Below are positions 1 through 64,000 of a stretch of 64,000 nucleotides of DNA, piece after piece (position 1 is the first letter of the stretch; each line of letters starts with the position of its first letter). The position numbers and the translations under genes were made by a program. The notes under the pieces are model-generated. The model was not told the DNA's origin. It searched no databases and saw nothing but the letters and a program-made list of their open reading frames with translations. This DNA is from Thermococcus sp. (GTDB taxonomy: Archaea > Methanobacteriota_B > Thermococci > Thermococcales > Thermococcaceae), in the NCBI RefSeq assembly GCF_027063845.1, contig NZ_JAMOQU010000019.1:97340-161339 (forward strand), given 5' to 3'.

Positions 1-32
1 ATATTTCCCTTGCCGAGTTCTATGACTTTGGC

Positions 33-42
33 CTTAAAAATC
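33..42 (-). promoter_or_regulatory. Possible TATA box for a leftward gene outside the window
   Basis: Read on the minus strand this is ATTTTTAAGG, an archaeal TATA-like element preceded by an A-rich stretch. It would start transcription at about base 10 and serve a gene that lies to the left of the window. No open frame of that gene can be assigned from the few bases available. Confidence 0.35.
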
Positions 43-120
43 TTTTGGCAAGTTTTTGGTTAATTTATTGATGAAAAAGCGAATTTTTTGACATTTTTTG
101 CTCAATACAAACCCCGAAAT

Positions 121-128
121 CTTTAAAC
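121..128 (+). promoter_or_regulatory. TATA box of the CBS-domain gene
   Basis: CTTTAAAC lies about 38 bases before the chosen ATG at 163. Transcription from about 148 would leave a short leader carrying the GTGGGG ribosome site. This argues against the longer TTG start at 133, which would fall upstream of the transcript start. Confidence 0.5.
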
Positions 129-162
129 GCCCTTGCACATTAGCGTCCTATCAGTGGGGAAA

Positions 163-717
163 ATGGAACCATTGAACTCGGGGGAAGTGCCCAAGGACGT
201 TAAGACAAAAAAGGTTCAGATAATCCATACCAAGCGCAGAATGCTCCAGCTCAAGCGCAAGGAGGAACTTAGCCACAACATCCGCTACATCTCAAAGGTC
301 CCCGTGAAGCTTGTAATGGACAGGGAGTTTCTGACCCTTCACCCGGAGGACTCCTTATCAAAGCTCGTCCAGAGCCTCAGGGGTGAGGAGAGCTCTGCGG
401 TGGTTGTTGACGATGAAGGTAAACTCCTCGGCTTCATCACGATGAAGGACCTCCTCCGCTTCTTCGAACCCCCGAGGAGGTACTCCATAGTGGGCATAAA
501 CCTGCTCAAAAAGTACTCCATAAACAACGCTTCCCGCGTGGAGGACATAATGGTTCGAAAGCCCATAACGATTCACGTCAATGAAAACCTCGGGCGGGCG
601 ATACGGATAATGCTCGAAACCGGAAAGCACCACCTCCCGGTGGTTGATGATAAAAACCGCGTTCACGGTATCCTGGAGGTCAAGGACATAATCCGTCTGA
701 TACGCATAGTGTCATAG
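163..717 (+). CDS. CBS-domain pair protein
   Basis: This 184-residue soluble protein consists of a charged N-terminal segment of about 45 residues and two CBS domains, at roughly 46-110 and 118-184. Each domain shows the usual pattern of a beta strand with VVD(D), then GxL/I and a KD helix (MKDLLRF and VKDIIRL). Paired CBS domains form a Bateman module that in other proteins binds adenine nucleotides and acts as an energy sensor; the ligand here is not known. The ATG at 163 was preferred to TTG 133 because GTGGGG sits just before it. The next two genes are cation/proton antiporters, so a regulatory link to ion transport is possible but is only inferred from position. Confidence 0.8.
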   Translation: MEPLNSGEVPKDVKTKKVQIIHTKRRMLQLKRKEELSHNIRYISKVPVKLVMDREFLTLHPEDSLSKLVQSLRGEESSAVVVDDEGKLLGFITMKDLLRFFEPPRRYSIVGINLLKKYSINNASRVEDIMVRKPITIHVNENLGRAIRIMLETGKHHLPVVDDKNRVHGILEVKDIIRLIRIVS

Positions 718-756
718 TAACGGCTGGAATCTAAAGCACCCACAGGGATGATAATC

Positions 757-1899
757 ATGGACGTGTTCCTGGAGCTGGCTCTAATACTAATCGTTGCGAA
801 GCTCTTCGGCTACCTCGCCGTTCGCCTCGGCTTTCCAGCGGCCCTCGGCCAGCTGATTGGCGGGATTCTAATCGGGCCGTCCATTCTGGGACTGGTCGGC
901 TTCGACGAGGCCGTGAAGCTCCTGGCTGACCTCGGCGTCGTCATGCTGCTCTTTCTGGCGGGCCTCGAAACGGACGTTGAGGAGTTCAAGCACGTCGGCA
1001 TTCCCGCCTTTATAATAGCGTCCCTCGGCGTTCTCATACCCTTCATCCTCGGCTACGTCGGGGCTCTGGCCTGGGGATATTCGAACATTGAGGCAATGTT
1101 CCTCGGTGGGGTTCTGACCGCCACGAGCGTTGGTCTCACCACGAGCATACTTATGGAGATGAAGAAGCTCCGCACGAGGGTCGGAACGACGATTTTAGCT
1201 GCTGCCGTCGTTGACGACGTCCTCGGCATCATCGTGCTCACGATACTCGTTGGAATAAACACCAGGGGGAGCGTCTACTTCAAGGACCTCCTCATAATCC
1301 TCGGCGAGGTCGTCCTTTACTTCGGCATTGGCCTTCTTATCGGCAATCCCGCCGTCAGGGAGGCTTTGAAGCTTTCGGAGAGAATCACTTTACCTGAGAC
1401 CGTTACGGCTTTTGCCATAGCGATAATGCTTATCTTCGCCTACCTCGCCGAGCAGTTCCAGATAGCGGGCATAACCGGTGCCTATCTGGCAGGTCTCCTC
1501 GTGGCGAGCACCGACGAGGCGAAGGAAGTTGACAGAAAGTTCATGACGATAGGCTACTCCCTCTTCATTCCAGTGTTCCTCGTGAGCATAGGCATAGAGA
1601 GCGACGTGCGGGTTTTAGCCCACGCTGGAACCTTTGCCCTAATCTACGCCATACTCGCGATAGTGAGCAAGGTGGTCGGATGCGGCTTCGGCGCCTTCGT
1701 CTCGAAGTTCAGGCCGATTGAGTCCCTTCAGGTGGGCGTTGGCATGATACCCCGCATGGAGGTGGCCCTCATCATGGCCAACGTGGCCCTCAACGAGGGC
1801 GTCTTCGACAGCGGGACGTTTTCCATACCGGTCACGATGGTTCTGGTGACGACGATAGTGACGCCGTTCCTCCTGAAGTGGGCATTCTCAAGGGAATAG
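757..1899 (+). CDS. Cation/proton antiporter, CPA2 (KefB/NapA) family, copy 1
   Basis: A 380-residue integral membrane protein with about 12-13 hydrophobic segments and no cytoplasmic RCK domain. The motif AAAVVDDVLGI carries the paired aspartates that bind the ion in NapA-type CPA2 exchangers, and the N-terminal half has the family's GxxLIGGILIGPSILG-like glycine-rich segment. It should exchange Na+ or K+ for H+ across the cytoplasmic membrane; the ion is not readable from the sequence. ATG 757 was chosen over ATG 748 because GGGATG then falls at ribosome-site distance. It is followed after 10 bases by a paralogue, so the two are probably co-transcribed. Confidence 0.87.
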   Translation: MDVFLELALILIVAKLFGYLAVRLGFPAALGQLIGGILIGPSILGLVGFDEAVKLLADLGVVMLLFLAGLETDVEEFKHVGIPAFIIASLGVLIPFILGYVGALAWGYSNIEAMFLGGVLTATSVGLTTSILMEMKKLRTRVGTTILAAAVVDDVLGIIVLTILVGINTRGSVYFKDLLIILGEVVLYFGIGLLIGNPAVREALKLSERITLPETVTAFAIAIMLIFAYLAEQFQIAGITGAYLAGLLVASTDEAKEVDRKFMTIGYSLFIPVFLVSIGIESDVRVLAHAGTFALIYAILAIVSKVVGCGFGAFVSKFRPIESLQVGVGMIPRMEVALIMANVALNEGVFDSGTFSIPVTMVLVTTIVTPFLLKWAFSRE

Positions 1900-1909
1900 G
1901 GGCGGTAGC

Positions 1910-3034
1910 ATGGAGATACTCCTCCTGATAGCGGTAATGCTCGCGACGGCGAAGCTGATGGGGTATCTCTTCGAGAGACTGGGTCAGCCCGTTGTCCTCG
2001 GCCAGATATTCGGGGGCCTGCTGATTGGCATCTTCTTCGAAACTAACCCGGTGATAGGCCAGTTCGCCAACCTCGGCGTCCTCCTGCTTCTCTTCATGGC
2101 CGGTCTTGAGAGCGAGCTGGAGGAGTTCAAGCGCGTTGGAAAGCAGAGCGTCGTTGTTGCGAGCCTCGGCGTTCTGGTCGCTTTCCTCTTCGGCTTTGCC
2201 GTGGCTTACCTCTTCGTCCCCCTCCACGAGGCAATCCTCTACGGTGCGATGATGACACCGACGAGCGTGAGCATAACGGTAAAGGTGCTCATGGAGATGA
2301 GGAAGCTCAACACGCGCGAGGGGACGACGATTTTAGCGGCTGCGGTCGTGGATGACGTCCTCGGAATCCTCGTTCTCACCGTGGCGATTTCGATGATAAA
2401 GGGAGGCGAGGTCAACTACGCGAGCCTCGCCGAGGTCGTTCTCTCGGTCTCTCTACTCCTCTTCTTCTTCCTCTACTTCGGGCCCGGCCTCGCGGACAGG
2501 GTCTTTCGCATTCTCTCAAGGATTGACCTGCCCGAGAGCGAGACGGCCTTTGCCCTCGTTTTCCTCATAGTCTTCGCCTTCCTCGCCGAGCACCTGAACC
2601 TCGCCTCGATTCTCGGTGCCTATCTGACGGGCCTCGCCCTCGGCCAGAGCTCCAAGAAGAAGACGATAATGGACCACATGAACGTCCTCGGCTATTCCCT
2701 CTTCATCCCGCTCTTCTTTGTCGAGGTCGGGATGAGGATAGAGCTGGACTACATCCTCCACGCGGGCCTCTTCGCGGTCCTCTACACCATTGCCTCCATA
2801 GTGAGCAAAATAGTCGGCTGCGGCCTTGGCGCCAAGCTGGCCGGCTTTGACTGGGGTGCCTCCCTCAGGATAGGCGTCGGAATGATTCCGAGGATGGGTG
2901 TTGAACTGGCGATGCTGGCCGTTGCCATGGGGAGCGGAATAATAGGCCCCGACGCCCTGACCGTGGCGATTCTCATGGTGTTCGTTACGACTGTGATAAC
3001 ACCGCCCCTGCTCAAGTGGCTCTATTCGAGGTAG
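1910..3034 (+). CDS. Cation/proton antiporter, CPA2 (KefB/NapA) family, copy 2
   Basis: A 374-residue paralogue of the preceding gene with the same layout of about 12 membrane helices and the same ion-binding signature AAAVVDDVLGI. Shared blocks include EMRKLNTREGTTILAA near the middle and GVGMIPRMGVELAM near the C-terminus. GGCGGTAGC before ATG 1910 serves as ribosome site and the gap to the upstream stop is 10 bases, indicating an operon. Two antiporters side by side suggest either different ion preferences or a working heterodimer; CPA2 proteins usually form homodimers, so the second idea is speculative. Confidence 0.87.
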   Translation: MEILLLIAVMLATAKLMGYLFERLGQPVVLGQIFGGLLIGIFFETNPVIGQFANLGVLLLLFMAGLESELEEFKRVGKQSVVVASLGVLVAFLFGFAVAYLFVPLHEAILYGAMMTPTSVSITVKVLMEMRKLNTREGTTILAAAVVDDVLGILVLTVAISMIKGGEVNYASLAEVVLSVSLLLFFFLYFGPGLADRVFRILSRIDLPESETAFALVFLIVFAFLAEHLNLASILGAYLTGLALGQSSKKKTIMDHMNVLGYSLFIPLFFVEVGMRIELDYILHAGLFAVLYTIASIVSKIVGCGLGAKLAGFDWGASLRIGVGMIPRMGVELAMLAVAMGSGIIGPDALTVAILMVFVTTVITPPLLKWLYSR

Positions 3035-3106
3035 CTCCGCCAACCGAGTGTTCATCACGACTCAGCCAGTGCCGGTTTCGTCATCGCTCGCCCTGGGTTG
3101 GCATAG

Positions 3107-3117
3107 GTTTTTAAATT
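3107..3117 (+). promoter_or_regulatory. TATA box of the MarC-family gene
   Basis: GTTTTTAAATT is centred about 25 bases before ATG 3137. The spacing implies a leaderless transcript and supports the shorter start, because the alternative start at 3116 would overlap the TATA box. Confidence 0.6.
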
Positions 3118-3136
3118 GCTTTCCCCAGCTTCCAGC

Positions 3137-3751
3137 ATGAGCGAGCTCTCAACGATACTCAGCTCGGCACTGCTGATGCTCATCATGATTGACCCGAGCG
3201 ACAAGATACTCCTCGTTAGCTTCCTGCGCGAGGATTTTCACATAGAGGACATAAAGGCCCTAATCGTGAGAGCCAACCTGATAGGCTTCCTTCTCCTGGC
3301 GAGCTTCGCGGTGGCAGGTCAGATAATCCTCCAGGAGATTTTTCACATCGACATAAACGCCCTGAAGGTTGCCGGGGGCTTCGTTCTCTTCAAAATTGGT
3401 CTCGAGGCTTTAGAAGGCGGTGGAATGTTCACGCTGAAGAGGGAACGCGATATTCTGGCTTTGGCCGCCGTCCCCGTCGCGATGCCCCTCATAGCTGGCC
3501 CCGCCGCTATAACCGCGGTAATAACCCTCACAGCAGAATACGGCTATCTCGTCTCGCTCTCCGCAACGGCCATAGCGATTGCAGTCGTTGCGCTCTCGAT
3601 GTTCGTGGCGCTCTACATGATGAAGTCCGTCAACAAAACCTTCCTGAGCGTTACTATCAGGATAATCGGTCTCTTCATAATGGCCATTGGGGCTCAGATG
3701 ATGGTCGAGGGCGTCGTTGGGATATACCTCCTCATGACATCTTCTGGATAA
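3137..3751 (+). CDS. MarC family integral membrane protein
   Basis: A 204-residue protein with about six transmembrane helices in the MarC/UPF0056 pattern. It has the early IDPSDKI segment, the [15 protein letters not shown] block in the second third and the [14 protein letters not shown] block, which matches the conserved PL-GPG region of the family. The physiological role of MarC proteins is unsettled; the link to multiple antibiotic resistance was withdrawn for the E. coli member. It is transcribed separately from the antiporters through a leaderless promoter. Confidence 0.82.
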
Positions 3752-3772
3752 ACGTCAAACTTTGTCGGGATA

Positions 3773-3782
3773 ACCTTTTAAC
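3773..3782 (+). promoter_or_regulatory. TATA box of hisS
   Basis: ACCTTTTAAC lies about 38 bases before ATG 3816, leaving a short leader that holds the AAAGGTGAG ribosome site. Confidence 0.5.
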
Positions 3783-3815
3783 TCCTCCCTTCCCTCTTCC
3801 GAAAAGGTGAGAGGG

Positions 3816-5123
3816 ATGAAGGTTGAGCGCGTTAAGGGGACGAGGGACTTTTTACCGGAGGAGATGGCGAAGAGGAGATGGGTCTTCGAGAGGATTCGCG
3901 AGGTCTTCGAGCGCTATAACTTTCACGAGGTTCTCACGCCAACTTTCGAATACACTGAGCTCTTCAAGCTCAGGAGCGGTGAGGAAGTTGTAAAACAGCT
4001 CTACGCCTTCCTCGACAAGGGCGGGAGGGACATCTCGCTCCGCCCGGATATGACTTCGAGCGTCGCGAGGCTCTACGTTTCAGCCTTCCAAACGGCTCCG
4101 AAGCCCATCAAGTGGTACTACATCGCCAACATGTTCCGCTACGAGGAACCGCAGAGCGGTCGCTACCGCGAGTTCTGGCAGGCGGGCGTTGAGCTCATCG
4201 GGAGCGATAAGGTTGAGGCCGACGCCGAGGTTATAGCGCTCTTCACCGAGAGCTACCTCGCCACAGGCCTTGAGGACTTCACGGTGAACATCGGCGACCG
4301 CGTTCTGCTCGACGAGTTCGCCAAGATGCTCGGCGTCAAAGACGATATCGGGCTCATGAGGCTCATAGACAAGAAGGACAAGCTTACCCAAGAGGAGTTC
4401 GTCAAAGCTTTGAAAGACTTCGGGCTGAGCGATGAAGGAGTCGAGAAGGTTCTCTCGCTGATTGAAATTAAGGGCGAGTCAAATGAAGTCCTCCCAAAGG
4501 CCGAGGAGCTCTTCACGAGTGAGAAAGCCAAAGCCGAGATAAGGCGCCTCTACGAGCTGGTTGACCTGCTCGACGCCTATGGAGTCTCGAAATGGATTAG
4601 GATTGACCTCGGAATAGCGCGCGGTTTTGACTACTACACGAGCGTGGTTTTTGAGGCGATAGCGCCGAACGACCTCGGAATCGGCTCGATTGGCGGTGGT
4701 GGCCGTTACGACAACCTCATCGAGGTCTTCGGTGGCAAGCCTACGCCAGCGACGGGTTTCGCAATAGGCATAGAGAGGCTCATCCCGATACTCGAGTGGA
4801 AGGGCCTTATACCCGAAATCAGGCTCAGGCCCGACGTTTACGTGATTCCCATCGGAAAGGATGTTGAGCTCAGAAAGACGGCCATCGAGGTGGTATCTGC
4901 CCTCAGAAGGGCGGGCGTTAAGGCCGACGTCGAGCTTACTGGGAGGAAGCTGAGGAAGGCCCTCGACCATGCTGGCAGGCTCAACGTGCCGTACGTGGTT
5001 CTCATCGGGAAGAGGGATCTCGAGAACGGCAACGTCACGATAAGGGACATGGAAACGGGCGAGCAGAGGGTCGTGAAGAAAGAAGACGTTGTGAAGGAGC
5101 TCTTGGAAGCTCTGGGGCTTTAG
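3816..5123 (+). CDS. hisS: Histidyl-tRNA synthetase
   Basis: A 435-residue class II synthetase that charges tRNA-His in the cytoplasm. Motif 1 begins with VKGTRDFLPEE at the N-terminus, motif 2 is MFRYEEPQSGRYREFWQ near residue 110, the histidine-binding loop reads LGIARGFDYYT, and motif 3 ends in ATGFAIGIERL. The last 90 residues form the anticodon-binding domain (RPDVYVIPIG onward). ATG 3816 was chosen over GTG 3807 because GGTGA sits five bases upstream. It is a single-gene unit between the marC gene and an unrelated accessory gene. Confidence 0.95.
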   Translation: MKVERVKGTRDFLPEEMAKRRWVFERIREVFERYNFHEVLTPTFEYTELFKLRSGEEVVKQLYAFLDKGGRDISLRPDMTSSVARLYVSAFQTAPKPIKWYYIANMFRYEEPQSGRYREFWQAGVELIGSDKVEADAEVIALFTESYLATGLEDFTVNIGDRVLLDEFAKMLGVKDDIGLMRLIDKKDKLTQEEFVKALKDFGLSDEGVEKVLSLIEIKGESNEVLPKAEELFTSEKAKAEIRRLYELVDLLDAYGVSKWIRIDLGIARGFDYYTSVVFEAIAPNDLGIGSIGGGGRYDNLIEVFGGKPTPATGFAIGIERLIPILEWKGLIPEIRLRPDVYVIPIGKDVELRKTAIEVVSALRRAGVKADVELTGRKLRKALDHAGRLNVPYVVLIGKRDLENGNVTIRDMETGEQRVVKKEDVVKELLEALGL

Positions 5124-5158
5124 AATTTTTGGCCAATTGTTCTTTTCATTGCACCGTA

Positions 5159-5169
5159 ACTTTTAAACC
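5159..5169 (+). promoter_or_regulatory. TATA box of the GmrSD-like gene
   Basis: ACTTTTAAACC preceded by CACCGTA as BRE-like sequence. Transcription from about 5188 would reach ATG 5222 after a short leader containing GGTGGA. Confidence 0.5.
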
Positions 5170-5221
5170 TGGTTTTGTGAATTACTGGAGTGTTATGTTA
5201 TCATGTTAGTTGGTGGAGAAA

Positions 5222-7078
5222 ATGGACAAGCTTGACCCCAAGATGGAAGGGCTCTTAGACATATTAAAACAGGCTGAAATGGGAAAACTTGTTTTGCCTC
5301 AGTTTCAGAGAGACTTCGTGTGGTCAAGGCAGGATATCGAGGATTTGTTGGTATCTTTGCTTAATGGGTACTTTGTTGGCACATTTCTTTTCCTCAGAAC
5401 AGACCCTACAAAACCTCCATTCAAATGGAGACCAATTCAAGGTGTCCGTCTGCCAGTTGATAGGGAGGGTAACTATATTGCGGAGCCTGAGGCTATGATT
5501 CTTGATGGCCAGCAAAGGATAACGTCACTGCACTATGTTTTTTATGCACCTCCAAAAGATGTTGTCACACCAAAGTACACCACTAGGCGATACCTCTTTT
5601 CTTCTTGAGGCTTGAGGAGTTAGAGAATGGTAATGTTGAAGAAGCCGTGTTTAGCGTAAATGAGGACGATGCCGAGAGACACAAGTACTTTGACAAAGCT
5701 TATCAGTTTGAGAAAAGGATAGTGCCGTTCACGGAGTTATCCAGCAAGGAAAAGTGGAAGGCTTGGAAGGATGGGTTTGTTGATTACCATATTGGAAAAT
5801 ATTCCGATGAATTAAAAGATAGAAATGTTGGATTTGATGAAGGGTGGAAACTAGTCCAGGAGTATAGAAGGTCACTGGAAGAAAAAATTAATGTGTGGGA
5901 GAAGTACATTAACAACCTCTTGGACTTTAAAGTCCCAGTCTTGTACTTGCCAAAAATTGGGCCAGATGACAAACAAAAACTTAGTGAAGTATGCACAATT
6001 TTTGAGAAAATGAACAGTACGGGGGTCCGGTTGTCGGTCTTTGATTTACTAACGGCCAGACTCTACAAGGAGGGTATTGACCTTCATCAGATGTGGCAGG
6101 ATACCCTTGATGTATTTGGTAACATCAAGAAATTATCTGAGGACAATCCAGACCTCTTCAAAGTGTTGCTACTCAGGGCACTGGGGCTTATGAGAGTGCT
6201 CAGGGATAAAGATAAGGGTGAGAAGGAGATTAGCGATGTTAAAAACAGGTCTTTGATTAATCTGTCACCAGTTGGTTTCGAGGAAGATTGGTGGATTATG
6301 GCAAAGTATTTTGACAGAGCCATTGAGAGTTATGAGCACCAATCAAGATGGGTTTGGAGCATTCTTGCCAAAGTGGGTTCCATACAAACCCATACTTCCA
6401 GTATTGGCGACACTTCTTTACTATGTGGAAGGCACTAAGGAGCTATCCCCCACAGAAAAGAGCAGGGCATATACCCTGATAAGACAGTGGTACTGGAGTT
6501 CGGTGTTCACCGAGAGGTATAGCAGTGCGGTTGAATCCAAGTCTCTGAGCGACACATTGGAACTAATAGAAGCCTTCAAGAACTCCGAGTCTGTGCCTTC
6601 AATGGTTGCCGACGCGAGGACCAAGATTACATCCCTAAACTTTTATACTGTCTCTCGGAGTGGGAGTGCAGTTTACAGGGGCATAATGAACTTGATAGCT
6701 CTGAATCATGCGAGGGATTTCCTTCAGGTTGATGCTATTGAGTTCCACAATCTGGAAGACCATCATATATTTCCCCAAGCCTTTCTGAGGAGGCAGGGAT
6801 TTGGAAACAAAGATAAGTCGAAAATTAACACTATACTTAATAGGACGCTTATCACTGATGAGACCAACAGAAAAATCTCAGCGACGTCTCCCAGGGAATA
6901 TCTCAAATGGATTCCAGGAGATGTGGAGGAAGTTTTAAGGCCACACTTCATTGACTCGGAATGCATTGAGGCTATGAAGGAGAACAATTATGAAAGGTTT
7001 TTGAAAAGACGAAATGAGCTTATACTTAACAGAATCAAAGAGCTCATAGGTCAGCCTCAGCCCAAAAACTCAGTTTGA
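5222..7078 (+). pseudogene. GmrSD-like DUF262 plus HNH (DUF1524) restriction protein, broken by two frameshifts
   Basis: Three overlapping frames together spell one protein of about 615 residues. Fragment 1 (to 5608) has the DUF262 motifs LPQFQRDFVWSRQDI and LDGQQRITSL. Fragment 2 (about 5600-6340) continues with IFEKMNSTGVRLSVFDLLTA, also typical of DUF262. Fragment 3 (about 6340-7078) carries the HNH motif HNLEDHHIFPQAFL of DUF1524. Proteins of this layout include GmrSD and relatives, which restrict phage DNA with modified bases. The first break lies in TCTTTTCTTCTTGAG, where one more T would restore YLFFFLRLEELENG. The second lies near 6335-6350 and would be repaired by removing one base or adding two. 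Ribosome site GGTGGA supports ATG 5222. The gene is visibly richer in A+T than its neighbours, which suggests recent transfer. Sequencing error remains possible. Confidence 0.8.
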
Positions 7079-7205
7079 CGCCAATGTTATCTGTGTCCTT
7101 GGTATTTAGCTTGAACTCCTTTGCCTTCCTCTTCATCCTCCACTCCTCAAGCCTTCGGACGAAAGGAGGGCGGGCGCGCCACATTTGGGGTATCCAAAGC
7201 CTCAT
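7044..7205 (-). CDS. Small basic ORF (53 aa) downstream of the PLD-like gene
   Basis: This frame is too short for the supplied track. It opens with ATG three bases after the TAG stop of the PLD-like lipoprotein gene, and the AGAAGGGGG at the end of that gene gives a ribosome site about nine bases upstream. The product starts MRLWIPQMWRARPPFVRR, is rich in Arg and Lys and Trp, and ends at TGA inside the 3' end of the convergent GmrSD-like gene. I do not recognise it. It may be a complete small protein or the N-terminal stub of a gene cut by arrival of the restriction gene; the last residues (SFWAEADL) come from bases overlapping that gene. Confidence 0.45.
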   Translation of the reverse strand: MRLWIPQMWRARPPFVRRLEEWRMKRKAKEFKLNTKDTDNIGVKLSFWAEADL

Positions 7206-7208
7206 TCT

Positions 7209-7985
7209 CTAAAACCCCCTTCTAATCTCGTTGAAGTAATTCAAGAGAACATCCGCCATTTCCCTGGACTCGATTCTAACGCTGACCTCGTGGTTCCAGT
7301 CGAGAGCGGCTTCGCTCCAGTTGTGGCTCCCAATGTACACGATTCTGCCGTCTATAATGACCATCTTCGTGTGAAGGGTCGTTGACGGCGAATCGAAAAC
7401 TACATCGACGCCGTTGGAGCGCAGGTAGTTGTAAGCGGCCCTGTTGTCATCTATGCTGTTTTCAAGCACAACGTGAACGCTCACACCCCTCCTTCTGGCC
7501 TCAACGAGGGCCCTGATTAGGTCGTTGGCGTGGTCGTAGCTGTCCGCGGGGTCGTACTTCATGAGGAACATTGTTACGTAAATGCTCTTCTTGGCGCTTT
7601 TCAAGTCGTTTATTAGTCGCATGTAGTACTCTCCATCGATTAGCAGTTCTGGTTGGGAGAAGTTTTCTTTTGTCCCTTCTTGACCCTTCGTAATGCACTC
7701 CCTGTATTTCTCGGCAAGTTCGATTAGGTTCTCGCGGGTCTGATTCAGCGTTGCGTTCAGGAGGGACAGCTCTTCTGTGCAGCGGGTAAGGTTTTCTCTC
7801 AGCTCGGCCTCTGCACTTTTGTTTTCTACAATAACCGTCTTCGTAATAGTGATTGTTTTTGTGAAAGTTTCTGTTTTCTCCACTGTCACCGTTTTTGTCT
7901 TATCTCCTGTTTCCTGGCCGAGGCATCCTGCGGTGAGAATGACCGCAATGATTATGAACACCAGCACAGAGTTTTTTGGTCTCAT
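7209..7985 (-). CDS. Phospholipase D-like (HKD) surface lipoprotein
   Basis: A 258-residue protein with an N-terminal signal and lipobox ending LTAGC at Cys21, so it is probably lipid-anchored on the cell surface. A Thr/Val-rich stretch (about 30-50) and a probable coiled coil (55-95) connect to a PLD domain (about 110-258). One HKD motif is present, HTKMVIIDGRIVYIGSHNW, followed by WNHEVSV. A single HKD points to a dimer like the Nuc-type endonucleases. The substrate could be nucleic acid or phospholipid and cannot be told from the sequence. A TATA box at 8006-8016 places the transcript start close to ATG 7985. Confidence 0.8.
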   Translation of the reverse strand: MRPKNSVLVFIIIAVILTAGCLGQETGDKTKTVTVEKTETFTKTITITKTVIVENKSAEAELRENLTRCTEELSLLNATLNQTRENLIELAEKYRECITKGQEGTKENFSQPELLIDGEYYMRLINDLKSAKKSIYVTMFLMKYDPADSYDHANDLIRALVEARRRGVSVHVVLENSIDDNRAAYNYLRSNGVDVVFDSPSTTLHTKMVIIDGRIVYIGSHNWSEAALDWNHEVSVRIESREMADVLLNYFNEIRRGF

Positions 7986-8005
7986 AGAGCATCAGTTCCC
8001 CGTGA

Positions 8006-8016
8006 CATTTAAATTA
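8006..8016 (-). promoter_or_regulatory. TATA box of the PLD-like lipoprotein gene
   Basis: On the minus strand the sequence is TAATTTAAATG, about 26 bases before the ATG at 7985, consistent with a near-leaderless transcript. Confidence 0.5.
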
Positions 8017-8098
8017 CTTATGGGTGAATTGTTGTTGTTTGGGATGATGAGTCTGGAGCCCCCTGATTGGTGACGACGTTTCGCGGGGCTGACCGGTC

Positions 8099-8350
8099 AT
8101 GAAGAGACGTATCTGCCGCGAGTACATCGAGGAGATTGAGAGGCTTGAGCGCTCTATCCGCGAGCTTGAGGAGGAGATAATAGAGCTGAGGATGCAGTTG
8201 AAGCTCAAGGTCGACGAGGTCAACAGGCTTGCCATCGAGAACGCGAGCCTAAGGCACAAGCTTGAGATGCAAAAGAAGACTTACCAGCGCATGGTCGAAC
8301 TGCTGAAGAAAATGAAGTTCCCTATAATCCTCCTTCCAGATGATGAGTGA
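8099..8350 (+). CDS. Small coiled-coil protein
   Basis: An 83-residue, highly charged protein. Residues about 8-72 show heptad spacing of Leu/Ile/Met (EEIERLERSIRELEEEIIEL onward), so a long helical coiled coil is expected, with a short hydrophobic tail FPIILLPDDE. No catalytic motif is visible and I do not recognise the family. The base and codon use match the core genome, unlike the restriction gene upstream, which supports a real gene. GGTGAC lies further upstream than usual (about 8069), and the closer GGGGCTGACCGG may serve as ribosome site. Confidence 0.65.
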   Translation: MKRRICREYIEEIERLERSIRELEEEIIELRMQLKLKVDEVNRLAIENASLRHKLEMQKKTYQRMVELLKKMKFPIILLPDDE

Positions 8351-8645
8351 TTCGGATGTAGTCTTGTACTCTTGTATGTATTTGTGTATTATTGTAGTTT
8401 TGCTATGTCCCTTAGTACTTTATTGTGTTTTTTCCAATGTAACTAGCTGAGCTCGGATTGCCCCTACTCCGAATGTTAGAGATTATCTAAATTACTATTA
8501 AAAATCTTGGATGTTATATAACCCACAAAGTTTAAATAGAACTTCGACGTTACTCTGTTTTGTATAACCAGGTTGTGCTACAATCTGTTCTCTAAAATAC
8601 AGCTCTCAAATACGGCTTGCAATCTTTCCTGTTGGGGGTTGGGGC
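8351..8645. other. AT-rich intergenic stretch without a recognisable gene
   Basis: About 295 bases, clearly more AT-rich than the flanks. The only reading frames are short and hydrophobic, without ribosome sites. A TATA-like GTTTAAATAG near 8529-8538 could drive the winged-helix gene with a leader of about 80 bases. Nothing resembling a tRNA or a box C/D RNA was seen. Confidence 0.6.
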
Positions 8646-8918
8646 ATGAGGCGTTCGAGAGTTGAAATTATTGCTGATATCCTAGAGTCAGCCAACGGTA
8701 AGGGTGCGACAAAGACCCAGATAGTTTACCGAGCGAATCTGAACTTCAAACTGGCCACGAACTACATACGGTACCTCCTCCAAAAGGGGTACCTTATTGA
8801 AGCCATAGAAGGTAACCGGCGGATATACAGGGTCACGGACAAGGGAAGAACGTTTTTACGCAGTTTCTCAACGATTTACCGTGAACTAGGTGATTTTGAT
8901 TCCTTCGATGGCTTTTGA
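8646..8918 (+). CDS. Winged-helix transcriptional regulator
   Basis: A 90-residue one-domain DNA-binding protein. Helices around residues 5-15, 22-31 and 34-45 precede the recognition region LATNYIRYLLQKGYLIEA, and a beta hairpin (NRRIYRVTDKGRTFL) forms the wing, as in archaeal winged-helix regulators of the HTH_45 type. GTTGGGGGTTGGGGC precedes the ATG. It lies 160 bases ahead of the TasA-like operon in the same direction, and a perfect palindrome sits in that gap, so it is a plausible local regulator. The tail after residue 75 is short and shows no ligand-binding domain. Confidence 0.75.
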   Translation: MRRSRVEIIADILESANGKGATKTQIVYRANLNFKLATNYIRYLLQKGYLIEAIEGNRRIYRVTDKGRTFLRSFSTIYRELGDFDSFDGF

Positions 8919-8988
8919 TTTCTTCCAATGTCTCTGAACTTTGGGTCCTTTCGTTTTCTTTTCCGGAACAAAGTTACGGATTTCATGT

Positions 8989-9000
8989 CAGAACGTTCTG
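8989..9000. promoter_or_regulatory. Perfect 12-bp palindrome upstream of the TasA-like operon promoter
   Basis: CAGAACGTTCTG is its own reverse complement. It is centred about 32 bases upstream of the centre of the TATA box at 9022-9030. That position suits an activator site or a distal operator. The winged-helix protein encoded just upstream is a candidate binder, by position only. Confidence 0.45.
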
Positions 9001-9021
9001 TTCTAAACTCATTTTCTTGGA

Positions 9022-9030
9022 GCTTATAAA
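9022..9030 (+). promoter_or_regulatory. TATA box of the TasA-like fibre operon
   Basis: GCTTATAAA is followed about 27 bases later by the probable transcript start near 9053. The leader would contain the strong ribosome site GGAGGTG before ATG 9079. Confidence 0.55.
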
Positions 9031-9078
9031 CCTGAAAAATAACATATAGTACGGGCATGTTGCCCGGAGGTGCATGGA

Positions 9079-9657
9079 ATGAAGAGCGGAATCCTGGCCC
9101 TGTTGGTTGTTGGTGTTGTACTGTTTGGACTTGGAGCAGGAACTTGGGCGTACTTCGACGACACGGAGTCAAGCACTGGGAACTACATAACGGCGGACAT
9201 TCTTAACCTTAAAGTCAGCCATGATAACAGCACTTGGTACGATGGAACTGACGTTCCCTCGAGCATTGATTTTGGGATGGTTTATCCCGGTTGGAGTGGT
9301 AGCGATAACGTTTACGTCATGAACGAGGGTGGACTTCCAGGTGAAGTCTATCTATACCTGAACTACTCCCTCGATGAGAACATCAACCCGGAGTCAGAGA
9401 CCAACGGTGGACAGACCCTTGCGGATGTTATATACGTTAAGATTTACTACAACGATGCCCTCGTTTGGGAAGGCTATCTCAAGGACTGGACTTATGACGA
9501 CCCCGGAAATATGCTTGACCTTGGGCCTCTCAACGGCGGGAAGACCGGAAAGATAACGGTTGAGGCGTCTATTGACTACAACGACGCTGGAAATGACATC
9601 CAGGGTGATAAGCTTATCTTCGATGTCCACCTCTACCTCAAGCAGGTGCAGGAGTGA
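9079..9657 (+). CDS. TasA/camelysin-like secreted protein with SipW-type leader, copy 1
   Basis: A 192-residue secreted protein. The leader ends GAGTWAYFDDTESSTGNYI, which parallels Bacillus TasA (GGGTWAAFND) and the archaeal bundling-pilus subunit class; cleavage after the Ala of TWA is expected. The mature part is about 165 residues, Asp/Asn/Gly/Tyr-rich with almost no Cys, and has alternating beta-strand patterns such as ADILNLKVSHD and GKITVEASIDY, consistent with a jelly-roll subunit. GGAGGTG six bases ahead sets ATG 9079 rather than GTG 9070. It is the first gene after the operon promoter, and a related gene follows after about 30 bases. Role as a fibre subunit is inferred from family resemblance. 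Confidence 0.78.
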   Translation: MKSGILALLVVGVVLFGLGAGTWAYFDDTESSTGNYITADILNLKVSHDNSTWYDGTDVPSSIDFGMVYPGWSGSDNVYVMNEGGLPGEVYLYLNYSLDENINPESETNGGQTLADVIYVKIYYNDALVWEGYLKDWTYDDPGNMLDLGPLNGGKTGKITVEASIDYNDAGNDIQGDKLIFDVHLYLKQVQE

Positions 9658-9690
9658 TTCCCTTTAACCTTTTTACTGGGGTGAGCAGGA

Positions 9691-10449
9691 ATGCGCAGTG
9701 CCCTCTTTGCCTTTTTCCTGGTTGGAATCGTTGTATTGGCCGTGGGTTACGGCACATGGGCATACTTCAGTGACATTGAGGTCAGTGCCGGAGACTATGT
9801 GACTGCTGATACCCTTGACCTCGTGCTCACAGACCACACTAGCGATGCTAACGCTCAGTGGGGCTATTTTTACATAGCCCCTGGCAGGGTACCTGGGGTG
9901 AACGGAGGATATAGTGGGGGTGATAGGGCTATTCATATTTTCAACAACGGTACATACCCCAACACCACAGTCGAGATATGGTTCACATTTGAGTGCTATG
10001 AAGACAACGATGGTAATTACACAAATGGACTTCAGCCGGGCCCTGAATCAGATACTCTGCAGACAAATGAGAGTGCTTATCTAATGTTGAATGAAATAAC
10101 ATTAAACACTATGGAGTATACAGATAGTCAGGCTGTCCGTCTCATTTATGACAAAAAACTCACTAGTTCCGGGTATGATTACCTTGCTCCAGAGCTCAAA
10201 AGCGAGTTCAGTCCTGGACAGGAAATTACCCTTGCGGACTTGGCCAGAATGAAATTCGTGGGATTGCCAGGTCCGGAGCCTCTCTACGGGACGTTAGACA
10301 CTAGCAGTAGTCAGTACCTGGATGAGCCCAACACTCAGCTCTCCTTGGATGGTCCCGAAGGAAAAATGCTAAACTCCAGCCAGAACTACTGGCAGGGCGA
10401 CGTCTGTATAATGACCGTCCACGTGCGGTTAGTGCAGTCGGAGCCGTGA
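9691..10449 (+). CDS. TasA/camelysin-like secreted protein with SipW-type leader, copy 2
   Basis: A 252-residue secreted protein whose leader ends GYGTWAYFSDIEVSAGDYV, the same cleavage context as the preceding gene. The sequence just after it, TADTLDLVLTD, matches the ADILNLKV strand of copy 1 and the GTLDL strand of TasA. It is about 60 residues longer, with an Asn/Ser-rich central region containing several N-x-S/T sites. GGGGTGAGCAGGA precedes the ATG. Two subunits of different size could be a major and a minor (cap or anchor) component of one fibre; which is which cannot be read from the sequence. Confidence 0.77.
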   Translation: MRSALFAFFLVGIVVLAVGYGTWAYFSDIEVSAGDYVTADTLDLVLTDHTSDANAQWGYFYIAPGRVPGVNGGYSGGDRAIHIFNNGTYPNTTVEIWFTFECYEDNDGNYTNGLQPGPESDTLQTNESAYLMLNEITLNTMEYTDSQAVRLIYDKKLTSSGYDYLAPELKSEFSPGQEITLADLARMKFVGLPGPEPLYGTLDTSSSQYLDEPNTQLSLDGPEGKMLNSSQNYWQGDVCIMTVHVRLVQSEP

Positions 10450-10454
10450 GCCCC

Positions 10455-10706
10455 ATGCGGGTTCTCTACGCCATCTTTTTCTTTGTTGCAGTTACGTTCA
10501 CACTATACCTCCTCACCATGTATGAGGTAGGCAACATTGAACCTCAGGCTTCAAGTGTCTTTGATAACGTGACCCAGAACGTCAGTGCCACTCCAGCCGA
10601 GATGACAATGGCCCTTGGAACGATTTCGTTCCTTGCGAGGGTTGGCCTCGCCGTGGTGTTCCTGACAATGGCAGTTTACGTAATCTCCGAGCTGGTGATG
10701 AAATGA
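10455..10706 (+). CDS. Small membrane protein of the TasA-like operon
   Basis: An 83-residue protein with two hydrophobic helices, at about 3-22 and 57-80, joined by a polar loop of about 35 residues containing N-x-T/S sites (DNVTQNVSAT). The first helix brings the loop outside, so the loop may contact the secreted subunits. I do not recognise a family. The frame opens at GTG 10446 or ATG 10455; ATG is preferred because GTGAG lies at better spacing. It overlaps the following gene at ATGATGAG, pointing to coupled translation. Confidence 0.65.
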   Translation: MRVLYAIFFFVAVTFTLYLLTMYEVGNIEPQASSVFDNVTQNVSATPAEMTMALGTISFLARVGLAVVFLTMAVYVISELVMK

Positions 10707-11191
10707 TGAGGGCTCTCTTGGCATGGCTCGTGGTCGTTTCAATTTTTGTCTACTCGTACTTCGGCTCGTTTGCTTACTTCTCGGATTCTGCTTCAATAAG
10801 GCTGTCGCTTCAAATGGAGCAGACTTCGGTTCAAATCAGCTGTGAAAACCTTACTCTCATTCACTGTCACTGCTCCTGCCCCTGCTTCTGCGGCTACTAC
10901 ATCCTCAGGGGCATTATTGTTAACACCACCGGCAACTCCACGCTTGATGGAATCTATTTCAATAGCAGGGGATGGGTTTTAGGCGGTGTGATTGTTGACA
11001 ATTCAAGCTTTAGGGTTAGAACTGGCCAGTACATATCCATAAACGCTACTCTATCCCCCGGGGTTCACAACGTTTCCCTAATCTTCTACAGGACGAATCC
11101 CTGCAGAAATGGACATACCATGTACTTGGTGTTCTACATTAATGGTGGAGAGTACCCTCTGTCAATCGTTCCAAGGTGGTGTCGGCGATGA
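10703..11191 (+). CDS. Secreted SipW-leader protein with a Cys-rich segment
   Basis: A 162-residue protein with an N-terminal helix ending YFGSFAYFSDSASIRLSL, a diverged version of the TasA-type leader. The mature part carries an unusual alternating cysteine run, HCHCSCPCFCG, with another Cys shortly before it, and later Cys residues near the C-terminus (NPCRNG and WCRR). Several N-x-T/S glycosylation sites are present. The Cys pattern could bind metal or form a disulphide knot; thermophilic secreted proteins often use disulphides. Start ATG 10703 overlaps the upstream stop, and its own end overlaps the signal peptidase start, so it is embedded in the operon. Confidence 0.7.
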   Translation: MMRALLAWLVVVSIFVYSYFGSFAYFSDSASIRLSLQMEQTSVQISCENLTLIHCHCSCPCFCGYYILRGIIVNTTGNSTLDGIYFNSRGWVLGGVIVDNSSFRVRTGQYISINATLSPGVHNVSLIFYRTNPCRNGHTMYLVFYINGGEYPLSIVPRWCRR

Positions 11192-12102
11192 GAAGGCTTC
11201 TCTCATTCGCGGTCATCCTCGTGCTCCTGCTGACCTTTCCAAGGCTCAGGACGCTGACCCCGCTCGTTGTTCTAAGCGGAAGCATGGAGCCTTACTTCAA
11301 TCCCGGTGATATGGTCTTAATAGAGCCGGTGAACGCCTCCGGTGTTCAAATCGGGGACGTGGTGGCCTTCCATCCGGCGTGGGCTAAGGGAGAAGAGGCG
11401 CGCAATACACTGTACACCCATAGGGTCGTTGGCATAATCAGGAACGCAACCGGTTTATACTTCGTCACCAAGGGGGACAACAACGAGGAAAATGACCCCG
11501 CGCCGGTTCCCGCCCAGAACGTCGTCGGGAAGGTCACCATCGTCCTTCCCTATCTTGGCTACCTGACGAGGCACAATCCGGATAGAAGGGTGCTCCTGGC
11601 TGTTTACGTGCTGTTCATTTTGCTCCCAGGAATTTACATACTCGTGTCCACGCTTCGAGGGCTCTCTGAGCGTCCAGTAGTAGCACGGAGGGAAGAACGC
11701 CTCCAGATAATTAGCTCAAGGTATTCCCGTCTTGTTTTCCCCAAGAAGGCTCTCTCCATATTCATCGGTTTTCTGCTGTTTTTCACTGTCTCACTAACTC
11801 CCCGGCTTGATTCGGCCGAAGATGGGTTTACCAACGGCGGAAAACTGCCGGTGCTCCTAATCTCAGAGGGAGTTCCTGGATACGTTTACCTCGACCCTGG
11901 CGACTCCTGCGCCTGCAACTACACATCCGCAGTGAACGCCGTTCTCCCGGTTCAGTGGCTTGTCTTTCTCTCCTGGATGCCCCTTTTTCCCCGGTCGCTC
12001 GCTCTTCTCCTAGCTCTGCTCTCAACTCTCATGCTGTATCCTCTCTGGACGTCCAGGTTCCCGAACGTGGAGGTGAAAAGGCATGGACCCCGCTTTATTT
12101 GA
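11188..12102 (+). CDS. SipW-like signal peptidase I with multi-pass C-terminal extension
   Basis: A 304-residue membrane protease of the archaeal/ER (S26B) type. The catalytic Ser32 lies in VLSGSMEPYFNPGD, the general base is His78 in LYTHRVVG (His rather than the bacterial Lys), and Asp97 is in TKGDNNEEND. A membrane helix follows at about 135-155. The last 130 residues add further hydrophobic helices and an outside segment with GDSCACNY, which is longer than usual for SipW. GGTGGTG sets ATG 11188, overlapping the upstream stop. In the operon it should cleave the TasA-like precursors. Confidence 0.87.
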   Translation: MRRLLSFAVILVLLLTFPRLRTLTPLVVLSGSMEPYFNPGDMVLIEPVNASGVQIGDVVAFHPAWAKGEEARNTLYTHRVVGIIRNATGLYFVTKGDNNEENDPAPVPAQNVVGKVTIVLPYLGYLTRHNPDRRVLLAVYVLFILLPGIYILVSTLRGLSERPVVARREERLQIISSRYSRLVFPKKALSIFIGFLLFFTVSLTPRLDSAEDGFTNGGKLPVLLISEGVPGYVYLDPGDSCACNYTSAVNAVLPVQWLVFLSWMPLFPRSLALLLALLSTLMLYPLWTSRFPNVEVKRHGPRFI

Positions 12103-13105
12103 AGTCCTCCTTAAAATTAGGCGGAACTGGCTGGCCGTTTTCCTGCTTTCCCTGCTACTCTCCGGGGCGCTGGCGTACGCCTACACGGTGACCCCTGACG
12201 TCGTGCGCGAAACCTCAAAGGTCTCCAAGCCCCTCTACCGCTGGGGCAGTGTCCTCAACGCTTCCGCCGTCGTTGCAAAGGAGAACCCCATCTGGTCTTT
12301 GGGGGAGAGGGTTAGCCTTCCAATCTACCCCCTTGACGTCACCCCCGTGCTTGAGCCGACGCTAACATGGAAAATCTACGCCAAATCCGCCGACGTCAAC
12401 GTCACCGCCCACATGAATGTTCTCTATTACGTCTCTTACAACGGCGAAAGGCTGTTTGAGAAAGTGTACAACGCATCTTCGGCATCGGGACATAACGGAG
12501 TTGTTCTTTCAATCCCAGTCAACGTCTCCGATGTCGTTTCAAGGATTGAGGCCGATGTGGCCTTCCTGAAGTTGCCCCGCTTTGAGAGCGGTATCGAGGT
12601 GAAAGGGGACTTCTCCTACTCGGGAACCGTCGAGGGAAAGCCCGTTTCGGGAAGCGGTTTCCTGAACGGAAACGTTAAAGTGTCCTACGGCTCGGTTTAT
12701 ACCTTTACCGGTGACGCCGTCAACGGCACGGGCACGTACACTGAAACTGTAACCTTCACGAGGCCGGTCAACCGCGTAAAGCGCACACTGCTTCTCGGAG
12801 GCTCTGTCCTGGCTATCGTCCTGGCCATTGTAGCGCTTGTGTTGAGGTTCCGCTTCAATCCATCTCCTGAGGAGGTGGAAAGGGCTGGGGCCATGGCGGA
12901 GCTCAGGCGGTACGGCAAGTGGATAAGCACGGGAAAGCTTCCGGAGAGCTACGTCCACTCACCGCCCAAGGTGGAGTTCCCGAGCCTCGGAGACCTCGTT
13001 GAAACGGCCATTGACCACGGAAAGAGGGTAATCCACGACCCGGAAAGGGGACTTTACTTCTTCGTTGACGGGGGAGTTCTCTACGTCTTCTCTCCGAAAT
13101 CCTAA
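12083..13105 (+). CDS. DUF5305-like membrane protein
   Basis: A 340-residue protein with an N-terminal helix (about 17-38) and a second helix near 232-255. About 190 outside residues of beta-rich sequence lie between them, and a cytoplasmic tail of about 85 residues follows. The outside part contains [19 protein letters not shown] and several N-x-S/T sites. The layout fits DUF5305, a family that I recall near archaeal SipW genes; the assignment is from memory and moderate. The ATG overlaps the signal peptidase gene by 20 bases. Its topology would suit an anchor or assembly factor for the secreted subunits, comparable in role to TapA, but this is inference. Confidence 0.65.
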
Positions 13106-13152
13106 CGAAAGCCTTTTTTACATCCCCTTTCAGTTACCCCCAGGTGAGAATT

Positions 13153-15894
13153 ATGAGCATGGACATGACCACGAGAATGTTTAAAGAGGAAGGCTGGATA
13201 AGAAAGAAGTGCCCCAAGTGTGGCAAATACTTCTGGACGCTTGACCCGGACAGGGAAACCTGTGGCGACCCGCCCTGTGACGAGTACGGGTTCATTGGAA
13301 AGCCCGGCATACCGAAGAAGTACACCCTCGACGAGATGCGCGAGAAGTTCCTGAGCTTCTTTGAGAAGCACGGCCACGGAAGGGTCAAGCGCTACCCGGT
13401 TCTGCCGAGATGGAGAGACGATGTGCTTTTGGTTGGCGCTTCAATCATGGACTTCCAGCCCTGGGTAATCAGCGGTGAGGCCGACCCGCCCGCAAACCCG
13501 CTCACCATAAGCCAGCCCTCGATAAGGTTCACCGATATAGACAACGTCGGAATAACGGGCAGGCACTTTACGATTTTCGAGATGATGGCCCACCACGCCT
13601 TCAACTACCCGGGCAAGCCGATTTACTGGATGGACGAGACCGTTGAGCTCGCCTTCGAGTTCTTCACGAAGGAGCTCGGCATGAAGCCAGAGGACATTAC
13701 CTTCAAGGAGAACCCCTGGGCTGGTGGAGGAAACGCCGGGCCGGCGTTCGAGGTGCTCTACCGCGGTCTTGAGGTTGCAACGCTCGTCTTCATGCAGTAC
13801 AAGAAGGCCCCAGAAAACGCCGACCCGAGCCAGGTGGTCGAGATAAAGGGCGACTACTACGTCCCGATGGAGACGAAGGTCGTTGATACCGGCTACGGCC
13901 TTGAGAGGCTCGTCTGGATGAGCCACGGCACGCCCACCGCTTATGACGCCGTTCTCGGCTACGTTATCGAACCGCTCAAGAGGATGGCCGGCGTTGAAAA
14001 GATAGATGAGAGAATTCTGATGGAGAACTCCCGTCTCGCTGGAATGTTCGACATCGAGGACATGGGCGACCTGCGTTACCTCCGCGAGCAGGTGGCGAAG
14101 CGCGTCGGCATAACCGTCGAGGAGCTTGAGAAGGCCGTTAGGCCCTACGAGCTAATCTACGCCATAGCGGACCACACCAAGGCCCTAACCTTCATGCTCG
14201 CCGACGGCGTAATCCCGTCCAACGTCAAGGCAGGCTACCTCGCGCGCCTGCTAATTAGAAAGAGCATAAGGCACCTCCGCGAGCTCGGCCTCGAAGTTCC
14301 GCTCGCTGAAATCGTCGCGATGCACATCAAGGAGCTCTCGCCGACGTTCCCAGAGTTCAAGGAGATGGAGGACGTTATCCTCGACATAATCAATGTTGAG
14401 GAGAAGCGCTACCACGAGACCCTCAAGAGGGGAAGCGACCTTGTCAGGAGAGAAATAGCGAAGCTCAAGAAGAAGGGCATCAACGAGCTCCCGCTCGAAA
14501 AGCTCATCCTCTTCTACGAGAGCCACGGCCTTACCCCTGAGATAGTGGCGGAAGTGGCTCAGAAGGAGGGCATAAAGGTCGAGATTCCCGACAACTTCTA
14601 CACGCTCGTGGCTAAACAGGCCGAGAAGACCGAGAAGAAAACCGCCGCTGAGTATGTAGTGGACTTCGAACTCGTTAAGGACTTACCCGAGACGAGGACG
14701 CTCTACTACGAGGACCCCTTCATGAAGGAGTTCGACGCCGAGGTCGTTAAGGTCATAGACGACTGGGTCGTGCTCAACCAGACGGCCTTCTACCCTGAGG
14801 GCGGAGGTCAGCCCTACGACACAGGAACGCTTGAGGTTGATGGGGAAGAGGTCAAGGTTACGAACGTCCAGAAGGTCGGGAAGGTAATCCTCCACCGCGT
14901 TGATAAACCTGAGCTCTTCAAGCCCGGAGCGAAGGTTCACGGAAAGCTCGACTGGGACAGAAGGATACAGCACATGCGCCACCACACTGGAACGCACGTC
15001 CTCATGGGAGCTCTCGTCAGAGTCTTAGGAAAACACGTCTGGCAAGCTGGAAGTCAGCTCCACACCGACTGGGCCAGGCTGGATATAAGTCACTACAAGC
15101 GCATAACCGAGGAAGAACTTAGAGAAATCGAGCGCCTCGCCAACCGCGTCGTCATGGAGAACAGGAAGGTGACCTGGGAGTGGCTTCCGAGGACTGAAGC
15201 GGAGATGAAGTACGGCTTCCGCCTTTATCAGGGCGGCGTCGTTCCCGGAAGAACGATAAGGGTCGTTAAAATAGAGGACTGGGACGTTCAGGCCTGCGGT
15301 GGAACGCACCTGCCGAACACAGGTTTAATCGGCCCGATTAAGATTCTAAGAACCGAGCGCATACAGGACGGCGTTGAGAGGATAATCTTCGCAGCGGGAG
15401 AAGCGGCAATCGACTGGATGCAGGAGACCGAGAGGCTTCTCAAGAAGACCGCCGAAATCTTCCGCGTCCCGCCCGAGAAGGTGCCAGAGACGGCGGAGAG
15501 GTTCTTCAACGAGTGGAAGGAGGCCAGAAAGGAGGCAGAGAAGCTCAGGAAAGAGTTAGCCAAGCTCCTCGTCTACGAGTTGGAGAACAAGGTCGAGAAG
15601 GTTGGCGATGTAGAGTTCATAGGCGGGGTCGTCGAGGGCACGATGGAGGACCTCCGCGAGGCTGCCAACAGGCTCAGGAAGGAGAAGAGGGTTGTAGTCC
15701 TCATCAGCAGGGAGGGTCACTTTGTTGTTGCAGTTGGCGATGGCCTCGACCTTAAAGCGGGAGAGCTGGCGAAGATAATAACCTCCGTCGCCGGCGGCGG
15801 CGGTGGCGGAAGGAAAGAGCTCGCCCAGGGCAGGATAAAGAACCCGCTGAAGGCCGAGGAGGCGATAGAGGAGGTCAAGAAGAGGCTCGGGTGA
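13153..15894 (+). CDS. alaS: Alanyl-tRNA synthetase, archaeal type
   Basis: A 913-residue class II enzyme. The archaeal N-terminal extension has the zinc-ribbon-like CPKCGKYFW with two further Cys residues. The catalytic core spans about 55-450, with motif 2 near [19 protein letters not shown]. The editing domain shows HHTGTH and [10 protein letters not shown], the metal-binding residues that remove mischarged Ser or Gly. The C-terminal DHHA1 part contains [21 protein letters not shown] before ATG 13153 sets the start. A weak T-rich TATA (CTTTTTTAC) follows the previous stop, so it may have its own promoter. Confidence 0.96.
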
Positions 15895-15926
15895 GCTTTG
15901 GTGAATGTCCTTTGAGAAGCCGTTAT

Positions 15927-15937
15927 CTTTTTAAATC
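15927..15937 (+). promoter_or_regulatory. TATA box upstream of the truncated permease
   Basis: CTTTTTAAATC is about 31 bases ahead of ATG 15963, so the transcript would be nearly leaderless. The promoter looks intact although the gene behind it is truncated. Confidence 0.5.
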
Positions 15938-15962
15938 CTCTCTCTAACTTTTCTCGGTTGAA

Positions 15963-16520
15963 ATGAGGGACGGCCTTAGAATAGTCCACGAGTTCTTCGA
16001 GGTTCAGAGGGAGGTCTTTTTCAGCTACCGCTGGGACGTGGTCAGCTATCTGATAGGCCTTCTAATCCAGGTTGCGGTGATGGGGATATTCGCCAGCCTG
16101 GTGACTATAAATGCGAACATCGAGCAGTACGGGACAGACTCTTTCCTCCAGTTCTTTCTGATAGGCTTCATCGTGCACAACATAATATTCCTTCCGCGGG
16201 GCAGCCTTTCCAAGCTCCTGATTGGGCGGAGCTTCCCAATGCTCTACGCCTCTCCAGCAGGAATGGTGGCGATCTTCGTGGGAATAAACGCTTGGAATGT
16301 TATCCGGAGCCTTATGATAATGGGCCTGATAACGGCAGTCTTCGTTCTCTTCTACGGCTTGGTCATACACATCAACCTCGGTGCTTTGCTTGTTATCCTT
16401 GCGGGCTTCACCCTCACTTTCGCCCTTGAACTTTTTTCGGCGGGCTTTCGGGCCGCAACTAAAGCCAGACAGGACCCCATAAACTGGAGTATGGTTACAA
16501 TCAATAGCTGGGGGCGTTAA
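15963..16520 (+). pseudogene. ABC-2 type permease, C-terminally truncated
   Basis: The 185-residue product matches the first two thirds of an ABC-2 exporter permease. A cytoplasmic start (RIVHEFFEVQREVFFSYRW) is followed by about four membrane helices and the conserved stretch KARQDPINW. Intact members run to about 250 residues and continue with two more helices; here the frame ends 11 residues after that stretch. The break suggests a deletion joining it to the next gene. The expected ATPase partner is only a remnant at 17359-17778. Confidence 0.65.
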
Positions 16521-16521
16521 A

Positions 16522-17193
16522 ATGGATGGCTGGAAGGGTACCCTCTTCCTTGGCATTGGCTATGCGGTTGTAATCAGCTGGGGCCTTGAACTGAGCATTA
16601 ACAGGGTGTTTGGGGCTGTTTTTGGCTCAGGAATCAAATATTACGTCGCGAGTTTATGGGGGATAACCGTTCTAAGACTTTTGCTTATGGGCATCTTTCT
16701 TAAATGGTTAAATCTGAATTGGGCTAATCTGTGGAGAGGGGAGCCCTCGTTCAAGGGGCTGGGACTTGCCTTCCTCTGCGCCCTCGTTTTGTTGCTTCCA
16801 ATAGCCGTTCCTGCACTCCTCATGAAAGCTTATCACCCCCAGATACTTGGGGAATACCGGTACTTTCTCAAACTCGCATCTGGAGATAGGGCCATGGCAG
16901 TGTTCGCTCTCTTTTCTCAGTACGTATACTACCTCGTAGAGGCACTGTCCGTCAATATGCTGTACCTTGGCAGTGCTAAGTTCGTGGGGGAAAAGAGCGC
17001 GATAGTGATTCCAATGGTTTTTTGGGGTGCAATGCATATTCTCCAGGCTCTGAACAGACCATTGCCCGTAGCCACTACAGTCGCAATTCTCGCTTCAGTA
17101 GAAGCGGGGGTAATGTATGGCTACGCCTACAAAACCGGCAACATGATTGGCCCGCTAATAATCTTCTTCACCGTGGTTACGTTTGCGGTGTAA
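16522..17193 (+). CDS. CPBP (CAAX protease-like) membrane protein, degenerate
   Basis: A 223-residue protein with about seven membrane helices. Its C-terminal half resembles CPBP/Abi intramembrane proteases: VEALSVNMLYLG at motif 1, VFWGAMHILQ as the F-x-x-x-H motif 2, and EAGVMYGYAYKTGNMIGPLI at motif 3. Motif 1 lacks the EE-x-x-x-R catalytic pair and motif 3 lacks the His, so it may be inactive or a membrane scaffold. It begins directly after the truncated permease with GGGGGC as possible ribosome site. Its neighbours are decaying ABC genes. Confidence 0.6.
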   Translation: MDGWKGTLFLGIGYAVVISWGLELSINRVFGAVFGSGIKYYVASLWGITVLRLLLMGIFLKWLNLNWANLWRGEPSFKGLGLAFLCALVLLLPIAVPALLMKAYHPQILGEYRYFLKLASGDRAMAVFALFSQYVYYLVEALSVNMLYLGSAKFVGEKSAIVIPMVFWGAMHILQALNRPLPVATTVAILASVEAGVMYGYAYKTGNMIGPLIIFFTVVTFAV

Positions 17194-17358
17194 TGGCACG
17201 CTTTTTTGAATCTCTATCGGTTTTTGCTGTCGAATGGTTGTCACTATTTCAAAATCAGGACAGATATAGATACTACAATTGATGCTGAAAGTGAGAATCA
17301 GAGAGGACATCCCAAAAAACTTAGAAAATAGCACAGGAATTAGTAAAAGAAAATAAGC

Positions 17359-17778
17359 TTGACAGCGGGTCAGTTTTGGCAAACCCTAAAGTTTGAGGAC
17401 GGAAAGTTCTACATTATAGCCGGCGCTTTGGGGAGCGGGAGGGCTACCCTTCTCAACATCTTGACATGCATAGACAGGCCGACGGACGGCAGGGTTATCG
17501 TGGACGGAACCGATATAACCGCGATGGGGGAGAAGGGGCTGAGGCGTTACCGCCTTGAGAACTTTGGGATAATATTCCAGTTCTTTTACCTCGTGCCCTA
17601 CCTGACCGGCCTTGAAAACGTCATGCTCCCGATGAAGTACTCCCGGAAAATCGAGAACCCAGGGGGAGGGCGCTTAACAGGCTTGACGTCGTTAAAGCGC
17701 GGAGGAGCTAACGGAGCTTCGGGCGGCTTTTCATTCATTTTTTGGTTTTGGGCGGTTGGAAAAATTTTAACACCCTGA
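17359..17778 (+). pseudogene. ABC transporter ATPase remnant (LolD/MacB type)
   Basis: The frame still reads EDGKFYIIAGALGSGRATLLN, where an active ATPase would have GPSGSGKST; the Walker A lysine is now Arg. D-loop and signature regions are gone: after the Q-loop block FQFFYLVPYLTGLENVMLPM the frame drifts into unrelated sequence and stops. The N-terminal strand is also replaced. It is therefore a decayed gene. A different frame after 17660 reads ALNRLDVVKA, which shows that at least one frameshift has occurred. Confidence 0.75.
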
Positions 17779-17844
17779 TAACTCTTCGGAGATAGAAAAA
17801 TCTTATAAAAATCTTTGTAGTTTCTGTTTAGTGGATGTGGTTTA

Positions 17845-19098
17845 ATGTCGGGGGTTGTCTGGCGCGGGGCATATCCGGTGTTTACGCTCGAATCGCTGAA
17901 GCTCAAGTGGAACGTGTTCCTGCTCTACGCGGTGGGATTAGCCCTTTATCCCCTCCTCGATGATGCACGCCTCGTGTTACCCTACTTTGTTGCGGGTTTT
18001 CTCTTCGTGGCGTTCTCCGGTGATTTCTGGGAGACAGCCCAGATTTTTCTCTCCAAGCCTTACCGGCGACTGCGCCTGTTTTTTGAGCTCTTTTTCTCCC
18101 ACCTGCTGATTGTTTTCCTTATGATCGCCCCATTTGCTCTCTTTGACGTCCGCTCTGTGGTCTTTGCCCTTTTTGCCATTCCCTTCCTCCCGCTGGGTTA
18201 TCTGACTTCCCTTGCAATTAAGAGCCCCAAAAAGGCCATGACCGCGGGCATTGTAATTTTTCTCCTGCTCACCTTCGTCCCCCCGGGAATCATTCAGCTT
18301 AAGGCCCAGGAAAAGGCCCAGAGTGCCCTTGAGATAAAGAGCCTGGAAGACTACGAGGCTAATAAAGAAGAATATGGCAGGCTCGTTACTGAGCTTGAGA
18401 GACGCTACTCAAACTACGCCTTCCTTTCTCCCGGTGCACAGCTTGAGCTCTTCGCGAGGGACGTTGAAACAGGCGACAGCGATGCTTTCCTCAGGCTCTC
18501 CCTAACGCTGGCCACTTTCTTGGCCCTCACCGTGCTCACCTTCCTCCTCTTCCTGCGCTTTGAGCCGGGAACCGTTATCAAACCCTCCCTCCCTGCACTG
18601 TATATCTCCTTCCTTCCCTGGTGGATTGGAAAAGAACTCGCTGGCCTGTGGGCCTCAAGGACCTTTCAGACCCTTATACTTCTCCTGATTCTTCCCGTTG
18701 ACGGGACACTGAAGTCCTTCGCACTGCTATTCCTCCTGCTCCTCGCCTCCCTTGAAGTTCTCTCGGAGAACCCCGTTTTAATACTCAGCAAACCAGTTGG
18801 CAGGAGCTACCTCCTGAGGCTCTTTCTCATTACTTCCCTGCTCTTTGGAATCTCAATCCCCGTGTGCAGGTTTTCCTTTGGAGTGGCCTTCTTTTTAGCG
18901 TCCCCGACTTTCTTCACAGGACTGTTCACGAGGAAAGGTGCTTTACTTCTCATTCCCCTGCTCGCACTCCTCTTCGCTCCGGCGATTAGCTCAGCGGAGG
19001 CGTCTCTGGTTCTTATGGTGCTCTCTGCTATCCCGCTCATCCTTTCAGCGTTCAGGCTTTTGAGGATGGACTTCAGCGCTTGGGGTGGTGTGAAATGA
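17845..19098 (+). CDS. ABC exporter membrane subunit-like protein
   Basis: A 417-residue membrane protein with about ten hydrophobic helices in two halves around a polar segment (about 150-215). The segment AFSGDFWETAQIFLSKPYRR near residue 60 parallels the SKPL(G/T)RR block in the two permeases that follow, and ILSKPVGRSYLL recurs later. This block is typical of ABC-2 permeases of the NosY/ABC2_membrane_2 type. TATA CTTATAAAA at 17802-17810 gives it its own promoter. The stop overlaps the next ATG. An intact ATPase is missing from this locus. Confidence 0.62.
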   Translation: MSGVVWRGAYPVFTLESLKLKWNVFLLYAVGLALYPLLDDARLVLPYFVAGFLFVAFSGDFWETAQIFLSKPYRRLRLFFELFFSHLLIVFLMIAPFALFDVRSVVFALFAIPFLPLGYLTSLAIKSPKKAMTAGIVIFLLLTFVPPGIIQLKAQEKAQSALEIKSLEDYEANKEEYGRLVTELERRYSNYAFLSPGAQLELFARDVETGDSDAFLRLSLTLATFLALTVLTFLLFLRFEPGTVIKPSLPALYISFLPWWIGKELAGLWASRTFQTLILLLILPVDGTLKSFALLFLLLLASLEVLSENPVLILSKPVGRSYLLRLFLITSLLFGISIPVCRFSFGVAFFLASPTFFTGLFTRKGALLLIPLLALLFAPAISSAEASLVLMVLSAIPLILSAFRLLRMDFSAWGGVK

Positions 19099-20618
19099 GA
19101 ACTAAACTCCTGCTCTTCCTCATCTCCATTTTACCGGCCGTAGCCGTCGAGATAGACGTTCACAGGTTTACCGCTCACTACCCCAGCGTATCTCCCGAAA
19201 AACTCGGCTACCTGATAACCGCCGACCTGCTCGCCAAGTGGCTCCCCAACTTCCTCAAGTTCCTCTTCATGCCTCTCCTGCTAATCATTCTCCTCTCGCA
19301 CTTTGGCTCGGAGTTCGAGCAAGGCAACGTTCTCCTGATGTTCTCAAAGCCCCTGACCAGGAGGCGCTACTTCCTCGGCTGGGCCGCTGAAGGCCTAAAA
19401 CTCTCCCTGATTTTTGCTATAGGAGTAGCTGTTTCCGGGACACTCGCGATGCTCGCCCACGGTCTCGAGGTTAGGGGCTACCTAATCAGCTCCCTCGCCC
19501 TCTCGCTCTCGCTGGTTGGTATCCTTGGAATCGCCCTGCTCCGCCTCCCTTTAGCGACCTCCCGCGATTCGGGGGTCTTCCTCGGGCTGGGAGCCTTCGT
19601 CATCCTCATGCTCCTCGGGGAGTTTGATTATTCCTTCATCCCGACGGCTTACCTTGAAAAAGCCATCTCCATCGGGGGGAGCGTTTCCGTCTCTTACGAG
19701 GCCGTTGGAGGACTTTTGGCCCTTTCTGCTGGCCTGTCGCTCGTCGGAATGGAGCTGTTTAGAAGGAGGGAGCTTAGAGGCCCCGAGGCCCTTTCACTTC
19801 CAGAGTTTTCCTTCTCGCCACGTGGGCTCTACGGTGTTTTCCTCGGGCTGAGCCTTCAGAGCAGGCGCTTCATTGCTTTCGTCGCCTTTACAGCCCTTAT
19901 GGCGCTTTTAAACAAGGCAACCTTCGATAAGTATCACTCCCTTTACGGCCCTACCGGCGTTTTGAACGCCCTGATTTCGACTTTGGATAGCGTGCTCCTG
20001 CCGTTTGTAGTCCTTCCCCTCGGGGCGGTTTCGATAAGTTCGACCATCGAGAACGGCACTGTTAGAGTTCTGCTGAGCAAGCCGTTGGGGAGGAGGGACT
20101 TTTTCCTCGGGACGCTCCTGAGCGACGTCTTTGCGGTGTTCATTGGCACGGCATTCTACGCGGTCGTTCTCGTTGCCTACGCCCTTCGCTTGGGTGCCCC
20201 TCTGAGTAAAACCCTTGAACTCGGCTTGGTTTTCGGTTCCCTGCTCCTTCTCTCGCTCGTCCAGTATCTGGCGCTCGGTTACCTGCTTTCATCCTTCATG
20301 AGGGGCAGAAAGGCGCTTTTCATCTCACTGGTCCTGGCCTTCCTCCTGGGCTTCGCCGTTCCAATCGCCGTCATCGCAGCTTCAAATTCGGCGGGGGGTT
20401 CCTTCGTTGATGCTCTGGCCAAAAATTCCCTTCCCGTGCCGAGTCCTTTCCTGCAATACGCCGTGCTTGCGACGGCAGTCTCTCTGAAGAAGCACCTTCC
20501 GCCTAAGTCCCTTTCGGAGATTCTAAGCTATCCTGGCAATCTGGCGATGCTGGTCATACCTACGGTGGTTTACCTTACAATCGCCTGGCTCAAATTCAGA
20601 AAAGCCGACCTGAGGTGA
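19095..20618 (+). CDS. ABC-2 permease with duplicated permease module
   Basis: A 507-residue membrane protein made of two similar halves. Each half begins with a helix, then an acidic block followed by the SKPL motif: FEQGNVLLMFSKPLTRRRYF (about 75-95) and IENGTVRVLLSKPLGRRDFF (about 318-338). Six helices follow each block. A single polypeptide could therefore form a complete transmembrane pore for an exporter. GGGTGGTG ahead of ATG 19095 sets the start, overlapping the upstream stop by four bases. The downstream gene has the same motif once. Confidence 0.72.
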   Translation: MRTKLLLFLISILPAVAVEIDVHRFTAHYPSVSPEKLGYLITADLLAKWLPNFLKFLFMPLLLIILLSHFGSEFEQGNVLLMFSKPLTRRRYFLGWAAEGLKLSLIFAIGVAVSGTLAMLAHGLEVRGYLISSLALSLSLVGILGIALLRLPLATSRDSGVFLGLGAFVILMLLGEFDYSFIPTAYLEKAISIGGSVSVSYEAVGGLLALSAGLSLVGMELFRRRELRGPEALSLPEFSFSPRGLYGVFLGLSLQSRRFIAFVAFTALMALLNKATFDKYHSLYGPTGVLNALISTLDSVLLPFVVLPLGAVSISSTIENGTVRVLLSKPLGRRDFFLGTLLSDVFAVFIGTAFYAVVLVAYALRLGAPLSKTLELGLVFGSLLLLSLVQYLALGYLLSSFMRGRKALFISLVLAFLLGFAVPIAVIAASNSAGGSFVDALAKNSLPVPSPFLQYAVLATAVSLKKHLPPKSLSEILSYPGNLAMLVIPTVVYLTIAWLKFRKADLR

Positions 20619-20623
20619 TAAGA

Positions 20624-21421
20624 ATGTGGGGGTTTAAACTCGAACTGGAGAAGAGTCTAAGAACGAAGAAGTTCTGGCTGATACTCGTTTTGATTTTGCT
20701 GATATATGCAATGGCCTTCAGGGAAGTTAAGGATAACCTTGAAGGTGCTACAAATTCTCAGGAACTGCTCGCCATGAGCATTATGGATTACATAGCGGCC
20801 AGCGCCTTCCTCTTCATCGGCCTCTATGCCCTCATTGCAGGGGCAACTGCCGTTAACTCGGACCTTGAAAACGGAACGGTCAGAATAGCTCTAAGCAAGC
20901 CGTTGGGAAGGACTTCTTACCTGCTCGGCAAGTTCCTCGGAGGGGGTTCCAGCATAGTCGTGGCTATGGCCCTTGCCACTCTCATGTCCTTCGTGGTGAC
21001 GAAGTACTACGGCCTCTCGCTAACGGCTTCCCTCGTTGAGGACTTAACGCTCACGAACCTGCTAATCCTCCTCGCCATGCTCCAGCTTCTGGCCCTCGGC
21101 CTGTTGATTTCTACCTTTGTCCGCTCCTCCAACACTGCCCTGGGGCTGGCCCTCGTTATATTCTTGGTTACGGGCCTCGTTGCGCCACAGATAGTGAACG
21201 GCATGGCTAAGGACAAAGTTAACTCCGAATTCGGCATTCAGAAACCTGGGCTGACTCCTCAGGAGAGGGCGGCCTATCAGGAGAGGCTCGCCGAGGTCAA
21301 AAAGGAGTACCACCTGAAGTATCTCTTCTACGTTCCTCAGGTGCTCATGCTCGACGTTTTTGATGGTAAAAGAACCAACCCTCGAAGAAATATTTCTCAG
21401 GCTCGTCGAGTAGGTTTTTAA
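20624..21421 (+). pseudogene. ABC-2 permease joined to the tail of a deleted ATPase gene
   Basis: The 265-residue product has the family block LENGTVRIALSKPLGRTSYL (about 83-102) and four to five helices, then a polar segment up to KYLFYVPQVLMLDVF. The remaining residues (KRTNPRRNISQ onward) are not permease-like. In a second frame the same bases encode the end of an ABC ATPase, so a deletion removed the permease C-terminus and most of the ATPase. Ribosome site GGTGAT sets ATG 20624. The truncated protein may still be made. Confidence 0.65.
21363..21413 (+). pseudogene. C-terminal remnant of an ABC transporter ATPase
   Basis: The frame from 21363 reads MVKEPTLEEIFLRLVE followed by TAG. EPTLEEIFL(R/K)LVE is the usual C-terminal ending of archaeal ABC exporter ATPases. 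It overlaps the last codons of the truncated permease in another frame and so marks the right edge of an internal deletion. Confidence 0.65.
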
Positions 21422-21445
21422 CTTCTCGTTTATCTTTTTCTTTTG

Positions 21446-21814
21446 GTGTCCCCAATCAAGGTCAAAACCCTAACACGTCAGATAATCGCGCTCGCAGATG
21501 AGCTCGGCTTCAAGGCCGTTCCAGAATACCGGACGCCCGACGGGACGAGGATAGACGTGGCAATCCTCCGGGGCGAAGAAAGGCTCCTGGCCATCGAACT
21601 CGAAGCGTCTTTCAAGTGGTTTCCTCAGAGGGTTCTCTACGATGTGGTCAAGGCCCACCGCGCCGGCTTTCCCGAGCTGTGGGTGGTAACTCCTTTCAGA
21701 GCTAGTCCCGGTTGGGTTCTCAAATACGCAGAAGAACTTGGCATTTCTGTCAGAATAATGGGGGAAGAAAAGGTTCTCTCGGAGCTCAGGACTTCTCTTT
21801 CTTCCGGTACTTGA
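21446..21814 (+). CDS. PD-(D/E)XK-like small protein of unknown role
   Basis: A 122-residue soluble protein. The sequence RIDVAILRGEERLLAIELEAS looks like the core of the restriction-endonuclease fold: an acidic residue on one strand, then E-x-E on the next, preceded by an early Glu. The usual final Lys is not present; the second acidic residue would take its place. The C-terminal half (FPELWVVTPF onward) continues alternating strand and helix. TATA GTTTTTAAC at 21413-21421 gives a leaderless start at GTG 21446 or TTG 21443. It overlaps the convergent next gene by 29 bases. No partner methylase is nearby. Confidence 0.55.
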   Translation: MSPIKVKTLTRQIIALADELGFKAVPEYRTPDGTRIDVAILRGEERLLAIELEASFKWFPQRVLYDVVKAHRAGFPELWVVTPFRASPGWVLKYAEELGISVRIMGEEKVLSELRTSLSSGT

Positions 21815-22250
21815 TGTAAATGACGTCTTCGGCGTGCCAGAATGGGGTCTTTTCGCCGATAACCTTTATCTCGGGGCTCTCGCCTTCGTAGATTATCCTC
21901 CGCGTGAGCTCCTCCGGGAGCTGAAACTGGACGTACACCTCGCCGGGAACACTGTCCTTGTCAACGGTAATCTTGAACGTATCCTTTCCTCTGTAGTCCC
22001 TGTCTCCGTAGCGGACGAGGTAGCTCGTTCCCTCCGGGAACTGTATCGTTAGCTCGAAGGAGCTTATTTTGGGCTTTATGTGCATTGTGAAGAGTCCATA
22101 ACCGTCTTTAGTGATAAAGGTAATGCTCTGGTTGTCTATATAGAACACTTCTTTGTATTCAATGGTCGCTGGCGGCAGCTGGGCTGTCTCAAATGCGTAC
22201 GCGACGAGTGCAATCGTGATAATCGCCATGATAGCGAGGGCCTTGTTCAT
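21786..22250 (-). CDS. Membrane-anchored extracytoplasmic protein, unknown
   Basis: A 154-residue protein with one N-terminal helix or signal (MNKALAIMAIITIALVAYAF) and a beta-rich outside domain, with segments such as SSFELTIQFPEGTSYLVRYG. It has no Cys and ends in a basic tail (YRKKEKS). I do not recognise a family. GGTGACAGGG in front of ATG 22250 is the ribosome site. It converges on and overlaps the PD-(D/E)XK-like gene. Confidence 0.6.
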   Translation of the reverse strand: MNKALAIMAIITIALVAYAFETAQLPPATIEYKEVFYIDNQSITFITKDGYGLFTMHIKPKISSFELTIQFPEGTSYLVRYGDRDYRGKDTFKITVDKDSVPGEVYVQFQLPEELTRRIIYEGESPEIKVIGEKTPFWHAEDVIYIKYRKKEKS

Positions 22251-22325
22251 CCCTGTCACCCAAAAAACTTTGTTTCGGCCGGTTATTAACGCTTTTGTGT
22301 AGGTAGTTACGCCGAAAAAACGAAA

Positions 22326-23078
22326 TTAAAGGCCCGTTGGTTCGTCTATGAAGAAGACATCGAGACCAAAGCGCTCCCTAATGAGCTCCATCAGGGCCTT
22401 AACACCAAGGGTTTCCGTCTTGTAGTGGCCCGCAACCAAAACGCTCTGGGGCAGGTCAAGGGCCGTTAAATAATCCGCGTGCGTGAACTCTCCCGTTATG
22501 AGGAGGTCCATTCCCTTCCTGTAAGCTTCTTCCAGTGCAAAAGCGCCTGCCCCGCTTATCGCGCCAACTGTTTTAATAACTCTCCTCCCGAACTCGTAGG
22601 TTCTAACTGTTGTGTCGAGCTTTTCCGCTATTATTTGGGCAACTTTCTCAATCGGCTGAGGTTCTTCAAACTCGCCGTAGAAGCCTATGCTCAGGCTTTT
22701 GTACTCGCCGAAGGGCCCTTTGGGCTCTAAATCGAGCAGTTTCAAAAGCCCGACGTTGTTGCCGACTTCAGGGTGAGCATCGAGGGGCAGGTGAGCCACG
22801 TAGAGGTTCAGGCCGCTCTCGATTAGCGCCTTCAGCCTTTTGTAGTGGATACCTGTTATATAGTTAAGGCCTCCCCAAATCATTCCGTGGTGGACAACGA
22901 GCATGTCGGCCTTTCCTTTAACGGCCCTCTCGATTGTTCTGAGTGTCGTGTCAACGGCAAAGGCTACCCTCTCAACCTCTTCCTTTCCCTCCACCTGCAG
23001 TCCGTTGCTCGACTTGTCGGGGTACGCCGAAATCTGAAGGTATTCGTCGAGGAAAGCGACCAGCTCGTCGCGGTTCAT
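22326..23078 (-). CDS. Nif3-like dinuclear metal centre protein
   Basis: A 250-residue member of the NIF3/GTP cyclohydrolase I type 2-like family. The metal ligands are visible as VVHHGMIWGG (two His), AHLPLDAHPEVGNN (His and Asp) and, near the end, ITGEFTHAD and GHYKTE. The family forms hexamers with a two-metal site; its cellular role is unsettled, and calling it GTP cyclohydrolase is unproven. GGTGATAGCT sets ATG 23078. A TATA on the minus strand near 23103-23111 would give a short or absent leader; the elp3 promoter diverges from it. Confidence 0.85.
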   Translation of the reverse strand: MNRDELVAFLDEYLQISAYPDKSSNGLQVEGKEEVERVAFAVDTTLRTIERAVKGKADMLVVHHGMIWGGLNYITGIHYKRLKALIESGLNLYVAHLPLDAHPEVGNNVGLLKLLDLEPKGPFGEYKSLSIGFYGEFEEPQPIEKVAQIIAEKLDTTVRTYEFGRRVIKTVGAISGAGAFALEEAYRKGMDLLITGEFTHADYLTALDLPQSVLVAGHYKTETLGVKALMELIRERFGLDVFFIDEPTGL

Positions 23079-23133
23079 AGCTATCACCTATTCACTTGGT
23101 GAATTATTTAGTAACTGAATATGCCCCGCAAAC

Positions 23134-23143
23134 CCTTTTAAAA
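23134..23143 (+). promoter_or_regulatory. TATA box of elp3
   Basis: CCTTTTAAAA lies about 36 bases before ATG 23175, leaving a short leader with the GAGAGGTG ribosome site. Confidence 0.55.
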
Positions 23144-23174
23144 CCCCGCCCTACATCGAGCGAGAGGTGTCGCT

Positions 23175-24947
23175 ATGGATGAGAGATTCCAAGAGGCAGT
23201 TAGAGAGCTTGCGAGACTCGTGATGGAGGGCGAGATTAAAAGTAGGGACGAGCTCAACCGCTGGAAGATTAAGGTGGCGAGAAAGTATCATCTTTCAAAG
23301 ATTCCAGGTAACTCGGACATTCTGAAGGCCATTCCAGAGGAGAGGCGCGAGGAGTTCAGGGAACTGCTCAAGAGAAAGCCAACCCGAACTATAAGTGGCG
23401 TCGCCGTCGTCGCCATGATGACGAAGCCATTTCCCTGTCCTCATGGCAGATGTATCTACTGTCCCGGTGGGCCGAGCGTCGGCTCGCCCCAGAGTTACAC
23501 GGGAAGGGAGCCTTCCGCTTTGAGGGCAATCCAGAGCGCATATCACCCCTACATCATCATGATGCGTAGGTTAAAGCAACTCACCGACATCGGCCACGAC
23601 GTTGACAAGGTCGAGGTCATAATCCAGGGCGGAACGTTTCCAGCGGTTGACCTGGATTATCAGGAGTGGTTCATCAAGTGCGCCTTCAAGGCGATGAACG
23701 ACTTTCCGTATTTCAAGGACATTGAGAACCTCGAGGAGAAGCTGATTAGGCTGATAGTGAAGAAGGACGAGTCCGTTTTTGAGGAGGACCCTAAGTTCCG
23801 TGAGGCTTGGCAGAAAACCCACTCGAAGCCCTACTACTACCTTGAAGACGAGCAGAGGAAGAACGAGAGGGCGAAGGTGAGGATGGTCGGCCTAACCATA
23901 GAGACCCGCCCGGACTGGGCCTTCGAGAGACACATAGACAGGATGCTCAAGCTGGGAACCACGCGCGTTGAGCTTGGCGTCCAGACTATATTCAACTTCA
24001 TCCACGAGAGAACTAAGAGAGGTCACGGCGTCGAGGAGATAGTAAAGGCCACCCAACTTTTGAGAGACGCTGGGTTGAAAATCAACTACCACATAATGCC
24101 CGGTCTGCCGGGGAGCAACTTTGAGAGAGATTTGTACACCTTCCGCACAATATTCGAAGACCCCCGCTTCAGGCCCGATATGCTGAAAATCTATCCGACG
24201 CTCGTTACGAGGGACGCTCCCCTCTATCGCTGGTGGAAGGAAGGTAAATACCGCCCCTACCGCACGGAGGAGGCCGTTGAACTTCTCGTCGAGGCCTACA
24301 AGCTCTTCCCGAAGTGGGTTAGGGTAATGAGAATCCAGCGCGACATTCCCGTTCAACTTATAGTTGACGGCGTTAAGCACTCAAACCTGGGCCAGCTGGT
24401 CTTCAACGAGCTGATAAAGCGCGGCATAAGGCCGAGGGAGATTCGCTTTAGAGAAGTCGGCCACATGATGGAGAAGTTCGGAATCCAGCCGGAGGTCGAG
24501 CATATAAAGCTCCTCCGCGAGGACTACGATGCCGCTGGCGGAAGGGAAATCTTCCTCAGCTTCGAGGACGTTAAGAACGACATCCTAATCGGCTTCCTCA
24601 GGCTTAGAATTCCGAGCGAGAAGGCCCACAGGAAGGAGATAAACTGCTGTCCCTCAGCCATAGTCAGGGAGCTCCACGTTTACGGCCCGCTCGTGCCGAT
24701 TGGAGGAAAGCCACGCTATGAGTGGCAGCATCGCGGATACGGAAGGGAGCTTTTGGCCGAGGCCGAGAGGATAGCGCGGGAGGAGTTTGAGGTTAAGAAG
24801 ATGCTCGTCATCAGCGGCATCGGTGTCAGGGAGTACTACAGGAAGTTCGGCTACAGAAAAAACGGGCCCTACGTCGCGAAGAGGCTCGATAGGGGCTATG
24901 CCGAATATAAAAAGAGCAGGGAGTTCGACGCGCACCTGAACACTTAA
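23175..24947 (+). CDS. elp3: Elp3-like tRNA uridine(34) acetyltransferase (radical SAM plus GNAT)
   Basis: A 590-residue enzyme that modifies wobble uridine in tRNA to the cm5U type; archaea use Elp3 without the other Elongator subunits. The radical SAM core (about 70-400) has the cluster motif CPHGRCIYC and continues with GLTIETRPDW and VELGVQT. The GNAT acetyl-CoA domain fills the C-terminus, with HRGYGRELLAEAERIA and YYRKFGYRKNGPYV. Length matches archaeal Elp3. GAGAGGTG precedes the ATG. It overlaps the convergent TrkA-C gene by four bases. Confidence 0.93.
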   Translation: MDERFQEAVRELARLVMEGEIKSRDELNRWKIKVARKYHLSKIPGNSDILKAIPEERREEFRELLKRKPTRTISGVAVVAMMTKPFPCPHGRCIYCPGGPSVGSPQSYTGREPSALRAIQSAYHPYIIMMRRLKQLTDIGHDVDKVEVIIQGGTFPAVDLDYQEWFIKCAFKAMNDFPYFKDIENLEEKLIRLIVKKDESVFEEDPKFREAWQKTHSKPYYYLEDEQRKNERAKVRMVGLTIETRPDWAFERHIDRMLKLGTTRVELGVQTIFNFIHERTKRGHGVEEIVKATQLLRDAGLKINYHIMPGLPGSNFERDLYTFRTIFEDPRFRPDMLKIYPTLVTRDAPLYRWWKEGKYRPYRTEEAVELLVEAYKLFPKWVRVMRIQRDIPVQLIVDGVKHSNLGQLVFNELIKRGIRPREIRFREVGHMMEKFGIQPEVEHIKLLREDYDAAGGREIFLSFEDVKNDILIGFLRLRIPSEKAHRKEINCCPSAIVRELHVYGPLVPIGGKPRYEWQHRGYGRELLAEAERIAREEFEVKKMLVISGIGVREYYRKFGYRKNGPYVAKRLDRGYAEYKKSREFDAHLNT

Positions 24948-25687
24948 GCCTGGAGCTCCTCTTCCAGCCTCCTTAGCTCGGCCTCTTTAACCGCTTTTTC
25001 ATGCTCTCTGTCGCCTTCCTTGCCTTTAAGCCTCTGTGAGAGGTTTAATAGTGCACTCTCTGGACCGTAGCATATCAGAACGTCGCCTGGCTTTATCAGC
25101 GTGTCCCCCCTCGGGGCGCCGATATAGATTTCGCCCTTCTCGGTTTTCCTGTAAATCCCGAGGACGAGGATTCCCTCCTTGTCGAGTTCAAGCTCCCTCA
25201 ATGTCCTGTTGGCGAGCCAGCTGTTTTTCTTAACCTTAATCTGGGAAATCGAGTAGCCGTGGGTTATGCCGAGGAGCTGGGTGTAGTCGTAAACCCTGAG
25301 CTGGGGAAAGGCCCTCTGCAGGAAACGCCTAATCCACTTTTTCATCCACTTCTCTACTCTCTTGGAGGTGAAGACGACGTAGAGGGTCCCTAGGCTGAGC
25401 GCAAGGATTATCAGGGAGCTCGTTGCCTCACTCCTGCTCTTCCCAACGAACGTAAGCACGAGGGTTGCTATTGCCGAGGTTATTCCAGCGCTCCCGAGGA
25501 AGATTAGAATCCTGATTATCTTCCTCCTCACTGGATGGGAAACCACGTACTCGCTTTCGCTCGTTGTAAAGCCCGTCCCCGAAAAGGCCGACTGGGCCTG
25601 AAACGAGGCGACCTCCTTGGATAGGCCCGTCATCTCAAGGGCGGTGGCGCCTATCCTGACGATTATGAGCGAGAGCGTTATGACCAA
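24944..25687 (-). CDS. Membrane protein with C-terminal TrkA-C (RCK_C) domain
   Basis: The frame covers a hydrophobic N-terminus, a central pair of helices (about 57-105), a cytoplasmic basic linker and a TrkA-C domain (about 150-225) with GYSISQIKVKKNSWLANRTL and GDTLIKPGDVLICYG. The conserved block FQAQSAFSGTGFTTSESE resembles the pore segment of Trk/Ktr K+ transporters in miniature. The annotated TTG has no ribosome site. The frame stays open upstream as LIALISLIL, and a GGAGGTG site precedes CTG 25711, which overlaps the upstream stop in CTGA. The real start is therefore probably CTG (or ATA) at 25711-25706. Confidence 0.75.
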   Translation of the reverse strand: MVITLSLIIVRIGATALEMTGLSKEVASFQAQSAFSGTGFTTSESEYVVSHPVRRKIIRILIFLGSAGITSAIATLVLTFVGKSRSEATSSLIILALSLGTLYVVFTSKRVEKWMKKWIRRFLQRAFPQLRVYDYTQLLGITHGYSISQIKVKKNSWLANRTLRELELDKEGILVLGIYRKTEKGEIYIGAPRGDTLIKPGDVLICYGPESALLNLSQRLKGKEGDREHEKAVKEAELRRLEEELQA

Positions 25688-25707
25688 AATAAGGGAAATT
25701 AGGGCTA

Positions 25708-26274
25708 TCAGCCTGCCACACCTCCTGCAGGAGTTTTTTCGCCCTCGACCTTTGCCGCGAGGGCTATCGCTATGAAGTTAGCTCCACTCATTATAAGGTC
25801 AACGGACACGAACAGTCCGATTGCCCAGAGGCTTGACCAGGGCCACTGGAGCACTATCATAACTCCCAGCAGAATCGTCAGGACTCCCGAGAGAACCATC
25901 AGGGCCCACTGGTTGACGTCCTTGTTCTGAAACGCGATGCCAATCCTTATCGCCCCTATTGTAATCAGCGAGAAGCCGAGGACGAGCGTTAGTATTGTCG
26001 TCGCGAGAACGGGATTCTCAAGGGTCGCTATACCTCCGATGAGATATATAACGCCCATAAGGATGTGCAGGCCCCTGCTCTTCCAGTCTCTGGCCTTCGC
26101 TATTCCCTGCGCAATCTGGAGGGTTCCTCCAACGACCATGAAGGCTCCGAAGACGGCAACGCTCGTTATCGTCGTTAGAGGCAAGAGGAGCAGTCCCGCG
26201 ACTCCAAGGGTTACGAAGATTATCCCAAGGCCCAACAGCCAGGCCCAGTTCTTCTTGAGCTCACCGTATTCCAT
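25708..26274 (-). CDS. HdeD/DUF308 family membrane protein
   Basis: A 188-residue protein with six membrane helices in three repeated hairpins. The repeats are recognisable by glycine-rich turns such as GAFMVVGGTLQIAQGI, GVIYLIGGIATLENP and GFSLITIGAIRIGIAF. This is the layout of the HdeD/DUF308 family, known in E. coli from acid resistance but without a defined biochemical role. GGGGGTGGTAGA before ATG 26274 sets the start. The gene ends directly in front of the TrkA-C gene on the same strand, with an overlap of the termination and start regions, so the two are coupled. Confidence 0.78.
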   Translation of the reverse strand: MEYGELKKNWAWLLGLGIIFVTLGVAGLLLLPLTTITSVAVFGAFMVVGGTLQIAQGIAKARDWKSRGLHILMGVIYLIGGIATLENPVLATTILTLVLGFSLITIGAIRIGIAFQNKDVNQWALMVLSGVLTILLGVMIVLQWPWSSLWAIGLFVSVDLIMSGANFIAIALAAKVEGEKTPAGGVAG

Positions 26275-26389
26275 TCTACCACCCCCAAATTTTTTCACGA
26301 CAAGTAACTTTAAATCGCTTAAAAAGATTTCTGTAGGGAAGTTACTAAAATATCGAGAGCTTTATAAAGGGAGAGCCCAACACCCGCCT

Positions 26390-26905
26390 ATGCGCTTCAA
26401 ACCGAGACCCTTCACAGAGCCGGTCGGCTTCCGCTGTCTCTACTGCCTCGACTGTTGCAGGGGTAGGCACGTCTATCTAACTCTAAGGGATGTTGAGCGA
26501 ATAGCCAAAGCCGGAAACGACCCCCAGGACTTCGTGACGTTCTCCGTTGAGGGTGATAAGATACGCTTCGTTCTCGCCGTCCGCGAGTGGGATTTGGGTT
26601 GTGTCTTCCACGACCCGGAGACCGGTAAGTGCCGGATTCACGAGGTCAGACCTATTATTTGCCGTATTTACCCCTTTATGGTCTCCAGAAAACCGCTCGG
26701 CGTCGAGGGGGAGAGACCCTTCCAGTACAAAGGAGAAACCCTGTGGCTCTACTACGACGGGAGTTGCCCTGGAATAAACGCTGAAAACCCGGAGACGACG
26801 ATAACGCCCGAGGAGATAGCGGAGCTCGGGCTTGAGTTCGAGAGGGAGTTCGAGAAAACTGACATGGATGGTTTTGCAAGGCTCCTCGATGAGCTCGAAA
26901 AGTAA
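26390..26905 (+). CDS. YkgJ-type Cys-rich (zinc/iron-chelating) protein
   Basis: A 171-residue soluble protein with the spaced cysteines of the YkgJ/CxxCxxCC family: FRCLYCLDCCRG near the N-terminus, then GCVFHDPETGKCRIHEVRP and ICRIYPF. The family probably binds a metal; the function is unknown. The ORF track extends it to 25937, but the added part is antisense to the HdeD gene. A TATA box at 26359-26368 (GCTTTATAAA) lies 26 bases before ATG 26390, giving a leaderless transcript and confirming the shorter start. Confidence 0.8.
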   Translation: MRFKPRPFTEPVGFRCLYCLDCCRGRHVYLTLRDVERIAKAGNDPQDFVTFSVEGDKIRFVLAVREWDLGCVFHDPETGKCRIHEVRPIICRIYPFMVSRKPLGVEGERPFQYKGETLWLYYDGSCPGINAENPETTITPEEIAELGLEFEREFEKTDMDGFARLLDELEK

Positions 26906-26932
26906 ATATACAACTTTCCGCCAACACCTTCC

Positions 26933-27499
26933 ATGAAGGGCCTCCTGCTGACTTCCGTTTATCTCGTTCAAGGTGTTCTCAACCTTGTCTTCTACGGGAT
27001 TCCCCCGGTGATGTTCTCTGTTCTCCTACCCCAGCGGGCGTTTCGTGAAGTTGCGTGGCTCCTTCCGTTCCTGGTTCTCCTGTACTTCGCCATCGGGGCT
27101 TTCTCCCTCTATTATCTTGGCCTTTCTTCGGTCCCCATAAGGGGAAAATACCTTGGGGTCGTTTACTTCTCCATCGGGCTGGCCGGTTCAACGGCGGTCT
27201 CCCTTGAACCCTTCGATGAGACTCCCCTCCTGAGGGTCCTCTTCGTTGCCTGGGCTTTCCTCTCGCTCCTTGGCCTGTTCCTTCTGCTCCGCACGGAAAA
27301 CCTTGAAGATGTTTCGCCCCTGCTCATCGTTTCGGCGCTCCTGATTCTGCTGTTCTCGGGCGCGGTGAGCTTTCTGACCGCCCAGTGGATTGTTGAGGAC
27401 TACTACATCCACGTTCATATGAACGAAAGCGTCCCCGAGAACGCGACCGTTATAGTTGCCTACCCTGAAAACGTCAGCCCTCCTGGCGGAACGGGCTAA
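26933..27499 (+). CDS. Unknown integral membrane protein
   Basis: A 188-residue protein with about five hydrophobic helices and a short outside tail (HMNESVPENATVIV onward) bearing N-x-S/T sites. I do not recognise a family and see no charged motif in the helices. TATA AAATATA around 26904-26911 is at leaderless distance from the ATG. It is flanked by unrelated single genes. Confidence 0.6.
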   Translation: MKGLLLTSVYLVQGVLNLVFYGIPPVMFSVLLPQRAFREVAWLLPFLVLLYFAIGAFSLYYLGLSSVPIRGKYLGVVYFSIGLAGSTAVSLEPFDETPLLRVLFVAWAFLSLLGLFLLLRTENLEDVSPLLIVSALLILLFSGAVSFLTAQWIVEDYYIHVHMNESVPENATVIVAYPENVSPPGGTG

Positions 27500-27529
27500 G
27501 CTTTTAAGTTCCGTGCCAAGCATAGTGAC

Positions 27530-28033
27530 ATGAGCCAGGAACTCCGCTACCGCCGTGCTTCGGCCTGGGAGTACGACCTCATACTGCGGGAGGCCGAGAA
27601 GTACGGCGAGTTAAAGCACCATTTTTTCGCCGTCGTTGAGGGTAAGTTCAGGGACGTTTATGCCGTCAACGGGAGGGTCTGGAGGGAGCTTGAGGACCTG
27701 GCCGTCAAGCCCTACGCCTACGGAACCTTCGTCGGCACGATTAAGGTTGACAATTTGGTTGAGAAGTTCTATCCCAACGTCGAGTTCTTCTACTTCGTTG
27801 AGGTCGAGAAGAACTACGCGGTGCTGAGTCCAAAGGCCGGCTTCCTCTTCACCACGGGCAAGGACGTCCCGAGGAGTGGCGTGCGAAAGTACGTCTGGCA
27901 GGGGACGAAGAAGCTCGTAATATACGATGAGAACGGGGTTATCCTCGGCATTGGCAGGATAAACCCTGAGAGCAGAAGGAAATTCATCCTGAATGTCACC
28001 GACATCGGGGAGTTCCTGAGGCGGAAGCGCTGA
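27530..28033 (+). CDS. Nip7-like PUA-domain RNA-binding protein
   Basis: A 167-residue protein. The N-terminal half ([20 protein letters not shown] onward) and the C-terminal PUA domain (about 85-160, with [20 protein letters not shown] and [10 protein letters not shown]) match archaeal homologues of the ribosome assembly factor Nip7. Eukaryotic Nip7 acts in 60S subunit maturation; a role in ribosome or RNA maturation is inferred for the archaeal protein. TATA GCTTTTAAG about 27 bases ahead gives a leaderless ATG. Confidence 0.75.
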
Positions 28034-28053
28034 ATTTTCTAACCGCACGTAAC

Positions 28054-28062
28054 CTTTTTAAG
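28054..28062 (+). promoter_or_regulatory. TATA box of the KaiC-like operon
   Basis: CTTTTTAAG preceded by the BRE-like CGTAAC. The predicted start is near 28082, immediately ahead of the repeat at 28084-28103. Confidence 0.5.
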
Positions 28063-28083
28063 ACCTTTTGCGTAGAGCCTAAT

Positions 28084-28103
28084 GGTAACTAAAGGTTACT
28101 AAA
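28084..28103. repeat. Tandem 10-bp repeat forming an inverted repeat at the transcript start
   Basis: GGTAACTAAA is followed directly by GGTTACTAAA. The pair also reads as the inverted repeat GTAAC-TAAAG-GTTAC. A further GTAAC is at 28049-28053. The location at the expected transcript start suggests an operator. Confidence 0.45.
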
Positions 28104-28116
28104 GGGGGTGACGCTC

Positions 28117-28863
28117 ATGATTAGGAAGGTCAAGACCGGCATTCCGGGCATGGACGAAATCCTTCACGGGGGAATTCCCGAGAGGAACGTTGTCCTGCTC
28201 AGCGGCGGGCCGGGAACTGGCAAGTCCATATTCAGCCAGCAGTTCATCTGGAACGGCCTCCAGATGGGCGAGCCCGGCATTTACGTCGCCCTTGAGGAGC
28301 ACCCGGTTCAGGTCAGGCAGAACATGGCCCAGTTCGGCTGGGACGTGAGAAAGTACGAGGAGGAAGGTTTATTCGCGATGGTTGACGCCTTCACCGCGGG
28401 AATCGGTAAGAGCAAGGAGTACGAGAAGTACATCGTTCACGACCTTACGGACATCAGGGAGTTCATAGACGTCCTTAGAACGGCCGTTAAAGACCTCGGG
28501 GCCAAGCGCGTTGTTATAGACTCGGTTACGACGCTCTACATCAACAAGCCGGCGATGGCGAGGAGCATCGTCATGCATCTCAAGCGCGTTTTAGCGGGTC
28601 TCGGCGTCACGAGCATACTCGTGAGCCAGATAAGCGTTGGCGAGCGCGGATTCGGTGGGCCTGGCGTTGAGCACGGCGTTGACGGCATAATAAGGCTCGA
28701 CCTTGATGAGATTGACGGCGAGCTCAAGCGCTCGCTGATAGTCTGGAAGATGCGCGGAACAAGTCACTCCATGAGGAGGCACCCGTTCGAGATAACCGAC
28801 AGGGGAATCGTGGTTTACCCGGACAAGGTGCTGAAGAGGAAGACCGTTGTTGAGATTGAGTGA
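28117..28863 (+). CDS. KaiC-like RecA-fold ATPase (UPF0273 family)
   Basis: A 248-residue single-domain ATPase of the KaiC/RadA superfamily. Walker A is GGPGTGKS at residues 30-37, and Walker B is in [12 protein letters not shown]. The early [16 protein letters not shown] block and [12 protein letters not shown] near the end are typical of the archaeal UPF0273 group (a P. horikoshii member, PH0284, has a solved structure). Its partners and target are unknown; relatives act in archaellum control or signalling. GGGGGTGACGCTC sets ATG 28117. The next gene follows after 22 bases with an almost identical ribosome site. Confidence 0.85.
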
Positions 28864-28885
28864 AAACTGAAAGGGGGTGAGAGGC

Positions 28886-29431
28886 ATGGAGGTTCCCCTG
28901 AATCCGATTGGAAGGGAGGAGATACACAGGCTCGAGAGCATACTGCTCTTCGCGACGCTCTTCAGGCCAGAGGTGATAGAGCTCATAAAGGACCCGGCCG
29001 AGAGGCTCACCTGGGTTGACAGCCTCGCGGTAGCGGCCGGAGCGATAGCGAGGGAGAAGGCTGGAATGACCGTCAGGGAAATCGCTGAGGAACTCGGCAG
29101 GACTGAGGCAACGATAAGGAAGCACCTCAAGGGCGAGACAAAGGCCGGTCAGCTCGTCAGGGAAACTTATGAGCTCATAAAACAGGGCAAGCTGGACGAG
29201 CTCGTCAGGAATGTTGAAGTCCTCGCCAAGGGTGGTCAGCTCGTTGCCATGGAGGAGTACGAGAAGCTCAAGCGCGAGAAGGAGGAGCTTGAGGCGAAGC
29301 TCACCGAACTCAGAGAGCAGGTCAAGAAGCTTGAGGAGCAGAACCGCGAGCTCCAGGCGAAGCTCGAGAACGTCAGAAAGGTTCTCAGCGATGCCCTAGA
29401 AAGGATAAGGGAAATAGAGAAGCTCCTTTAA
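28886..29431 (+). CDS. HTH regulator with C-terminal coiled coil
   Basis: A 181-residue soluble protein. Residues about 50-95 hold a helix-turn-helix (MTVREIAEELGRTEATIRKH) and residues about 115-180 form a long coiled coil (KREKEELEAKLTELREQVKK onward). The N-terminal 45 residues are mostly helical. Pairing with the KaiC-like ATPase in an operon suggests that the ATPase gives or receives a signal through the coiled coil. The inverted repeat at 28084 is a candidate site for it. GGGGGTGAGAGGC precedes ATG 28886. It overlaps the convergent speD by four bases. Confidence 0.75.
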   Translation: MEVPLNPIGREEIHRLESILLFATLFRPEVIELIKDPAERLTWVDSLAVAAGAIAREKAGMTVREIAEELGRTEATIRKHLKGETKAGQLVRETYELIKQGKLDELVRNVEVLAKGGQLVAMEEYEKLKREKEELEAKLTELREQVKKLEEQNRELQAKLENVRKVLSDALERIREIEKLL

Positions 29432-29856
29432 CTTCCGTTTCCGTTTTTCCTGAGGCTCTCTTCCCAGGTCATTATCATGTGGGTAAAGGTCTCGTCGTCT
29501 TCTTCTATTCCGCGCTTTATCTCGGAGACGTGGGCGTACTTTGCCTTCAGCTTGTCGAGGATGTAGTCAACGGCCTTCTCGGGCTCCGCCTTGGTTCCGC
29601 AGGTGTAAACGTCCAGAGCCGCGTAACCCTTCTCCGGCCAGGTGTGGATTGAGATGTGGCTCTCCGCGACAATGACGACGCCACTGACGCCGGTCGGTGA
29701 GAACTTGAAGAAGTAGCTCGACTTGACCTCCATGTTGCCGACCTTCGCCGCCTCGAGGAATATCTGTCTTATCTTGTCAGCGTCACCGAGTATCTCTGGG
29801 TCACAGCCAGCGGCTTCAACAACGTAGTGAAAGCCAATGGTCTCTATCTCGCTCAT
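29428..29856 (-). CDS. speD: S-adenosylmethionine decarboxylase proenzyme
   Basis: A 142-residue prokaryotic class 1 AdoMetDC that supplies aminopropyl groups for polyamine synthesis. Self-cleavage at Glu-Ser in VAESHISIHTWPE creates the pyruvoyl cofactor from the Ser; the nearby His and the later Cys of VYTCGTKAEPEKA are the processing and catalytic residues of the family. GGTGAGAGGCC precedes the ATG. Its promoter (minus strand ACTTTAAAAAG, near 29890-29900) lies in the intergenic region shared with secF. Confidence 0.93.
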   Translation of the reverse strand: MSEIETIGFHYVVEAAGCDPEILGDADKIRQIFLEAAKVGNMEVKSSYFFKFSPTGVSGVVIVAESHISIHTWPEKGYAALDVYTCGTKAEPEKAVDYILDKLKAKYAHVSEIKRGIEEDDETFTHMIMTWEESLRKNGNGS

Positions 29857-30161
29857 GGCCTCTCACCTGAGGGGTGGGTAGTGCGCTCCCTTTTTAAAGT
29901 TAATCCCCGAAGTGAACGGGAATGGCCGGGCCGTTTCGGTTCTGAACTAACCGGAACGGAGCTTTATTGATTTAAACTGAAAGTTTCTGGCAGTTTTCGG
30001 AGAATTCTGTTACTCTCTGCCAAAACGGACTTTAAGGCTTGTGAAGCCGTTTAAACCTTTCTGGTGAGTGGTGCTCAACTTAAACCAGCGAACCACTAAT
30101 TTTAAAACTCGCCCTTCAAATTAACCACAAGTTGGGATTAAAAACTCTCAGGGGTGAACGT
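29857..30161. other. Intergenic region between divergent speD and secF
   Basis: About 300 bases holding the two divergent promoters: minus-strand ACTTTAAAAAG near 29890-29900 for speD and plus-strand AATTTTAAAA at 30098 for secF. The middle (29930-30090) is AT-rich with several TTTAAA-like words and short hairpin possibilities, but no reading frame with a ribosome site and no recognisable RNA gene. Confidence 0.6.
30098..30107 (+). promoter_or_regulatory. TATA box of the secF-secD-trkA unit
   Basis: AATTTTAAAA lies about 60 bases before ATG 30162. The leader would hold the ribosome site AGGGGTGAACGT. Confidence 0.5.
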
Positions 30162-31070
30162 ATGGCCAGGAAGAAGGCTAAAAAGCCCGGGGAGGTCAAC
30201 GAGTTCCGGGCGAAAAAGCGCGAAAAGCTCAGGTTTTTGGCCGAGATGGAACCAAGGAAGATGATAATCTACCCGCTCGTGGTTTTCATAGTCGCACTGC
30301 TCCTGCTGGCGGTGCACTTTCCCCCGCTTGGCATTGACCTCAAGGGCGGTGTCGTGGTTACCGGTTACGGTGTGAACGCGAACCCAGACCAGGTTGAGAA
30401 GTGGCTCAGAAGCGAGCTCGGCGTCAACGTAAACGTTGAGAGCTTCACGAGCGTAGAGGGAACGAAGGGAATCCGCGTTTACGCTCCGAGTGGTGTTGAC
30501 CCGGCAAGGATTATCAACCTCCTCGGGCAGAAGTATCCAGACGCGGATTACACTCACAGCGAAGTTCAGCCCACCTTTGGAGAGCTCGCAAAGAAGCAGG
30601 GAATAAGGGCAATAGCCTTCGCCTTCCTTGCGATGGCGGTGGTGGTCTTCCTGTTCTTCAGGAATCCCGTCTCATCGCTGGCGATAATCTTCTCAGCCCT
30701 CTCGGACATGGTTATAGCCGTTGCCCTTATGGGGGTCTTCGGAATCCAGCTTACCACCGCGACGATAGCCGCGTTGCTGATGCTCATAGGTTACACCGTC
30801 GACAGCAACATCCTCCTCACAACCAAGCTCACGCGCAGGAAGGAGGACACAATAGAGGAGGCATATCTAAGCGCGGTTTCAACAGGTCTTACAATGAGCA
30901 CTACAACTCTTGGAGCGCTCCTCGTGCTTTGGTTAGTCTCAACGTCGCCGACGTTAGACAACATTGCCATAGTCCTCATCTTCGGTCTCCTCGCGGACTT
31001 CATGAACACCTGGATTTTCAACGCCGGTGTTCTCCGCTGGTATCTCACCACAAGGGGGGTTAAGGCATGA
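30162..31070 (+). CDS. secF: Protein translocase subunit SecF
   Basis: A 302-residue membrane protein with six helices and one large outside domain (about 55-140). The conserved GIDLKGGVVV after helix 1 and the later blocks DMVIAVALMGVFGIQLTT and GYTVDSNILLTTKL are the RND-family SecF motifs; the SNIL segment carries the Asp and Arg used with the proton gradient. It works with SecD to assist Sec export. Archaea place secF before secD, as here. The shorter ATG 30162 has AGGGGTGA ahead; the GTG/TTG extension to 30132 does not. The stop overlaps secD by four bases. Confidence 0.93.
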   Translation: MARKKAKKPGEVNEFRAKKREKLRFLAEMEPRKMIIYPLVVFIVALLLLAVHFPPLGIDLKGGVVVTGYGVNANPDQVEKWLRSELGVNVNVESFTSVEGTKGIRVYAPSGVDPARIINLLGQKYPDADYTHSEVQPTFGELAKKQGIRAIAFAFLAMAVVVFLFFRNPVSSLAIIFSALSDMVIAVALMGVFGIQLTTATIAALLMLIGYTVDSNILLTTKLTRRKEDTIEEAYLSAVSTGLTMSTTTLGALLVLWLVSTSPTLDNIAIVLIFGLLADFMNTWIFNAGVLRWYLTTRGVKA

Positions 31071-32587
31071 ACAGGAAGCTTAAGAAGCTCCTCTTCAACT
31101 GGAAGGTTCTCCTGCTCATCATCTTCGTCGTCGGCTCGATAGCGACGCTTGCCGTTCGTCCATTAACCTATGGAATAGACATCGCGGGTGGAGTTGCCAT
31201 AGTTGCCCAGACAGAGCACCCCGTTGACTCCAAGACGATGGAGCTCGTCACTGATTCACTCCAGAAGCGTTTGAACACCTTTGGATTGAGAGACATAAGC
31301 GTCGAGGCCCAGGGGGACCAGATAGTCCTCGTCAAGGTGGCAAACGTAACGAGTCCTGAGGAGGCGAACGCTCTCAAGAGGGTTATTGAGAGCCAGGGTG
31401 TCTTCTACATGGAGTTCGACGGCGTGATATTTGGAACGGGCAAGGACATAACCTACGTCGGGGTGTATCAGATTAAGCCGGATAACAGCTGGGCTGTTCC
31501 ATTCAGGATTTCTAAGGAAGCCGCTGAGAAGTTCGCGAAGCTTGCAAAGGGTAAGGCCGGCTGGCCCGTTGACATGTTCCTCGACCCTCCCGTTAACTCG
31601 CTCCTCGTTGTTCCCAAGAGCATGTACGACCTCATGAACAGCACCGCCTTCAACGCTCAGGCACCTCAGGCTCCCTACCTCATAGAGAGAATCAACAGGG
31701 CATTTAACGTAACCACGATAGCCTACGCCAATCAGAGCGCTGAGGAGATCAAGAAGCTCGCCGACGGTAAGCCGATAGTTCTCGTTGACGTTGGAACGAG
31801 CCTCGTTGACGAGCTCAGGGCAATGAACGTGAGCGTCCGCTACGTACCGAGACAGAGCGGTGTTGGTGATGCGGAGCTCGTTCGCAGCGTTCTCGGTCTC
31901 TATGGCCCGTATTCACTCGGTGAGGGTCTTGCCAACGGCGAACCTCAGACCGACGTTCAGATAACCGGTCATGCCTCTGACAGGCTTCAGGCGGAGCAGG
32001 AGGCCAAGACCGTTTACACCGTCCTCAAGAGCGGTTCGCTTCCGGTCAAGCTCAAGGTCATCGGAATGCAGTTTATCTCTCCTAAGCTCGGTGAGAACTT
32101 CAGGACCCAAGCTCTCTACGCGGGAATAGGCGCCCTCATAGCCGTGCTTCTAATCGTTTACTTCCACTACCGGAAGTGGGGGATAGCCATACCCATTGCC
32201 AGTACGAGCTTCTTTGAGGTTCTCATAATCCTCGGAATCGCCGCCTTAATCAAGTGGAACCTCGACCTGCCGAGCATAGCGGGCATCATCGCGGCAATAG
32301 GTACGGGAGTAGACCAGCAGATAGTCATAACCGACGAGCTCCTCGGGGGCGAAAAGCTCACGAAGATAACGAGGCGTTCAAGCACGCTCAAGAGGATTGG
32401 ACGGGCGTTCTTCATCATATTCGCCTCGGCAGCAACCACGGTAGCGGCCATGAGCTTCCTCCTGGTTTACTTCGTCGGAACGCTGAAGGGCTTCGCGGTG
32501 ACGACCATCATCGGCGTCCTCATAGGAATATTCATCACGAGGCCTGCCTACGCTGAGATAGCCAAGTACCTCGTCGGTGAGGACTGA
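31067..32587 (+). CDS. secD: Protein translocase subunit SecD
   Basis: A 506-residue partner of SecF with six helices and a larger outside domain (about 35-340). The motif GIDIAGGVAIVAQTE follows helix 1, and ITGHASDRLQAEQEAKT ends the outside part. The C-terminal helices contain GTGVDQQIVITDELLGG, the equivalent of the SecF proton-relay segment. ATG overlaps the secF stop. The stop overlaps the ATG of the next gene by one base. Confidence 0.93.
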   Translation: MNRKLKKLLFNWKVLLLIIFVVGSIATLAVRPLTYGIDIAGGVAIVAQTEHPVDSKTMELVTDSLQKRLNTFGLRDISVEAQGDQIVLVKVANVTSPEEANALKRVIESQGVFYMEFDGVIFGTGKDITYVGVYQIKPDNSWAVPFRISKEAAEKFAKLAKGKAGWPVDMFLDPPVNSLLVVPKSMYDLMNSTAFNAQAPQAPYLIERINRAFNVTTIAYANQSAEEIKKLADGKPIVLVDVGTSLVDELRAMNVSVRYVPRQSGVGDAELVRSVLGLYGPYSLGEGLANGEPQTDVQITGHASDRLQAEQEAKTVYTVLKSGSLPVKLKVIGMQFISPKLGENFRTQALYAGIGALIAVLLIVYFHYRKWGIAIPIASTSFFEVLIILGIAALIKWNLDLPSIAGIIAAIGTGVDQQIVITDELLGGEKLTKITRRSSTLKRIGRAFFIIFASAATTVAAMSFLLVYFVGTLKGFAVTTIIGVLIGIFITRPAYAEIAKYLVGED

Positions 32588-33264
32588 TGTACGTTATAAT
32601 AATGGGTGCCGGAAGGGTTGGCTACCTCGTCGCCAAGATGCTTGAGGAGGACGGCCACGACGTCACGATAATAGAGATGGACAGGGACAGGGCGAAGGAG
32701 CTCTCGATGCAGATAAATGGCCTCGTCATAGAGGGCGACGCAACGGACCCGAAGACGCTGGAAGAAGCAAACATAAAGCAGGCCGACGCCTTTGCCGCTT
32801 TAACGGGCAAGGACGACGCCAACCTGCTCGCCTGCATCTTGGCTAAGAACCTCAACCCGAACGTCAAGACCTCGCTGAGGATAAGCAACCCAAAGAATAA
32901 GAAAATCTTCGAAGAAGTCGGCGACCTGAAGAAGTACTTCGACTTCGTGATTTCGCCGGAGGAGATAGCGGCCGAATACATCAGCAGGAACATAGTCACA
33001 CCGGGCTTTGACCGCGTTCTCTTCCCCAAGGAGGGGGCCGAGATAGTGAGGTTCACGATAGACGAGAACAGCAGGATTGCTGGAAAGCTCGTTAAGGAGC
33101 TCAACCTCCCCAAGGACGCGCTGATTATAGCGGTTTACGACGAAAAGGGCAACTTAATCATTCCCTCCGGCGATACGAAGTTGCCCGAGAAAGGTCAGGT
33201 CATCGTCTTTGCCAAGAACTCCGTCCTCAAGGAAGTGAAGGAACTTTTGGAGGGCGGGGAGTAG
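32587..33264 (+). CDS. trkA: TrkA-type potassium uptake regulator
   Basis: A 225-residue cytoplasmic protein with RCK_N (about 1-130) and RCK_C (about 140-225). The Rossmann signature is IIMGAGRVGYLVAKML with the acidic end of strand 2 at IIEMDRDRA, so it should bind NAD(H) or ATP/ADP. Such subunits gate Trk/Ktr K+ channels. No membrane TrkH gene is adjacent, and it lies in one transcript with secF-secD by a one-base overlap; the pairing is probably transcriptional only. Confidence 0.88.
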   Translation: MYVIIMGAGRVGYLVAKMLEEDGHDVTIIEMDRDRAKELSMQINGLVIEGDATDPKTLEEANIKQADAFAALTGKDDANLLACILAKNLNPNVKTSLRISNPKNKKIFEEVGDLKKYFDFVISPEEIAAEYISRNIVTPGFDRVLFPKEGAEIVRFTIDENSRIAGKLVKELNLPKDALIIAVYDEKGNLIIPSGDTKLPEKGQVIVFAKNSVLKEVKELLEGGE

Positions 33265-33333
33265 ACCTAAAATCCGACGAAAATGCGTGCACCCCTCTAA
33301 TCATTTTTCCATGTCCCTACCCCAAACCATAAA

Positions 33334-33342
33334 CTATTTAAA
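33334..33342 (+). promoter_or_regulatory. TATA box of the ATP synthase operon
   Basis: CTATTTAAA about 74 bases ahead of the first gene. The expected start near 33364 gives a 45-base leader with GGAGGGACGGCTC as ribosome site. No other strong promoter is seen until after subunit D. Confidence 0.55.
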
Positions 33343-33407
33343 CCAGTTAGGGAAGCCAAAGGTGGCGAAAAGCTCAACTGTTTTCAGGGTCATCGGAGGG
33401 ACGGCTC

Positions 33408-33719
33408 ATGGAGGACGTCATCAAGCGGATTGTTGATGCAGAAAAGGAAGCAGAGGAGCGTATTGAGCGGGCCGAGGAGGAAGCAAAGGCCATCGTCCTC
33501 AGGGCCAAGGAAGAAGCAAAGGCTATAAAAGAGGAAATCCTCGCCAAGGCTCAGGTTGAGGCAGACTCCCTCGTTCAGAAAGCTAGGGAAGAGGGGGAGG
33601 CCGAGGCCAAGAAGATTCTTGAGGAGGGCGAGAGGGAGATTGAGTCCCTCCGCGCGAAGGCCGAGGCCAACTTCGAGAGCGCCATAACCCAGGCAATAGA
33701 GCTCGTGAGAGGGGGCTGA
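33408..33719 (+). CDS. atpH: A-type ATP synthase subunit H (peripheral stalk)
   Basis: A 103-residue almost entirely helical, Glu/Lys/Ala-rich protein that forms the right-handed coiled coil of the peripheral stalk with subunit E. The repeats EEAKAIVLRAKEEAKAIKEE show the 11-residue (hendecad) spacing of this family. It is the first gene of the operon and is followed after one base by subunit I, to whose cytoplasmic part it attaches. Confidence 0.9.
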   Translation: MEDVIKRIVDAEKEAEERIERAEEEAKAIVLRAKEEAKAIKEEILAKAQVEADSLVQKAREEGEAEAKKILEEGEREIESLRAKAEANFESAITQAIELVRGG

Positions 33720-33720
33720 G

Positions 33721-35730
33721 ATGTTCAGGCCCGAGGAGATGGTCAAGCTCGACGTCATAACGCTCAACCGCTACAAGGACGAGCTGCTGACCTACCTTCA
33801 CGAGGCCGGGCTCGTGGAGATTCGCGAGCTCGACGTTAAAATCGCCCAGAAAGATGCTCCCAACGAGTACCACAGGAAGGCCGCTTCCTACAGCATAACA
33901 ATCTCAAGGCTCGTTGATTTCCTGAAGGCCCACAAGAAGGCTCATGGAGGGGGAATAAAGGAGTTCTTCTTCCCCAAGGAGAAGGCCAAGAGAACCTACC
34001 GCTACGAGGGCATTGAGAAGCTCATCAAGGACGTTGAGGAGTTCCTCGCAAAGGCTGAGCCCGAGATAAGGGCCGTTGAAGGGAAGCTCAGCTCGCTTCA
34101 GACCGAGATTGAGAGGATTAAAGAGGCCATAGCCACCTTAGAACTCCTGTCCGTCTTCAAGCTTCCCGTTCAGTACCTCAGGCACAGCGGTCTCGTCGAG
34201 GTTTCCGTCGGTTCCGTTGAAAGGCTAAAGCTCCAGGCGCTCATCGAAGACCTTAGGAAAATCACGGAGGGTAGGGTCGCCCTTGTGAGCAAAGAGCTCG
34301 GCGACAAGGCGCTCCTCGTCGTTGCAAACCTTTCAAAAGACCACGATAAGGTCAACTCCGTCCTGGCCAAGCACTCCTTTGAGAGGATTGAGGTTCCCGA
34401 GGGAGAGGGAACGCCCGAGGAACTCGTCAGGGAGTACAGGAAGAAGCTCGATGCTAAGCTCAGGGAGCTCGACAAGACGAAGAAGGAAGCCGAAAAGCTC
34501 GCCGAGAAGTACTACGACGACGTCGTCTTCTACCAGGAGCTGATGGAAAACGAGCGCGACAAGGCCTCAGTGCTCCCGATGCTCGCGAGGACGAACATGA
34601 CCTTCGCATTAACGGGCTGGCTCCCGAGGGTTGACGTTCCAAAGGTCCTTGAAGGGATAAAGAAGGTCACCGAGGGTAAGGCCTACATAAACGTCCGCGA
34701 GCCGAGCAGAGAGGAAATCGAGGAGATTCCGATTAAGCTCAAGAACCCAAGCTGGGCGAAACCCTTCGAGATGCTCACCGAGATGTACGGCGTTCCGAGG
34801 TACGACGAGATAGACCCAACGCCGATTATAGCCTTCACGTACTCGTTCTTCTTCGGCTTCATGCTCACCGACTTCATGTACGGTCTCATCGTCGGCATCG
34901 TCGCGGCACTTCTCGTCAAGGGACACAAGAAGTTCAACGACGGAACCTACAAGTTCGCCTACACCCTTCTCTGGAGCTCGGTCTTCACGATGCTCATGGG
35001 AATCCTCTTCGGCAGCTACTTCGGCAACGCAGGAGACATAGTCCTCCAGTACGTCACGGGCAATCCGAACGCCCAGTTCTGGCGCATAGCGGATGCGTTA
35101 AAAGACCCGATGTTTGTCTTAATGCTTGCACTCGCCATAGGTCTCGCGCACCTCTTCACTGGCTACACCATAGGCTTCATAGTCAAGTGGAAGAACGGCG
35201 ACGTCAAGGGGGCAGTACTTGAGCAGCTTCCTTGGATGCTGATTATAATCGCCATAGTCCTCCTCGCGACCAGGAACGCCTCTCTTGCAATGCCCGCTAA
35301 GGCACTCTTCGGAATCGGCATAGTACTCTTCGCAATCGGCGAGATAGTTGCCAACGGCGGACTCGCGGCGCTGATGATAATCTCGGACTTCTTCGGCTTC
35401 GTGGGAACCTGGCTCAGCTACGCAAGGCTCATGGCCCTCGCACTGGCAACCAGCGGAATAGCGATGGTCATCAACGTTTTAGTAGACATGGTCTGGGGAA
35501 TCAAGATAAGCGTCGTTCCGCTCGGAATCATCATAGGTCTGATTATCTTCGTCGGCGGTCAGCTGTTTTCGACTGCCATAAACGCCCTCGGAGCGTTCGT
35601 TCACTCGCTCCGTCTCCAGTACGTTGAGTTCTTCGGAACCTTTTACTCGGGCGATGGAAAGCCCTTCACCCCGTTCAAGTCCAAGAGGGAGGTTTCAAAA
35701 CTCGAGTTGAAAGCTGATGGAGGTGCATGA
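33721..35730 (+). CDS. atpI: A-type ATP synthase subunit I (a subunit)
   Basis: A 669-residue stator subunit. The N-terminal cytoplasmic half (about 1-355) has two coiled-coil arms (TEIERIKEAIATLELL and LDKTKKEAEKLAEK) that receive the peripheral stalks. The C-terminal half has about eight helices forming the ion half-channels. The essential Arg is in WLSYARLMALALATSG. It moves ions past the K ring. GGGGGCTGAG precedes ATG 33721. Confidence 0.93.
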   Translation: MFRPEEMVKLDVITLNRYKDELLTYLHEAGLVEIRELDVKIAQKDAPNEYHRKAASYSITISRLVDFLKAHKKAHGGGIKEFFFPKEKAKRTYRYEGIEKLIKDVEEFLAKAEPEIRAVEGKLSSLQTEIERIKEAIATLELLSVFKLPVQYLRHSGLVEVSVGSVERLKLQALIEDLRKITEGRVALVSKELGDKALLVVANLSKDHDKVNSVLAKHSFERIEVPEGEGTPEELVREYRKKLDAKLRELDKTKKEAEKLAEKYYDDVVFYQELMENERDKASVLPMLARTNMTFALTGWLPRVDVPKVLEGIKKVTEGKAYINVREPSREEIEEIPIKLKNPSWAKPFEMLTEMYGVPRYDEIDPTPIIAFTYSFFFGFMLTDFMYGLIVGIVAALLVKGHKKFNDGTYKFAYTLLWSSVFTMLMGILFGSYFGNAGDIVLQYVTGNPNAQFWRIADALKDPMFVLMLALAIGLAHLFTGYTIGFIVKWKNGDVKGAVLEQLPWMLIIIAIVLLATRNASLAMPAKALFGIGIVLFAIGEIVANGGLAALMIISDFFGFVGTWLSYARLMALALATSGIAMVINVLVDMVWGIKISVVPLGIIIGLIIFVGGQLFSTAINALGAFVHSLRLQYVEFFGTFYSGDGKPFTPFKSKREVSKLELKADGGA

Positions 35731-36219
<489 letters not shown>

Positions 36220-36220
36220 A

Positions 36221-36237
36221 CCCTCTCCTTTTTACAG
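36221..36237 (+). terminator. T-rich stretch between atpK and atpE
   Basis: CCCTCTCCTTTTTACAG follows the atpK stop. Archaeal transcription can end at T tracts, so partial termination here could raise the K to E ratio; the ring needs about ten K copies per complex. This is inference. Confidence 0.3.
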
Positions 36238-36254
36238 CTTGAGGAGGATTGAAG

Positions 36255-36866
36255 ATGGAAGGGGCTGAACTGATAATTCAGGAGATAAACAGGGAGGCCG
36301 AGCAGAAGATACAGTACATACTCAGCGAAGCCAGAGAAGAGGCCGAGAAGCTCAAGGAAGAGGCCAGAAAGAGGGCGGAGGCCAAGGCCGAGTGGATACT
36401 CCGAAAGGCCAAGACCCAGGCCGAGATAGAGAAGCAGAGGATAATAGCCAACGCCAAGCTCGAGGTCAGGAAGAAGAAGCTCGCCGTTCAGGAGGAGCTC
36501 ATAAGGTCTGTCATCGAGTCCCTCAAGGAGAGGCTCGCGAACCTTCCTGAGGACGAGTACTTCCCGATGCTCGTTGAACTCACTGCAAAGGCCGTTGAGG
36601 AGCTCGGAACCGATAAGGTAATCGTCCGCTCCAACGAGAGGACCCTCAAGCTCATCGTTGAGAGGCTTCCCGAGTTCAGGGAGAAGCTCAAGGAATTCCT
36701 TGGAAAGGACGTTGAGGTCACCGTCGGTGAGCCGATTCAGACCATCGGCGGAATCCTCGTGGAGAGCTCCGACGGAACGGTTAGGGTTGACAACACTTTC
36801 GAGGCCAGGATAGAGCGCTTTGAGAGTGACCTGAGGGCTACCATTGCCAAGGCCCTCTTCGGGTGA
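36255..36866 (+). CDS. atpE: A-type ATP synthase subunit E (peripheral stalk)
   Basis: A 203-residue protein with a helical N-terminal half (about 1-95, rich in EEAEKLKEEARKR-type repeats) that pairs with subunit H, and a globular C-terminal half that caps the A3B3 head. GAGGAGGATTGAAG sets ATG 36255 over TTG 36249. The stop overlaps the ribosome site of subunit C. Confidence 0.92.
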   Translation: MEGAELIIQEINREAEQKIQYILSEAREEAEKLKEEARKRAEAKAEWILRKAKTQAEIEKQRIIANAKLEVRKKKLAVQEELIRSVIESLKERLANLPEDEYFPMLVELTAKAVEELGTDKVIVRSNERTLKLIVERLPEFREKLKEFLGKDVEVTVGEPIQTIGGILVESSDGTVRVDNTFEARIERFESDLRATIAKALFG

Positions 36867-36871
36867 TTGAG

Positions 36872-38271
<1,400 letters not shown>

Positions 38272-38277
38272 AGGGAA

Positions 38278-40035
38278 ATGGGAAGGATAATTCGTGTTAC
38301 GGGACCACTCGTCGTTGCGGACGGCATGAAAGGAAGCAAGATGTACGAGGTCGTTCGCGTCGGTGAGATGGGTCTCATCGGAGAAATCATCCGTCTCGAA
38401 GGCGACAAGGCAGTCATCCAGGTCTACGAGGAGACAGCAGGCATTAGGCCCGGTGAGCCTGTTGAGGGAACCGGTTCGTCGCTCAGCGTCGAGCTCGGTC
38501 CCGGTCTGCTCACCTCGATGTACGACGGAATTCAGAGACCGCTTGAAAAGCTCCGCGAGCTCAGCGGAGACTTCATAGCGAGGGGTCTTACCGCCCCTGC
38601 ACTGCCGAGGGACAAGAAGTGGCACTTCACGCCAACCGTTAAGGTCGGCGACAAGGTCACTGGTGGAGACATCCTCGGTGTCGTTCCCGAAACCAGCATC
38701 ATCGAGCACAAAATCCTCGTTCCTCCATGGGTCGAGGGTGAGATAGTCGAGATAGCCGAGGAAGGAGACTACACCGTCGAAGAGGTTATTGCCAAGGTCA
38801 AGAAGCCCGACGGGAGCATAGAGGAGCTCAAGATGTACCACAAGTGGCCCGTCCGTGTTAAGAGGCCCTACAAGAACAAGCTCCCGCCCGAGGTTCCGCT
38901 CATCACCGGACAGAGAACGATAGACACCTTCTTCTCGATAGCCAAGGGTGGAACAGCCGCCATTCCGGGTCCGTTCGGTTCAGGAAAGACCGTCACCCAG
39001 CACCAGCTGGCGAAGTGGAGTGACGCACAGGTGGTAGTTTACATAGGCTGTGGCGAGCGCGGAAACGAGATGACCGACGTCCTTGAGGAGTTCCCCAAGC
39101 TCAAGGACCCGAAGACCGGGAAGCCGCTCATGGAGAGAACGGTTTTGATAGCCAACACCTCAAACATGCCGGTGGCTGCTCGTGAGGCTTCAATCTACAC
39201 CGGAATCACCATAGCGGAGTACTTCCGCGACCAGGGCTACGACGTCGCTCTGATGGCAGACTCAACGAGCAGGTGGGCCGAGGCCCTGCGTGAGATTTCG
39301 GGCCGTCTCGAGGAGATGCCCGGTGAGGAAGGTTATCCGGCCTACCTCGCGAGCAAGATAGCGGAGTTCTATGAGCGTGCCGGTCGTGTCGTTACCCTCG
39401 GAAGCGAGCCGAGGGTCGGTAGTGTCTCCGTCATCGGTGCCGTTTCACCGCCTGGTGGAGACTTCAGCGAGCCCGTCGTCCAGAACACCCTGCGTGTCGT
39501 CAAGGTCTTCTGGGCCCTCGACGCCGACCTCGCGAGGAGGAGGCACTTCCCGGCAATCAACTGGCTGAGGAGCTACTCACTCTACCTCGACGCCATTCAG
39601 GACTGGTGGCACGAGAATGTTGACCCAGAGTGGAGGAAGATGCGCGACACCGCTATGGCCCTCCTCCAGAAGGAAGCCGAACTCCAGGAGATTGTCAGAA
39701 TCGTCGGTCCAGATGCACTGCCCGACAGGGAGAAGGCGATACTCATCGTTACGAGGATGCTCCGTGAGGACTACCTCCAGCAGGATGCTTTCGACGAGGT
39801 CGACACCTACTGCCCGCCGAAGAAGCAGGTCACCATGATGCGCGTAATCCTCAACTTCTACAACAGGACCATGGAGGCCGTTGACAGGGGCGTTCCGGTT
39901 GACGAGATAGCCAAGCTCCCGGTCAGGGAGAAGATTGGCCGTATGAAGTTCGAGCCCGACGTTGAGAAGATTAGGGCTCTCATCGATGAGACGAACGAGC
40001 AGTTTGAAGAGCTCTTCAAGAAGTACGGGGCGTGA
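38278..40035 (+). CDS. atpA: A-type ATP synthase catalytic subunit A
   Basis: A 585-residue catalytic subunit. The P-loop is [11 protein letters not shown] near residue 235, with the catalytic Glu in [15 protein letters not shown] and the SNMPVAARE and [13 protein letters not shown] blocks after it. The A-specific non-homologous region lies at about 115-190. Several Thermococcales carry an intein at the P-loop of this gene; here the length and the continuous motif show none. It overlaps the following start region. Confidence 0.96.
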
Positions 40036-40040
40036 TGCTC

Positions 40041-41432
40041 ATGCCGGGAATGGAGTACTCCACCGTTAGCAAGATTTACGGCCCGCTGATGATTGTCGAG
40101 GGCGTCAAGGGAGTTGCCTACGGTGAGGTCGTCGAGATAGAGACCGAGAGCGGGGAGAAGAGGAAGGGACAGGTGCTCGAGGCCAGGGAGAACCTCGCTA
40201 TAGTCCAGGTCTTCGAGGGAACCCGCGATTTGGACGTTAAGACCACCAGCGTTCGCTTCACAGGCGAGACCCTCAAGGTTCCCGTTTCAATGGACATGCT
40301 GGGAAGAATCTTCAACGGTATCGGTAAGCCCATCGACGGCGGACCGGAAATCATCCCCGAGGACAGGAGGGACGTTCACGGTGCACCGCTCAATCCGGTC
40401 GCGAGAGCCTATCCGAGGGACTTCATCCAGACCGGTATCTCGGCCATAGACGGTATGAACACCCTCGTCCGCGGTCAGAAGCTGCCCATTTTCAGCGGTT
40501 CTGGTCTGCCACACAACATGCTCGCGGCCCAGATAGCGAGGCAGGCCAAGGTCCTCGGTGAGGAGGAGCAGTTCGCCGTCGTCTTCGCGGCGATGGGTAT
40601 CACCTACGAGGAGGCCAACTTCTTCAAGAAGAGCTTCGAGGAGACCGGAGCAATAGAGAGGGCCGTCCTCTTCCTCAACCTCGCCGACGACCCGGCAATC
40701 GAGCGTATCATTACCCCGCGTATGGCGCTGACGGTTGCCGAATACCTTGCCTTCGACTACGACATGCAGGTTCTGGTTATTCTCACTGACATGACCAACT
40801 ACGCCGAGGCCCTGCGTGAGATTTCCGCTGCCAGAGAAGAGGTTCCAGGAAGGCGCGGTTATCCGGGTTACATGTACACCGATTTGGCGACAATCTACGA
40901 AAGGGCAGGTCGTGTCAGGGGCAAGAAGGGAAGCATAACCCAGATGCCAATCCTCACGATGCCCGACGACGACATCACCCATCCGATTCCGGATCTTACC
41001 GGTTACATCACCGAGGGCCAGATAGTCCTCAGCAGGGAGCTCCACAGGAAGGGTATCTATCCACCAATTGACGTCCTTCCGAGTCTCAGCCGTCTGATGA
41101 AGGACGGTATCGGTAAGGGAAGAACCAGGGAGGACCACCCACAGCTCAGCCAGCAGCTCTACGCGGCCTACGCCGAGGGACGCTCCCTTAGGGACCTCGT
41201 CGCCGTCGTCGGTGAGGAGGCTCTCAGCGAGACCGACAGGAGATACCTCAAGTTCGCCGACCGCTTTGAGAGAGAATTCGTCGCCCAGCGCTACGACGAG
41301 GACAGGAGCATCTTCGAGACCCTCGACCTTGGCTGGGAGCTCCTTGCCGAGCTTCCGGAGAGCGAGCTCAAGCGTGTCAGGAAGGAGTACATCCTCAAGT
41401 ACCACCCCAAGTACAGGAAGAGGGGCGAGTGA
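40041..41432 (+). CDS. atpB: A-type ATP synthase regulatory subunit B
   Basis: A 463-residue non-catalytic head subunit, homologous to A but with FSGSGLPHN where A has its P-loop, as usual for [21 protein letters not shown] and [22 protein letters not shown] are conserved. The frame opens at GTG 40032, ATG 40035 and ATG 40041; the last was chosen because the GTGAT before it matches the local ribosome-site pattern and the product then begins [10 protein letters not shown]. Confidence 0.95.
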
Positions 41433-41460
41433 GCCCCTACCAACTTTTTAGGTGGTCGAG

Positions 41461-42105
41461 ATGGCAGAACTGCTCAACGTGAAGCCGACGCGAATGGAGC
41501 TCCTCAACCTGAAGAGGCGCATCCAGCTGGCCAAGAAGGGCCACAAACTCCTCAAGGACAAGCAGGACGCTCTGGTCATGGAGTTCTTTACAATCTACGA
41601 CGAGGCGCTTCAGCTGAGGCGCGAGCTCAACCTTAAGATGAAGGAGGCTTTTGAGGCCCTTCAGATGGCTGAGATTGACGTTGGAACGCTCCGCCTCAAG
41701 GAGATAAGCCTCTCCGTGAAGCCCAACAGGGAGGTCGAGATTAGGAAGAGGAACGTCATGGGCGTCCCGGTTCCCCTCATCGAGGCCGAGAGCTTCAAGA
41801 GGAACGCGGGTGAGAGGGGTTACGCCTTCGTTTCGAGCTCCGCCAAGGTTGACCTCGTGGCCGAGAAGTTCGAGGAGGTTCTTGATTTAGCGGTCCGCCT
41901 TGCGGAGGTCGAGGAGACCCTCAAGAGGCTCGCGAGGGAAATTGAGGTCACCAAGAGGCGCGTCAACGCGCTCGAGTACATCATAATCCCGCGCATGGAG
42001 GCAACGGTTAAGTTCATCAAGCAGCGCCTCGACGAGATGGAGCGCGAGAACTTCTTCAGGCTCAAGAGGGTTAAGGCGTTAATCGAGGCCAGGGGCGGTT
42101 CCTGA
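41461..42105 (+). CDS. atpD: A-type ATP synthase subunit D (central shaft)
   Basis: A 214-residue shaft subunit with long N- and C-terminal helices forming a coiled coil. The start reads [19 protein letters not shown], and the C-terminal half includes [30 protein letters not shown] sets ATG 41461. It is the last gene of the operon; a T tract follows. Confidence 0.93.
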
Positions 42106-42115
42106 GCCCTTTGCG

Positions 42116-42127
42116 CTCTCCTTTTTC
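42116..42127 (+). terminator. T tract after the ATP synthase operon
   Basis: CTCTCCTTTTTC just after the subunit D stop, of the type that terminates archaeal transcripts. A new promoter follows at 42165. Confidence 0.35.
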
Positions 42128-42164
42128 TGAGGGGCGTTTATGTAGGTGCTTGTGTAGGCAAATC

Positions 42165-42175
42165 GCTTAAATATA
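42165..42175 (+). promoter_or_regulatory. TATA box of the di-iron sensor/chemoreceptor unit
   Basis: GCTTAAATATA lies about 35 bases before ATG 42206. Two copies of TGTAGG (42141 and 42153, 12 bases apart) sit just upstream and could be an activator site, though the motif is short. Confidence 0.45.
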
Positions 42176-42205
42176 CTCTTCTCGTAATTAAGCTGGGGGT
42201 GAGCG

Positions 42206-42973
42206 ATGGGAGAGTACTTTATTGAGCCCGGACTCGACCCGAGAAAAGACCACGTTCTCTACCGCGATGACGAGCACCTCGTCGTCTATCTTGGAACACA
42301 GGAAGGCGGAGAGGACGTTGACGTCAACAGCTACCTCATAGTCAGCAGGGGGAAGGGCATCCTCATAGACCCCGGAGGGTATAAGATTTTCTCGAAGGTT
42401 CTCGCCAACGCGTCAAAGTACATCGACCCGAGGGACATCGAGTACGTCTACATATGCCACCAGGACCCGGACGTTGCCGGTAGCTTGCCCCTGTGGAGAG
42501 AGGTGAGCAATGCGAAAATTATAGTCCACTGGCTCTGGACGAGGTTTTTGCCGCACTTCGGATTTGAGGACGTCGGGGCGGTAACCCATGAGTTACCAGA
42601 CGAGGGCGAGACTATGCCCTTTGGGGCAACGACCCTCGAGTTCATACCTGCCCACTTCCTCCACAGCCCAGGACACTTCACGATATATGACCACCGAAGC
42701 AAGTTCCTCTTCACCGGCGATATCGGCATAGCGCTCCTGGACGAGCCCTATATAGTTGTTGAGAACATGGAAAGGCACATTCAGGCGATGAGGCCGGTTC
42801 ACGAGAGGCTTATGGCCAGCAACCGGGCCATAAAGGCCTGGCTCGACAGGGTGAAGTTCCTCGACGTTGAGGCCATACTGCCCCAGCACGGGGCGATAAT
42901 ACCGAAGAGGTTCATACCGCGCTTTTACGACTTCCTCGAGAACCTGAAGTGTGGCGTTGACCTCTACCGCTGA
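42206..42973 (+). CDS. ODP-type di-iron metallo-beta-lactamase-fold protein (probable O2/Fe sensor)
   Basis: A 255-residue protein equal to the MBL half of flavodiiron proteins, without the flavodoxin domain. Iron ligands can be read as H85-x-D87-x-D89 in ICHQDPDVAGS, His in FLHSPGHF, Asp172 in FTGDIG and His228 in LPQHGA. Flavodiiron proteins have His after the last Asp of the first motif; here it is Val90. This combination fits the oxygen-binding di-iron protein (ODP) described in Treponema denticola as an oxygen/iron sensor for chemotaxis. The next gene is a chemoreceptor signalling protein, which supports a sensory rather than a reductase role. GGGGGTGAGCG precedes the ATG. Confidence 0.82.
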   Translation: MGEYFIEPGLDPRKDHVLYRDDEHLVVYLGTQEGGEDVDVNSYLIVSRGKGILIDPGGYKIFSKVLANASKYIDPRDIEYVYICHQDPDVAGSLPLWREVSNAKIIVHWLWTRFLPHFGFEDVGAVTHELPDEGETMPFGATTLEFIPAHFLHSPGHFTIYDHRSKFLFTGDIGIALLDEPYIVVENMERHIQAMRPVHERLMASNRAIKAWLDRVKFLDVEAILPQHGAIIPKRFIPRFYDFLENLKCGVDLYR

Positions 42974-42982
42974 GGTGGTATC

Positions 42983-43735
42983 ATGAACGTCAGGAGCATC
43001 GAGAAGGCATCGAACGCCCTGGCTCAGTCGGTTCGTATAAAAACCTCCAGCAGGGAGTCCAGCAAAATCATAGACGAGCTGGCGGAGCAGATTAGCGGAC
43101 AGTTCCTTGAGAACAACATGGTGATTATCGAGAACATTGAGAAGCTGTCTCAGGTTATGAAGGAGCTCGAAAAGTTTCAGGAGGAGTTCCTGCCCTTCTT
43201 CCAGCGCTTTGAAGTCTTTGCCCAGGAGTTCAACACCCTCGTTGAGAACCTTGAGTACGTGTCGAGGATAAGCGACTCGATAGCGAGCGTGGCGAAGCAG
43301 ACCAACCTCGTTGCCCTGAACGCCTCGATAGAGGCCGCGAGAGCTGGGGAAGCCGGGAGGGGCTTCGCGGTGGTTGCCGATGAGATTCGAAAAATGGCCG
43401 TTCAAACGATGAACCTCGCCAAGGAAATAAAGGACTTCAACACCCGCGTCATGGGTCAGCTCGAGACGCTCCGCGACGCTTTAGCTGTAATGGACAGGAT
43501 TAAGGAGGGCACAGAGATACTCGGCAGGGACATAGAGGCGATGGTCGAGATTAGCTCCGTCCTCGACGAGATTTCGCGCGAGCAGGAGGAGATAGTGAAC
43601 GACATCAAGAGGCTTAAGGGAATAGCCCTGGCCTTGAGGAAGTTCGCCGACATGCAGGATAAATACAACAAGGAACTCGCCTCACTCCTCAGGATGATGG
43701 TCAGCGAGTACGCGAAGGAGCATGCTGAAAGGTGA
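42983..43735 (+). CDS. Soluble chemoreceptor signalling protein (MCP)
   Basis: A 250-residue cytoplasmic protein without membrane helices or a sensor domain. The MCP hairpin tip is plain: [20 protein letters not shown] followed by [17 protein letters not shown], which binds CheA and CheW. The flanking helices are shorter than usual. It starts nine bases after the ODP stop and so should take its signal from that protein, as in T. denticola where ODP is paired with a cytosolic MCP. GAGGTGGTATC precedes the ATG. No other che gene is in the window. Confidence 0.85.
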
Positions 43736-43745
43736 GGTGTTGGGA

Positions 43746-44969
43746 ATGACGGAGAGGCTTTACTACTCCGACCCCTACCTCACGGAGACCACCGCAAAGG
43801 TGGTTGAGGTTAAGGATTTGGGTAACGGCCTCGTTGAGGTTCTCCTCGACAGAACGATATTCTACCCTGAAGGCGGTGGCCAGCCCTCCGACAGGGGGCT
43901 TATAGAGGGCGACGGGTTCATAATAGAGGTCACTAAGGTGAAGGAGCGGGAGGAAATCTGGCACGAGGGCGTTATCGAGGGCAGGCTTCCTGAGAAGGGT
44001 GAGGAAGTTAAGCTGAAGCTCGACTGGGACTGGAGATACGAGAACATGAAGAACCACACCGGCCAGCACATCCTCTCGGCCGTTCTGAAGAAGCTCTACG
44101 ACCTCGACACGACGGGCTTCCAGATTTTCGAGCACTACAACAAGATTGAGGTCAACGGTCCGCTCGACTGGGATATGATTACCGAGGCCGAAATCGAGGC
44201 CAACAGGATAATAGCGGAGGGAATTCCCGTAACGGTCGAGGAGTTCAAGTACCTTCCCGACGACATCGTCAAGACCCTCAGGAAGCACGTGAGCAAGGTA
44301 ACTGACAGGGTCAGGATAGTGAGCATCGGCGACGTTGACAGGACTCCCTGCGGTGGAACCCACGTTAGGAACACCTCCGAGATAGGGTTCATCAAGGTTC
44401 TCCGCTTCTACAAGAAGTCCAAGAACCTCTGGCGGATAGAGTTCGTCGCCGGAAACAGGGCTTTGAGGGCGCTCAACGAGCTCCTTGAGGACTACTGGAG
44501 CGCTCTGGGCGAGATGCCGAACAAGAACAGGCCGCTCGTTGAGAGGGTTAGGGAACTGAAGGCCGAGATGGATTCCCTGGAGGAAAAACTCGATGAACTC
44601 AGGCACGAGCTCTGGCGCTGGAAGGGACTGGCCTTGATTGACAAGGCCGAGGAGATAGGGGACTACAACGTTGTCACTCTCGTCGAGAAGTGGCCCATGA
44701 AGGATGCCCAGGCATTCGCAGTCAACTTCGTTGAGAACAACCCCGGTTCGATACTCCTCCTCGCGAGCGAGGATTACGTTCTCTTTGCCAGGAACGAGGA
44801 AGTTGATGTGTCAATGAAGGAGCTTCTCTCAAAGGTCATCGAGGAGCTCGGCGGCAAGGGCGGTGGAACCGACAACCTGGCAAGGGGAAGGGTTGAGGCG
44901 GAACCGGAAGACGTTCTCGACGTTGCAAAGGAAAAGCTGAGGGAGCTCATAGGCTCTCCCAAGGATTGA
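43746..44969 (+). CDS. alaX: Alanyl-tRNA editing protein AlaX, long form
   Basis: A 407-residue trans-editing enzyme that removes Ser or Gly from mischarged tRNA-Ala. It has the AlaRS editing domain with the zinc motifs NHTGQHILSAVL and CGGTHVRNTSEIG. A C-terminal DHHA1-like part ends in GGKGGGTDNLARGR, which defines the long form. Residues about 255-290 form a coiled coil. GAGGTGTTGGGA sets ATG 43746. Full-length AlaRS at 13.2 kb has its own editing site. The 3' end overlaps a convergent permease gene by 23 bases. Confidence 0.9.
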   Translation: MTERLYYSDPYLTETTAKVVEVKDLGNGLVEVLLDRTIFYPEGGGQPSDRGLIEGDGFIIEVTKVKEREEIWHEGVIEGRLPEKGEEVKLKLDWDWRYENMKNHTGQHILSAVLKKLYDLDTTGFQIFEHYNKIEVNGPLDWDMITEAEIEANRIIAEGIPVTVEEFKYLPDDIVKTLRKHVSKVTDRVRIVSIGDVDRTPCGGTHVRNTSEIGFIKVLRFYKKSKNLWRIEFVAGNRALRALNELLEDYWSALGEMPNKNRPLVERVRELKAEMDSLEEKLDELRHELWRWKGLALIDKAEEIGDYNVVTLVEKWPMKDAQAFAVNFVENNPGSILLLASEDYVLFARNEEVDVSMKELLSKVIEELGGKGGGTDNLARGRVEAEPEDVLDVAKEKLRELIGSPKD

Positions 44970-46212
44970 TGAACCTCTCCTCCACTTCGCTTTTTATCAG
45001 CAGGAGGGCTATCGCTATCACCGTTATGGCCACTCCAACGGGCAGGACCATCCACCAGGCGCCGTTGTAGATGGCCCTCTGGGTTACCACCATCGCGAGC
45101 AGTTCTCCCCAGTTGAAGCCGAAGTTGACGTTGAAGAATCCGAGGATTGAGATTATGGATATTACCTTGGCCGCCGTTAGTATGAGCTGGGAAACCGCGT
45201 AGGGTAGAACGGCCTTCAGAACGTGCCTTTTAAGAATCCAGAGCTCGCTTCCACCAACGGCCTTTGAGGCGAGGATGTGTTCTTTTGAGAGTTCTGTCAT
45301 GGTTATTGTTCTGACGTTCTGGCTGACCTTGCCGAAGAGGAGGAGCGACTGGGCAAGGACGAAAGCACCGGTTGATATCCCTATGGTTCCATAGTAGCTG
45401 ACGCTTCCGAGTATTGGGACGAGGAGAATCATCGCTGGAACAAGGGGGAGCATCGAGGAAACCTTTGCAAAGCCTTCCACTAGGGCTCCTAGCTTTCCTG
45501 AGAGGGCCCCGAACAAGCCCGTCGCCGTGCCGAGGAGAACCGTTGTCAGGGCGGTCAGAAAAACTATCACAAGAGTCTGGGGCAGTCCACCGAGGAATAT
45601 AACCGCTATGTCCCTCCCGTCCGAGTCCGTTCCGAGGGGACCGTAAGTTCTTCCAACGACGCGGAGGGTTATTTTTGATGAGGCGTTGACTCTGAAGGTG
45701 TACTTTCCTTTTACTGGAACCCATTCGTCTCCCTCCTTTCTGAAAAACAGAATCTTAAGACCCTCCCCCTTGACTACCATGTCCGAGATGTCGTCGTTGA
45801 CTCCCATCTGTCTTGCGAGGTCAAAAACTGTGAAAAAGGCCTTTTCTGTGGACGTTATTCTCGTTATGGTGCCGGAGTAGAGCGTTACTCTCTTCCCGTC
45901 CGGTGTCAGTACCTTTACTTCTACGAAGCCGGACCAGTTTGCTGGGGGTATTATTAGGATGTCCTGTGGTGGCTGGTCGTAGTGGAAGTTGTACACGTAC
46001 TCTCCGGGCTTTTCCTCCCTCAGGTTTCCCGTTGGAGGAAGGTTCTTTCCAAAGAGGTTAACCCACTCTGGTGGGGCCATTCTGGGATTCTTCAGCCAGT
46101 AGGTTTTGTAGTTCCAGTTCTTGATGTCCTCCGCTGGAATCACGTGGGGTGAGATGAGTGCGAGGAGGACGTAGATTAGGAGAATCGCAAAGCCTGCCTT
46201 CATCTTCCTCAT
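44947..46212 (-). CDS. Peptide ABC transporter permease, DppC/OppC type, with large outside insert
   Basis: A 421-residue permease. Helix 1 is at about 7-25, then about 165 residues of beta-rich outside sequence, then the usual core beginning YGPLGTDSDGRDIAV with five helices. The ATPase-contact loop is SKAVGGSELWILKRHVLK. The insert, absent from bacterial DppC, may contact a surface binding protein. ATG 46212 overlaps the stop of the DppB-type gene upstream, so they form a pair. No ATPase or binding protein is next to it. Confidence 0.85.
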   Translation of the reverse strand: MRKMKAGFAILLIYVLLALISPHVIPAEDIKNWNYKTYWLKNPRMAPPEWVNLFGKNLPPTGNLREEKPGEYVYNFHYDQPPQDILIIPPANWSGFVEVKVLTPDGKRVTLYSGTITRITSTEKAFFTVFDLARQMGVNDDISDMVVKGEGLKILFFRKEGDEWVPVKGKYTFRVNASSKITLRVVGRTYGPLGTDSDGRDIAVIFLGGLPQTLVIVFLTALTTVLLGTATGLFGALSGKLGALVEGFAKVSSMLPLVPAMILLVPILGSVSYYGTIGISTGAFVLAQSLLLFGKVSQNVRTITMTELSKEHILASKAVGGSELWILKRHVLKAVLPYAVSQLILTAAKVISIISILGFFNVNFGFNWGELLAMVVTQRAIYNGAWWMVLPVGVAITVIAIALLLIKSEVEERFINPWESL

Positions 46213-47276
46213 TGTCTTCTCACCCTCGGGTCAAGGTATACGTAGACTATCTCGGTCAGGAGCGAATTGATGAAGTAAATCAACAGCATGGCAAAACCAA
46301 CGACAAAGATGGCCTCTGGGTAGTAGACGAACCCAACGCCCTCCGGCGGCTTGTTGATTACCCTGAAGGAGTGTAGCAGGATGTATCCGAGGCCTGGAAC
46401 GTCGAAGACGAGCTCTATGACGAGGACGCTCATGAAAACGTCCATGAAGTTGTAGGTTGTGTAGGTTAGAAAACTCGGAAAGACCACACGGAGGAGCTTT
46501 TTCATGATTCTGCCGTCGGGCAGGCCCCTTGCTATGTCGTAGGTTATGTGGTCGCTCTTCCTTTCACTCACGACGATGTTCCTCAGCGTGAAGGCGTACT
46601 CCCACGTTGCCGAGAGAATCATTGCGATAGCGGGCAGGGCGAAGCCGACGGCGTACTCACCCAGCCCGGGGGAACCCTCAGTTGAGGCGAGCTGGATTCT
46701 CATGGCGAAATCAGGAAGGACTGAAAACCTCCAAGCGAGCAGGAACACAACGGCGCCTATAAACCACACTGGAATTGCGGAGAAGAGCTGGGCCATGGTG
46801 GAAATCACGGAATCAAGGCGTCCGCCCCTGTAGCCTGCCCGTAGGCCGAGGTACGTTCCAACTGCGAGAATGCACAGTTCCACGAGGATTAGGATTACGA
46901 TGGTGTTTTTGAGGTAATAGCCCATAGGGTGGCTGAAGCCCTTGAGTCCTGCGCTCCCGAGGTCTTTGAAAACGGATAGGGAGGTTTTGAAGTAGTACTC
47001 AAGGGTTCCCGTGAAAGTTGGCTTTATCCTGAGCACCTTATACGTCCAGTACCATGCGTACTCAGTTTCGTTCATTCCCAGCTTTTCCATCTGGGCCTCA
47101 AAGTACTGCCTGTTCTCGTGTATGACCTTGAGGTTCTGCGTAAAGACGTCTTGTATTTTGTACTGTGTTAACTTCCACTGGGCAGACGTCACGAGAATTA
47201 GGAACACGAAGACGGCGACGGTAAAAAACACGAAGTTTTTGACTATTACTTTTCCAACTTGTCTTCGCGCACCCAC
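46209..47276 (-). CDS. Peptide ABC transporter permease, DppB/OppB type
   Basis: A 355-residue permease with an N-terminal helix, an outside segment of about 90 residues, and a five-helix core. The ATPase-contact loop is ARGLPDGRIMKKLLRVVFP, shared almost word for word with the other orphan DppB at 50283 (KGLPNGRIERKLLRVVLP). This shows that the two pairs are paralogous. GTG 47276 is the start, with TATA at 47306-47315 on the minus strand. It is translationally coupled to the DppC-type gene. Confidence 0.85.
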   Translation of the reverse strand: MGARRQVGKVIVKNFVFFTVAVFVFLILVTSAQWKLTQYKIQDVFTQNLKVIHENRQYFEAQMEKLGMNETEYAWYWTYKVLRIKPTFTGTLEYYFKTSLSVFKDLGSAGLKGFSHPMGYYLKNTIVILILVELCILAVGTYLGLRAGYRGGRLDSVISTMAQLFSAIPVWFIGAVVFLLAWRFSVLPDFAMRIQLASTEGSPGLGEYAVGFALPAIAMILSATWEYAFTLRNIVVSERKSDHITYDIARGLPDGRIMKKLLRVVFPSFLTYTTYNFMDVFMSVLVIELVFDVPGLGYILLHSFRVINKPPEGVGFVYYPEAIFVVGFAMLLIYFINSLLTEIVYVYLDPRVRRQ

Positions 47277-47286
47277 TTATTCCACC

Positions 47287-47307
47287 ATGAGAAATACTCA
47301 TCATGAG
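47287..47307. promoter_or_regulatory. Inverted repeat overlapping the DppB promoter
   Basis: ATGAG-AAATA-CTCAT, followed by another CATGAG, lies between the minus-strand TATA (47306-47315) and the start codon at 47276. This position over the transcript start suits a repressor site. Confidence 0.4.
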
Positions 47308-47429
47308 TTTAAAAGTTTTGACATTTTTCCTTTTTCAGTCCTCGTTCCCTTCCGTAAGAAATTGAAAAATTTCAAAGGGCTCTCAGGGAGTTTGTGGGCT
47401 TTTTCTCGATTTCCCTTTTATTAAATTTA

Positions 47430-48263
47430 TTAAACTTTGAACCTGTTTCTATCCAGCCCAAGCTTTTCCAGCACAATCTTCCACTGCTCCTCTGGTACCT
47501 CCGGCTTTTGGAGTTCCTCCTCCGCCCTCTCCCTGCTCATGAGGCCGTAGCGAACGAGAGCCGCTATTCGTCTGTGTTCGAAGCTGTGGCCGTGCTTCTC
47601 CCAGTAGAGCTGCAGAGCCGGCCCAAGAACGAGGCAGTTGGTGGTGTAGCCGGGTAACTCAGGAAACTCAAAGGGGAGCTTTTTCAGTATCTCAAAGCGC
47701 TCCCTCTCGGTCATCATTGAGAGGAGCCTAATCTGAACGACTCCACCGCTCATGAGCCTATACGGGTGGTGGCCGAATGGAAGCTCGTGGCCGGTTATTA
47801 TGTACTTGTATCCGTTCCTAAGGGCGTACTTCCTCAGCTTCTCCATCGTCCTCTTCGAGCAGGCCCGGCATGGGCTCTGGCCCTTCAGGAGGGCGTTTCT
47901 GAATATGTCGGAGTAGTCGTGGCGTAAGACTTTGAATGGAACTCCAAGATGCTTGGCTATTCGCTTCGCGTTCTCTATAGCTTCCTCGGCCATGAGCCCG
48001 TGGTCTATCATCACCGCCTCGAGCTCCGGAACTTTGTAGACTTCCTTGGCTAAATAGAGCGCAACAACGCTGTCCTTTCCGCCGGAGTAGGCAACCACTG
48101 CCCTGTCGACGTCCTTCATGAGTTCTTCAAGTTCCTTCCTGATTTTCTCCCTGTCGAGGGGGTGCTTTAGGTAAACCTGACATTCACGGCATATTGGCTT
48201 TCCGTTTACGATGTCTATTCTTGAAGTTCTCTCATCGTTGACGCAGAGTGAGCACTTCAGCAT
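47430..48263 (-). CDS. TtuA/NcsA-like PP-loop protein (probable tRNA thiolation type)
   Basis: A 277-residue PP-loop ATPase. An N-terminal metal knuckle has Cys4, Cys7, Cys25 and Cys28. The ATP loop is SGGKDS at 60-65. Cys132 and Cys135 (SPCRACSK) with Cys210 could hold the [4Fe-4S] cluster used by TtuA-type tRNA sulphur-transfer enzymes. The second, C-terminal zinc knuckle of TtuA is missing, so it is a variant and the target base is unknown. TATA near 48286 gives a leaderless ATG 48263. Confidence 0.75.
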   Translation of the reverse strand: MLKCSLCVNDERTSRIDIVNGKPICRECQVYLKHPLDREKIRKELEELMKDVDRAVVAYSGGKDSVVALYLAKEVYKVPELEAVMIDHGLMAEEAIENAKRIAKHLGVPFKVLRHDYSDIFRNALLKGQSPCRACSKRTMEKLRKYALRNGYKYIITGHELPFGHHPYRLMSGGVVQIRLLSMMTERERFEILKKLPFEFPELPGYTTNCLVLGPALQLYWEKHGHSFEHRRIAALVRYGLMSRERAEEELQKPEVPEEQWKIVLEKLGLDRNRFKV

Positions 48264-48293
48264 GGCGAAAGGAAGGGGGCGCGTTTTATAAGG

Positions 48294-48971
48294 TTACCTC
48301 CACCTTTCGAAGCCCTTAGCAGTTTTAAGAACCGAGTCAATCGTTTCCTCGGTCTTCTCCTTGCCCTTCTTTCCGGCGAAGAGCAGGACTACGGTTATCT
48401 GGTCTTCAAGGAGGATTCCCTCGTTGTTCCTCGCTATGAACCAGCCGAAGATTGCTCCGAAGATTAGGCCCGCCAACCAGAGGGTCATCACGAACAGCGT
48501 CGTCGATGTTCCCGTTGCTGTTGTCGTTAGAGAAAGGGCCTTGTAGGCCAGCGCGAAAGCTACAACGAACATGCCTTCAAGGAGCAGGCTCACCTTAACG
48601 GCCTTCCCGATTATCCCGAGGACCCTGCTATCGCTCGTGTACTTCTCGATAATCTTGCCGTCGTGAACGCTGTAAACTAACGTCCTGGAGACGTTAGCAC
48701 CGCTTCTGAAGGCCAGAAAGGCGAAGACCATGGCCAGGTAGTCCCAGCGAACCTTCCACGCCCCGTAGAGGCCTACTATGATCCAAATTGGGGTGAACAG
48801 CCGTTCGAGGGTTTTCTTCTGGTTCCTGGGAACGTCGATATGAAGGGTCCTCTTGAGCGTCGTTCCTGCCAACTTACCCGCTAGCCTGAATACCGTCATT
48901 GTCAGGTTTATGAAGGGAAACGCTAACAGGAGAAGGATTGCTAGAACCTTGGTCAGCAACGTCACCACCAC
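48294..48971 (-). CDS. Unknown membrane protein
   Basis: A 225-residue protein with about five helices: about 5-28, 65-88, 125-150 and 160-182, with a further weaker hydrophobic segment. The basic cytoplasmic segment LKRTLHIDVPRNQKKTLERL precedes the second helix. I do not recognise a family. The start is one of three GTG codons (GTGGTGGTGACG), which also resemble a ribosome site. It starts 15 bases after the DppC-type gene and may share its transcript. Confidence 0.6.
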   Translation of the reverse strand: MVVTLLTKVLAILLLLAFPFINLTMTVFRLAGKLAGTTLKRTLHIDVPRNQKKTLERLFTPIWIIVGLYGAWKVRWDYLAMVFAFLAFRSGANVSRTLVYSVHDGKIIEKYTSDSRVLGIIGKAVKVSLLLEGMFVVAFALAYKALSLTTTATGTSTTLFVMTLWLAGLIFGAIFGWFIARNNEGILLEDQITVVLLFAGKKGKEKTEETIDSVLKTAKGFERWR

Positions 48972-48985
48972 ATTTAATACGCGTT

Positions 48986-50290
48986 TCAGGTTTTAGACCT
49001 TTTGAGGAACCTTATCTCGAGGAACCTTCCAAGGTCTATAAAAGCGTAGGCTATCAGACCGAGGGAGAGGCCGAGGGGGACTATCTGCCACCAGTATGGG
49101 ACATATCTCGCTATTCCAGCCATCAGGGGCGTGCTCATTATGGTGCCCCAGTTGAACCCCGGAACGACGTGGAAGAACCCGAGGAGGGTTATGAAGGCTA
49201 TTATCCCTGGTACTGAGATTGTAAAGAGGTAAACCACGTACGGAAGCAGAACCGGAAGTATGTGAAACCTCAGGATTTGGAGTGGGCTTGCTCCCATTGC
49301 CCTGCTTGACTCTATGTACTCCTTTCTGAGCTCCTCCTCGACTATGGAGCGGATTTCCCTCGAAGAGGTGCCTATGAAGACTATGGCGACTATGAGCGCC
49401 ATCACGTAGGGGTTGACGTGTATCTTGATGTCATTGGGAGTTAGACCATACTCGATATGGCCGAGAATTACGACGAGGAGCACTGCCAGTGGCAGGGATG
49501 GGGTTGAGGTTAAAATCTTGGAGGCCGCGTTTACTATGGAACCGAACTTCGTTGAAATGACGCTCAGGGAGCCTACGGCAAAGGCGAGGAGCGCGAGAAT
49601 GCCCGCGCCGAGTATTGAAACCATTATCGTTTCCCTTGCGCCGTAGGCGTAGCCTGTCCAAACGTCCCTCCCGTAAGCATCCGTCCCCAGCCTGCCGTAG
49701 CTTAACCCTAGGACTCTAACCTTCGGCTCGTCGTTGGGTTCGAGCTTTCCGAATGTACCAGTTATTACAATTTTGTAGGTTCCCTTTAGCGGGACGAAAT
49801 GGAAGACGCAGTCCGTTCCTGGTTCGGCGAATACTGCCTTGAGCGGGTTGTGGAACAGGAGCTGGGACCACGTTGGCTTTGGATTGCACTTTTCCTCTGC
49901 GATATTCATTATCGATGAACGGATGGTGGCTAGGTTGAGGGAATCGGGAACTATTCCGTTCCAGACGGAATACTCTTTTCCGCGCGGGTCAACGATTGAT
50001 ATCCTCAGGCTCTTGGTGAGGTTTGGGATGACCAAGATGTTCTGGGGAACGCTCTCGTAGTGAAAGTCGTAGTAGTACACGAAACTGCCGTTCTGGTAGG
50101 TTCCCTCAAGCCATTCCGTCTTGGGGAGTCCTGCCAGCTTGCCGTACCACTCAGGGGGAACCCCGATGGGGTTGTACTTCCAGTAGGAGGCGTTGTTCCA
50201 GTTCTCGGCGTTTTTTTCGACAACCATGTGGGGCCCAATGATTGAGAATGCAATGAAGAATGCTATTATAAGAACCGAGAACTTACTCAT
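48986..50290 (-). CDS. Peptide ABC transporter permease, DppC/OppC type, second copy with outside insert
   Basis: A 434-residue permease with helix 1 at about 5-22, an outside insert of about 170 residues including NWNNASYWKYNP, then the core from YGRLGTDAYGRDVWTG with five helices. The insert of the first copy begins in the same style (NWNYKTYWLKNP), so the inserts are homologous. The ATPase-contact loop is SSRAMGASPLQILRFHILP. It overlaps its DppB partner by eight bases. The Cys pair in the insert could form a disulphide. Confidence 0.85.
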   Translation of the reverse strand: MSKFSVLIIAFFIAFSIIGPHMVVEKNAENWNNASYWKYNPIGVPPEWYGKLAGLPKTEWLEGTYQNGSFVYYYDFHYESVPQNILVIPNLTKSLRISIVDPRGKEYSVWNGIVPDSLNLATIRSSIMNIAEEKCNPKPTWSQLLFHNPLKAVFAEPGTDCVFHFVPLKGTYKIVITGTFGKLEPNDEPKVRVLGLSYGRLGTDAYGRDVWTGYAYGARETIMVSILGAGILALLAFAVGSLSVISTKFGSIVNAASKILTSTPSLPLAVLLVVILGHIEYGLTPNDIKIHVNPYVMALIVAIVFIGTSSREIRSIVEEELRKEYIESSRAMGASPLQILRFHILPVLLPYVVYLFTISVPGIIAFITLLGFFHVVPGFNWGTIMSTPLMAGIARYVPYWWQIVPLGLSLGLIAYAFIDLGRFLEIRFLKRSKT

Positions 50291-51281
50291 CCCGCCTCAC
50301 CCTTGGGTCGAGCTTTAGGTACAGGCCTTCAAGGATTGAAGCGTTCACGAAGTACAGGGTGGACATTATAAGACTCGCAAAGAAGAGCATGCTCCCTTTT
50401 AGGTAGAAGATTAACTCCCCGACTCCTATCATAAACGTCCTGCCGATTCCTGGAACGTTGAAGAGAACCTCCACCGCCATGTCGTTCATCAGCAGGTTTA
50501 GGAAGCTATAGCTCGTAAAGGTCAGGAAGCTCGGAAGGACAACGCGGAGGAGCTTGCGCTCTATTCTGCCGTTGGGGAGACCCTTTAGGACGTCGGTTAT
50601 GACGTAGTCCTCCTCCCTTGCCCTGATGATTAGGTTCCTGACGGTCATTGCATAAACGGGAATGTTGACCAGGGTTAGGGTGAGAATCGGCAGGGCCAGG
50701 CCCTTCAGGTGGGTGAAAACGGTAACACTGCCCTCAACGCTTGCCCGATGAATGTAGTCGAGGTAGCTCAGGGGGAGAACGCTGAGCTTCCACCAGAGAA
50801 TCCAGAGGAGTGCAACTGCCCAGAACCAGCCGGGAATAGCGGAGAAAGAGGGCCCGAGGATTCTCAGGATTCTATCTGGGATTCCTTCCCGATAACCGGC
50901 TCTCAAGCCCCACAGGGCTCCGAAGATGAGAATCAACAGGAGCGAAACCGAAAGAATTGCCAGGGTCAGGAGAATTGACGTGCCCGGGGTTGTTCCAACG
51001 GTGGAAGTGAAGATGCTGTGTGGGGTTGGGATGTAGTATATGAGAGTTGAGTTGCCCCTAGTTATCGTTATTACCTTTTCATCCTCATTTTTGAAGACGT
51101 CGGCCGAAAACTGGAAGTACTCTTTTGTTTTGTTGACGAGGTTTGCGGGGTGCAGTGCACTTCCAATGGATTCCCCGCGTAGAGTGGCTTCTGAGGATGC
51201 TATGAGAGCCGACAGTATCATAACCACCGTTATAAATATAGCCAACTCCCTTAGGATAACTCCAATTATTCTAGTGGTCAT
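50283..51281 (-). CDS. Peptide ABC transporter permease, DppB/OppB type, second copy
   Basis: A 332-residue permease with an N-terminal helix (about 9-28), a short outside segment and a five-helix core containing WGLRAGYREGIPDRILRILG. The contact loop KGLPNGRIERKLLRVVLP matches the first copy. A TATA at about 51304-51313 on the minus strand gives a leaderless ATG 51281. It heads the transcript with the second DppC copy. Confidence 0.85.
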   Translation of the reverse strand: MTTRIIGVILRELAIFITVVMILSALIASSEATLRGESIGSALHPANLVNKTKEYFQFSADVFKNEDEKVITITRGNSTLIYYIPTPHSIFTSTVGTTPGTSILLTLAILSVSLLLILIFGALWGLRAGYREGIPDRILRILGPSFSAIPGWFWAVALLWILWWKLSVLPLSYLDYIHRASVEGSVTVFTHLKGLALPILTLTLVNIPVYAMTVRNLIIRAREEDYVITDVLKGLPNGRIERKLLRVVLPSFLTFTSYSFLNLLMNDMAVEVLFNVPGIGRTFMIGVGELIFYLKGSMLFFASLIMSTLYFVNASILEGLYLKLDPRVRRDE

Positions 51282-51322
51282 CGGTTTAATTACACAAGGA
51301 ATGAATAAAAAAGTTGTGGTCG

Positions 51323-52225
51323 CTACTCAAATCTCGCCCTCTTCACAACCGGCGCGACTTCCCTCGCGACCCTCCTGACGCTGAACAGCGTGAGCGCGTC
51401 CATTTTCTTGAGCTGGGCTAAAAGGCAACCGCTTATCCTGACGTCTATGTACTTCTTTGCCTCCATCGCTGTCTTGAGAAGCTCCCTCATGCTCTCGGCC
51501 CTCTCGAAATCGAGGCCGGCTTTTCTGAGCCGGTCCACGTTGAGCTCGTGAATCGTCAACGGCTGTAGGTGCATCTCGTCTATTCCAAGGGAAGCTGCCA
51601 GCTCCGCTATCCTCGGTATGTCTTCGTCGTTTATTCCTGGCATGAATATGGTTCTCACAACCGAGCGGACGCTTTTGTCGCTCCCAACTATCCTCAGCGC
51701 GTTGACGACGGCGTCGAAGGTGTCGGCGTTCGTAATTTTGAGGTGCTTTTCGCGTGTCGAGGCGTCGAGGCTTATCATGACGATGTCGAAGTCGAGCTTT
51801 TGCCAGAGCTCCTCGGTGAGGAGCGAGCCGTTGGTCTGGAGGTCGAGCCTCGCCTCGGGAAACCTCTCGCGGAGCATTCTGTTGACCTCTACTATTCGCT
51901 TGCTCAGCAGTGGCTCCCCGTACTGCGAAACGGTTATCGCCTTCGGGTTCTCCCAGCCGTAGTAGCCCGGCTTCGGGGCCTTCCCGAGCTTCACCGCGAC
52001 GTTCGAGTAGCAGAAGATACAGTCGTGGTTGCACGCTGGAGTAAGCTCGTAGCTCGGGTGGTGAACGGGGTTTGGATTGCTCAAATCGAGGCCCTGGCAG
52101 TATCTGCAGTGGCTCGGGTAGAGCATCTCGTCAACGAACTTCTTTAGGAGCCTCGCCTCCTCGTTTTCAAGGATTTGGGGCTCGACGCCCATCTTCCTCG
52201 CAAACTCCTCCCAGCTGTACCTCAT
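51323..52225 (-). CDS. Radical SAM protein of unknown substrate
   Basis: A 300-residue enzyme with the cluster motif ACNHDCIFCYS, preceded by a second Cys pair (HCRYCQG) that may hold a metal or another cluster. The strand LDLQTNGSLL and the later block VMISLDAST follow the radical SAM barrel. The layout resembles archaeal pyruvate-formate-lyase-activating-type enzymes. GGTGAGAGG precedes the ATG. The neighbours are pyrK and a transporter, which do not suggest a substrate. Confidence 0.82.
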   Translation of the reverse strand: MRYSWEEFARKMGVEPQILENEEARLLKKFVDEMLYPSHCRYCQGLDLSNPNPVHHPSYELTPACNHDCIFCYSNVAVKLGKAPKPGYYGWENPKAITVSQYGEPLLSKRIVEVNRMLRERFPEARLDLQTNGSLLTEELWQKLDFDIVMISLDASTREKHLKITNADTFDAVVNALRIVGSDKSVRSVVRTIFMPGINDEDIPRIAELAASLGIDEMHLQPLTIHELNVDRLRKAGLDFERAESMRELLKTAMEAKKYIDVRISGCLLAQLKKMDALTLFSVRRVAREVAPVVKRARFE

Positions 52226-52271
52226 CCTCTCACCGGCCGGAGCGGATAAAAGGGACTTAAAAAGTGATTGG

Positions 52272-52973
52272 TCAGAGCAGTCCCCTAAGCTGAACCCCGT
52301 CGAAGACCGGGCCGTCTCTGCATACGAGGTACTTTCCGAGGTTGCATGAACCGCAGACGCCGATTCCGCACTTCATGTAGCGCTCCGCCGAGACTTGGAC
52401 GTTTCCGTAGTCCATGACCCTCAGAACGGCCTTGAGCATGGGTTCCGGACCGCAGGCATAAACCCCCTCAAATTCACTCTTTCTTTCGGCTAAGACGTCC
52501 GTTGGGAAGCCCTTTCTCCCAAAAGAGCCGTCGTCAGTGGTGATTACAACCTCGTCCACGTAATCCTCGATATCGAGAATGGCCAGCTCTTCCTTCGAGC
52601 GGGCGCCGTAGATTAGGGTTATCTCCTCGAAGTCCTTTCCCCACGCCCTTGCGAGGGCGTAGAGCGGTGGAATTCCAATCCCTCCGGCGACGAGCGCTAC
52701 CCGTTTCCACTTTCTCTCGAAGCCCCTCCCGTAAGGCCCGCGAACCCACAGCCTCTCGCCTTCCTCCAGCTCGAAGAGCTTCGAGGTGAAGAGCCCGACG
52801 CGCTTGACAACGAGCAGGTCCTTCCATGCCAGACTGAAGGGCTTCTCACCGACTCCTGGAAGCCAGACCATCACGAACTGCCCTGGCATGAAGTCGAACC
52901 CCTTCGAGAGCCTAAAGGCCTTAACGTTCTTTGCAACCTCCCAGGTTTCCCTCAGCTCAACCACGCTGTACAT
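52272..52973 (-). CDS. pyrK: Dihydroorotate dehydrogenase electron-transfer subunit
   Basis: A 233-residue FAD, NAD and [2Fe-2S] protein that passes electrons from PyrD. The FAD part has MPGQFVMVWLPG and KPFSLAW, the NAD part has ALVAGGIGIPPLYALA, and the cluster is bound by CGIGVCGSC with a further Cys in YLVCRDGPVF. The start lies inside the end of pyrC (17-base overlap). pyrD, its usual partner, is not in the window. Confidence 0.88.
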   Translation of the reverse strand: MYSVVELRETWEVAKNVKAFRLSKGFDFMPGQFVMVWLPGVGEKPFSLAWKDLLVVKRVGLFTSKLFELEEGERLWVRGPYGRGFERKWKRVALVAGGIGIPPLYALARAWGKDFEEITLIYGARSKEELAILDIEDYVDEVVITTDDGSFGRKGFPTDVLAERKSEFEGVYACGPEPMLKAVLRVMDYGNVQVSAERYMKCGIGVCGSCNLGKYLVCRDGPVFDGVQLRGLL

Positions 52974-54180
52974 CCAAACGAACCCCCTCAGGCTTTCCTA
53001 CGATTTCGTCAGCCTCCATAACGACTTTTCCGCGGAGAATCGTCATCACAACCTTTCCCTTTAACTTCCTTCCCTCCCAGGGGCTCCATTTAGCTTTGGT
53101 GTAGAACTCCTCCGGTTTGACCGTCCACTCCCGCTTAAGGTCAACGACCGTAAAGGTGGCCTCGTTTCCGATGGCGAAGTTCCTACCTCTGATTCCGAAG
53201 ACCTTAATCGGGTTGTCGTGCATCTTCTCAACGATGTCAAGGATATCTATAATCCCACGGTTCACTGCATCGAGGAGGAGCGCAACCTCCGTCTCGAGCC
53301 CAGGAATCCCCGCCGCTCCCGCTTCCTTGTCCTCGAGCGTGTGCGGTGCGTGGTCGCTTGCTATTATAGGAATCCGCGAGAAGTTCTCCCAGAGCGCTTT
53401 AACGTGCTCCTCCGTCCTCAGAGGGGGATAGACCTTCAGGAGCGGGTTCCTCTCGTAGTTCCTCTTCGTCAGGAACAAGTGGTGGGGCGTGACCTCGAAG
53501 CTCACCCAGGGGAGGTTTTTTCGGAGTATGGCTTCAATTCCTCCCCTCGTTGAGACATGGCAGATGTTGAGGGGCTTTTTGAGACTCTCAGCGCTTTCAA
53601 GAGCTCGCTTTACAGCCACTTCTTCGACCTCTGGCGGTCTCTCGGGTTTCTCATGGATTAGCTCTGCATCTTCCGCATGGACGCTCAGAACGCCGGGTGA
53701 GCAGGCGTAGTCCCTTTCAAAGTCCTCTGAGTAGATTCCGCCTGTGGAGGCGCCCATAAAGGCTTTGTAGAAATCTGCCCTGGCTTTTTTAGCCTCTCCG
53801 CAGTTGCTCCTCATCAAAAAGCTGAGGGCATAGTCGGCGTAGGCATTCCTTCGGAAGAGCTCAAGGCGCTTCTCAAAGGTCCTTGAGTCCATGACAGGTG
53901 GCTTCGTGTTGGGCATGTCAAAAACTGCCGTGATTCCTCCATGTAGAGCAGCCTTCGTCCCGCTCTCAACGGTTTCTTTTTCCTTCTGCTTGAAGTCTCT
54001 GAGGTGGACGTGGGTGTCCATGAGGCCCGGAAGGATTAGATACCCGGATAAATCCAGCTCTTTTTCTCCACGAAGCTCTTGAACAGATATCTTTGATATT
54101 CTGCCGTTGTCAACACCTATACTGCCTTCCACAATCCGTCCTTTGAAAAGGAACTTTCCCTTTAAAACGAGCTCGTGCAT
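52957..54180 (-). CDS. pyrC: Dihydroorotase
   Basis: A 407-residue amidohydrolase of pyrimidine synthesis. The first metal motif is MDTHVHLRDF, later ligands are in NICHVSTRGG and SDHAPHT. A bridging Lys may come from FYKAFMGAS. TATA (minus strand CTTAAAAC, 54211-54218) is at leaderless distance from ATG 54180, so the longer start 54192 is unlikely. The gene is co-transcribed with pyrK. Confidence 0.92.
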   Translation of the reverse strand: MHELVLKGKFLFKGRIVEGSIGVDNGRISKISVQELRGEKELDLSGYLILPGLMDTHVHLRDFKQKEKETVESGTKAALHGGITAVFDMPNTKPPVMDSRTFEKRLELFRRNAYADYALSFLMRSNCGEAKKARADFYKAFMGASTGGIYSEDFERDYACSPGVLSVHAEDAELIHEKPERPPEVEEVAVKRALESAESLKKPLNICHVSTRGGIEAILRKNLPWVSFEVTPHHLFLTKRNYERNPLLKVYPPLRTEEHVKALWENFSRIPIIASDHAPHTLEDKEAGAAGIPGLETEVALLLDAVNRGIIDILDIVEKMHDNPIKVFGIRGRNFAIGNEATFTVVDLKREWTVKPEEFYTKAKWSPWEGRKLKGKVVMTILRGKVVMEADEIVGKPEGVRLDVQRG

Positions 54181-54433
54181 TGAAGCCCGCACGGGGTTTT
54201 TTGGTTCGGGGTTTTAAGATTTTTGATTGTGAAATCGGAAGGAGATACTTTTTTCGACTTTCTATGGGGAGAGTATCTGCTTATTTTGCGTTTAACCAGT
54301 CTGTGCCACCGGCTGCTTTTTCATGGGAATGCTCGATATCGCATTGCCGTGTTCCTCCTCAGGATTCTTTCCAATTTTGAATAGCGCCGTTGTCATCTTG
54401 GTTGCATTTCCGTTCCTTTTACACTAACGTAAC

Positions 54434-54442
54434 CCTTAAATA
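54434..54442 (+). promoter_or_regulatory. TATA box of the peptide-binding protein gene
   Basis: CCTTAAATA with ACGTAA just upstream as BRE-like sequence. The start near 54462 leaves a leader of about 58 bases that contains the palindrome and the AGGAGG ribosome site. Confidence 0.55.
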
Positions 54443-54482
54443 GGGCTCGGATGTATAGCTTCATGCCATTATACCCCGTATG

Positions 54483-54496
54483 TGGCAACGTTGCCA
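54483..54496. promoter_or_regulatory. Perfect 14-bp palindrome in the leader of the peptide-binding gene
   Basis: TGGCAACGTTGCCA is exactly self-complementary and lies about 20 bases after the expected transcript start. It could be a repressor site blocking elongation or initiation, or a short hairpin in the RNA near the ribosome site. Confidence 0.5.
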
Positions 54497-54519
54497 AAAA
54501 GTGAAGGAGGCAGTGGAGT

Positions 54520-57021
54520 ATGAATAGGAAAGCCCTAAGCCTGTTTGTTATGGGCTTGATGTTGTTTAGCGTTTTCTTGGTTGCCAAGCCAGCAAGCGCG
54601 CAGACGGTCCAGGGAGACAAGCTTAAAATCGTGTACCTTGCTGCCCAGGGTAGTCTCTTTATGGGTGTCTTTAACCCGTCCCCGAGCGGAATGACCGACG
54701 TTTACACCCACCGCATCTGGTACTTCCTCAACGACCCGGCGATAGTTATGGGCCCGGACGCCCAGAGGCACAACTACAGGTGCCAGCTCGTTGACGTCAA
54801 GTACAACGTTCAGGTTCCGGACGATGCCGTAATCTGGAATGGAACCGAGAAGAAGTGGGTCAGCCCCTACGCGGGTAAGACCGCTACCAGCGCCGTTACT
54901 TGGAAGTGCGGTCTCGGAACCTGGGTTGACGGCCAGAAGATAACCCTCGCTGACTACCTCTTCGACTACGCCATGACCTGGGAGTGGGCCTACCAGGACG
55001 GCAAGGACGACAAGTATTACGACGAGGAATGGGGCAACAACGCCCAGGGAACCCTCGAGACCATAATGGGTTTCAAGGTCAACAAGGTCACCGACGACTA
55101 CATCGAGTACACTATCTATCAGGACTACATTGTTCCGTACAGCAAGTGGGCGACCGCCGTCAACTTCATTGAGAAGCCGGCTCTTCCGTGGGAGCTTTAC
55201 AACGTTATGAGCGAGATGGTTGCCAATGGAGTTAACGGTAAGGCCTTCTCCTGGAGCGAGCAGCCGCAGGATGGTTACCAGATTGACATGATTGACCCCG
55301 ACCAGATGAAGTACTTCAAGGCCGAGGCTCAGGCCATACTCGACGGCGGAAAGCTCATCCCAGTCTGGCTTGAGACCGCCAAGGACGTCCTCCAGAAGTG
55401 GGGCATCAGCGAGGAGCAGGCTGGACTGACTGAGGACCTTGCCAAGAAGGGCTACGAGAGCGTCATCAGCTGGGTTGACAAGTACAACAACGCCATCATC
55501 AGCGACGGTCCGTACTACGTTGAGAAGTACGACCCGAAGGCCATGACCGTCGTTCTCAAGGCTGCCAACAACAAGAGGGTTGGTTACCCCGATGAGATAA
55601 ACGGCAAGAAGCTCCCGTGGGACCCGTACTGGAAGGAGATTGACATCTACGGTAGCCTTAACGACGACACCGCTATCCTCGCCGTTGCCAAGGGCGAGTA
55701 CGACCTCTACTGGTACGCCAGGCCCTACAACAAGATAGCCAAGGCCCTCCAGGAGTACGGTGACAATCTCAACCCGATGAAGACCATCGCCGTCTGGTGG
55801 AGCGTTAACCTCAACCTCGTCGGCGACCCGCAGACCGGTCTCGTCAACTCAAGCGGCCAGACTAAGTTCAACCCGTTCGCGCTCCGTGAGGTCAGGTTTG
55901 CTATGAACTGGCTCATCAACAGGCAGTACATCGTCAGCCAGGTCCTCCAGGGAAGCGGTGCTCCGCTCTTCGGTACCGCCGTCAGCGGTCAGGTTGACGC
56001 TTACAGCAACTACATGAAGGTTGCCAAGGCCCTTGGCTTCACCCCGCAGGGTGACGAGGCCTACGCCATCAAGATGATTGACGAGGCCATGAACAAGGCC
56101 GCTCAGGAGCTCGCCAAGAAGGGTCACAAGCTTGAGAAGAAGGATGGCGTCTGGACCTTCGACGGAGAGCCTGTTACCGTGAAGATTATTGCTCGTGTTG
56201 AGGACGAGAGGCTTGATGAGGGCAAGTACCTTGCCCAGATACTCCAGAAGGCGGGCTTCAAGGTTGACCTCCTCCAGTGGCAGAGGAGCCAGGCCAGCAA
56301 GGCCGTCTACCTCAGCGACCCGACCACCCTCCAGTGGCACGTTTACACTGAGGGTTGGGTCGTCAGCGGAATCCAGGACGTTGCGAGCCTTGCCTGGGAC
56401 TTCTGGTTCTTCGACATCTACGTTGACCCGAACTGGGGTACCGACTACCACAACCCGATGACCGTCAGGGACCTCGTTGACGCTACTGCCAACGGTGACC
56501 TTGCCAAGTTCATAAGCACCGTTGACCTCAAGTACTACAACACTCCAGACAAGCTTGAGAAGATCCTTGACTGGACCGGCTACGACCTCGCCAGCCTGCT
56601 TGCCTTCGCCAAGTGGACCGGACCGAACAACGACACCGTCAAGCTCGAGAGCCTTGACCAGTTCTGGGACCTCTACAAGCTCGCCTACGGTACTCACTCG
56701 CTCAACGCTCCGCGTGTCTACACCGCCGAGACCTGGAACTTCTTCCTCCTCAACAAGAAGATAAAGGTCGAGTTCGTTGACCCGATAAGCGGTGTTGGCA
56801 GCATCCTCTCAGCTAGGTCAATAATGCCCGCCCCGAAGGAGACCCCGACCACCACCACGCAGACCACCAGCAGTGAGGAGAAGCCGACCACCAGCAAGCC
56901 CAGCACTGAGAAGCCAACTACCTCATCCAGCGCCGGTGGCGAGGAGAAGAAGGAACTCTGTGGCCCGGCCTTCATCGTCGGCCTTGCCATAGTGCCGCTC
57001 CTCCTCAGGAGGAGGAAGTGA
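54520..57021 (+). CDS. Peptide ABC transporter binding protein with CGP-CTERM anchor
   Basis: An 833-residue surface protein of the SBP_bac_5 family. A signal peptide ends ASA near residue 27. The binding domain spans about 30-770, with blocks such as GPYYVEKYDPKAMTVVLKA and PFALREVRFAMNWLINRQYI typical of DppA/OppA. A Thr/Ser/Pro-rich linker (about 772-805) leads to ELCGPAFIVGLAIVPLLLRR, the CGP-CTERM signal of Thermococcaceae; the Cys is probably processed and modified to anchor the protein. AAGGAGGCAG gives strong translation. DppBCDF follow, with an extra promoter between. Confidence 0.93.
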   Translation: MNRKALSLFVMGLMLFSVFLVAKPASAQTVQGDKLKIVYLAAQGSLFMGVFNPSPSGMTDVYTHRIWYFLNDPAIVMGPDAQRHNYRCQLVDVKYNVQVPDDAVIWNGTEKKWVSPYAGKTATSAVTWKCGLGTWVDGQKITLADYLFDYAMTWEWAYQDGKDDKYYDEEWGNNAQGTLETIMGFKVNKVTDDYIEYTIYQDYIVPYSKWATAVNFIEKPALPWELYNVMSEMVANGVNGKAFSWSEQPQDGYQIDMIDPDQMKYFKAEAQAILDGGKLIPVWLETAKDVLQKWGISEEQAGLTEDLAKKGYESVISWVDKYNNAIISDGPYYVEKYDPKAMTVVLKAANNKRVGYPDEINGKKLPWDPYWKEIDIYGSLNDDTAILAVAKGEYDLYWYARPYNKIAKALQEYGDNLNPMKTIAVWWSVNLNLVGDPQTGLVNSSGQTKFNPFALREVRFAMNWLINRQYIVSQVLQGSGAPLFGTAVSGQVDAYSNYMKVAKALGFTPQGDEAYAIKMIDEAMNKAAQELAKKGHKLEKKDGVWTFDGEPVTVKIIARVEDERLDEGKYLAQILQKAGFKVDLLQWQRSQASKAVYLSDPTTLQWHVYTEGWVVSGIQDVASLAWDFWFFDIYVDPNWGTDYHNPMTVRDLVDATANGDLAKFISTVDLKYYNTPDKLEKILDWTGYDLASLLAFAKWTGPNNDTVKLESLDQFWDLYKLAYGTHSLNAPRVYTAETWNFFLLNKKIKVEFVDPISGVGSILSARSIMPAPKETPTTTTQTTSSEEKPTTSKPSTEKPTTSSSAGGEEKKELCGPAFIVGLAIVPLLLRRRK

Positions 57022-57047
57022 TTTCCTTTCCCTCTTTTTCTTGTTCC
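57022..57047 (+). terminator. T-rich region after the binding-protein gene
   Basis: TTTCCTTTCCCTCTTTTTCTTG directly after the stop. Partial termination here would make the binding protein more abundant than the permeases. Confidence 0.35.
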
Positions 57048-57054
57048 TACCTGA

Positions 57055-57078
57055 TGAACACGGCTGTTCTTGTGTTCA
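57055..57078. repeat. Inverted repeat between binding protein and permease genes
   Basis: TGAACAC and GTGTTCA are exact inverted arms separated by ten bases. A second inverted repeat, AAATGT-GT-ACATTT, follows at 57079-57092, just upstream of a TATA box at about 57112-57120. They may be a processing hairpin or operator sites for the internal promoter. Confidence 0.45.
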
Positions 57079-57111
57079 AAATGTGTACATTTGTGCTCGT
57101 TTTGGGGAAAA

Positions 57112-57120
57112 CTATTTAAA
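57112..57120 (+). promoter_or_regulatory. Internal TATA box of the dppBCDF genes
   Basis: CTATTTAAA lies about 70 bases before ATG 57186, so the four transport genes can be transcribed apart from the binding protein. Confidence 0.45.
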
Positions 57121-57185
57121 CTTTAACTGGCACGTAAAAGTTGACTTCATGGAGAGCCAGTAGTATCGCTGCTGGAGGGGATAGA

Positions 57186-58226
57186 ATGGGGATGAGCTTT
57201 GGAAAGTACGTGGCGTACCGTTTGATAAACGCTGTGATAATCCTCTTCCTGGCGGTTCTGTTGATGTCCGCCCTCTTCACGAAGCTCGCAACAATACAGC
57301 TGACCGCCCAGGTGAACGAGGAAGTGCAGATGTGGGTCAGGTCTTACACGCAGACCCACCACACCCAGCCTTCTCAGGAGCTCATTGAGCAGTACAAGCA
57401 GACCAGGATTAAGTACTACCACCTCGACCAGCCCTACTGGAAGAGAACGTGGGAATACGCGATAAATACGTTCTTTTTCAAATGGGGACAATCCTTCCAG
57501 AAGGTCTTTGGAACCACTGTCATAACGGACCAGATTAAGACAGCCCTTGCGAGGACCGTTCTCCTCTTCACAACCGCGGAAATCCTGGTTATCATCATAG
57601 GTCTTGCCCTCGGTATCAAGAGCGCCCGCAGTCCTGGAAGCCTGCTCGACAGAACCATATCCATCCTGGCAATGGTCACCACGAGCCTTCCGATGTGGTG
57701 GCTCGGAATGCTCATGATACTCGTTTTCGTCGTCTACCTCGGCTGGCTACCGATAACTCTCTACTCACAGGTTCAGGTCTCCGGCTGGGCAAACATCCTC
57801 AAGAAGATGAGCCTCCCGGTCGTTACAATCGTCATCAACCTCTTCGGTGGCTGGGCCTGGACGACCAGAAACATCATGATTGGAACCATGCAGGAAGACT
57901 TCATCATGGTTGCTAGGGCAAAGGGTGTCCCCGAGAGGAAGATTATCTACGGTCACGCCCTCAAGGCCGCCGCTCCGCCGATTATCACCATGGTCATCTT
58001 CGGTCTCATAGGCTCCCTTGGCGGTGCAATGATTACCGAGATAGTCTTCAACTGGCCGGGAATGGGACGTCTCTACTACGAGGCGCTCCAGCTCAACGCC
58101 GTTAAGACGATGATGGCACTGAACTACATGTTCGCAATACTCACTGTCCTCTCAATGGTGCTCGCGGACATACTGTACGCATACCTCGACCCGAGAATCA
58201 GGATTGGCGCCGCAGCCCGCTCGTGA
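57186..58226 (+). CDS. dppB: Peptide ABC transporter permease DppB
   Basis: A 346-residue permease with an N-terminal helix (about 10-30), an outside segment of about 100 residues including HTQPSQELIEQYKQTR, and a five-helix core. The ATPase-contact loop is ARAKGVPERKIIYGHALK, of standard DppB type, unlike the GLP-GRI version of the two orphan pairs. GGAGGGGATAGA sets ATG 57186; the track's 57141 start has no ribosome site. DppC follows after 10 bases. Confidence 0.92.
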   Translation: MGMSFGKYVAYRLINAVIILFLAVLLMSALFTKLATIQLTAQVNEEVQMWVRSYTQTHHTQPSQELIEQYKQTRIKYYHLDQPYWKRTWEYAINTFFFKWGQSFQKVFGTTVITDQIKTALARTVLLFTTAEILVIIIGLALGIKSARSPGSLLDRTISILAMVTTSLPMWWLGMLMILVFVVYLGWLPITLYSQVQVSGWANILKKMSLPVVTIVINLFGGWAWTTRNIMIGTMQEDFIMVARAKGVPERKIIYGHALKAAAPPIITMVIFGLIGSLGGAMITEIVFNWPGMGRLYYEALQLNAVKTMMALNYMFAILTVLSMVLADILYAYLDPRIRIGAAARS

Positions 58227-58236
58227 GGTGGTGTAA

Positions 58237-59781
58237 ATGAGATGGGTTGATTTCAAGGACAGCGTCAGAAGGTTTTGGGAGGATTACAAACACCAGAAGA
58301 GTGGAATGTTCGGATTATTTTTCCTCATCGTCCTCATAGTCCTCGCAATCGCCGCTCCTTATATTACCAGTCCAGACGTACCCAAGGAATGGCAGACTGG
58401 AACCGCCTGGGTTACCAATCCCAAGAACGCCCCTCCCTCGTGGGAGAACTACTTCGTGAGCGAGACGAGGGCACCTCAGGTTGAGTACACCATAGACGAC
58501 CTTCATCTCACCAAGGCCCAGAACGGTAGCTACACCGTTTACACTATGACGTTTACCTATGACATGAGGTACGACATTCCGCCCAAGGACATAGTCATCA
58601 CTGGCCTTAACTCGACCGCTGAGAGGCCCCAGGACAACCCGCTGGTCACAATGTACGTTGAGAGGCCCAAGGAAAACGGTCTTAAGTACAACTCCCTCAT
58701 GCTTCTCTACAACGTCCAGCTCCCATCAAGCGGTGTCGTCCAGCTTGCCTACACTCAGGAAGTCAAGAGCCTCATCTTCTACTGGCTCTACGAGAACGGC
58801 ATATTCACCCTTCCAATGCAGATCCCTGAGGACCTTCCAATGGATATGAAAATGATGTACCTCACCCAGCAGGTTCAAATGAACTCGACCCTCTACGGTT
58901 ACTACCAGTCAATGGACCCGATGAAGGTCATTTTCGGTAAGATGACTGACAACGGAAAGCTCCGCACCCTCGACCAGATAGTTAACTCCCCCGAAGCCCT
59001 CCAGGGCACGTACAAGTTCACTATAGTCGTCACAGTTCCGAGCGACGTTCAGGTTGACTTCAGCAACTTCAAGGTTGCCCTCGTTGGTAGAACCTACGGC
59101 CTCCTCGGAACCGACCAGTACGGCAGGCCGATTGCCCTTGGCCTCCTCTGGGGTATCCGCGTTGCCCTGGCCATAGGTATCGCCGTTTCAGTCAGTACAG
59201 TTCTCATTGGAGTTCTCATTGGAGTTACAAGTGCCTACCTTGGCGGATGGGCTGACGAGGCAATACAGAGGTTCACTGAGTTCATGATGACCCTGCCGGT
59301 GCTTCCGATGCTCATCCTGCTCTCGCTGTACTTCGGAGGTAAGATTAACCTCAAGCAGCTCGTCTTCATCCTGGTGCTCTTCGGATGGATGGGAACCACC
59401 AAGGTCGCGAGGAGTATGGCACTCCAGATTAAGGAGCAGACCTACGTTGAGGCCGCGAGAGCCCTCGGTGCGAGCACGGGAAGGATAGTCTTCAAGCACA
59501 TCGTTCCGCAGCTCCTACCGTACGCGTTCGCCAGCATAGCCCTCAGCGTTCCGGGAGCAATCCTCAGCGAGGCCGGACTGAGCTTCCTTGGCCTTACGAG
59601 CAACAACATGATTACGTGGGGTCAGATGCTTAACGCCGCCAACGCCAACGGTGCAACACTCAACGGATACTGGTGGCAGGTCATCCCGCCAGGACTTGCA
59701 ATCGCCTTCGTCGGACTGATATTCGTCCTGATTGGTGTCTCGCTCGACACCGTGCTCAACCCGAAGCTCAAGCGCGCGTGA
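58237..59781 (+). CDS. dppC: Peptide ABC transporter permease DppC with very large outside insert
   Basis: A 514-residue permease, about 200 residues longer than bacterial DppC. Helix 1 is at about 28-47, and residues about 48-285 form an outside insert rich in Pro, Tyr and Gln with beta patterns (YTVYTMTFTYDMRYDIPPKD). The core starts at YGLLGTDQYGRPIALG, and the contact loop is ARALGASTGRIVFKHIVPQ. The insert may dock the anchored binding protein. GAGGTGGTGTAA precedes the ATG. Confidence 0.92.
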   Translation: MRWVDFKDSVRRFWEDYKHQKSGMFGLFFLIVLIVLAIAAPYITSPDVPKEWQTGTAWVTNPKNAPPSWENYFVSETRAPQVEYTIDDLHLTKAQNGSYTVYTMTFTYDMRYDIPPKDIVITGLNSTAERPQDNPLVTMYVERPKENGLKYNSLMLLYNVQLPSSGVVQLAYTQEVKSLIFYWLYENGIFTLPMQIPEDLPMDMKMMYLTQQVQMNSTLYGYYQSMDPMKVIFGKMTDNGKLRTLDQIVNSPEALQGTYKFTIVVTVPSDVQVDFSNFKVALVGRTYGLLGTDQYGRPIALGLLWGIRVALAIGIAVSVSTVLIGVLIGVTSAYLGGWADEAIQRFTEFMMTLPVLPMLILLSLYFGGKINLKQLVFILVLFGWMGTTKVARSMALQIKEQTYVEAARALGASTGRIVFKHIVPQLLPYAFASIALSVPGAILSEAGLSFLGLTSNNMITWGQMLNAANANGATLNGYWWQVIPPGLAIAFVGLIFVLIGVSLDTVLNPKLKRA

Positions 59782-59791
59782 GGTGGTTTAG

Positions 59792-60751
59792 ATGGCTAAG
59801 AACGTCCTTGAAGTTAGGAACCTCAAGATGTATTACTTCACCAGCAAGGGTGTCGTCAAGGCCGTTGACAACATCAGCTTCGACCTTAAGAAGGGAGAAG
59901 TGCTTGGACTTGCCGGAGAAAGCGGATGTGGCAAGTCCTCCCTTGGTTTTACCCTTTTGGGTATGCCCACCCCTCCAGGAAAGATAGTTGATGGAAGCAT
60001 CAAGATTGACGGCAGGGAGATAGTTGGCCTTCCTGAGGACGTCCTAAGGAAGGAAATCCGCTGGCAGAAGATTTCGATGATATTCCAGGGAGCAATGAAC
60101 GCCCTCAACCCAGTTTACACCATCGGTTTCCAGATGACCGAGCCCCTCATATACCACAAGGGAATGAGCCAGGAGGAGGCCCTTGACAGGGCTCAGAAGT
60201 ACCTTGAGCTCGTCGGTCTCGACCCGGAAATCGTTTACCGTTACCCCCACGAGCTCTCGGGTGGTATGAAACAGCGTGTCGTTATTGCCATGGCCCTCCT
60301 CATGGAGCCGAGCGTCGTCATAGCCGACGAGCCGACGACGGCCCTTGACGTTATCGTTCAGGCGCAGATTATCAACCTCATGAAGAGGCTCAAGAAGGAG
60401 CTCAACCTCTCAATGATATTCATCACCCACGACCTCAGCATCCTCGCCGAGATTAGCGACAAGGTCGCCATCATGTACGCGGGCAAGATTATCGAGATTG
60501 GTGACAGCGAGAAGATTTACTACGAGCCGGCCCACCCGTACACCCAGAAGCTCCTCGCGGCAATACCGAGGCTTCACGAGGACGTTGAGAGGCTCGAGTT
60601 CATCCCCGGACAGCCGCCCAACCTCATCAACCCGCCGAAGGGATGTCGCTTCCACCCGAGGTGCCCCTATGCGATGGACGTTTGTAAGGAGCAGGAGCCC
60701 GAGCTGAAGGAGATTGATAAGGACCACTACGCGGCATGCTGGTTGCTGTGA
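59792..60751 (+). CDS. dppD: Peptide ABC transporter ATPase DppD
   Basis: A 319-residue ATPase. Walker A is GESGCGKSS near residue 46, the signature is LSGGMKQRV, and Walker B is SVVIADEPTTALD. The C-terminal oligopeptide-transporter extension carries the Cys cluster GCRFHPRCPYAMDVC with a last Cys in AACWLL, the [4Fe-4S]-type motif found in this subfamily. GAGGTGGTTTAG precedes the ATG. DppF follows after 10 bases. Confidence 0.94.
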   Translation: MAKNVLEVRNLKMYYFTSKGVVKAVDNISFDLKKGEVLGLAGESGCGKSSLGFTLLGMPTPPGKIVDGSIKIDGREIVGLPEDVLRKEIRWQKISMIFQGAMNALNPVYTIGFQMTEPLIYHKGMSQEEALDRAQKYLELVGLDPEIVYRYPHELSGGMKQRVVIAMALLMEPSVVIADEPTTALDVIVQAQIINLMKRLKKELNLSMIFITHDLSILAEISDKVAIMYAGKIIEIGDSEKIYYEPAHPYTQKLLAAIPRLHEDVERLEFIPGQPPNLINPPKGCRFHPRCPYAMDVCKEQEPELKEIDKDHYAACWLL

Positions 60752-60761
60752 GGTGTTGAGA

Positions 60762-61769
60762 ATGGCCGAGCCGATACTCAAGGTTGAAAACCTCAAGAAA
60801 TACTTCCCGCTCAAGAGGGGTCTCCTCGCCAGCCTGCGCGGTGAGCCTCAGCGCTTCGTCCACGCGGTTGACGGAGTCAGCTTCGAAATCTACAAGCAGC
60901 AGGTCTTTGCCCTCGTCGGTGAGAGTGGCTGTGGTAAGTCAACCACCGGAAGGCTCATCGTCAAGCTCCTTGAGCCAACCGACGGTAAGATTTACCTCGA
61001 GGGCGAGGACGTTACCGAGATTAAAACCAAGGAGGAGCTCCTTGCCTACAGAAGAAGGGTGCAGATGATATTCCAGGACCCGTTTGCTTCCCTCAACCCG
61101 CGCTTCAGAATCTTCGACGTCCTTGAGGAGCCCCTCCTCATCCACGGCATCGGTGAAACCAGGGCCGAGCGTGAGGAGCTTATCTATAAGGCCCTTGAGA
61201 TGGTCAAGATTATCCCACCCGAGGACTACGTCAGCAGGTTCCCGCACATGCTCTCTGGTGGACAGAGGCAGCGTGTTGCTATTGCAAGGGCCCTCATCTT
61301 GAACCCGACGTTTATCGTCGCCGACGAGCCGGTCTCGATGCTCGACGTGTCAATTCGTGCAGAGATTCTTGAGCTCATGAAGAGCCTCAAGGACAAGATG
61401 GGCGTCACGTACCTCTACATCACTCACGACCTCTCAACGGCCAGGTACTTCGCCGACTGGATTGCCGTCATGTACCTCGGTAGAATCGTCGAGATGGGCC
61501 CTGCTGAGAAGGTCATTGACAACCCGCTCCACCCGTACACGAGGGCGCTGCTCGCTGCCGTTCCGGAGCCGAAGCCCGAGAGGAGAAACGTCATCAAGGA
61601 GCTTCCGATTAAGGGTGAGGTTCCGAGCGCCGTCAACATTCCGCCCGGATGCCGCTTCCACCCGAGGTGTATCTACGCCAAGAAGGGCCTCTGTGACGTT
61701 GAACAGCCGAAGCTCATCGAGTACGAGCACAACCACTTCGCCGAGTGCCACCTCGTCGGTAAGTTCTGA
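60762..61769 (+). CDS. dppF: Peptide ABC transporter ATPase DppF
   Basis: A 335-residue partner of DppD. Walker A is GESGCGKSTT, the signature is LSGGQRQRV, and Walker B is TFIVADEPVSMLD. The C-terminal Cys motif is GCRFHPRCIYAKKGLC with a last Cys in AECHLV. Start ATG 60762 has GAGGTGTTGAGA ahead; the track's 60714 start overlaps dppD. A T tract (TTTCTTTTTTC) at 61774-61783 follows and probably ends the operon. Confidence 0.94.
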   Translation: MAEPILKVENLKKYFPLKRGLLASLRGEPQRFVHAVDGVSFEIYKQQVFALVGESGCGKSTTGRLIVKLLEPTDGKIYLEGEDVTEIKTKEELLAYRRRVQMIFQDPFASLNPRFRIFDVLEEPLLIHGIGETRAEREELIYKALEMVKIIPPEDYVSRFPHMLSGGQRQRVAIARALILNPTFIVADEPVSMLDVSIRAEILELMKSLKDKMGVTYLYITHDLSTARYFADWIAVMYLGRIVEMGPAEKVIDNPLHPYTRALLAAVPEPKPERRNVIKELPIKGEVPSAVNIPPGCRFHPRCIYAKKGLCDVEQPKLIEYEHNHFAECHLVGKF

Positions 61770-61773
61770 CCCC

Positions 61774-61783
61774 TTTCTTTTTT
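61774..61783 (+). terminator. T tract after dppF
   Basis: TTTCTTTTTT after the dppF stop, a probable archaeal terminator. The next gene starts close by with a GGTGATGCCC ribosome site, so some read-through is likely. Confidence 0.35.
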
Positions 61784-61796
61784 CTCGGTGATGCCC

Positions 61797-62267
61797 ATGA
61801 AAGAAGCCCTCAAAGTGTTTCTGAGCTCAAGGCTCGTTGTTGCAGGTTTTATCATGATACTGCTCGCCATGATTCTATCGGCAATAGCCGTCTTCCAGAC
61901 GGGGCATCCTTCTTATTACTCAAGCGGAACACTCGGTCCAGGTAATCATGCGCTTGGCAACGATACCTTTGAGAACAGGTACTTCTACTGCAACAGGAGC
62001 CTCTCCCTCAGCTCGAAAAACGCGACCGTTGAGGTCTCCTGGGGCAACTTCACGGCTGTATATAACATAACCGGAAACGCCACGTTCATCCCGACCGACA
62101 GGCCCGAGGTAATGGTTATTAACGGCACCGTCACCTACACATACAGGGCGAAGGCCATAAGCTACCCCTACTCCGACCTCGCGATACCCGCGGCAATCCT
62201 TGCCTTCGTCGGCACCGTTGTCCTGTGGGTTGGATACACCCACACCCTCAGGGGGAAGAGGGAATGA
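61797..62267 (+). CDS. Two-helix membrane protein with outside domain
   Basis: A 156-residue protein with helices at about 10-36 and 123-148 and about 85 outside residues between them. The outside part has beta patterns and many N-x-S/T sites ([19 protein letters not shown]), so it is probably glycosylated. I do not recognise a family. GGTGATGCCC sets ATG 61797. It overlaps nadE by four bases (ATGA). Confidence 0.6.
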
Positions 62268-63028
62268 GGAAGCTTGACTTCAACTCCGTCGTCGAGATAA
62301 TCACTGCCTTTATTAGGGAGAAAGTTGAGGAGGCTAACGCTGAGGGCGTCGTGATAGGGATAAGCGGGGGCATAGACAGTGCAACAACGGCTTATCTCGC
62401 CGTCAAAGCCCTCGGAAGGGAGCGCGTCCTCGGACTCATAATGCCCTACTACCAGAACCAGGACGTTGAGGACGCTAAACTCGTCTGCTCCTCCCTCGGA
62501 ATCGAGTGCAGGGAGATAAGCATAAGGCCAATTGTTGACTCGTTCGTTTCCCAGCTCGGATTCCAGCCCGACAAGAGGAGCCTCGGCAACATAATGTCCC
62601 GGGTGAGAATGGTTCTCCTCTATGCCCACGCCAACTCCAAAAACTACCTCGTCCTTGGAACCAGCAACAGGAGCGAGTTCCTGACGGGTTATTTCACCAA
62701 GTGGGGCGACGGGGCGAGCGACTACGCGCCCCTCATAAACCTCTACAAGACCGAGGTCTGGGAGGTTGCTAAGCTCGTCGGCGTTCCTGAGAAGATAATC
62801 GAGAAGAAGCCAACCGCTGGCCTCTGGGAGGGTCAGACCGACGAGGATGAGCTCGGCATAAGCTACCGCCTCCTCGACGAAATCCTCTGGCGCCTCGTTG
62901 ACCTGTTGAAGGACAAGGAAGAAATAGCCGAGGAGCTGGGCATACCAATCGAGCGGGTCGAATACGTCGAGAACCTCGTTAAGAGGAGCGAGCACAAGCG
63001 CCGTTTGCCACTGGGCCCGAGCTTTTGA
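62264..63028 (+). CDS. nadE: NH3-dependent NAD+ synthetase
   Basis: A 254-residue enzyme that amidates nicotinate adenine dinucleotide with ammonia. The PP-loop is [11 protein letters not shown] near residue 31. Further conserved blocks are [20 protein letters not shown] and [18 protein letters not shown]. No glutaminase domain is present, so free ammonia is used. GGGGGAAGAGGGA sets ATG 62264, coupled to the previous gene. Confidence 0.94.
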
Positions 63029-63037
63029 GGTGAGCCT

Positions 63038-63883
63038 ATGAAACGGGGCTACTTTTTAGTTTTTCTCGCCGCCTCAACCTGGGGAACGATAGGGATATTC
63101 GCCACCTACATCTACCGCTATAACGTTGATTCCTTCACGATGGTCTTTTGGCGAGTCCTCTTTGCCCTGATAATCCTCGGAACCTACATCTCGCTTTTCC
63201 TGCGTGAGAACCCCTTCACGCGCGAGAAACTGTGGTTCTACGCGGTTTACGGTCTTGTCGGAGTCTTCGCATTCTACACCCTCTACTTCTACACCGTCAA
63301 AATCTCATCGGTCGGCTTCGCGGTTCTGCTCATCTACACCGCCCCTGCTTTCTCTGTAATCCTCGGCAGATTAATCTTCAGGGAGCCCATAACAACCGAG
63401 AAGGCAATCGCACTGGTAATGGTGCTGGCTGGAGTGCTTCTCGTTGCTGGCAACGTGGACTTCAACGTGAGCCACTTGGCTTTACTGACCGGCATAGCGA
63501 CGGGCTTCACATACGCCCTCTACGGGGTTCTGGCCAAGTTCGGTGTCAGAAACGAGAGGCCCGAGAGGGTTCTCTTCATGACCCTGCTCTTTGGCCTACT
63601 CTTCCTTGCCCCCTTCTCTAAGTTCTCCGTCCCGATGGGAGCGATTCCCTACCTCCTCGGTTTAGCGTTTTTCCCGACGTTCCTCGGCTACACCCTCTAC
63701 AACCACGCCCTTAAAGAAGTCGAGGTCAGCAGGGCCAGCATAGTTGCGACTGTTGAGCCCGTGGTTGCAATAGTCCTCGCCTACATCCTGTTTGGCGAGG
63801 CCTTAACGCCCCTTCAGCTCCTCGGCGGGGCGCTTATAATAGGGGCATCAATACTCGTGCACCTGAGGAAGGAGAAGAACTGA
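63038..63883 (+). CDS. EamA/DMT-family transporter
   Basis: A 281-residue membrane protein of ten helices formed by two EamA repeats (about 5-135 and 145-278). Typical marks are the early STWGTIGIFATYIYRYN, the end of repeat 1 (IFREPITTEKAIALVMVLAG) and its counterpart in repeat 2 (LFGEALTPLQLLGGALIIGG-like). The substrate could be an amino acid or other metabolite. GAGGTGAGCCT precedes the ATG, nine bases after the nadE stop. Confidence 0.87.
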   Translation: MKRGYFLVFLAASTWGTIGIFATYIYRYNVDSFTMVFWRVLFALIILGTYISLFLRENPFTREKLWFYAVYGLVGVFAFYTLYFYTVKISSVGFAVLLIYTAPAFSVILGRLIFREPITTEKAIALVMVLAGVLLVAGNVDFNVSHLALLTGIATGFTYALYGVLAKFGVRNERPERVLFMTLLFGLLFLAPFSKFSVPMGAIPYLLGLAFFPTFLGYTLYNHALKEVEVSRASIVATVEPVVAIVLAYILFGEALTPLQLLGGALIIGASILVHLRKEKN

Positions 63884-63890
63884 GAAGGGC

Positions 63891-64000
63891 TCAAACGTAG
63901 AAGTACCTCTCCAGCTCCCACTCGGTCACCTTCTTGGTCTCCACGGGGAGCCCGTTGGCTTCGAGGTAAGTGACGTACTCCCTCCATTCTCTCTCCTTGT
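63891..64000 (-). CDS. glnA: Glutamine synthetase, C-terminal end (partial)
   Basis: The minus strand reads KEREWREYVTYLEANGLPVE and continues TKKVTEWELERYFYV before TGA. This is the C-terminal helix and tail of type I glutamine synthetase as found in Thermococcales, with EWELERYF preserved. Only 35 residues are inside the window; the rest lies to the right. Confidence 0.8.
   Translation of the reverse strand, partial: KEREWREYVTYLEANGLPVETKKVTEWELERYFYV

Follow-up and report, generated by a model that had tools for sequence, protein, structure and literature searches.

A seven-gene Thermococcus cassette as a probable archaeal variant of the TasA/SipW fibre system

Introduction

The closest described relatives of the locus analyzed here are the TasA and camelysin systems of Bacillus and the bundling pili of archaea. 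In TasA of the Bacillus subtilis tapA-sipW-tasA locus, the donor strand comprises residues 28-38 (PMC9674648), and the sipW-calY1-bc_1280-calY2 locus of Bacillus cereus combines two camelysins with one SipW (PMC10151520). Archaeal TasA homologues are already known, and Pyrobaculum and Pyrodictium have TasA-like bundling pili (PMC10151520, PMC11952670, PMC9905601): AbpA (Pyrobaculum calidifontis) and AbpX (Pyrodictium) form TasA-related donor-strand fibres of hyperthermophilic archaea (PMC11952670). Part of the gene neighbourhood considered below may have been reported with AbpA in 2022. How archaea build surface fibres other than type IV pili is poorly known, and the cassette described here is a compact Thermococcus candidate that is open to genetic work.

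We analyzed a 64,000-nucleotide stretch of a Thermococcus sp. genome (the window), in which seven genes on the plus strand precede alaS. Like the B. subtilis locus, this cassette combines the TasA fold and leader, a SipW-class peptidase and an N-terminal strand placed for donor-strand exchange. It differs in that no TapA homologue scored above threshold in the Thermococcus cassette, that its long-extension SipW, DUF5305 protein, SecC and two-helix protein had no counterpart found in B. subtilis, and that its regulator is a winged-helix protein rather than SinR. Two subunits with one SipW are also the arrangement in B. cereus, whereas DUF5305, a long SipW and SecC are not reported there (PMC10151520). 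With the archaeal bundling pili it shares its relationship to TasA, while bundling itself is a conjecture for the cassette. The Sulfolobus thread (Saci_0406) is likewise a donor-strand filament, but it is not SipW-linked as described (PMC9715654).

Results

Computation established the gene set and how it is conserved, the type of leader, the catalytic residues, the fold of the subunit and the coupling of SecC with SipW-L and DUF5305. All seven genes (8646-13105) were found at the positions given in a preliminary description of the window, in the order winged-helix gene, SecA1, SecB2, TM2, SecC, SipW-L and DUF5305, followed by alaS (Table 1). The last four junctions of the cassette are overlapping or nearly so, with overlaps of 4 nt (TM2/SecC), 4 nt (SecC/SipW-L) and 20 nt (SipW-L/DUF5305). 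Of the overlapping start and stop codons originally proposed for most of the genes, those from TM2 to DUF5305 were recovered, and SecA1 and SecB2 lie 33 nt apart. Because the 160-nt gap between the regulator gene and SecA1 contains a separate promoter, co-transcription of these two is only a possibility. The three secreted proteins had also been described as consecutive and alike in their leaders; the leaders are indeed alike in all three, but TM2 sits between SecB2 and SecC.

Table 1. Features of the cassette and of the region upstream of SecA1 (window positions)
Feature	Position	Strand	Evidence or remark
Winged-helix regulator (HTH_45/Sso10a family)	8646..8918	+	PF14947, E 6.8e-23; NF053610, 86.5 bits (cut-off 60)
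Operator-like near-palindrome TCCGGAAC-AAA-GTTACGGA	8962..8980	.	upstream of SecA1
TATA box TTATAAA, SecA1 promoter	9024..9030	+	sequence; TATA-like elements between -54 and -75 in 10/10 cassettes
GC-rich hairpin CGGGCA-TGT-TGCCCG	9052..9066	+	predicted 5' end of SecA1 mRNA; best stem of the upstream 50 nt
SecA1, TasA-like protein, presumably the major fibre subunit	9079..9657	+	predicted cleavage after Ala24; mature part 9151-9654
SecB2, second TasA-like subunit	9691..10449	+	predicted mature part from 9763; Cys102 and Cys239 invariant in the ortholog alignment
TM2, small two-membrane-helix protein	10455..10706	+	alignment of ten syntenic orthologues; alternative GTG start at 10446
SecC, Cys-rich secreted protein with SipW-type leader	10703..11191	+	mature part from about 10775; ortholog alignment
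SipW-L, ER-type signal peptidase with C-terminal extension	11188..12102	+	NCBIfam archaeal SPase I and SipW; SEC11C match
DUF5305 protein	12083..13105	+	PF17231, E 9e-31

The leaders of SecA1 and SecB2, with cleavage sites GAGTWA/YFDD and GYGTWA/YFSD, both passed the NCBIfam model of the SipW-dependent leader (TIGR04088; 29.4 and 24.5 bits, cut-off 19). The Camelysin family (PF12389) was matched by all ten SecA1 orthologues (best 5e-12) and by seven of the ten SecB2 orthologues, the window SecA1 scoring just below the cut-off (21.5 against 22.5 bits). Since SecA1 failed the TasA equivalog NF046066 (16.1 bits, cut-off 450), it is not TasA itself. The TAD-LDL strand noted earlier in two of the three secreted proteins was recovered as ITADILNL in SecA1 and VTADTLDL in SecB2, and was absent from SecC. 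A comparison by hhalign (99.7%, E 1.8e-26, a score to which the leader contributes part) indicated that SecA1 and SecB2 are homologous along their whole length, SecA1 being the shorter and free of extra insertions.

Next to these family models, a SecA1 profile searched against the PDB matched TasA (8aur, 5of1) at 1e-4 and AbpX at 0.01; after addition of archaeal and bacterial relatives, the E-values were about 1e-9 and 4e-5, respectively. The AlphaFold model of mature SecA1 (pLDDT 85, pTM 0.79) is almost all-beta with a poorly ordered N-terminal strand. A structure prediction against TasA had been suggested as a check, and the fold search of the PDB with this model returned the TasA fibre first (E 4e-5, prob 1.00), thereby recovering the TasA beta-sandwich, with a TMq of only 0.59 for what is a predicted, single-chain model. 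Within the next nine matches were CFA/I pilins, the Sulfolobus thread (7pnb, E 1.4e-3, without a sequence match to SecA1) and CS17 pili, all donor-strand filaments. Because the model matches the TasA fibre and then other donor-strand pili, a donor-strand-exchange fibre is well supported at the level of the predicted fold. In addition, SecA1 YFDDTESS aligns with the donor strand of TasA, which we take to read AFNDIKSK. The TasA-type reading of the locus was thus upheld by both profile and fold. The proposed link to AbpA was not: the profiles reached AbpX of Pyrodictium but not Pyrobaculum AbpA, which was also absent among the 50 best fold matches listed. The SecB2 profile matched no relative of solved structure.

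SipW-L had been assigned to the Ser-His-Asp peptidases of the SipW class. In agreement with this, it matched the peptidase S26 profile, and Ser32, His78, Asp97 and Asp103 were invariant in 12 archaeal homologues, including canonical and long forms. It scored 107 bits with the NCBIfam archaeal SPase I model, over the cut-off, and 83.6 bits with the SipW equivalog, under the cut-off of 190, and it matched SEC11C (E 6e-15). Its C-terminal extension consists of further membrane helices and an outside (beta) segment. The DUF5305 protein is predicted to have a membrane helix, a beta-rich outside domain, another membrane helix and a small inside domain, the model being of low confidence (pLDDT 62, pTM 0.36) with no reliable fold. 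As claimed beforehand, DUF5305 is missing from Bacillus-type loci: none of the bacterial TasA/SipW loci examined had it at E 1e-3. Matches were found in 0 of 14 control genomes, 78 of 94 Thermococcaceae genomes and 67 of 246 Halobacteriota genomes. Neither DUF5305 nor DUF1102 was mentioned in the literature searched.

The SecC leader (GSFA/YFSD) is of the same type, and six of ten SecC orthologues matched TIGR04088. The TapA model TIGR04087 was matched weakly by two of the ten (best E 0.025) and not by the window SecC, and the SecC profile matched no relative of solved structure. An assembly role had been suggested for the two-helix protein; this gained no support. In Methanosarcina its slot is taken by a canonical SipW, in other Halobacteriota by a third TasA-like gene. 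The idea that TM2 is a canonical SipW minus its catalytic domain was dropped as a claim, its position being the sole basis.

When SecA1 was searched across 94 Thermococcaceae genomes, nine besides that of the window contained close matches. The neighbourhood check called for in the preliminary description accordingly gave a clear outcome: all nine carry the intact cassette in identical seven-gene order, directly ahead of alaS and in the same direction, and the winged-helix gene comes first in 10/10. Because this order is kept while SecA1 is 35-95% identical, the cassette is not a chance assembly. AlaRS is 89-99% identical among these genomes, whereas the cassette proteins fall to 20-60% between clades; therefore, the cassette evolves fast. 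With an intact set in only 10 of the 94 genomes, it is also dispensable. In an eleventh genome (L098), an apparent insertion sequence lies between SecC and SipW-L and the genes before SecC are gone, and two more loci (L107 and L108) have apparent cassette fragments beside alaS. We read this as an old locus that was lost repeatedly. The reading as a chromosomal island was set aside in view of the position before alaS in ten genomes, the two apparent remnants and the apparent disruption in L098.

Several observations concern the flanking DNA. A small, conserved coiled-coil ORF (8099-8350) upstream of the cassette also occurs beside alaS in L107, which has only a remnant. By eye, two overlapping same-strand ORFs at 5605-7078 (277 and 268 aa) resemble one frameshifted DUF262/HNH-type (GmrSD-like) protein, and L041 has a restriction-like gene set at a comparable position.

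Upstream of SecA1, the pattern KAACWWHGTTHC was found at -113 to -134 from the start codon in all ten cassettes, with flanks that are no longer alike between clades; in the window, it belongs to the near-palindrome of Table 1. With a trailing G, it occurs at five sites genome-wide, two of which are both strands of the window site; these statistics are not independent, since the pattern was defined post hoc from the same sequences. Another copy of this operator-like pattern, possibly there by chance, lies at 7566 within a minus-strand gene (7209-7985) for a phospholipase-D-like lipoprotein with the lipobox LTAGC. Ahead of the ribosome-binding site, all ten cassettes have a GC-rich stem, which differs in sequence among them. 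A stem-specific test on six clade representatives gave a combined p of 3e-7, against 0.99 for the SecB2 control, and was non-significant in the single genomes L037 (0.053) and L040 (0.175); the folding energy of the whole hairpin was non-significant in most genomes. Such a hairpin fits a protected, abundant subunit mRNA. These regulatory signals go beyond the preliminary description, as do the mosaic subunits and the DUF1102 sister cassette described below.

Comparison between genomes then indicated different histories within the cassette. Between L037 and L038, identity is 87% for SipW-L and 79% for DUF5305, but drops to 38% for mature SecA1. Conversely, SecA1 of L037 is 73-78% identical to those of L210 and L211, from Halobacteriota genomes of about 2 Mb, the pair with L211 reaching 78% in SecA1 and 28% in SipW. 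In the SecA1 tree, L037 groups with these two Halobacteriota proteins (98/99), whereas L035-L038 stay together for SipW-L (100/99), as do L037 and L038 for DUF5305 (100/99). Because SecA1 conflicts in this way with SipW-L and DUF5305, the subunit genes are mosaic, and we infer that they were replaced by gene transfer, even between distant lineages. Over only 12 related genomes, identity matrices correlated at 0.90-0.95 among SecC, SipW-L and DUF5305 (SecC-SipW-L, 0.93), compared with 0.38 for SecA1-SipW-L (0.56 within Thermococcaceae). When one genome at a time was left out, the gap between the correlations of SecC and SecA1 with the machinery stayed at least 0.18. Therefore, SecC behaves as a part of the machinery, with which it evolves, and not with the subunits. 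SecA1 and SecB2 identities rise together across genomes (r 0.77).

A search of genome contigs with the single SecA1 sequence gave no match. The profile built from SecA1 did detect TasA-like genes that adjoin SipW, in Methanosarcina, ANME-1, haloarchaea and numerous bacteria, including Patescibacteria. In four such loci (L112, L114, L115 and L133), all archaeal, DUF5305 and a long SipW adjoin the TasA-like genes. Related cassettes that include SipW-L and DUF5305 were seen in Methanosarcina, ANME-1 and further Halobacteriota, and Methanosarcina and ANME-1 have canonical SipW and the long form together in one cassette. At 19 of 20 DUF5305 loci, hand-picked and thus non-random, from the Halobacteriota search, a SipW gene was present within a 13-kb stretch, and TasA-like or DUF1102 genes at most of them. 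In these genomes, the best matches to full-length SipW-L adjoin DUF5305, apart from one about 5 kb and one about 8 kb away. The regulator family of the window also opens the cassettes of ANME-1 and several Halobacteriota.

The same Thermococcus genome carries a second cassette (L100:7178-11932) with a DUF7344 regulator, two DUF1102 proteins, a SipW-like peptidase, a secreted protein and DUF5305. Judged from the loci read and from weaker DUF5305 matches, this type is apparently present in most Thermococcaceae, and SipW-L and DUF5305 would thus also serve a second kind of cassette built on DUF1102 proteins. Because a DUF7344 gene precedes the TasA-type cassette of Methanosarcina, regulators and machinery are common to both kinds.

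Discussion

We regard the cassette as a genuine archaeal version of the TasA/SipW system. Its product is quite probably an extracellular fibre of the TasA/camelysin type, joined by donor-strand exchange and made by the following mechanism, in which polymerization, SipW-L cleavage and the parts played by DUF5305, SecC, TM2, SecB2 and the regulator are inferred. Transcription is probably controlled by the winged-helix protein through binding to the palindrome ahead of SecA1, and the hairpin at its 5' end would protect the subunit mRNA. SecA1 and SecB2 would be exported via Sec; SipW-L would then cut behind the TWA alanine and so release the N-terminal strand YFxDTESS for insertion into the next subunit. 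SecA1 would be the main and SecB2 a second or minor subunit. SecC, SipW-L and DUF5305 may form a membrane-side processing and assembly unit, with SecC as the likely starter or base and DUF5305 as the membrane platform.

Other arrangements of these parts were weighed. That a housekeeping signal peptidase cuts the leader of a genuine fibre, while SipW-L and DUF5305 have a different function, for example in anchoring or releasing it, is somewhat unlikely: Methanosarcina and ANME-1 do combine both SipW forms, and DUF5305 and SipW-L serve DUF1102 proteins too, but the catalytic residues are complete in the long form, and the Thermococcus cassette contains no other SipW. It is also unlikely that SecB2 is the main subunit or that there are two separate fibres. 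The two proteins are homologous throughout, co-vary in identity and were both swapped; against this, SecA1 comes first, with its own promoter and hairpin leader, and is the smaller protein lacking insertions.

A more basic alternative, which we consider very unlikely, is that the secreted proteins do not polymerize and are soluble or S-layer-bound camelysin-like proteins released by SipW-L. The Pfam entry is still named Camelysin metallo-endopeptidase, after that enzyme, and many Thermococcaceae have a related protein of about 200 aa that stands alone, with no SipW next to it (L044-L064, e.g. L046:6827-7432). Nevertheless, the top structural matches of SecA1 are donor-strand filaments, and tandem subunits with a dedicated SipW recur across archaea and bacteria.

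With the donor-strand fibre as the preferred reading, DUF5305 and the long SipW can be named as candidate assembly factors that are individually deletable. More tentatively, SipW-L, DUF5305 and SecC may represent an archaeal export and assembly machine, hitherto not recognized as one, that handles at least two subunit families (TasA-like and DUF1102) and accepts the outright exchange of its subunits by gene transfer across phyla, possibly an archaeal counterpart of the chaperone-usher pathway for SipW-dependent fibres. Subunit swapping is expected for surface structures under diversifying selection, and the DUF1102 proteins are suggested to be a second class of surface proteins or fibres processed by SipW. 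A further cassette type was seen at L043:4855-8578, with a winged-helix gene, a TasA-like protein, a SipW-like peptidase and, where DUF5305 would stand, a further protein, and L042 has an orphan relative of its subunit in a similar neighbourhood.
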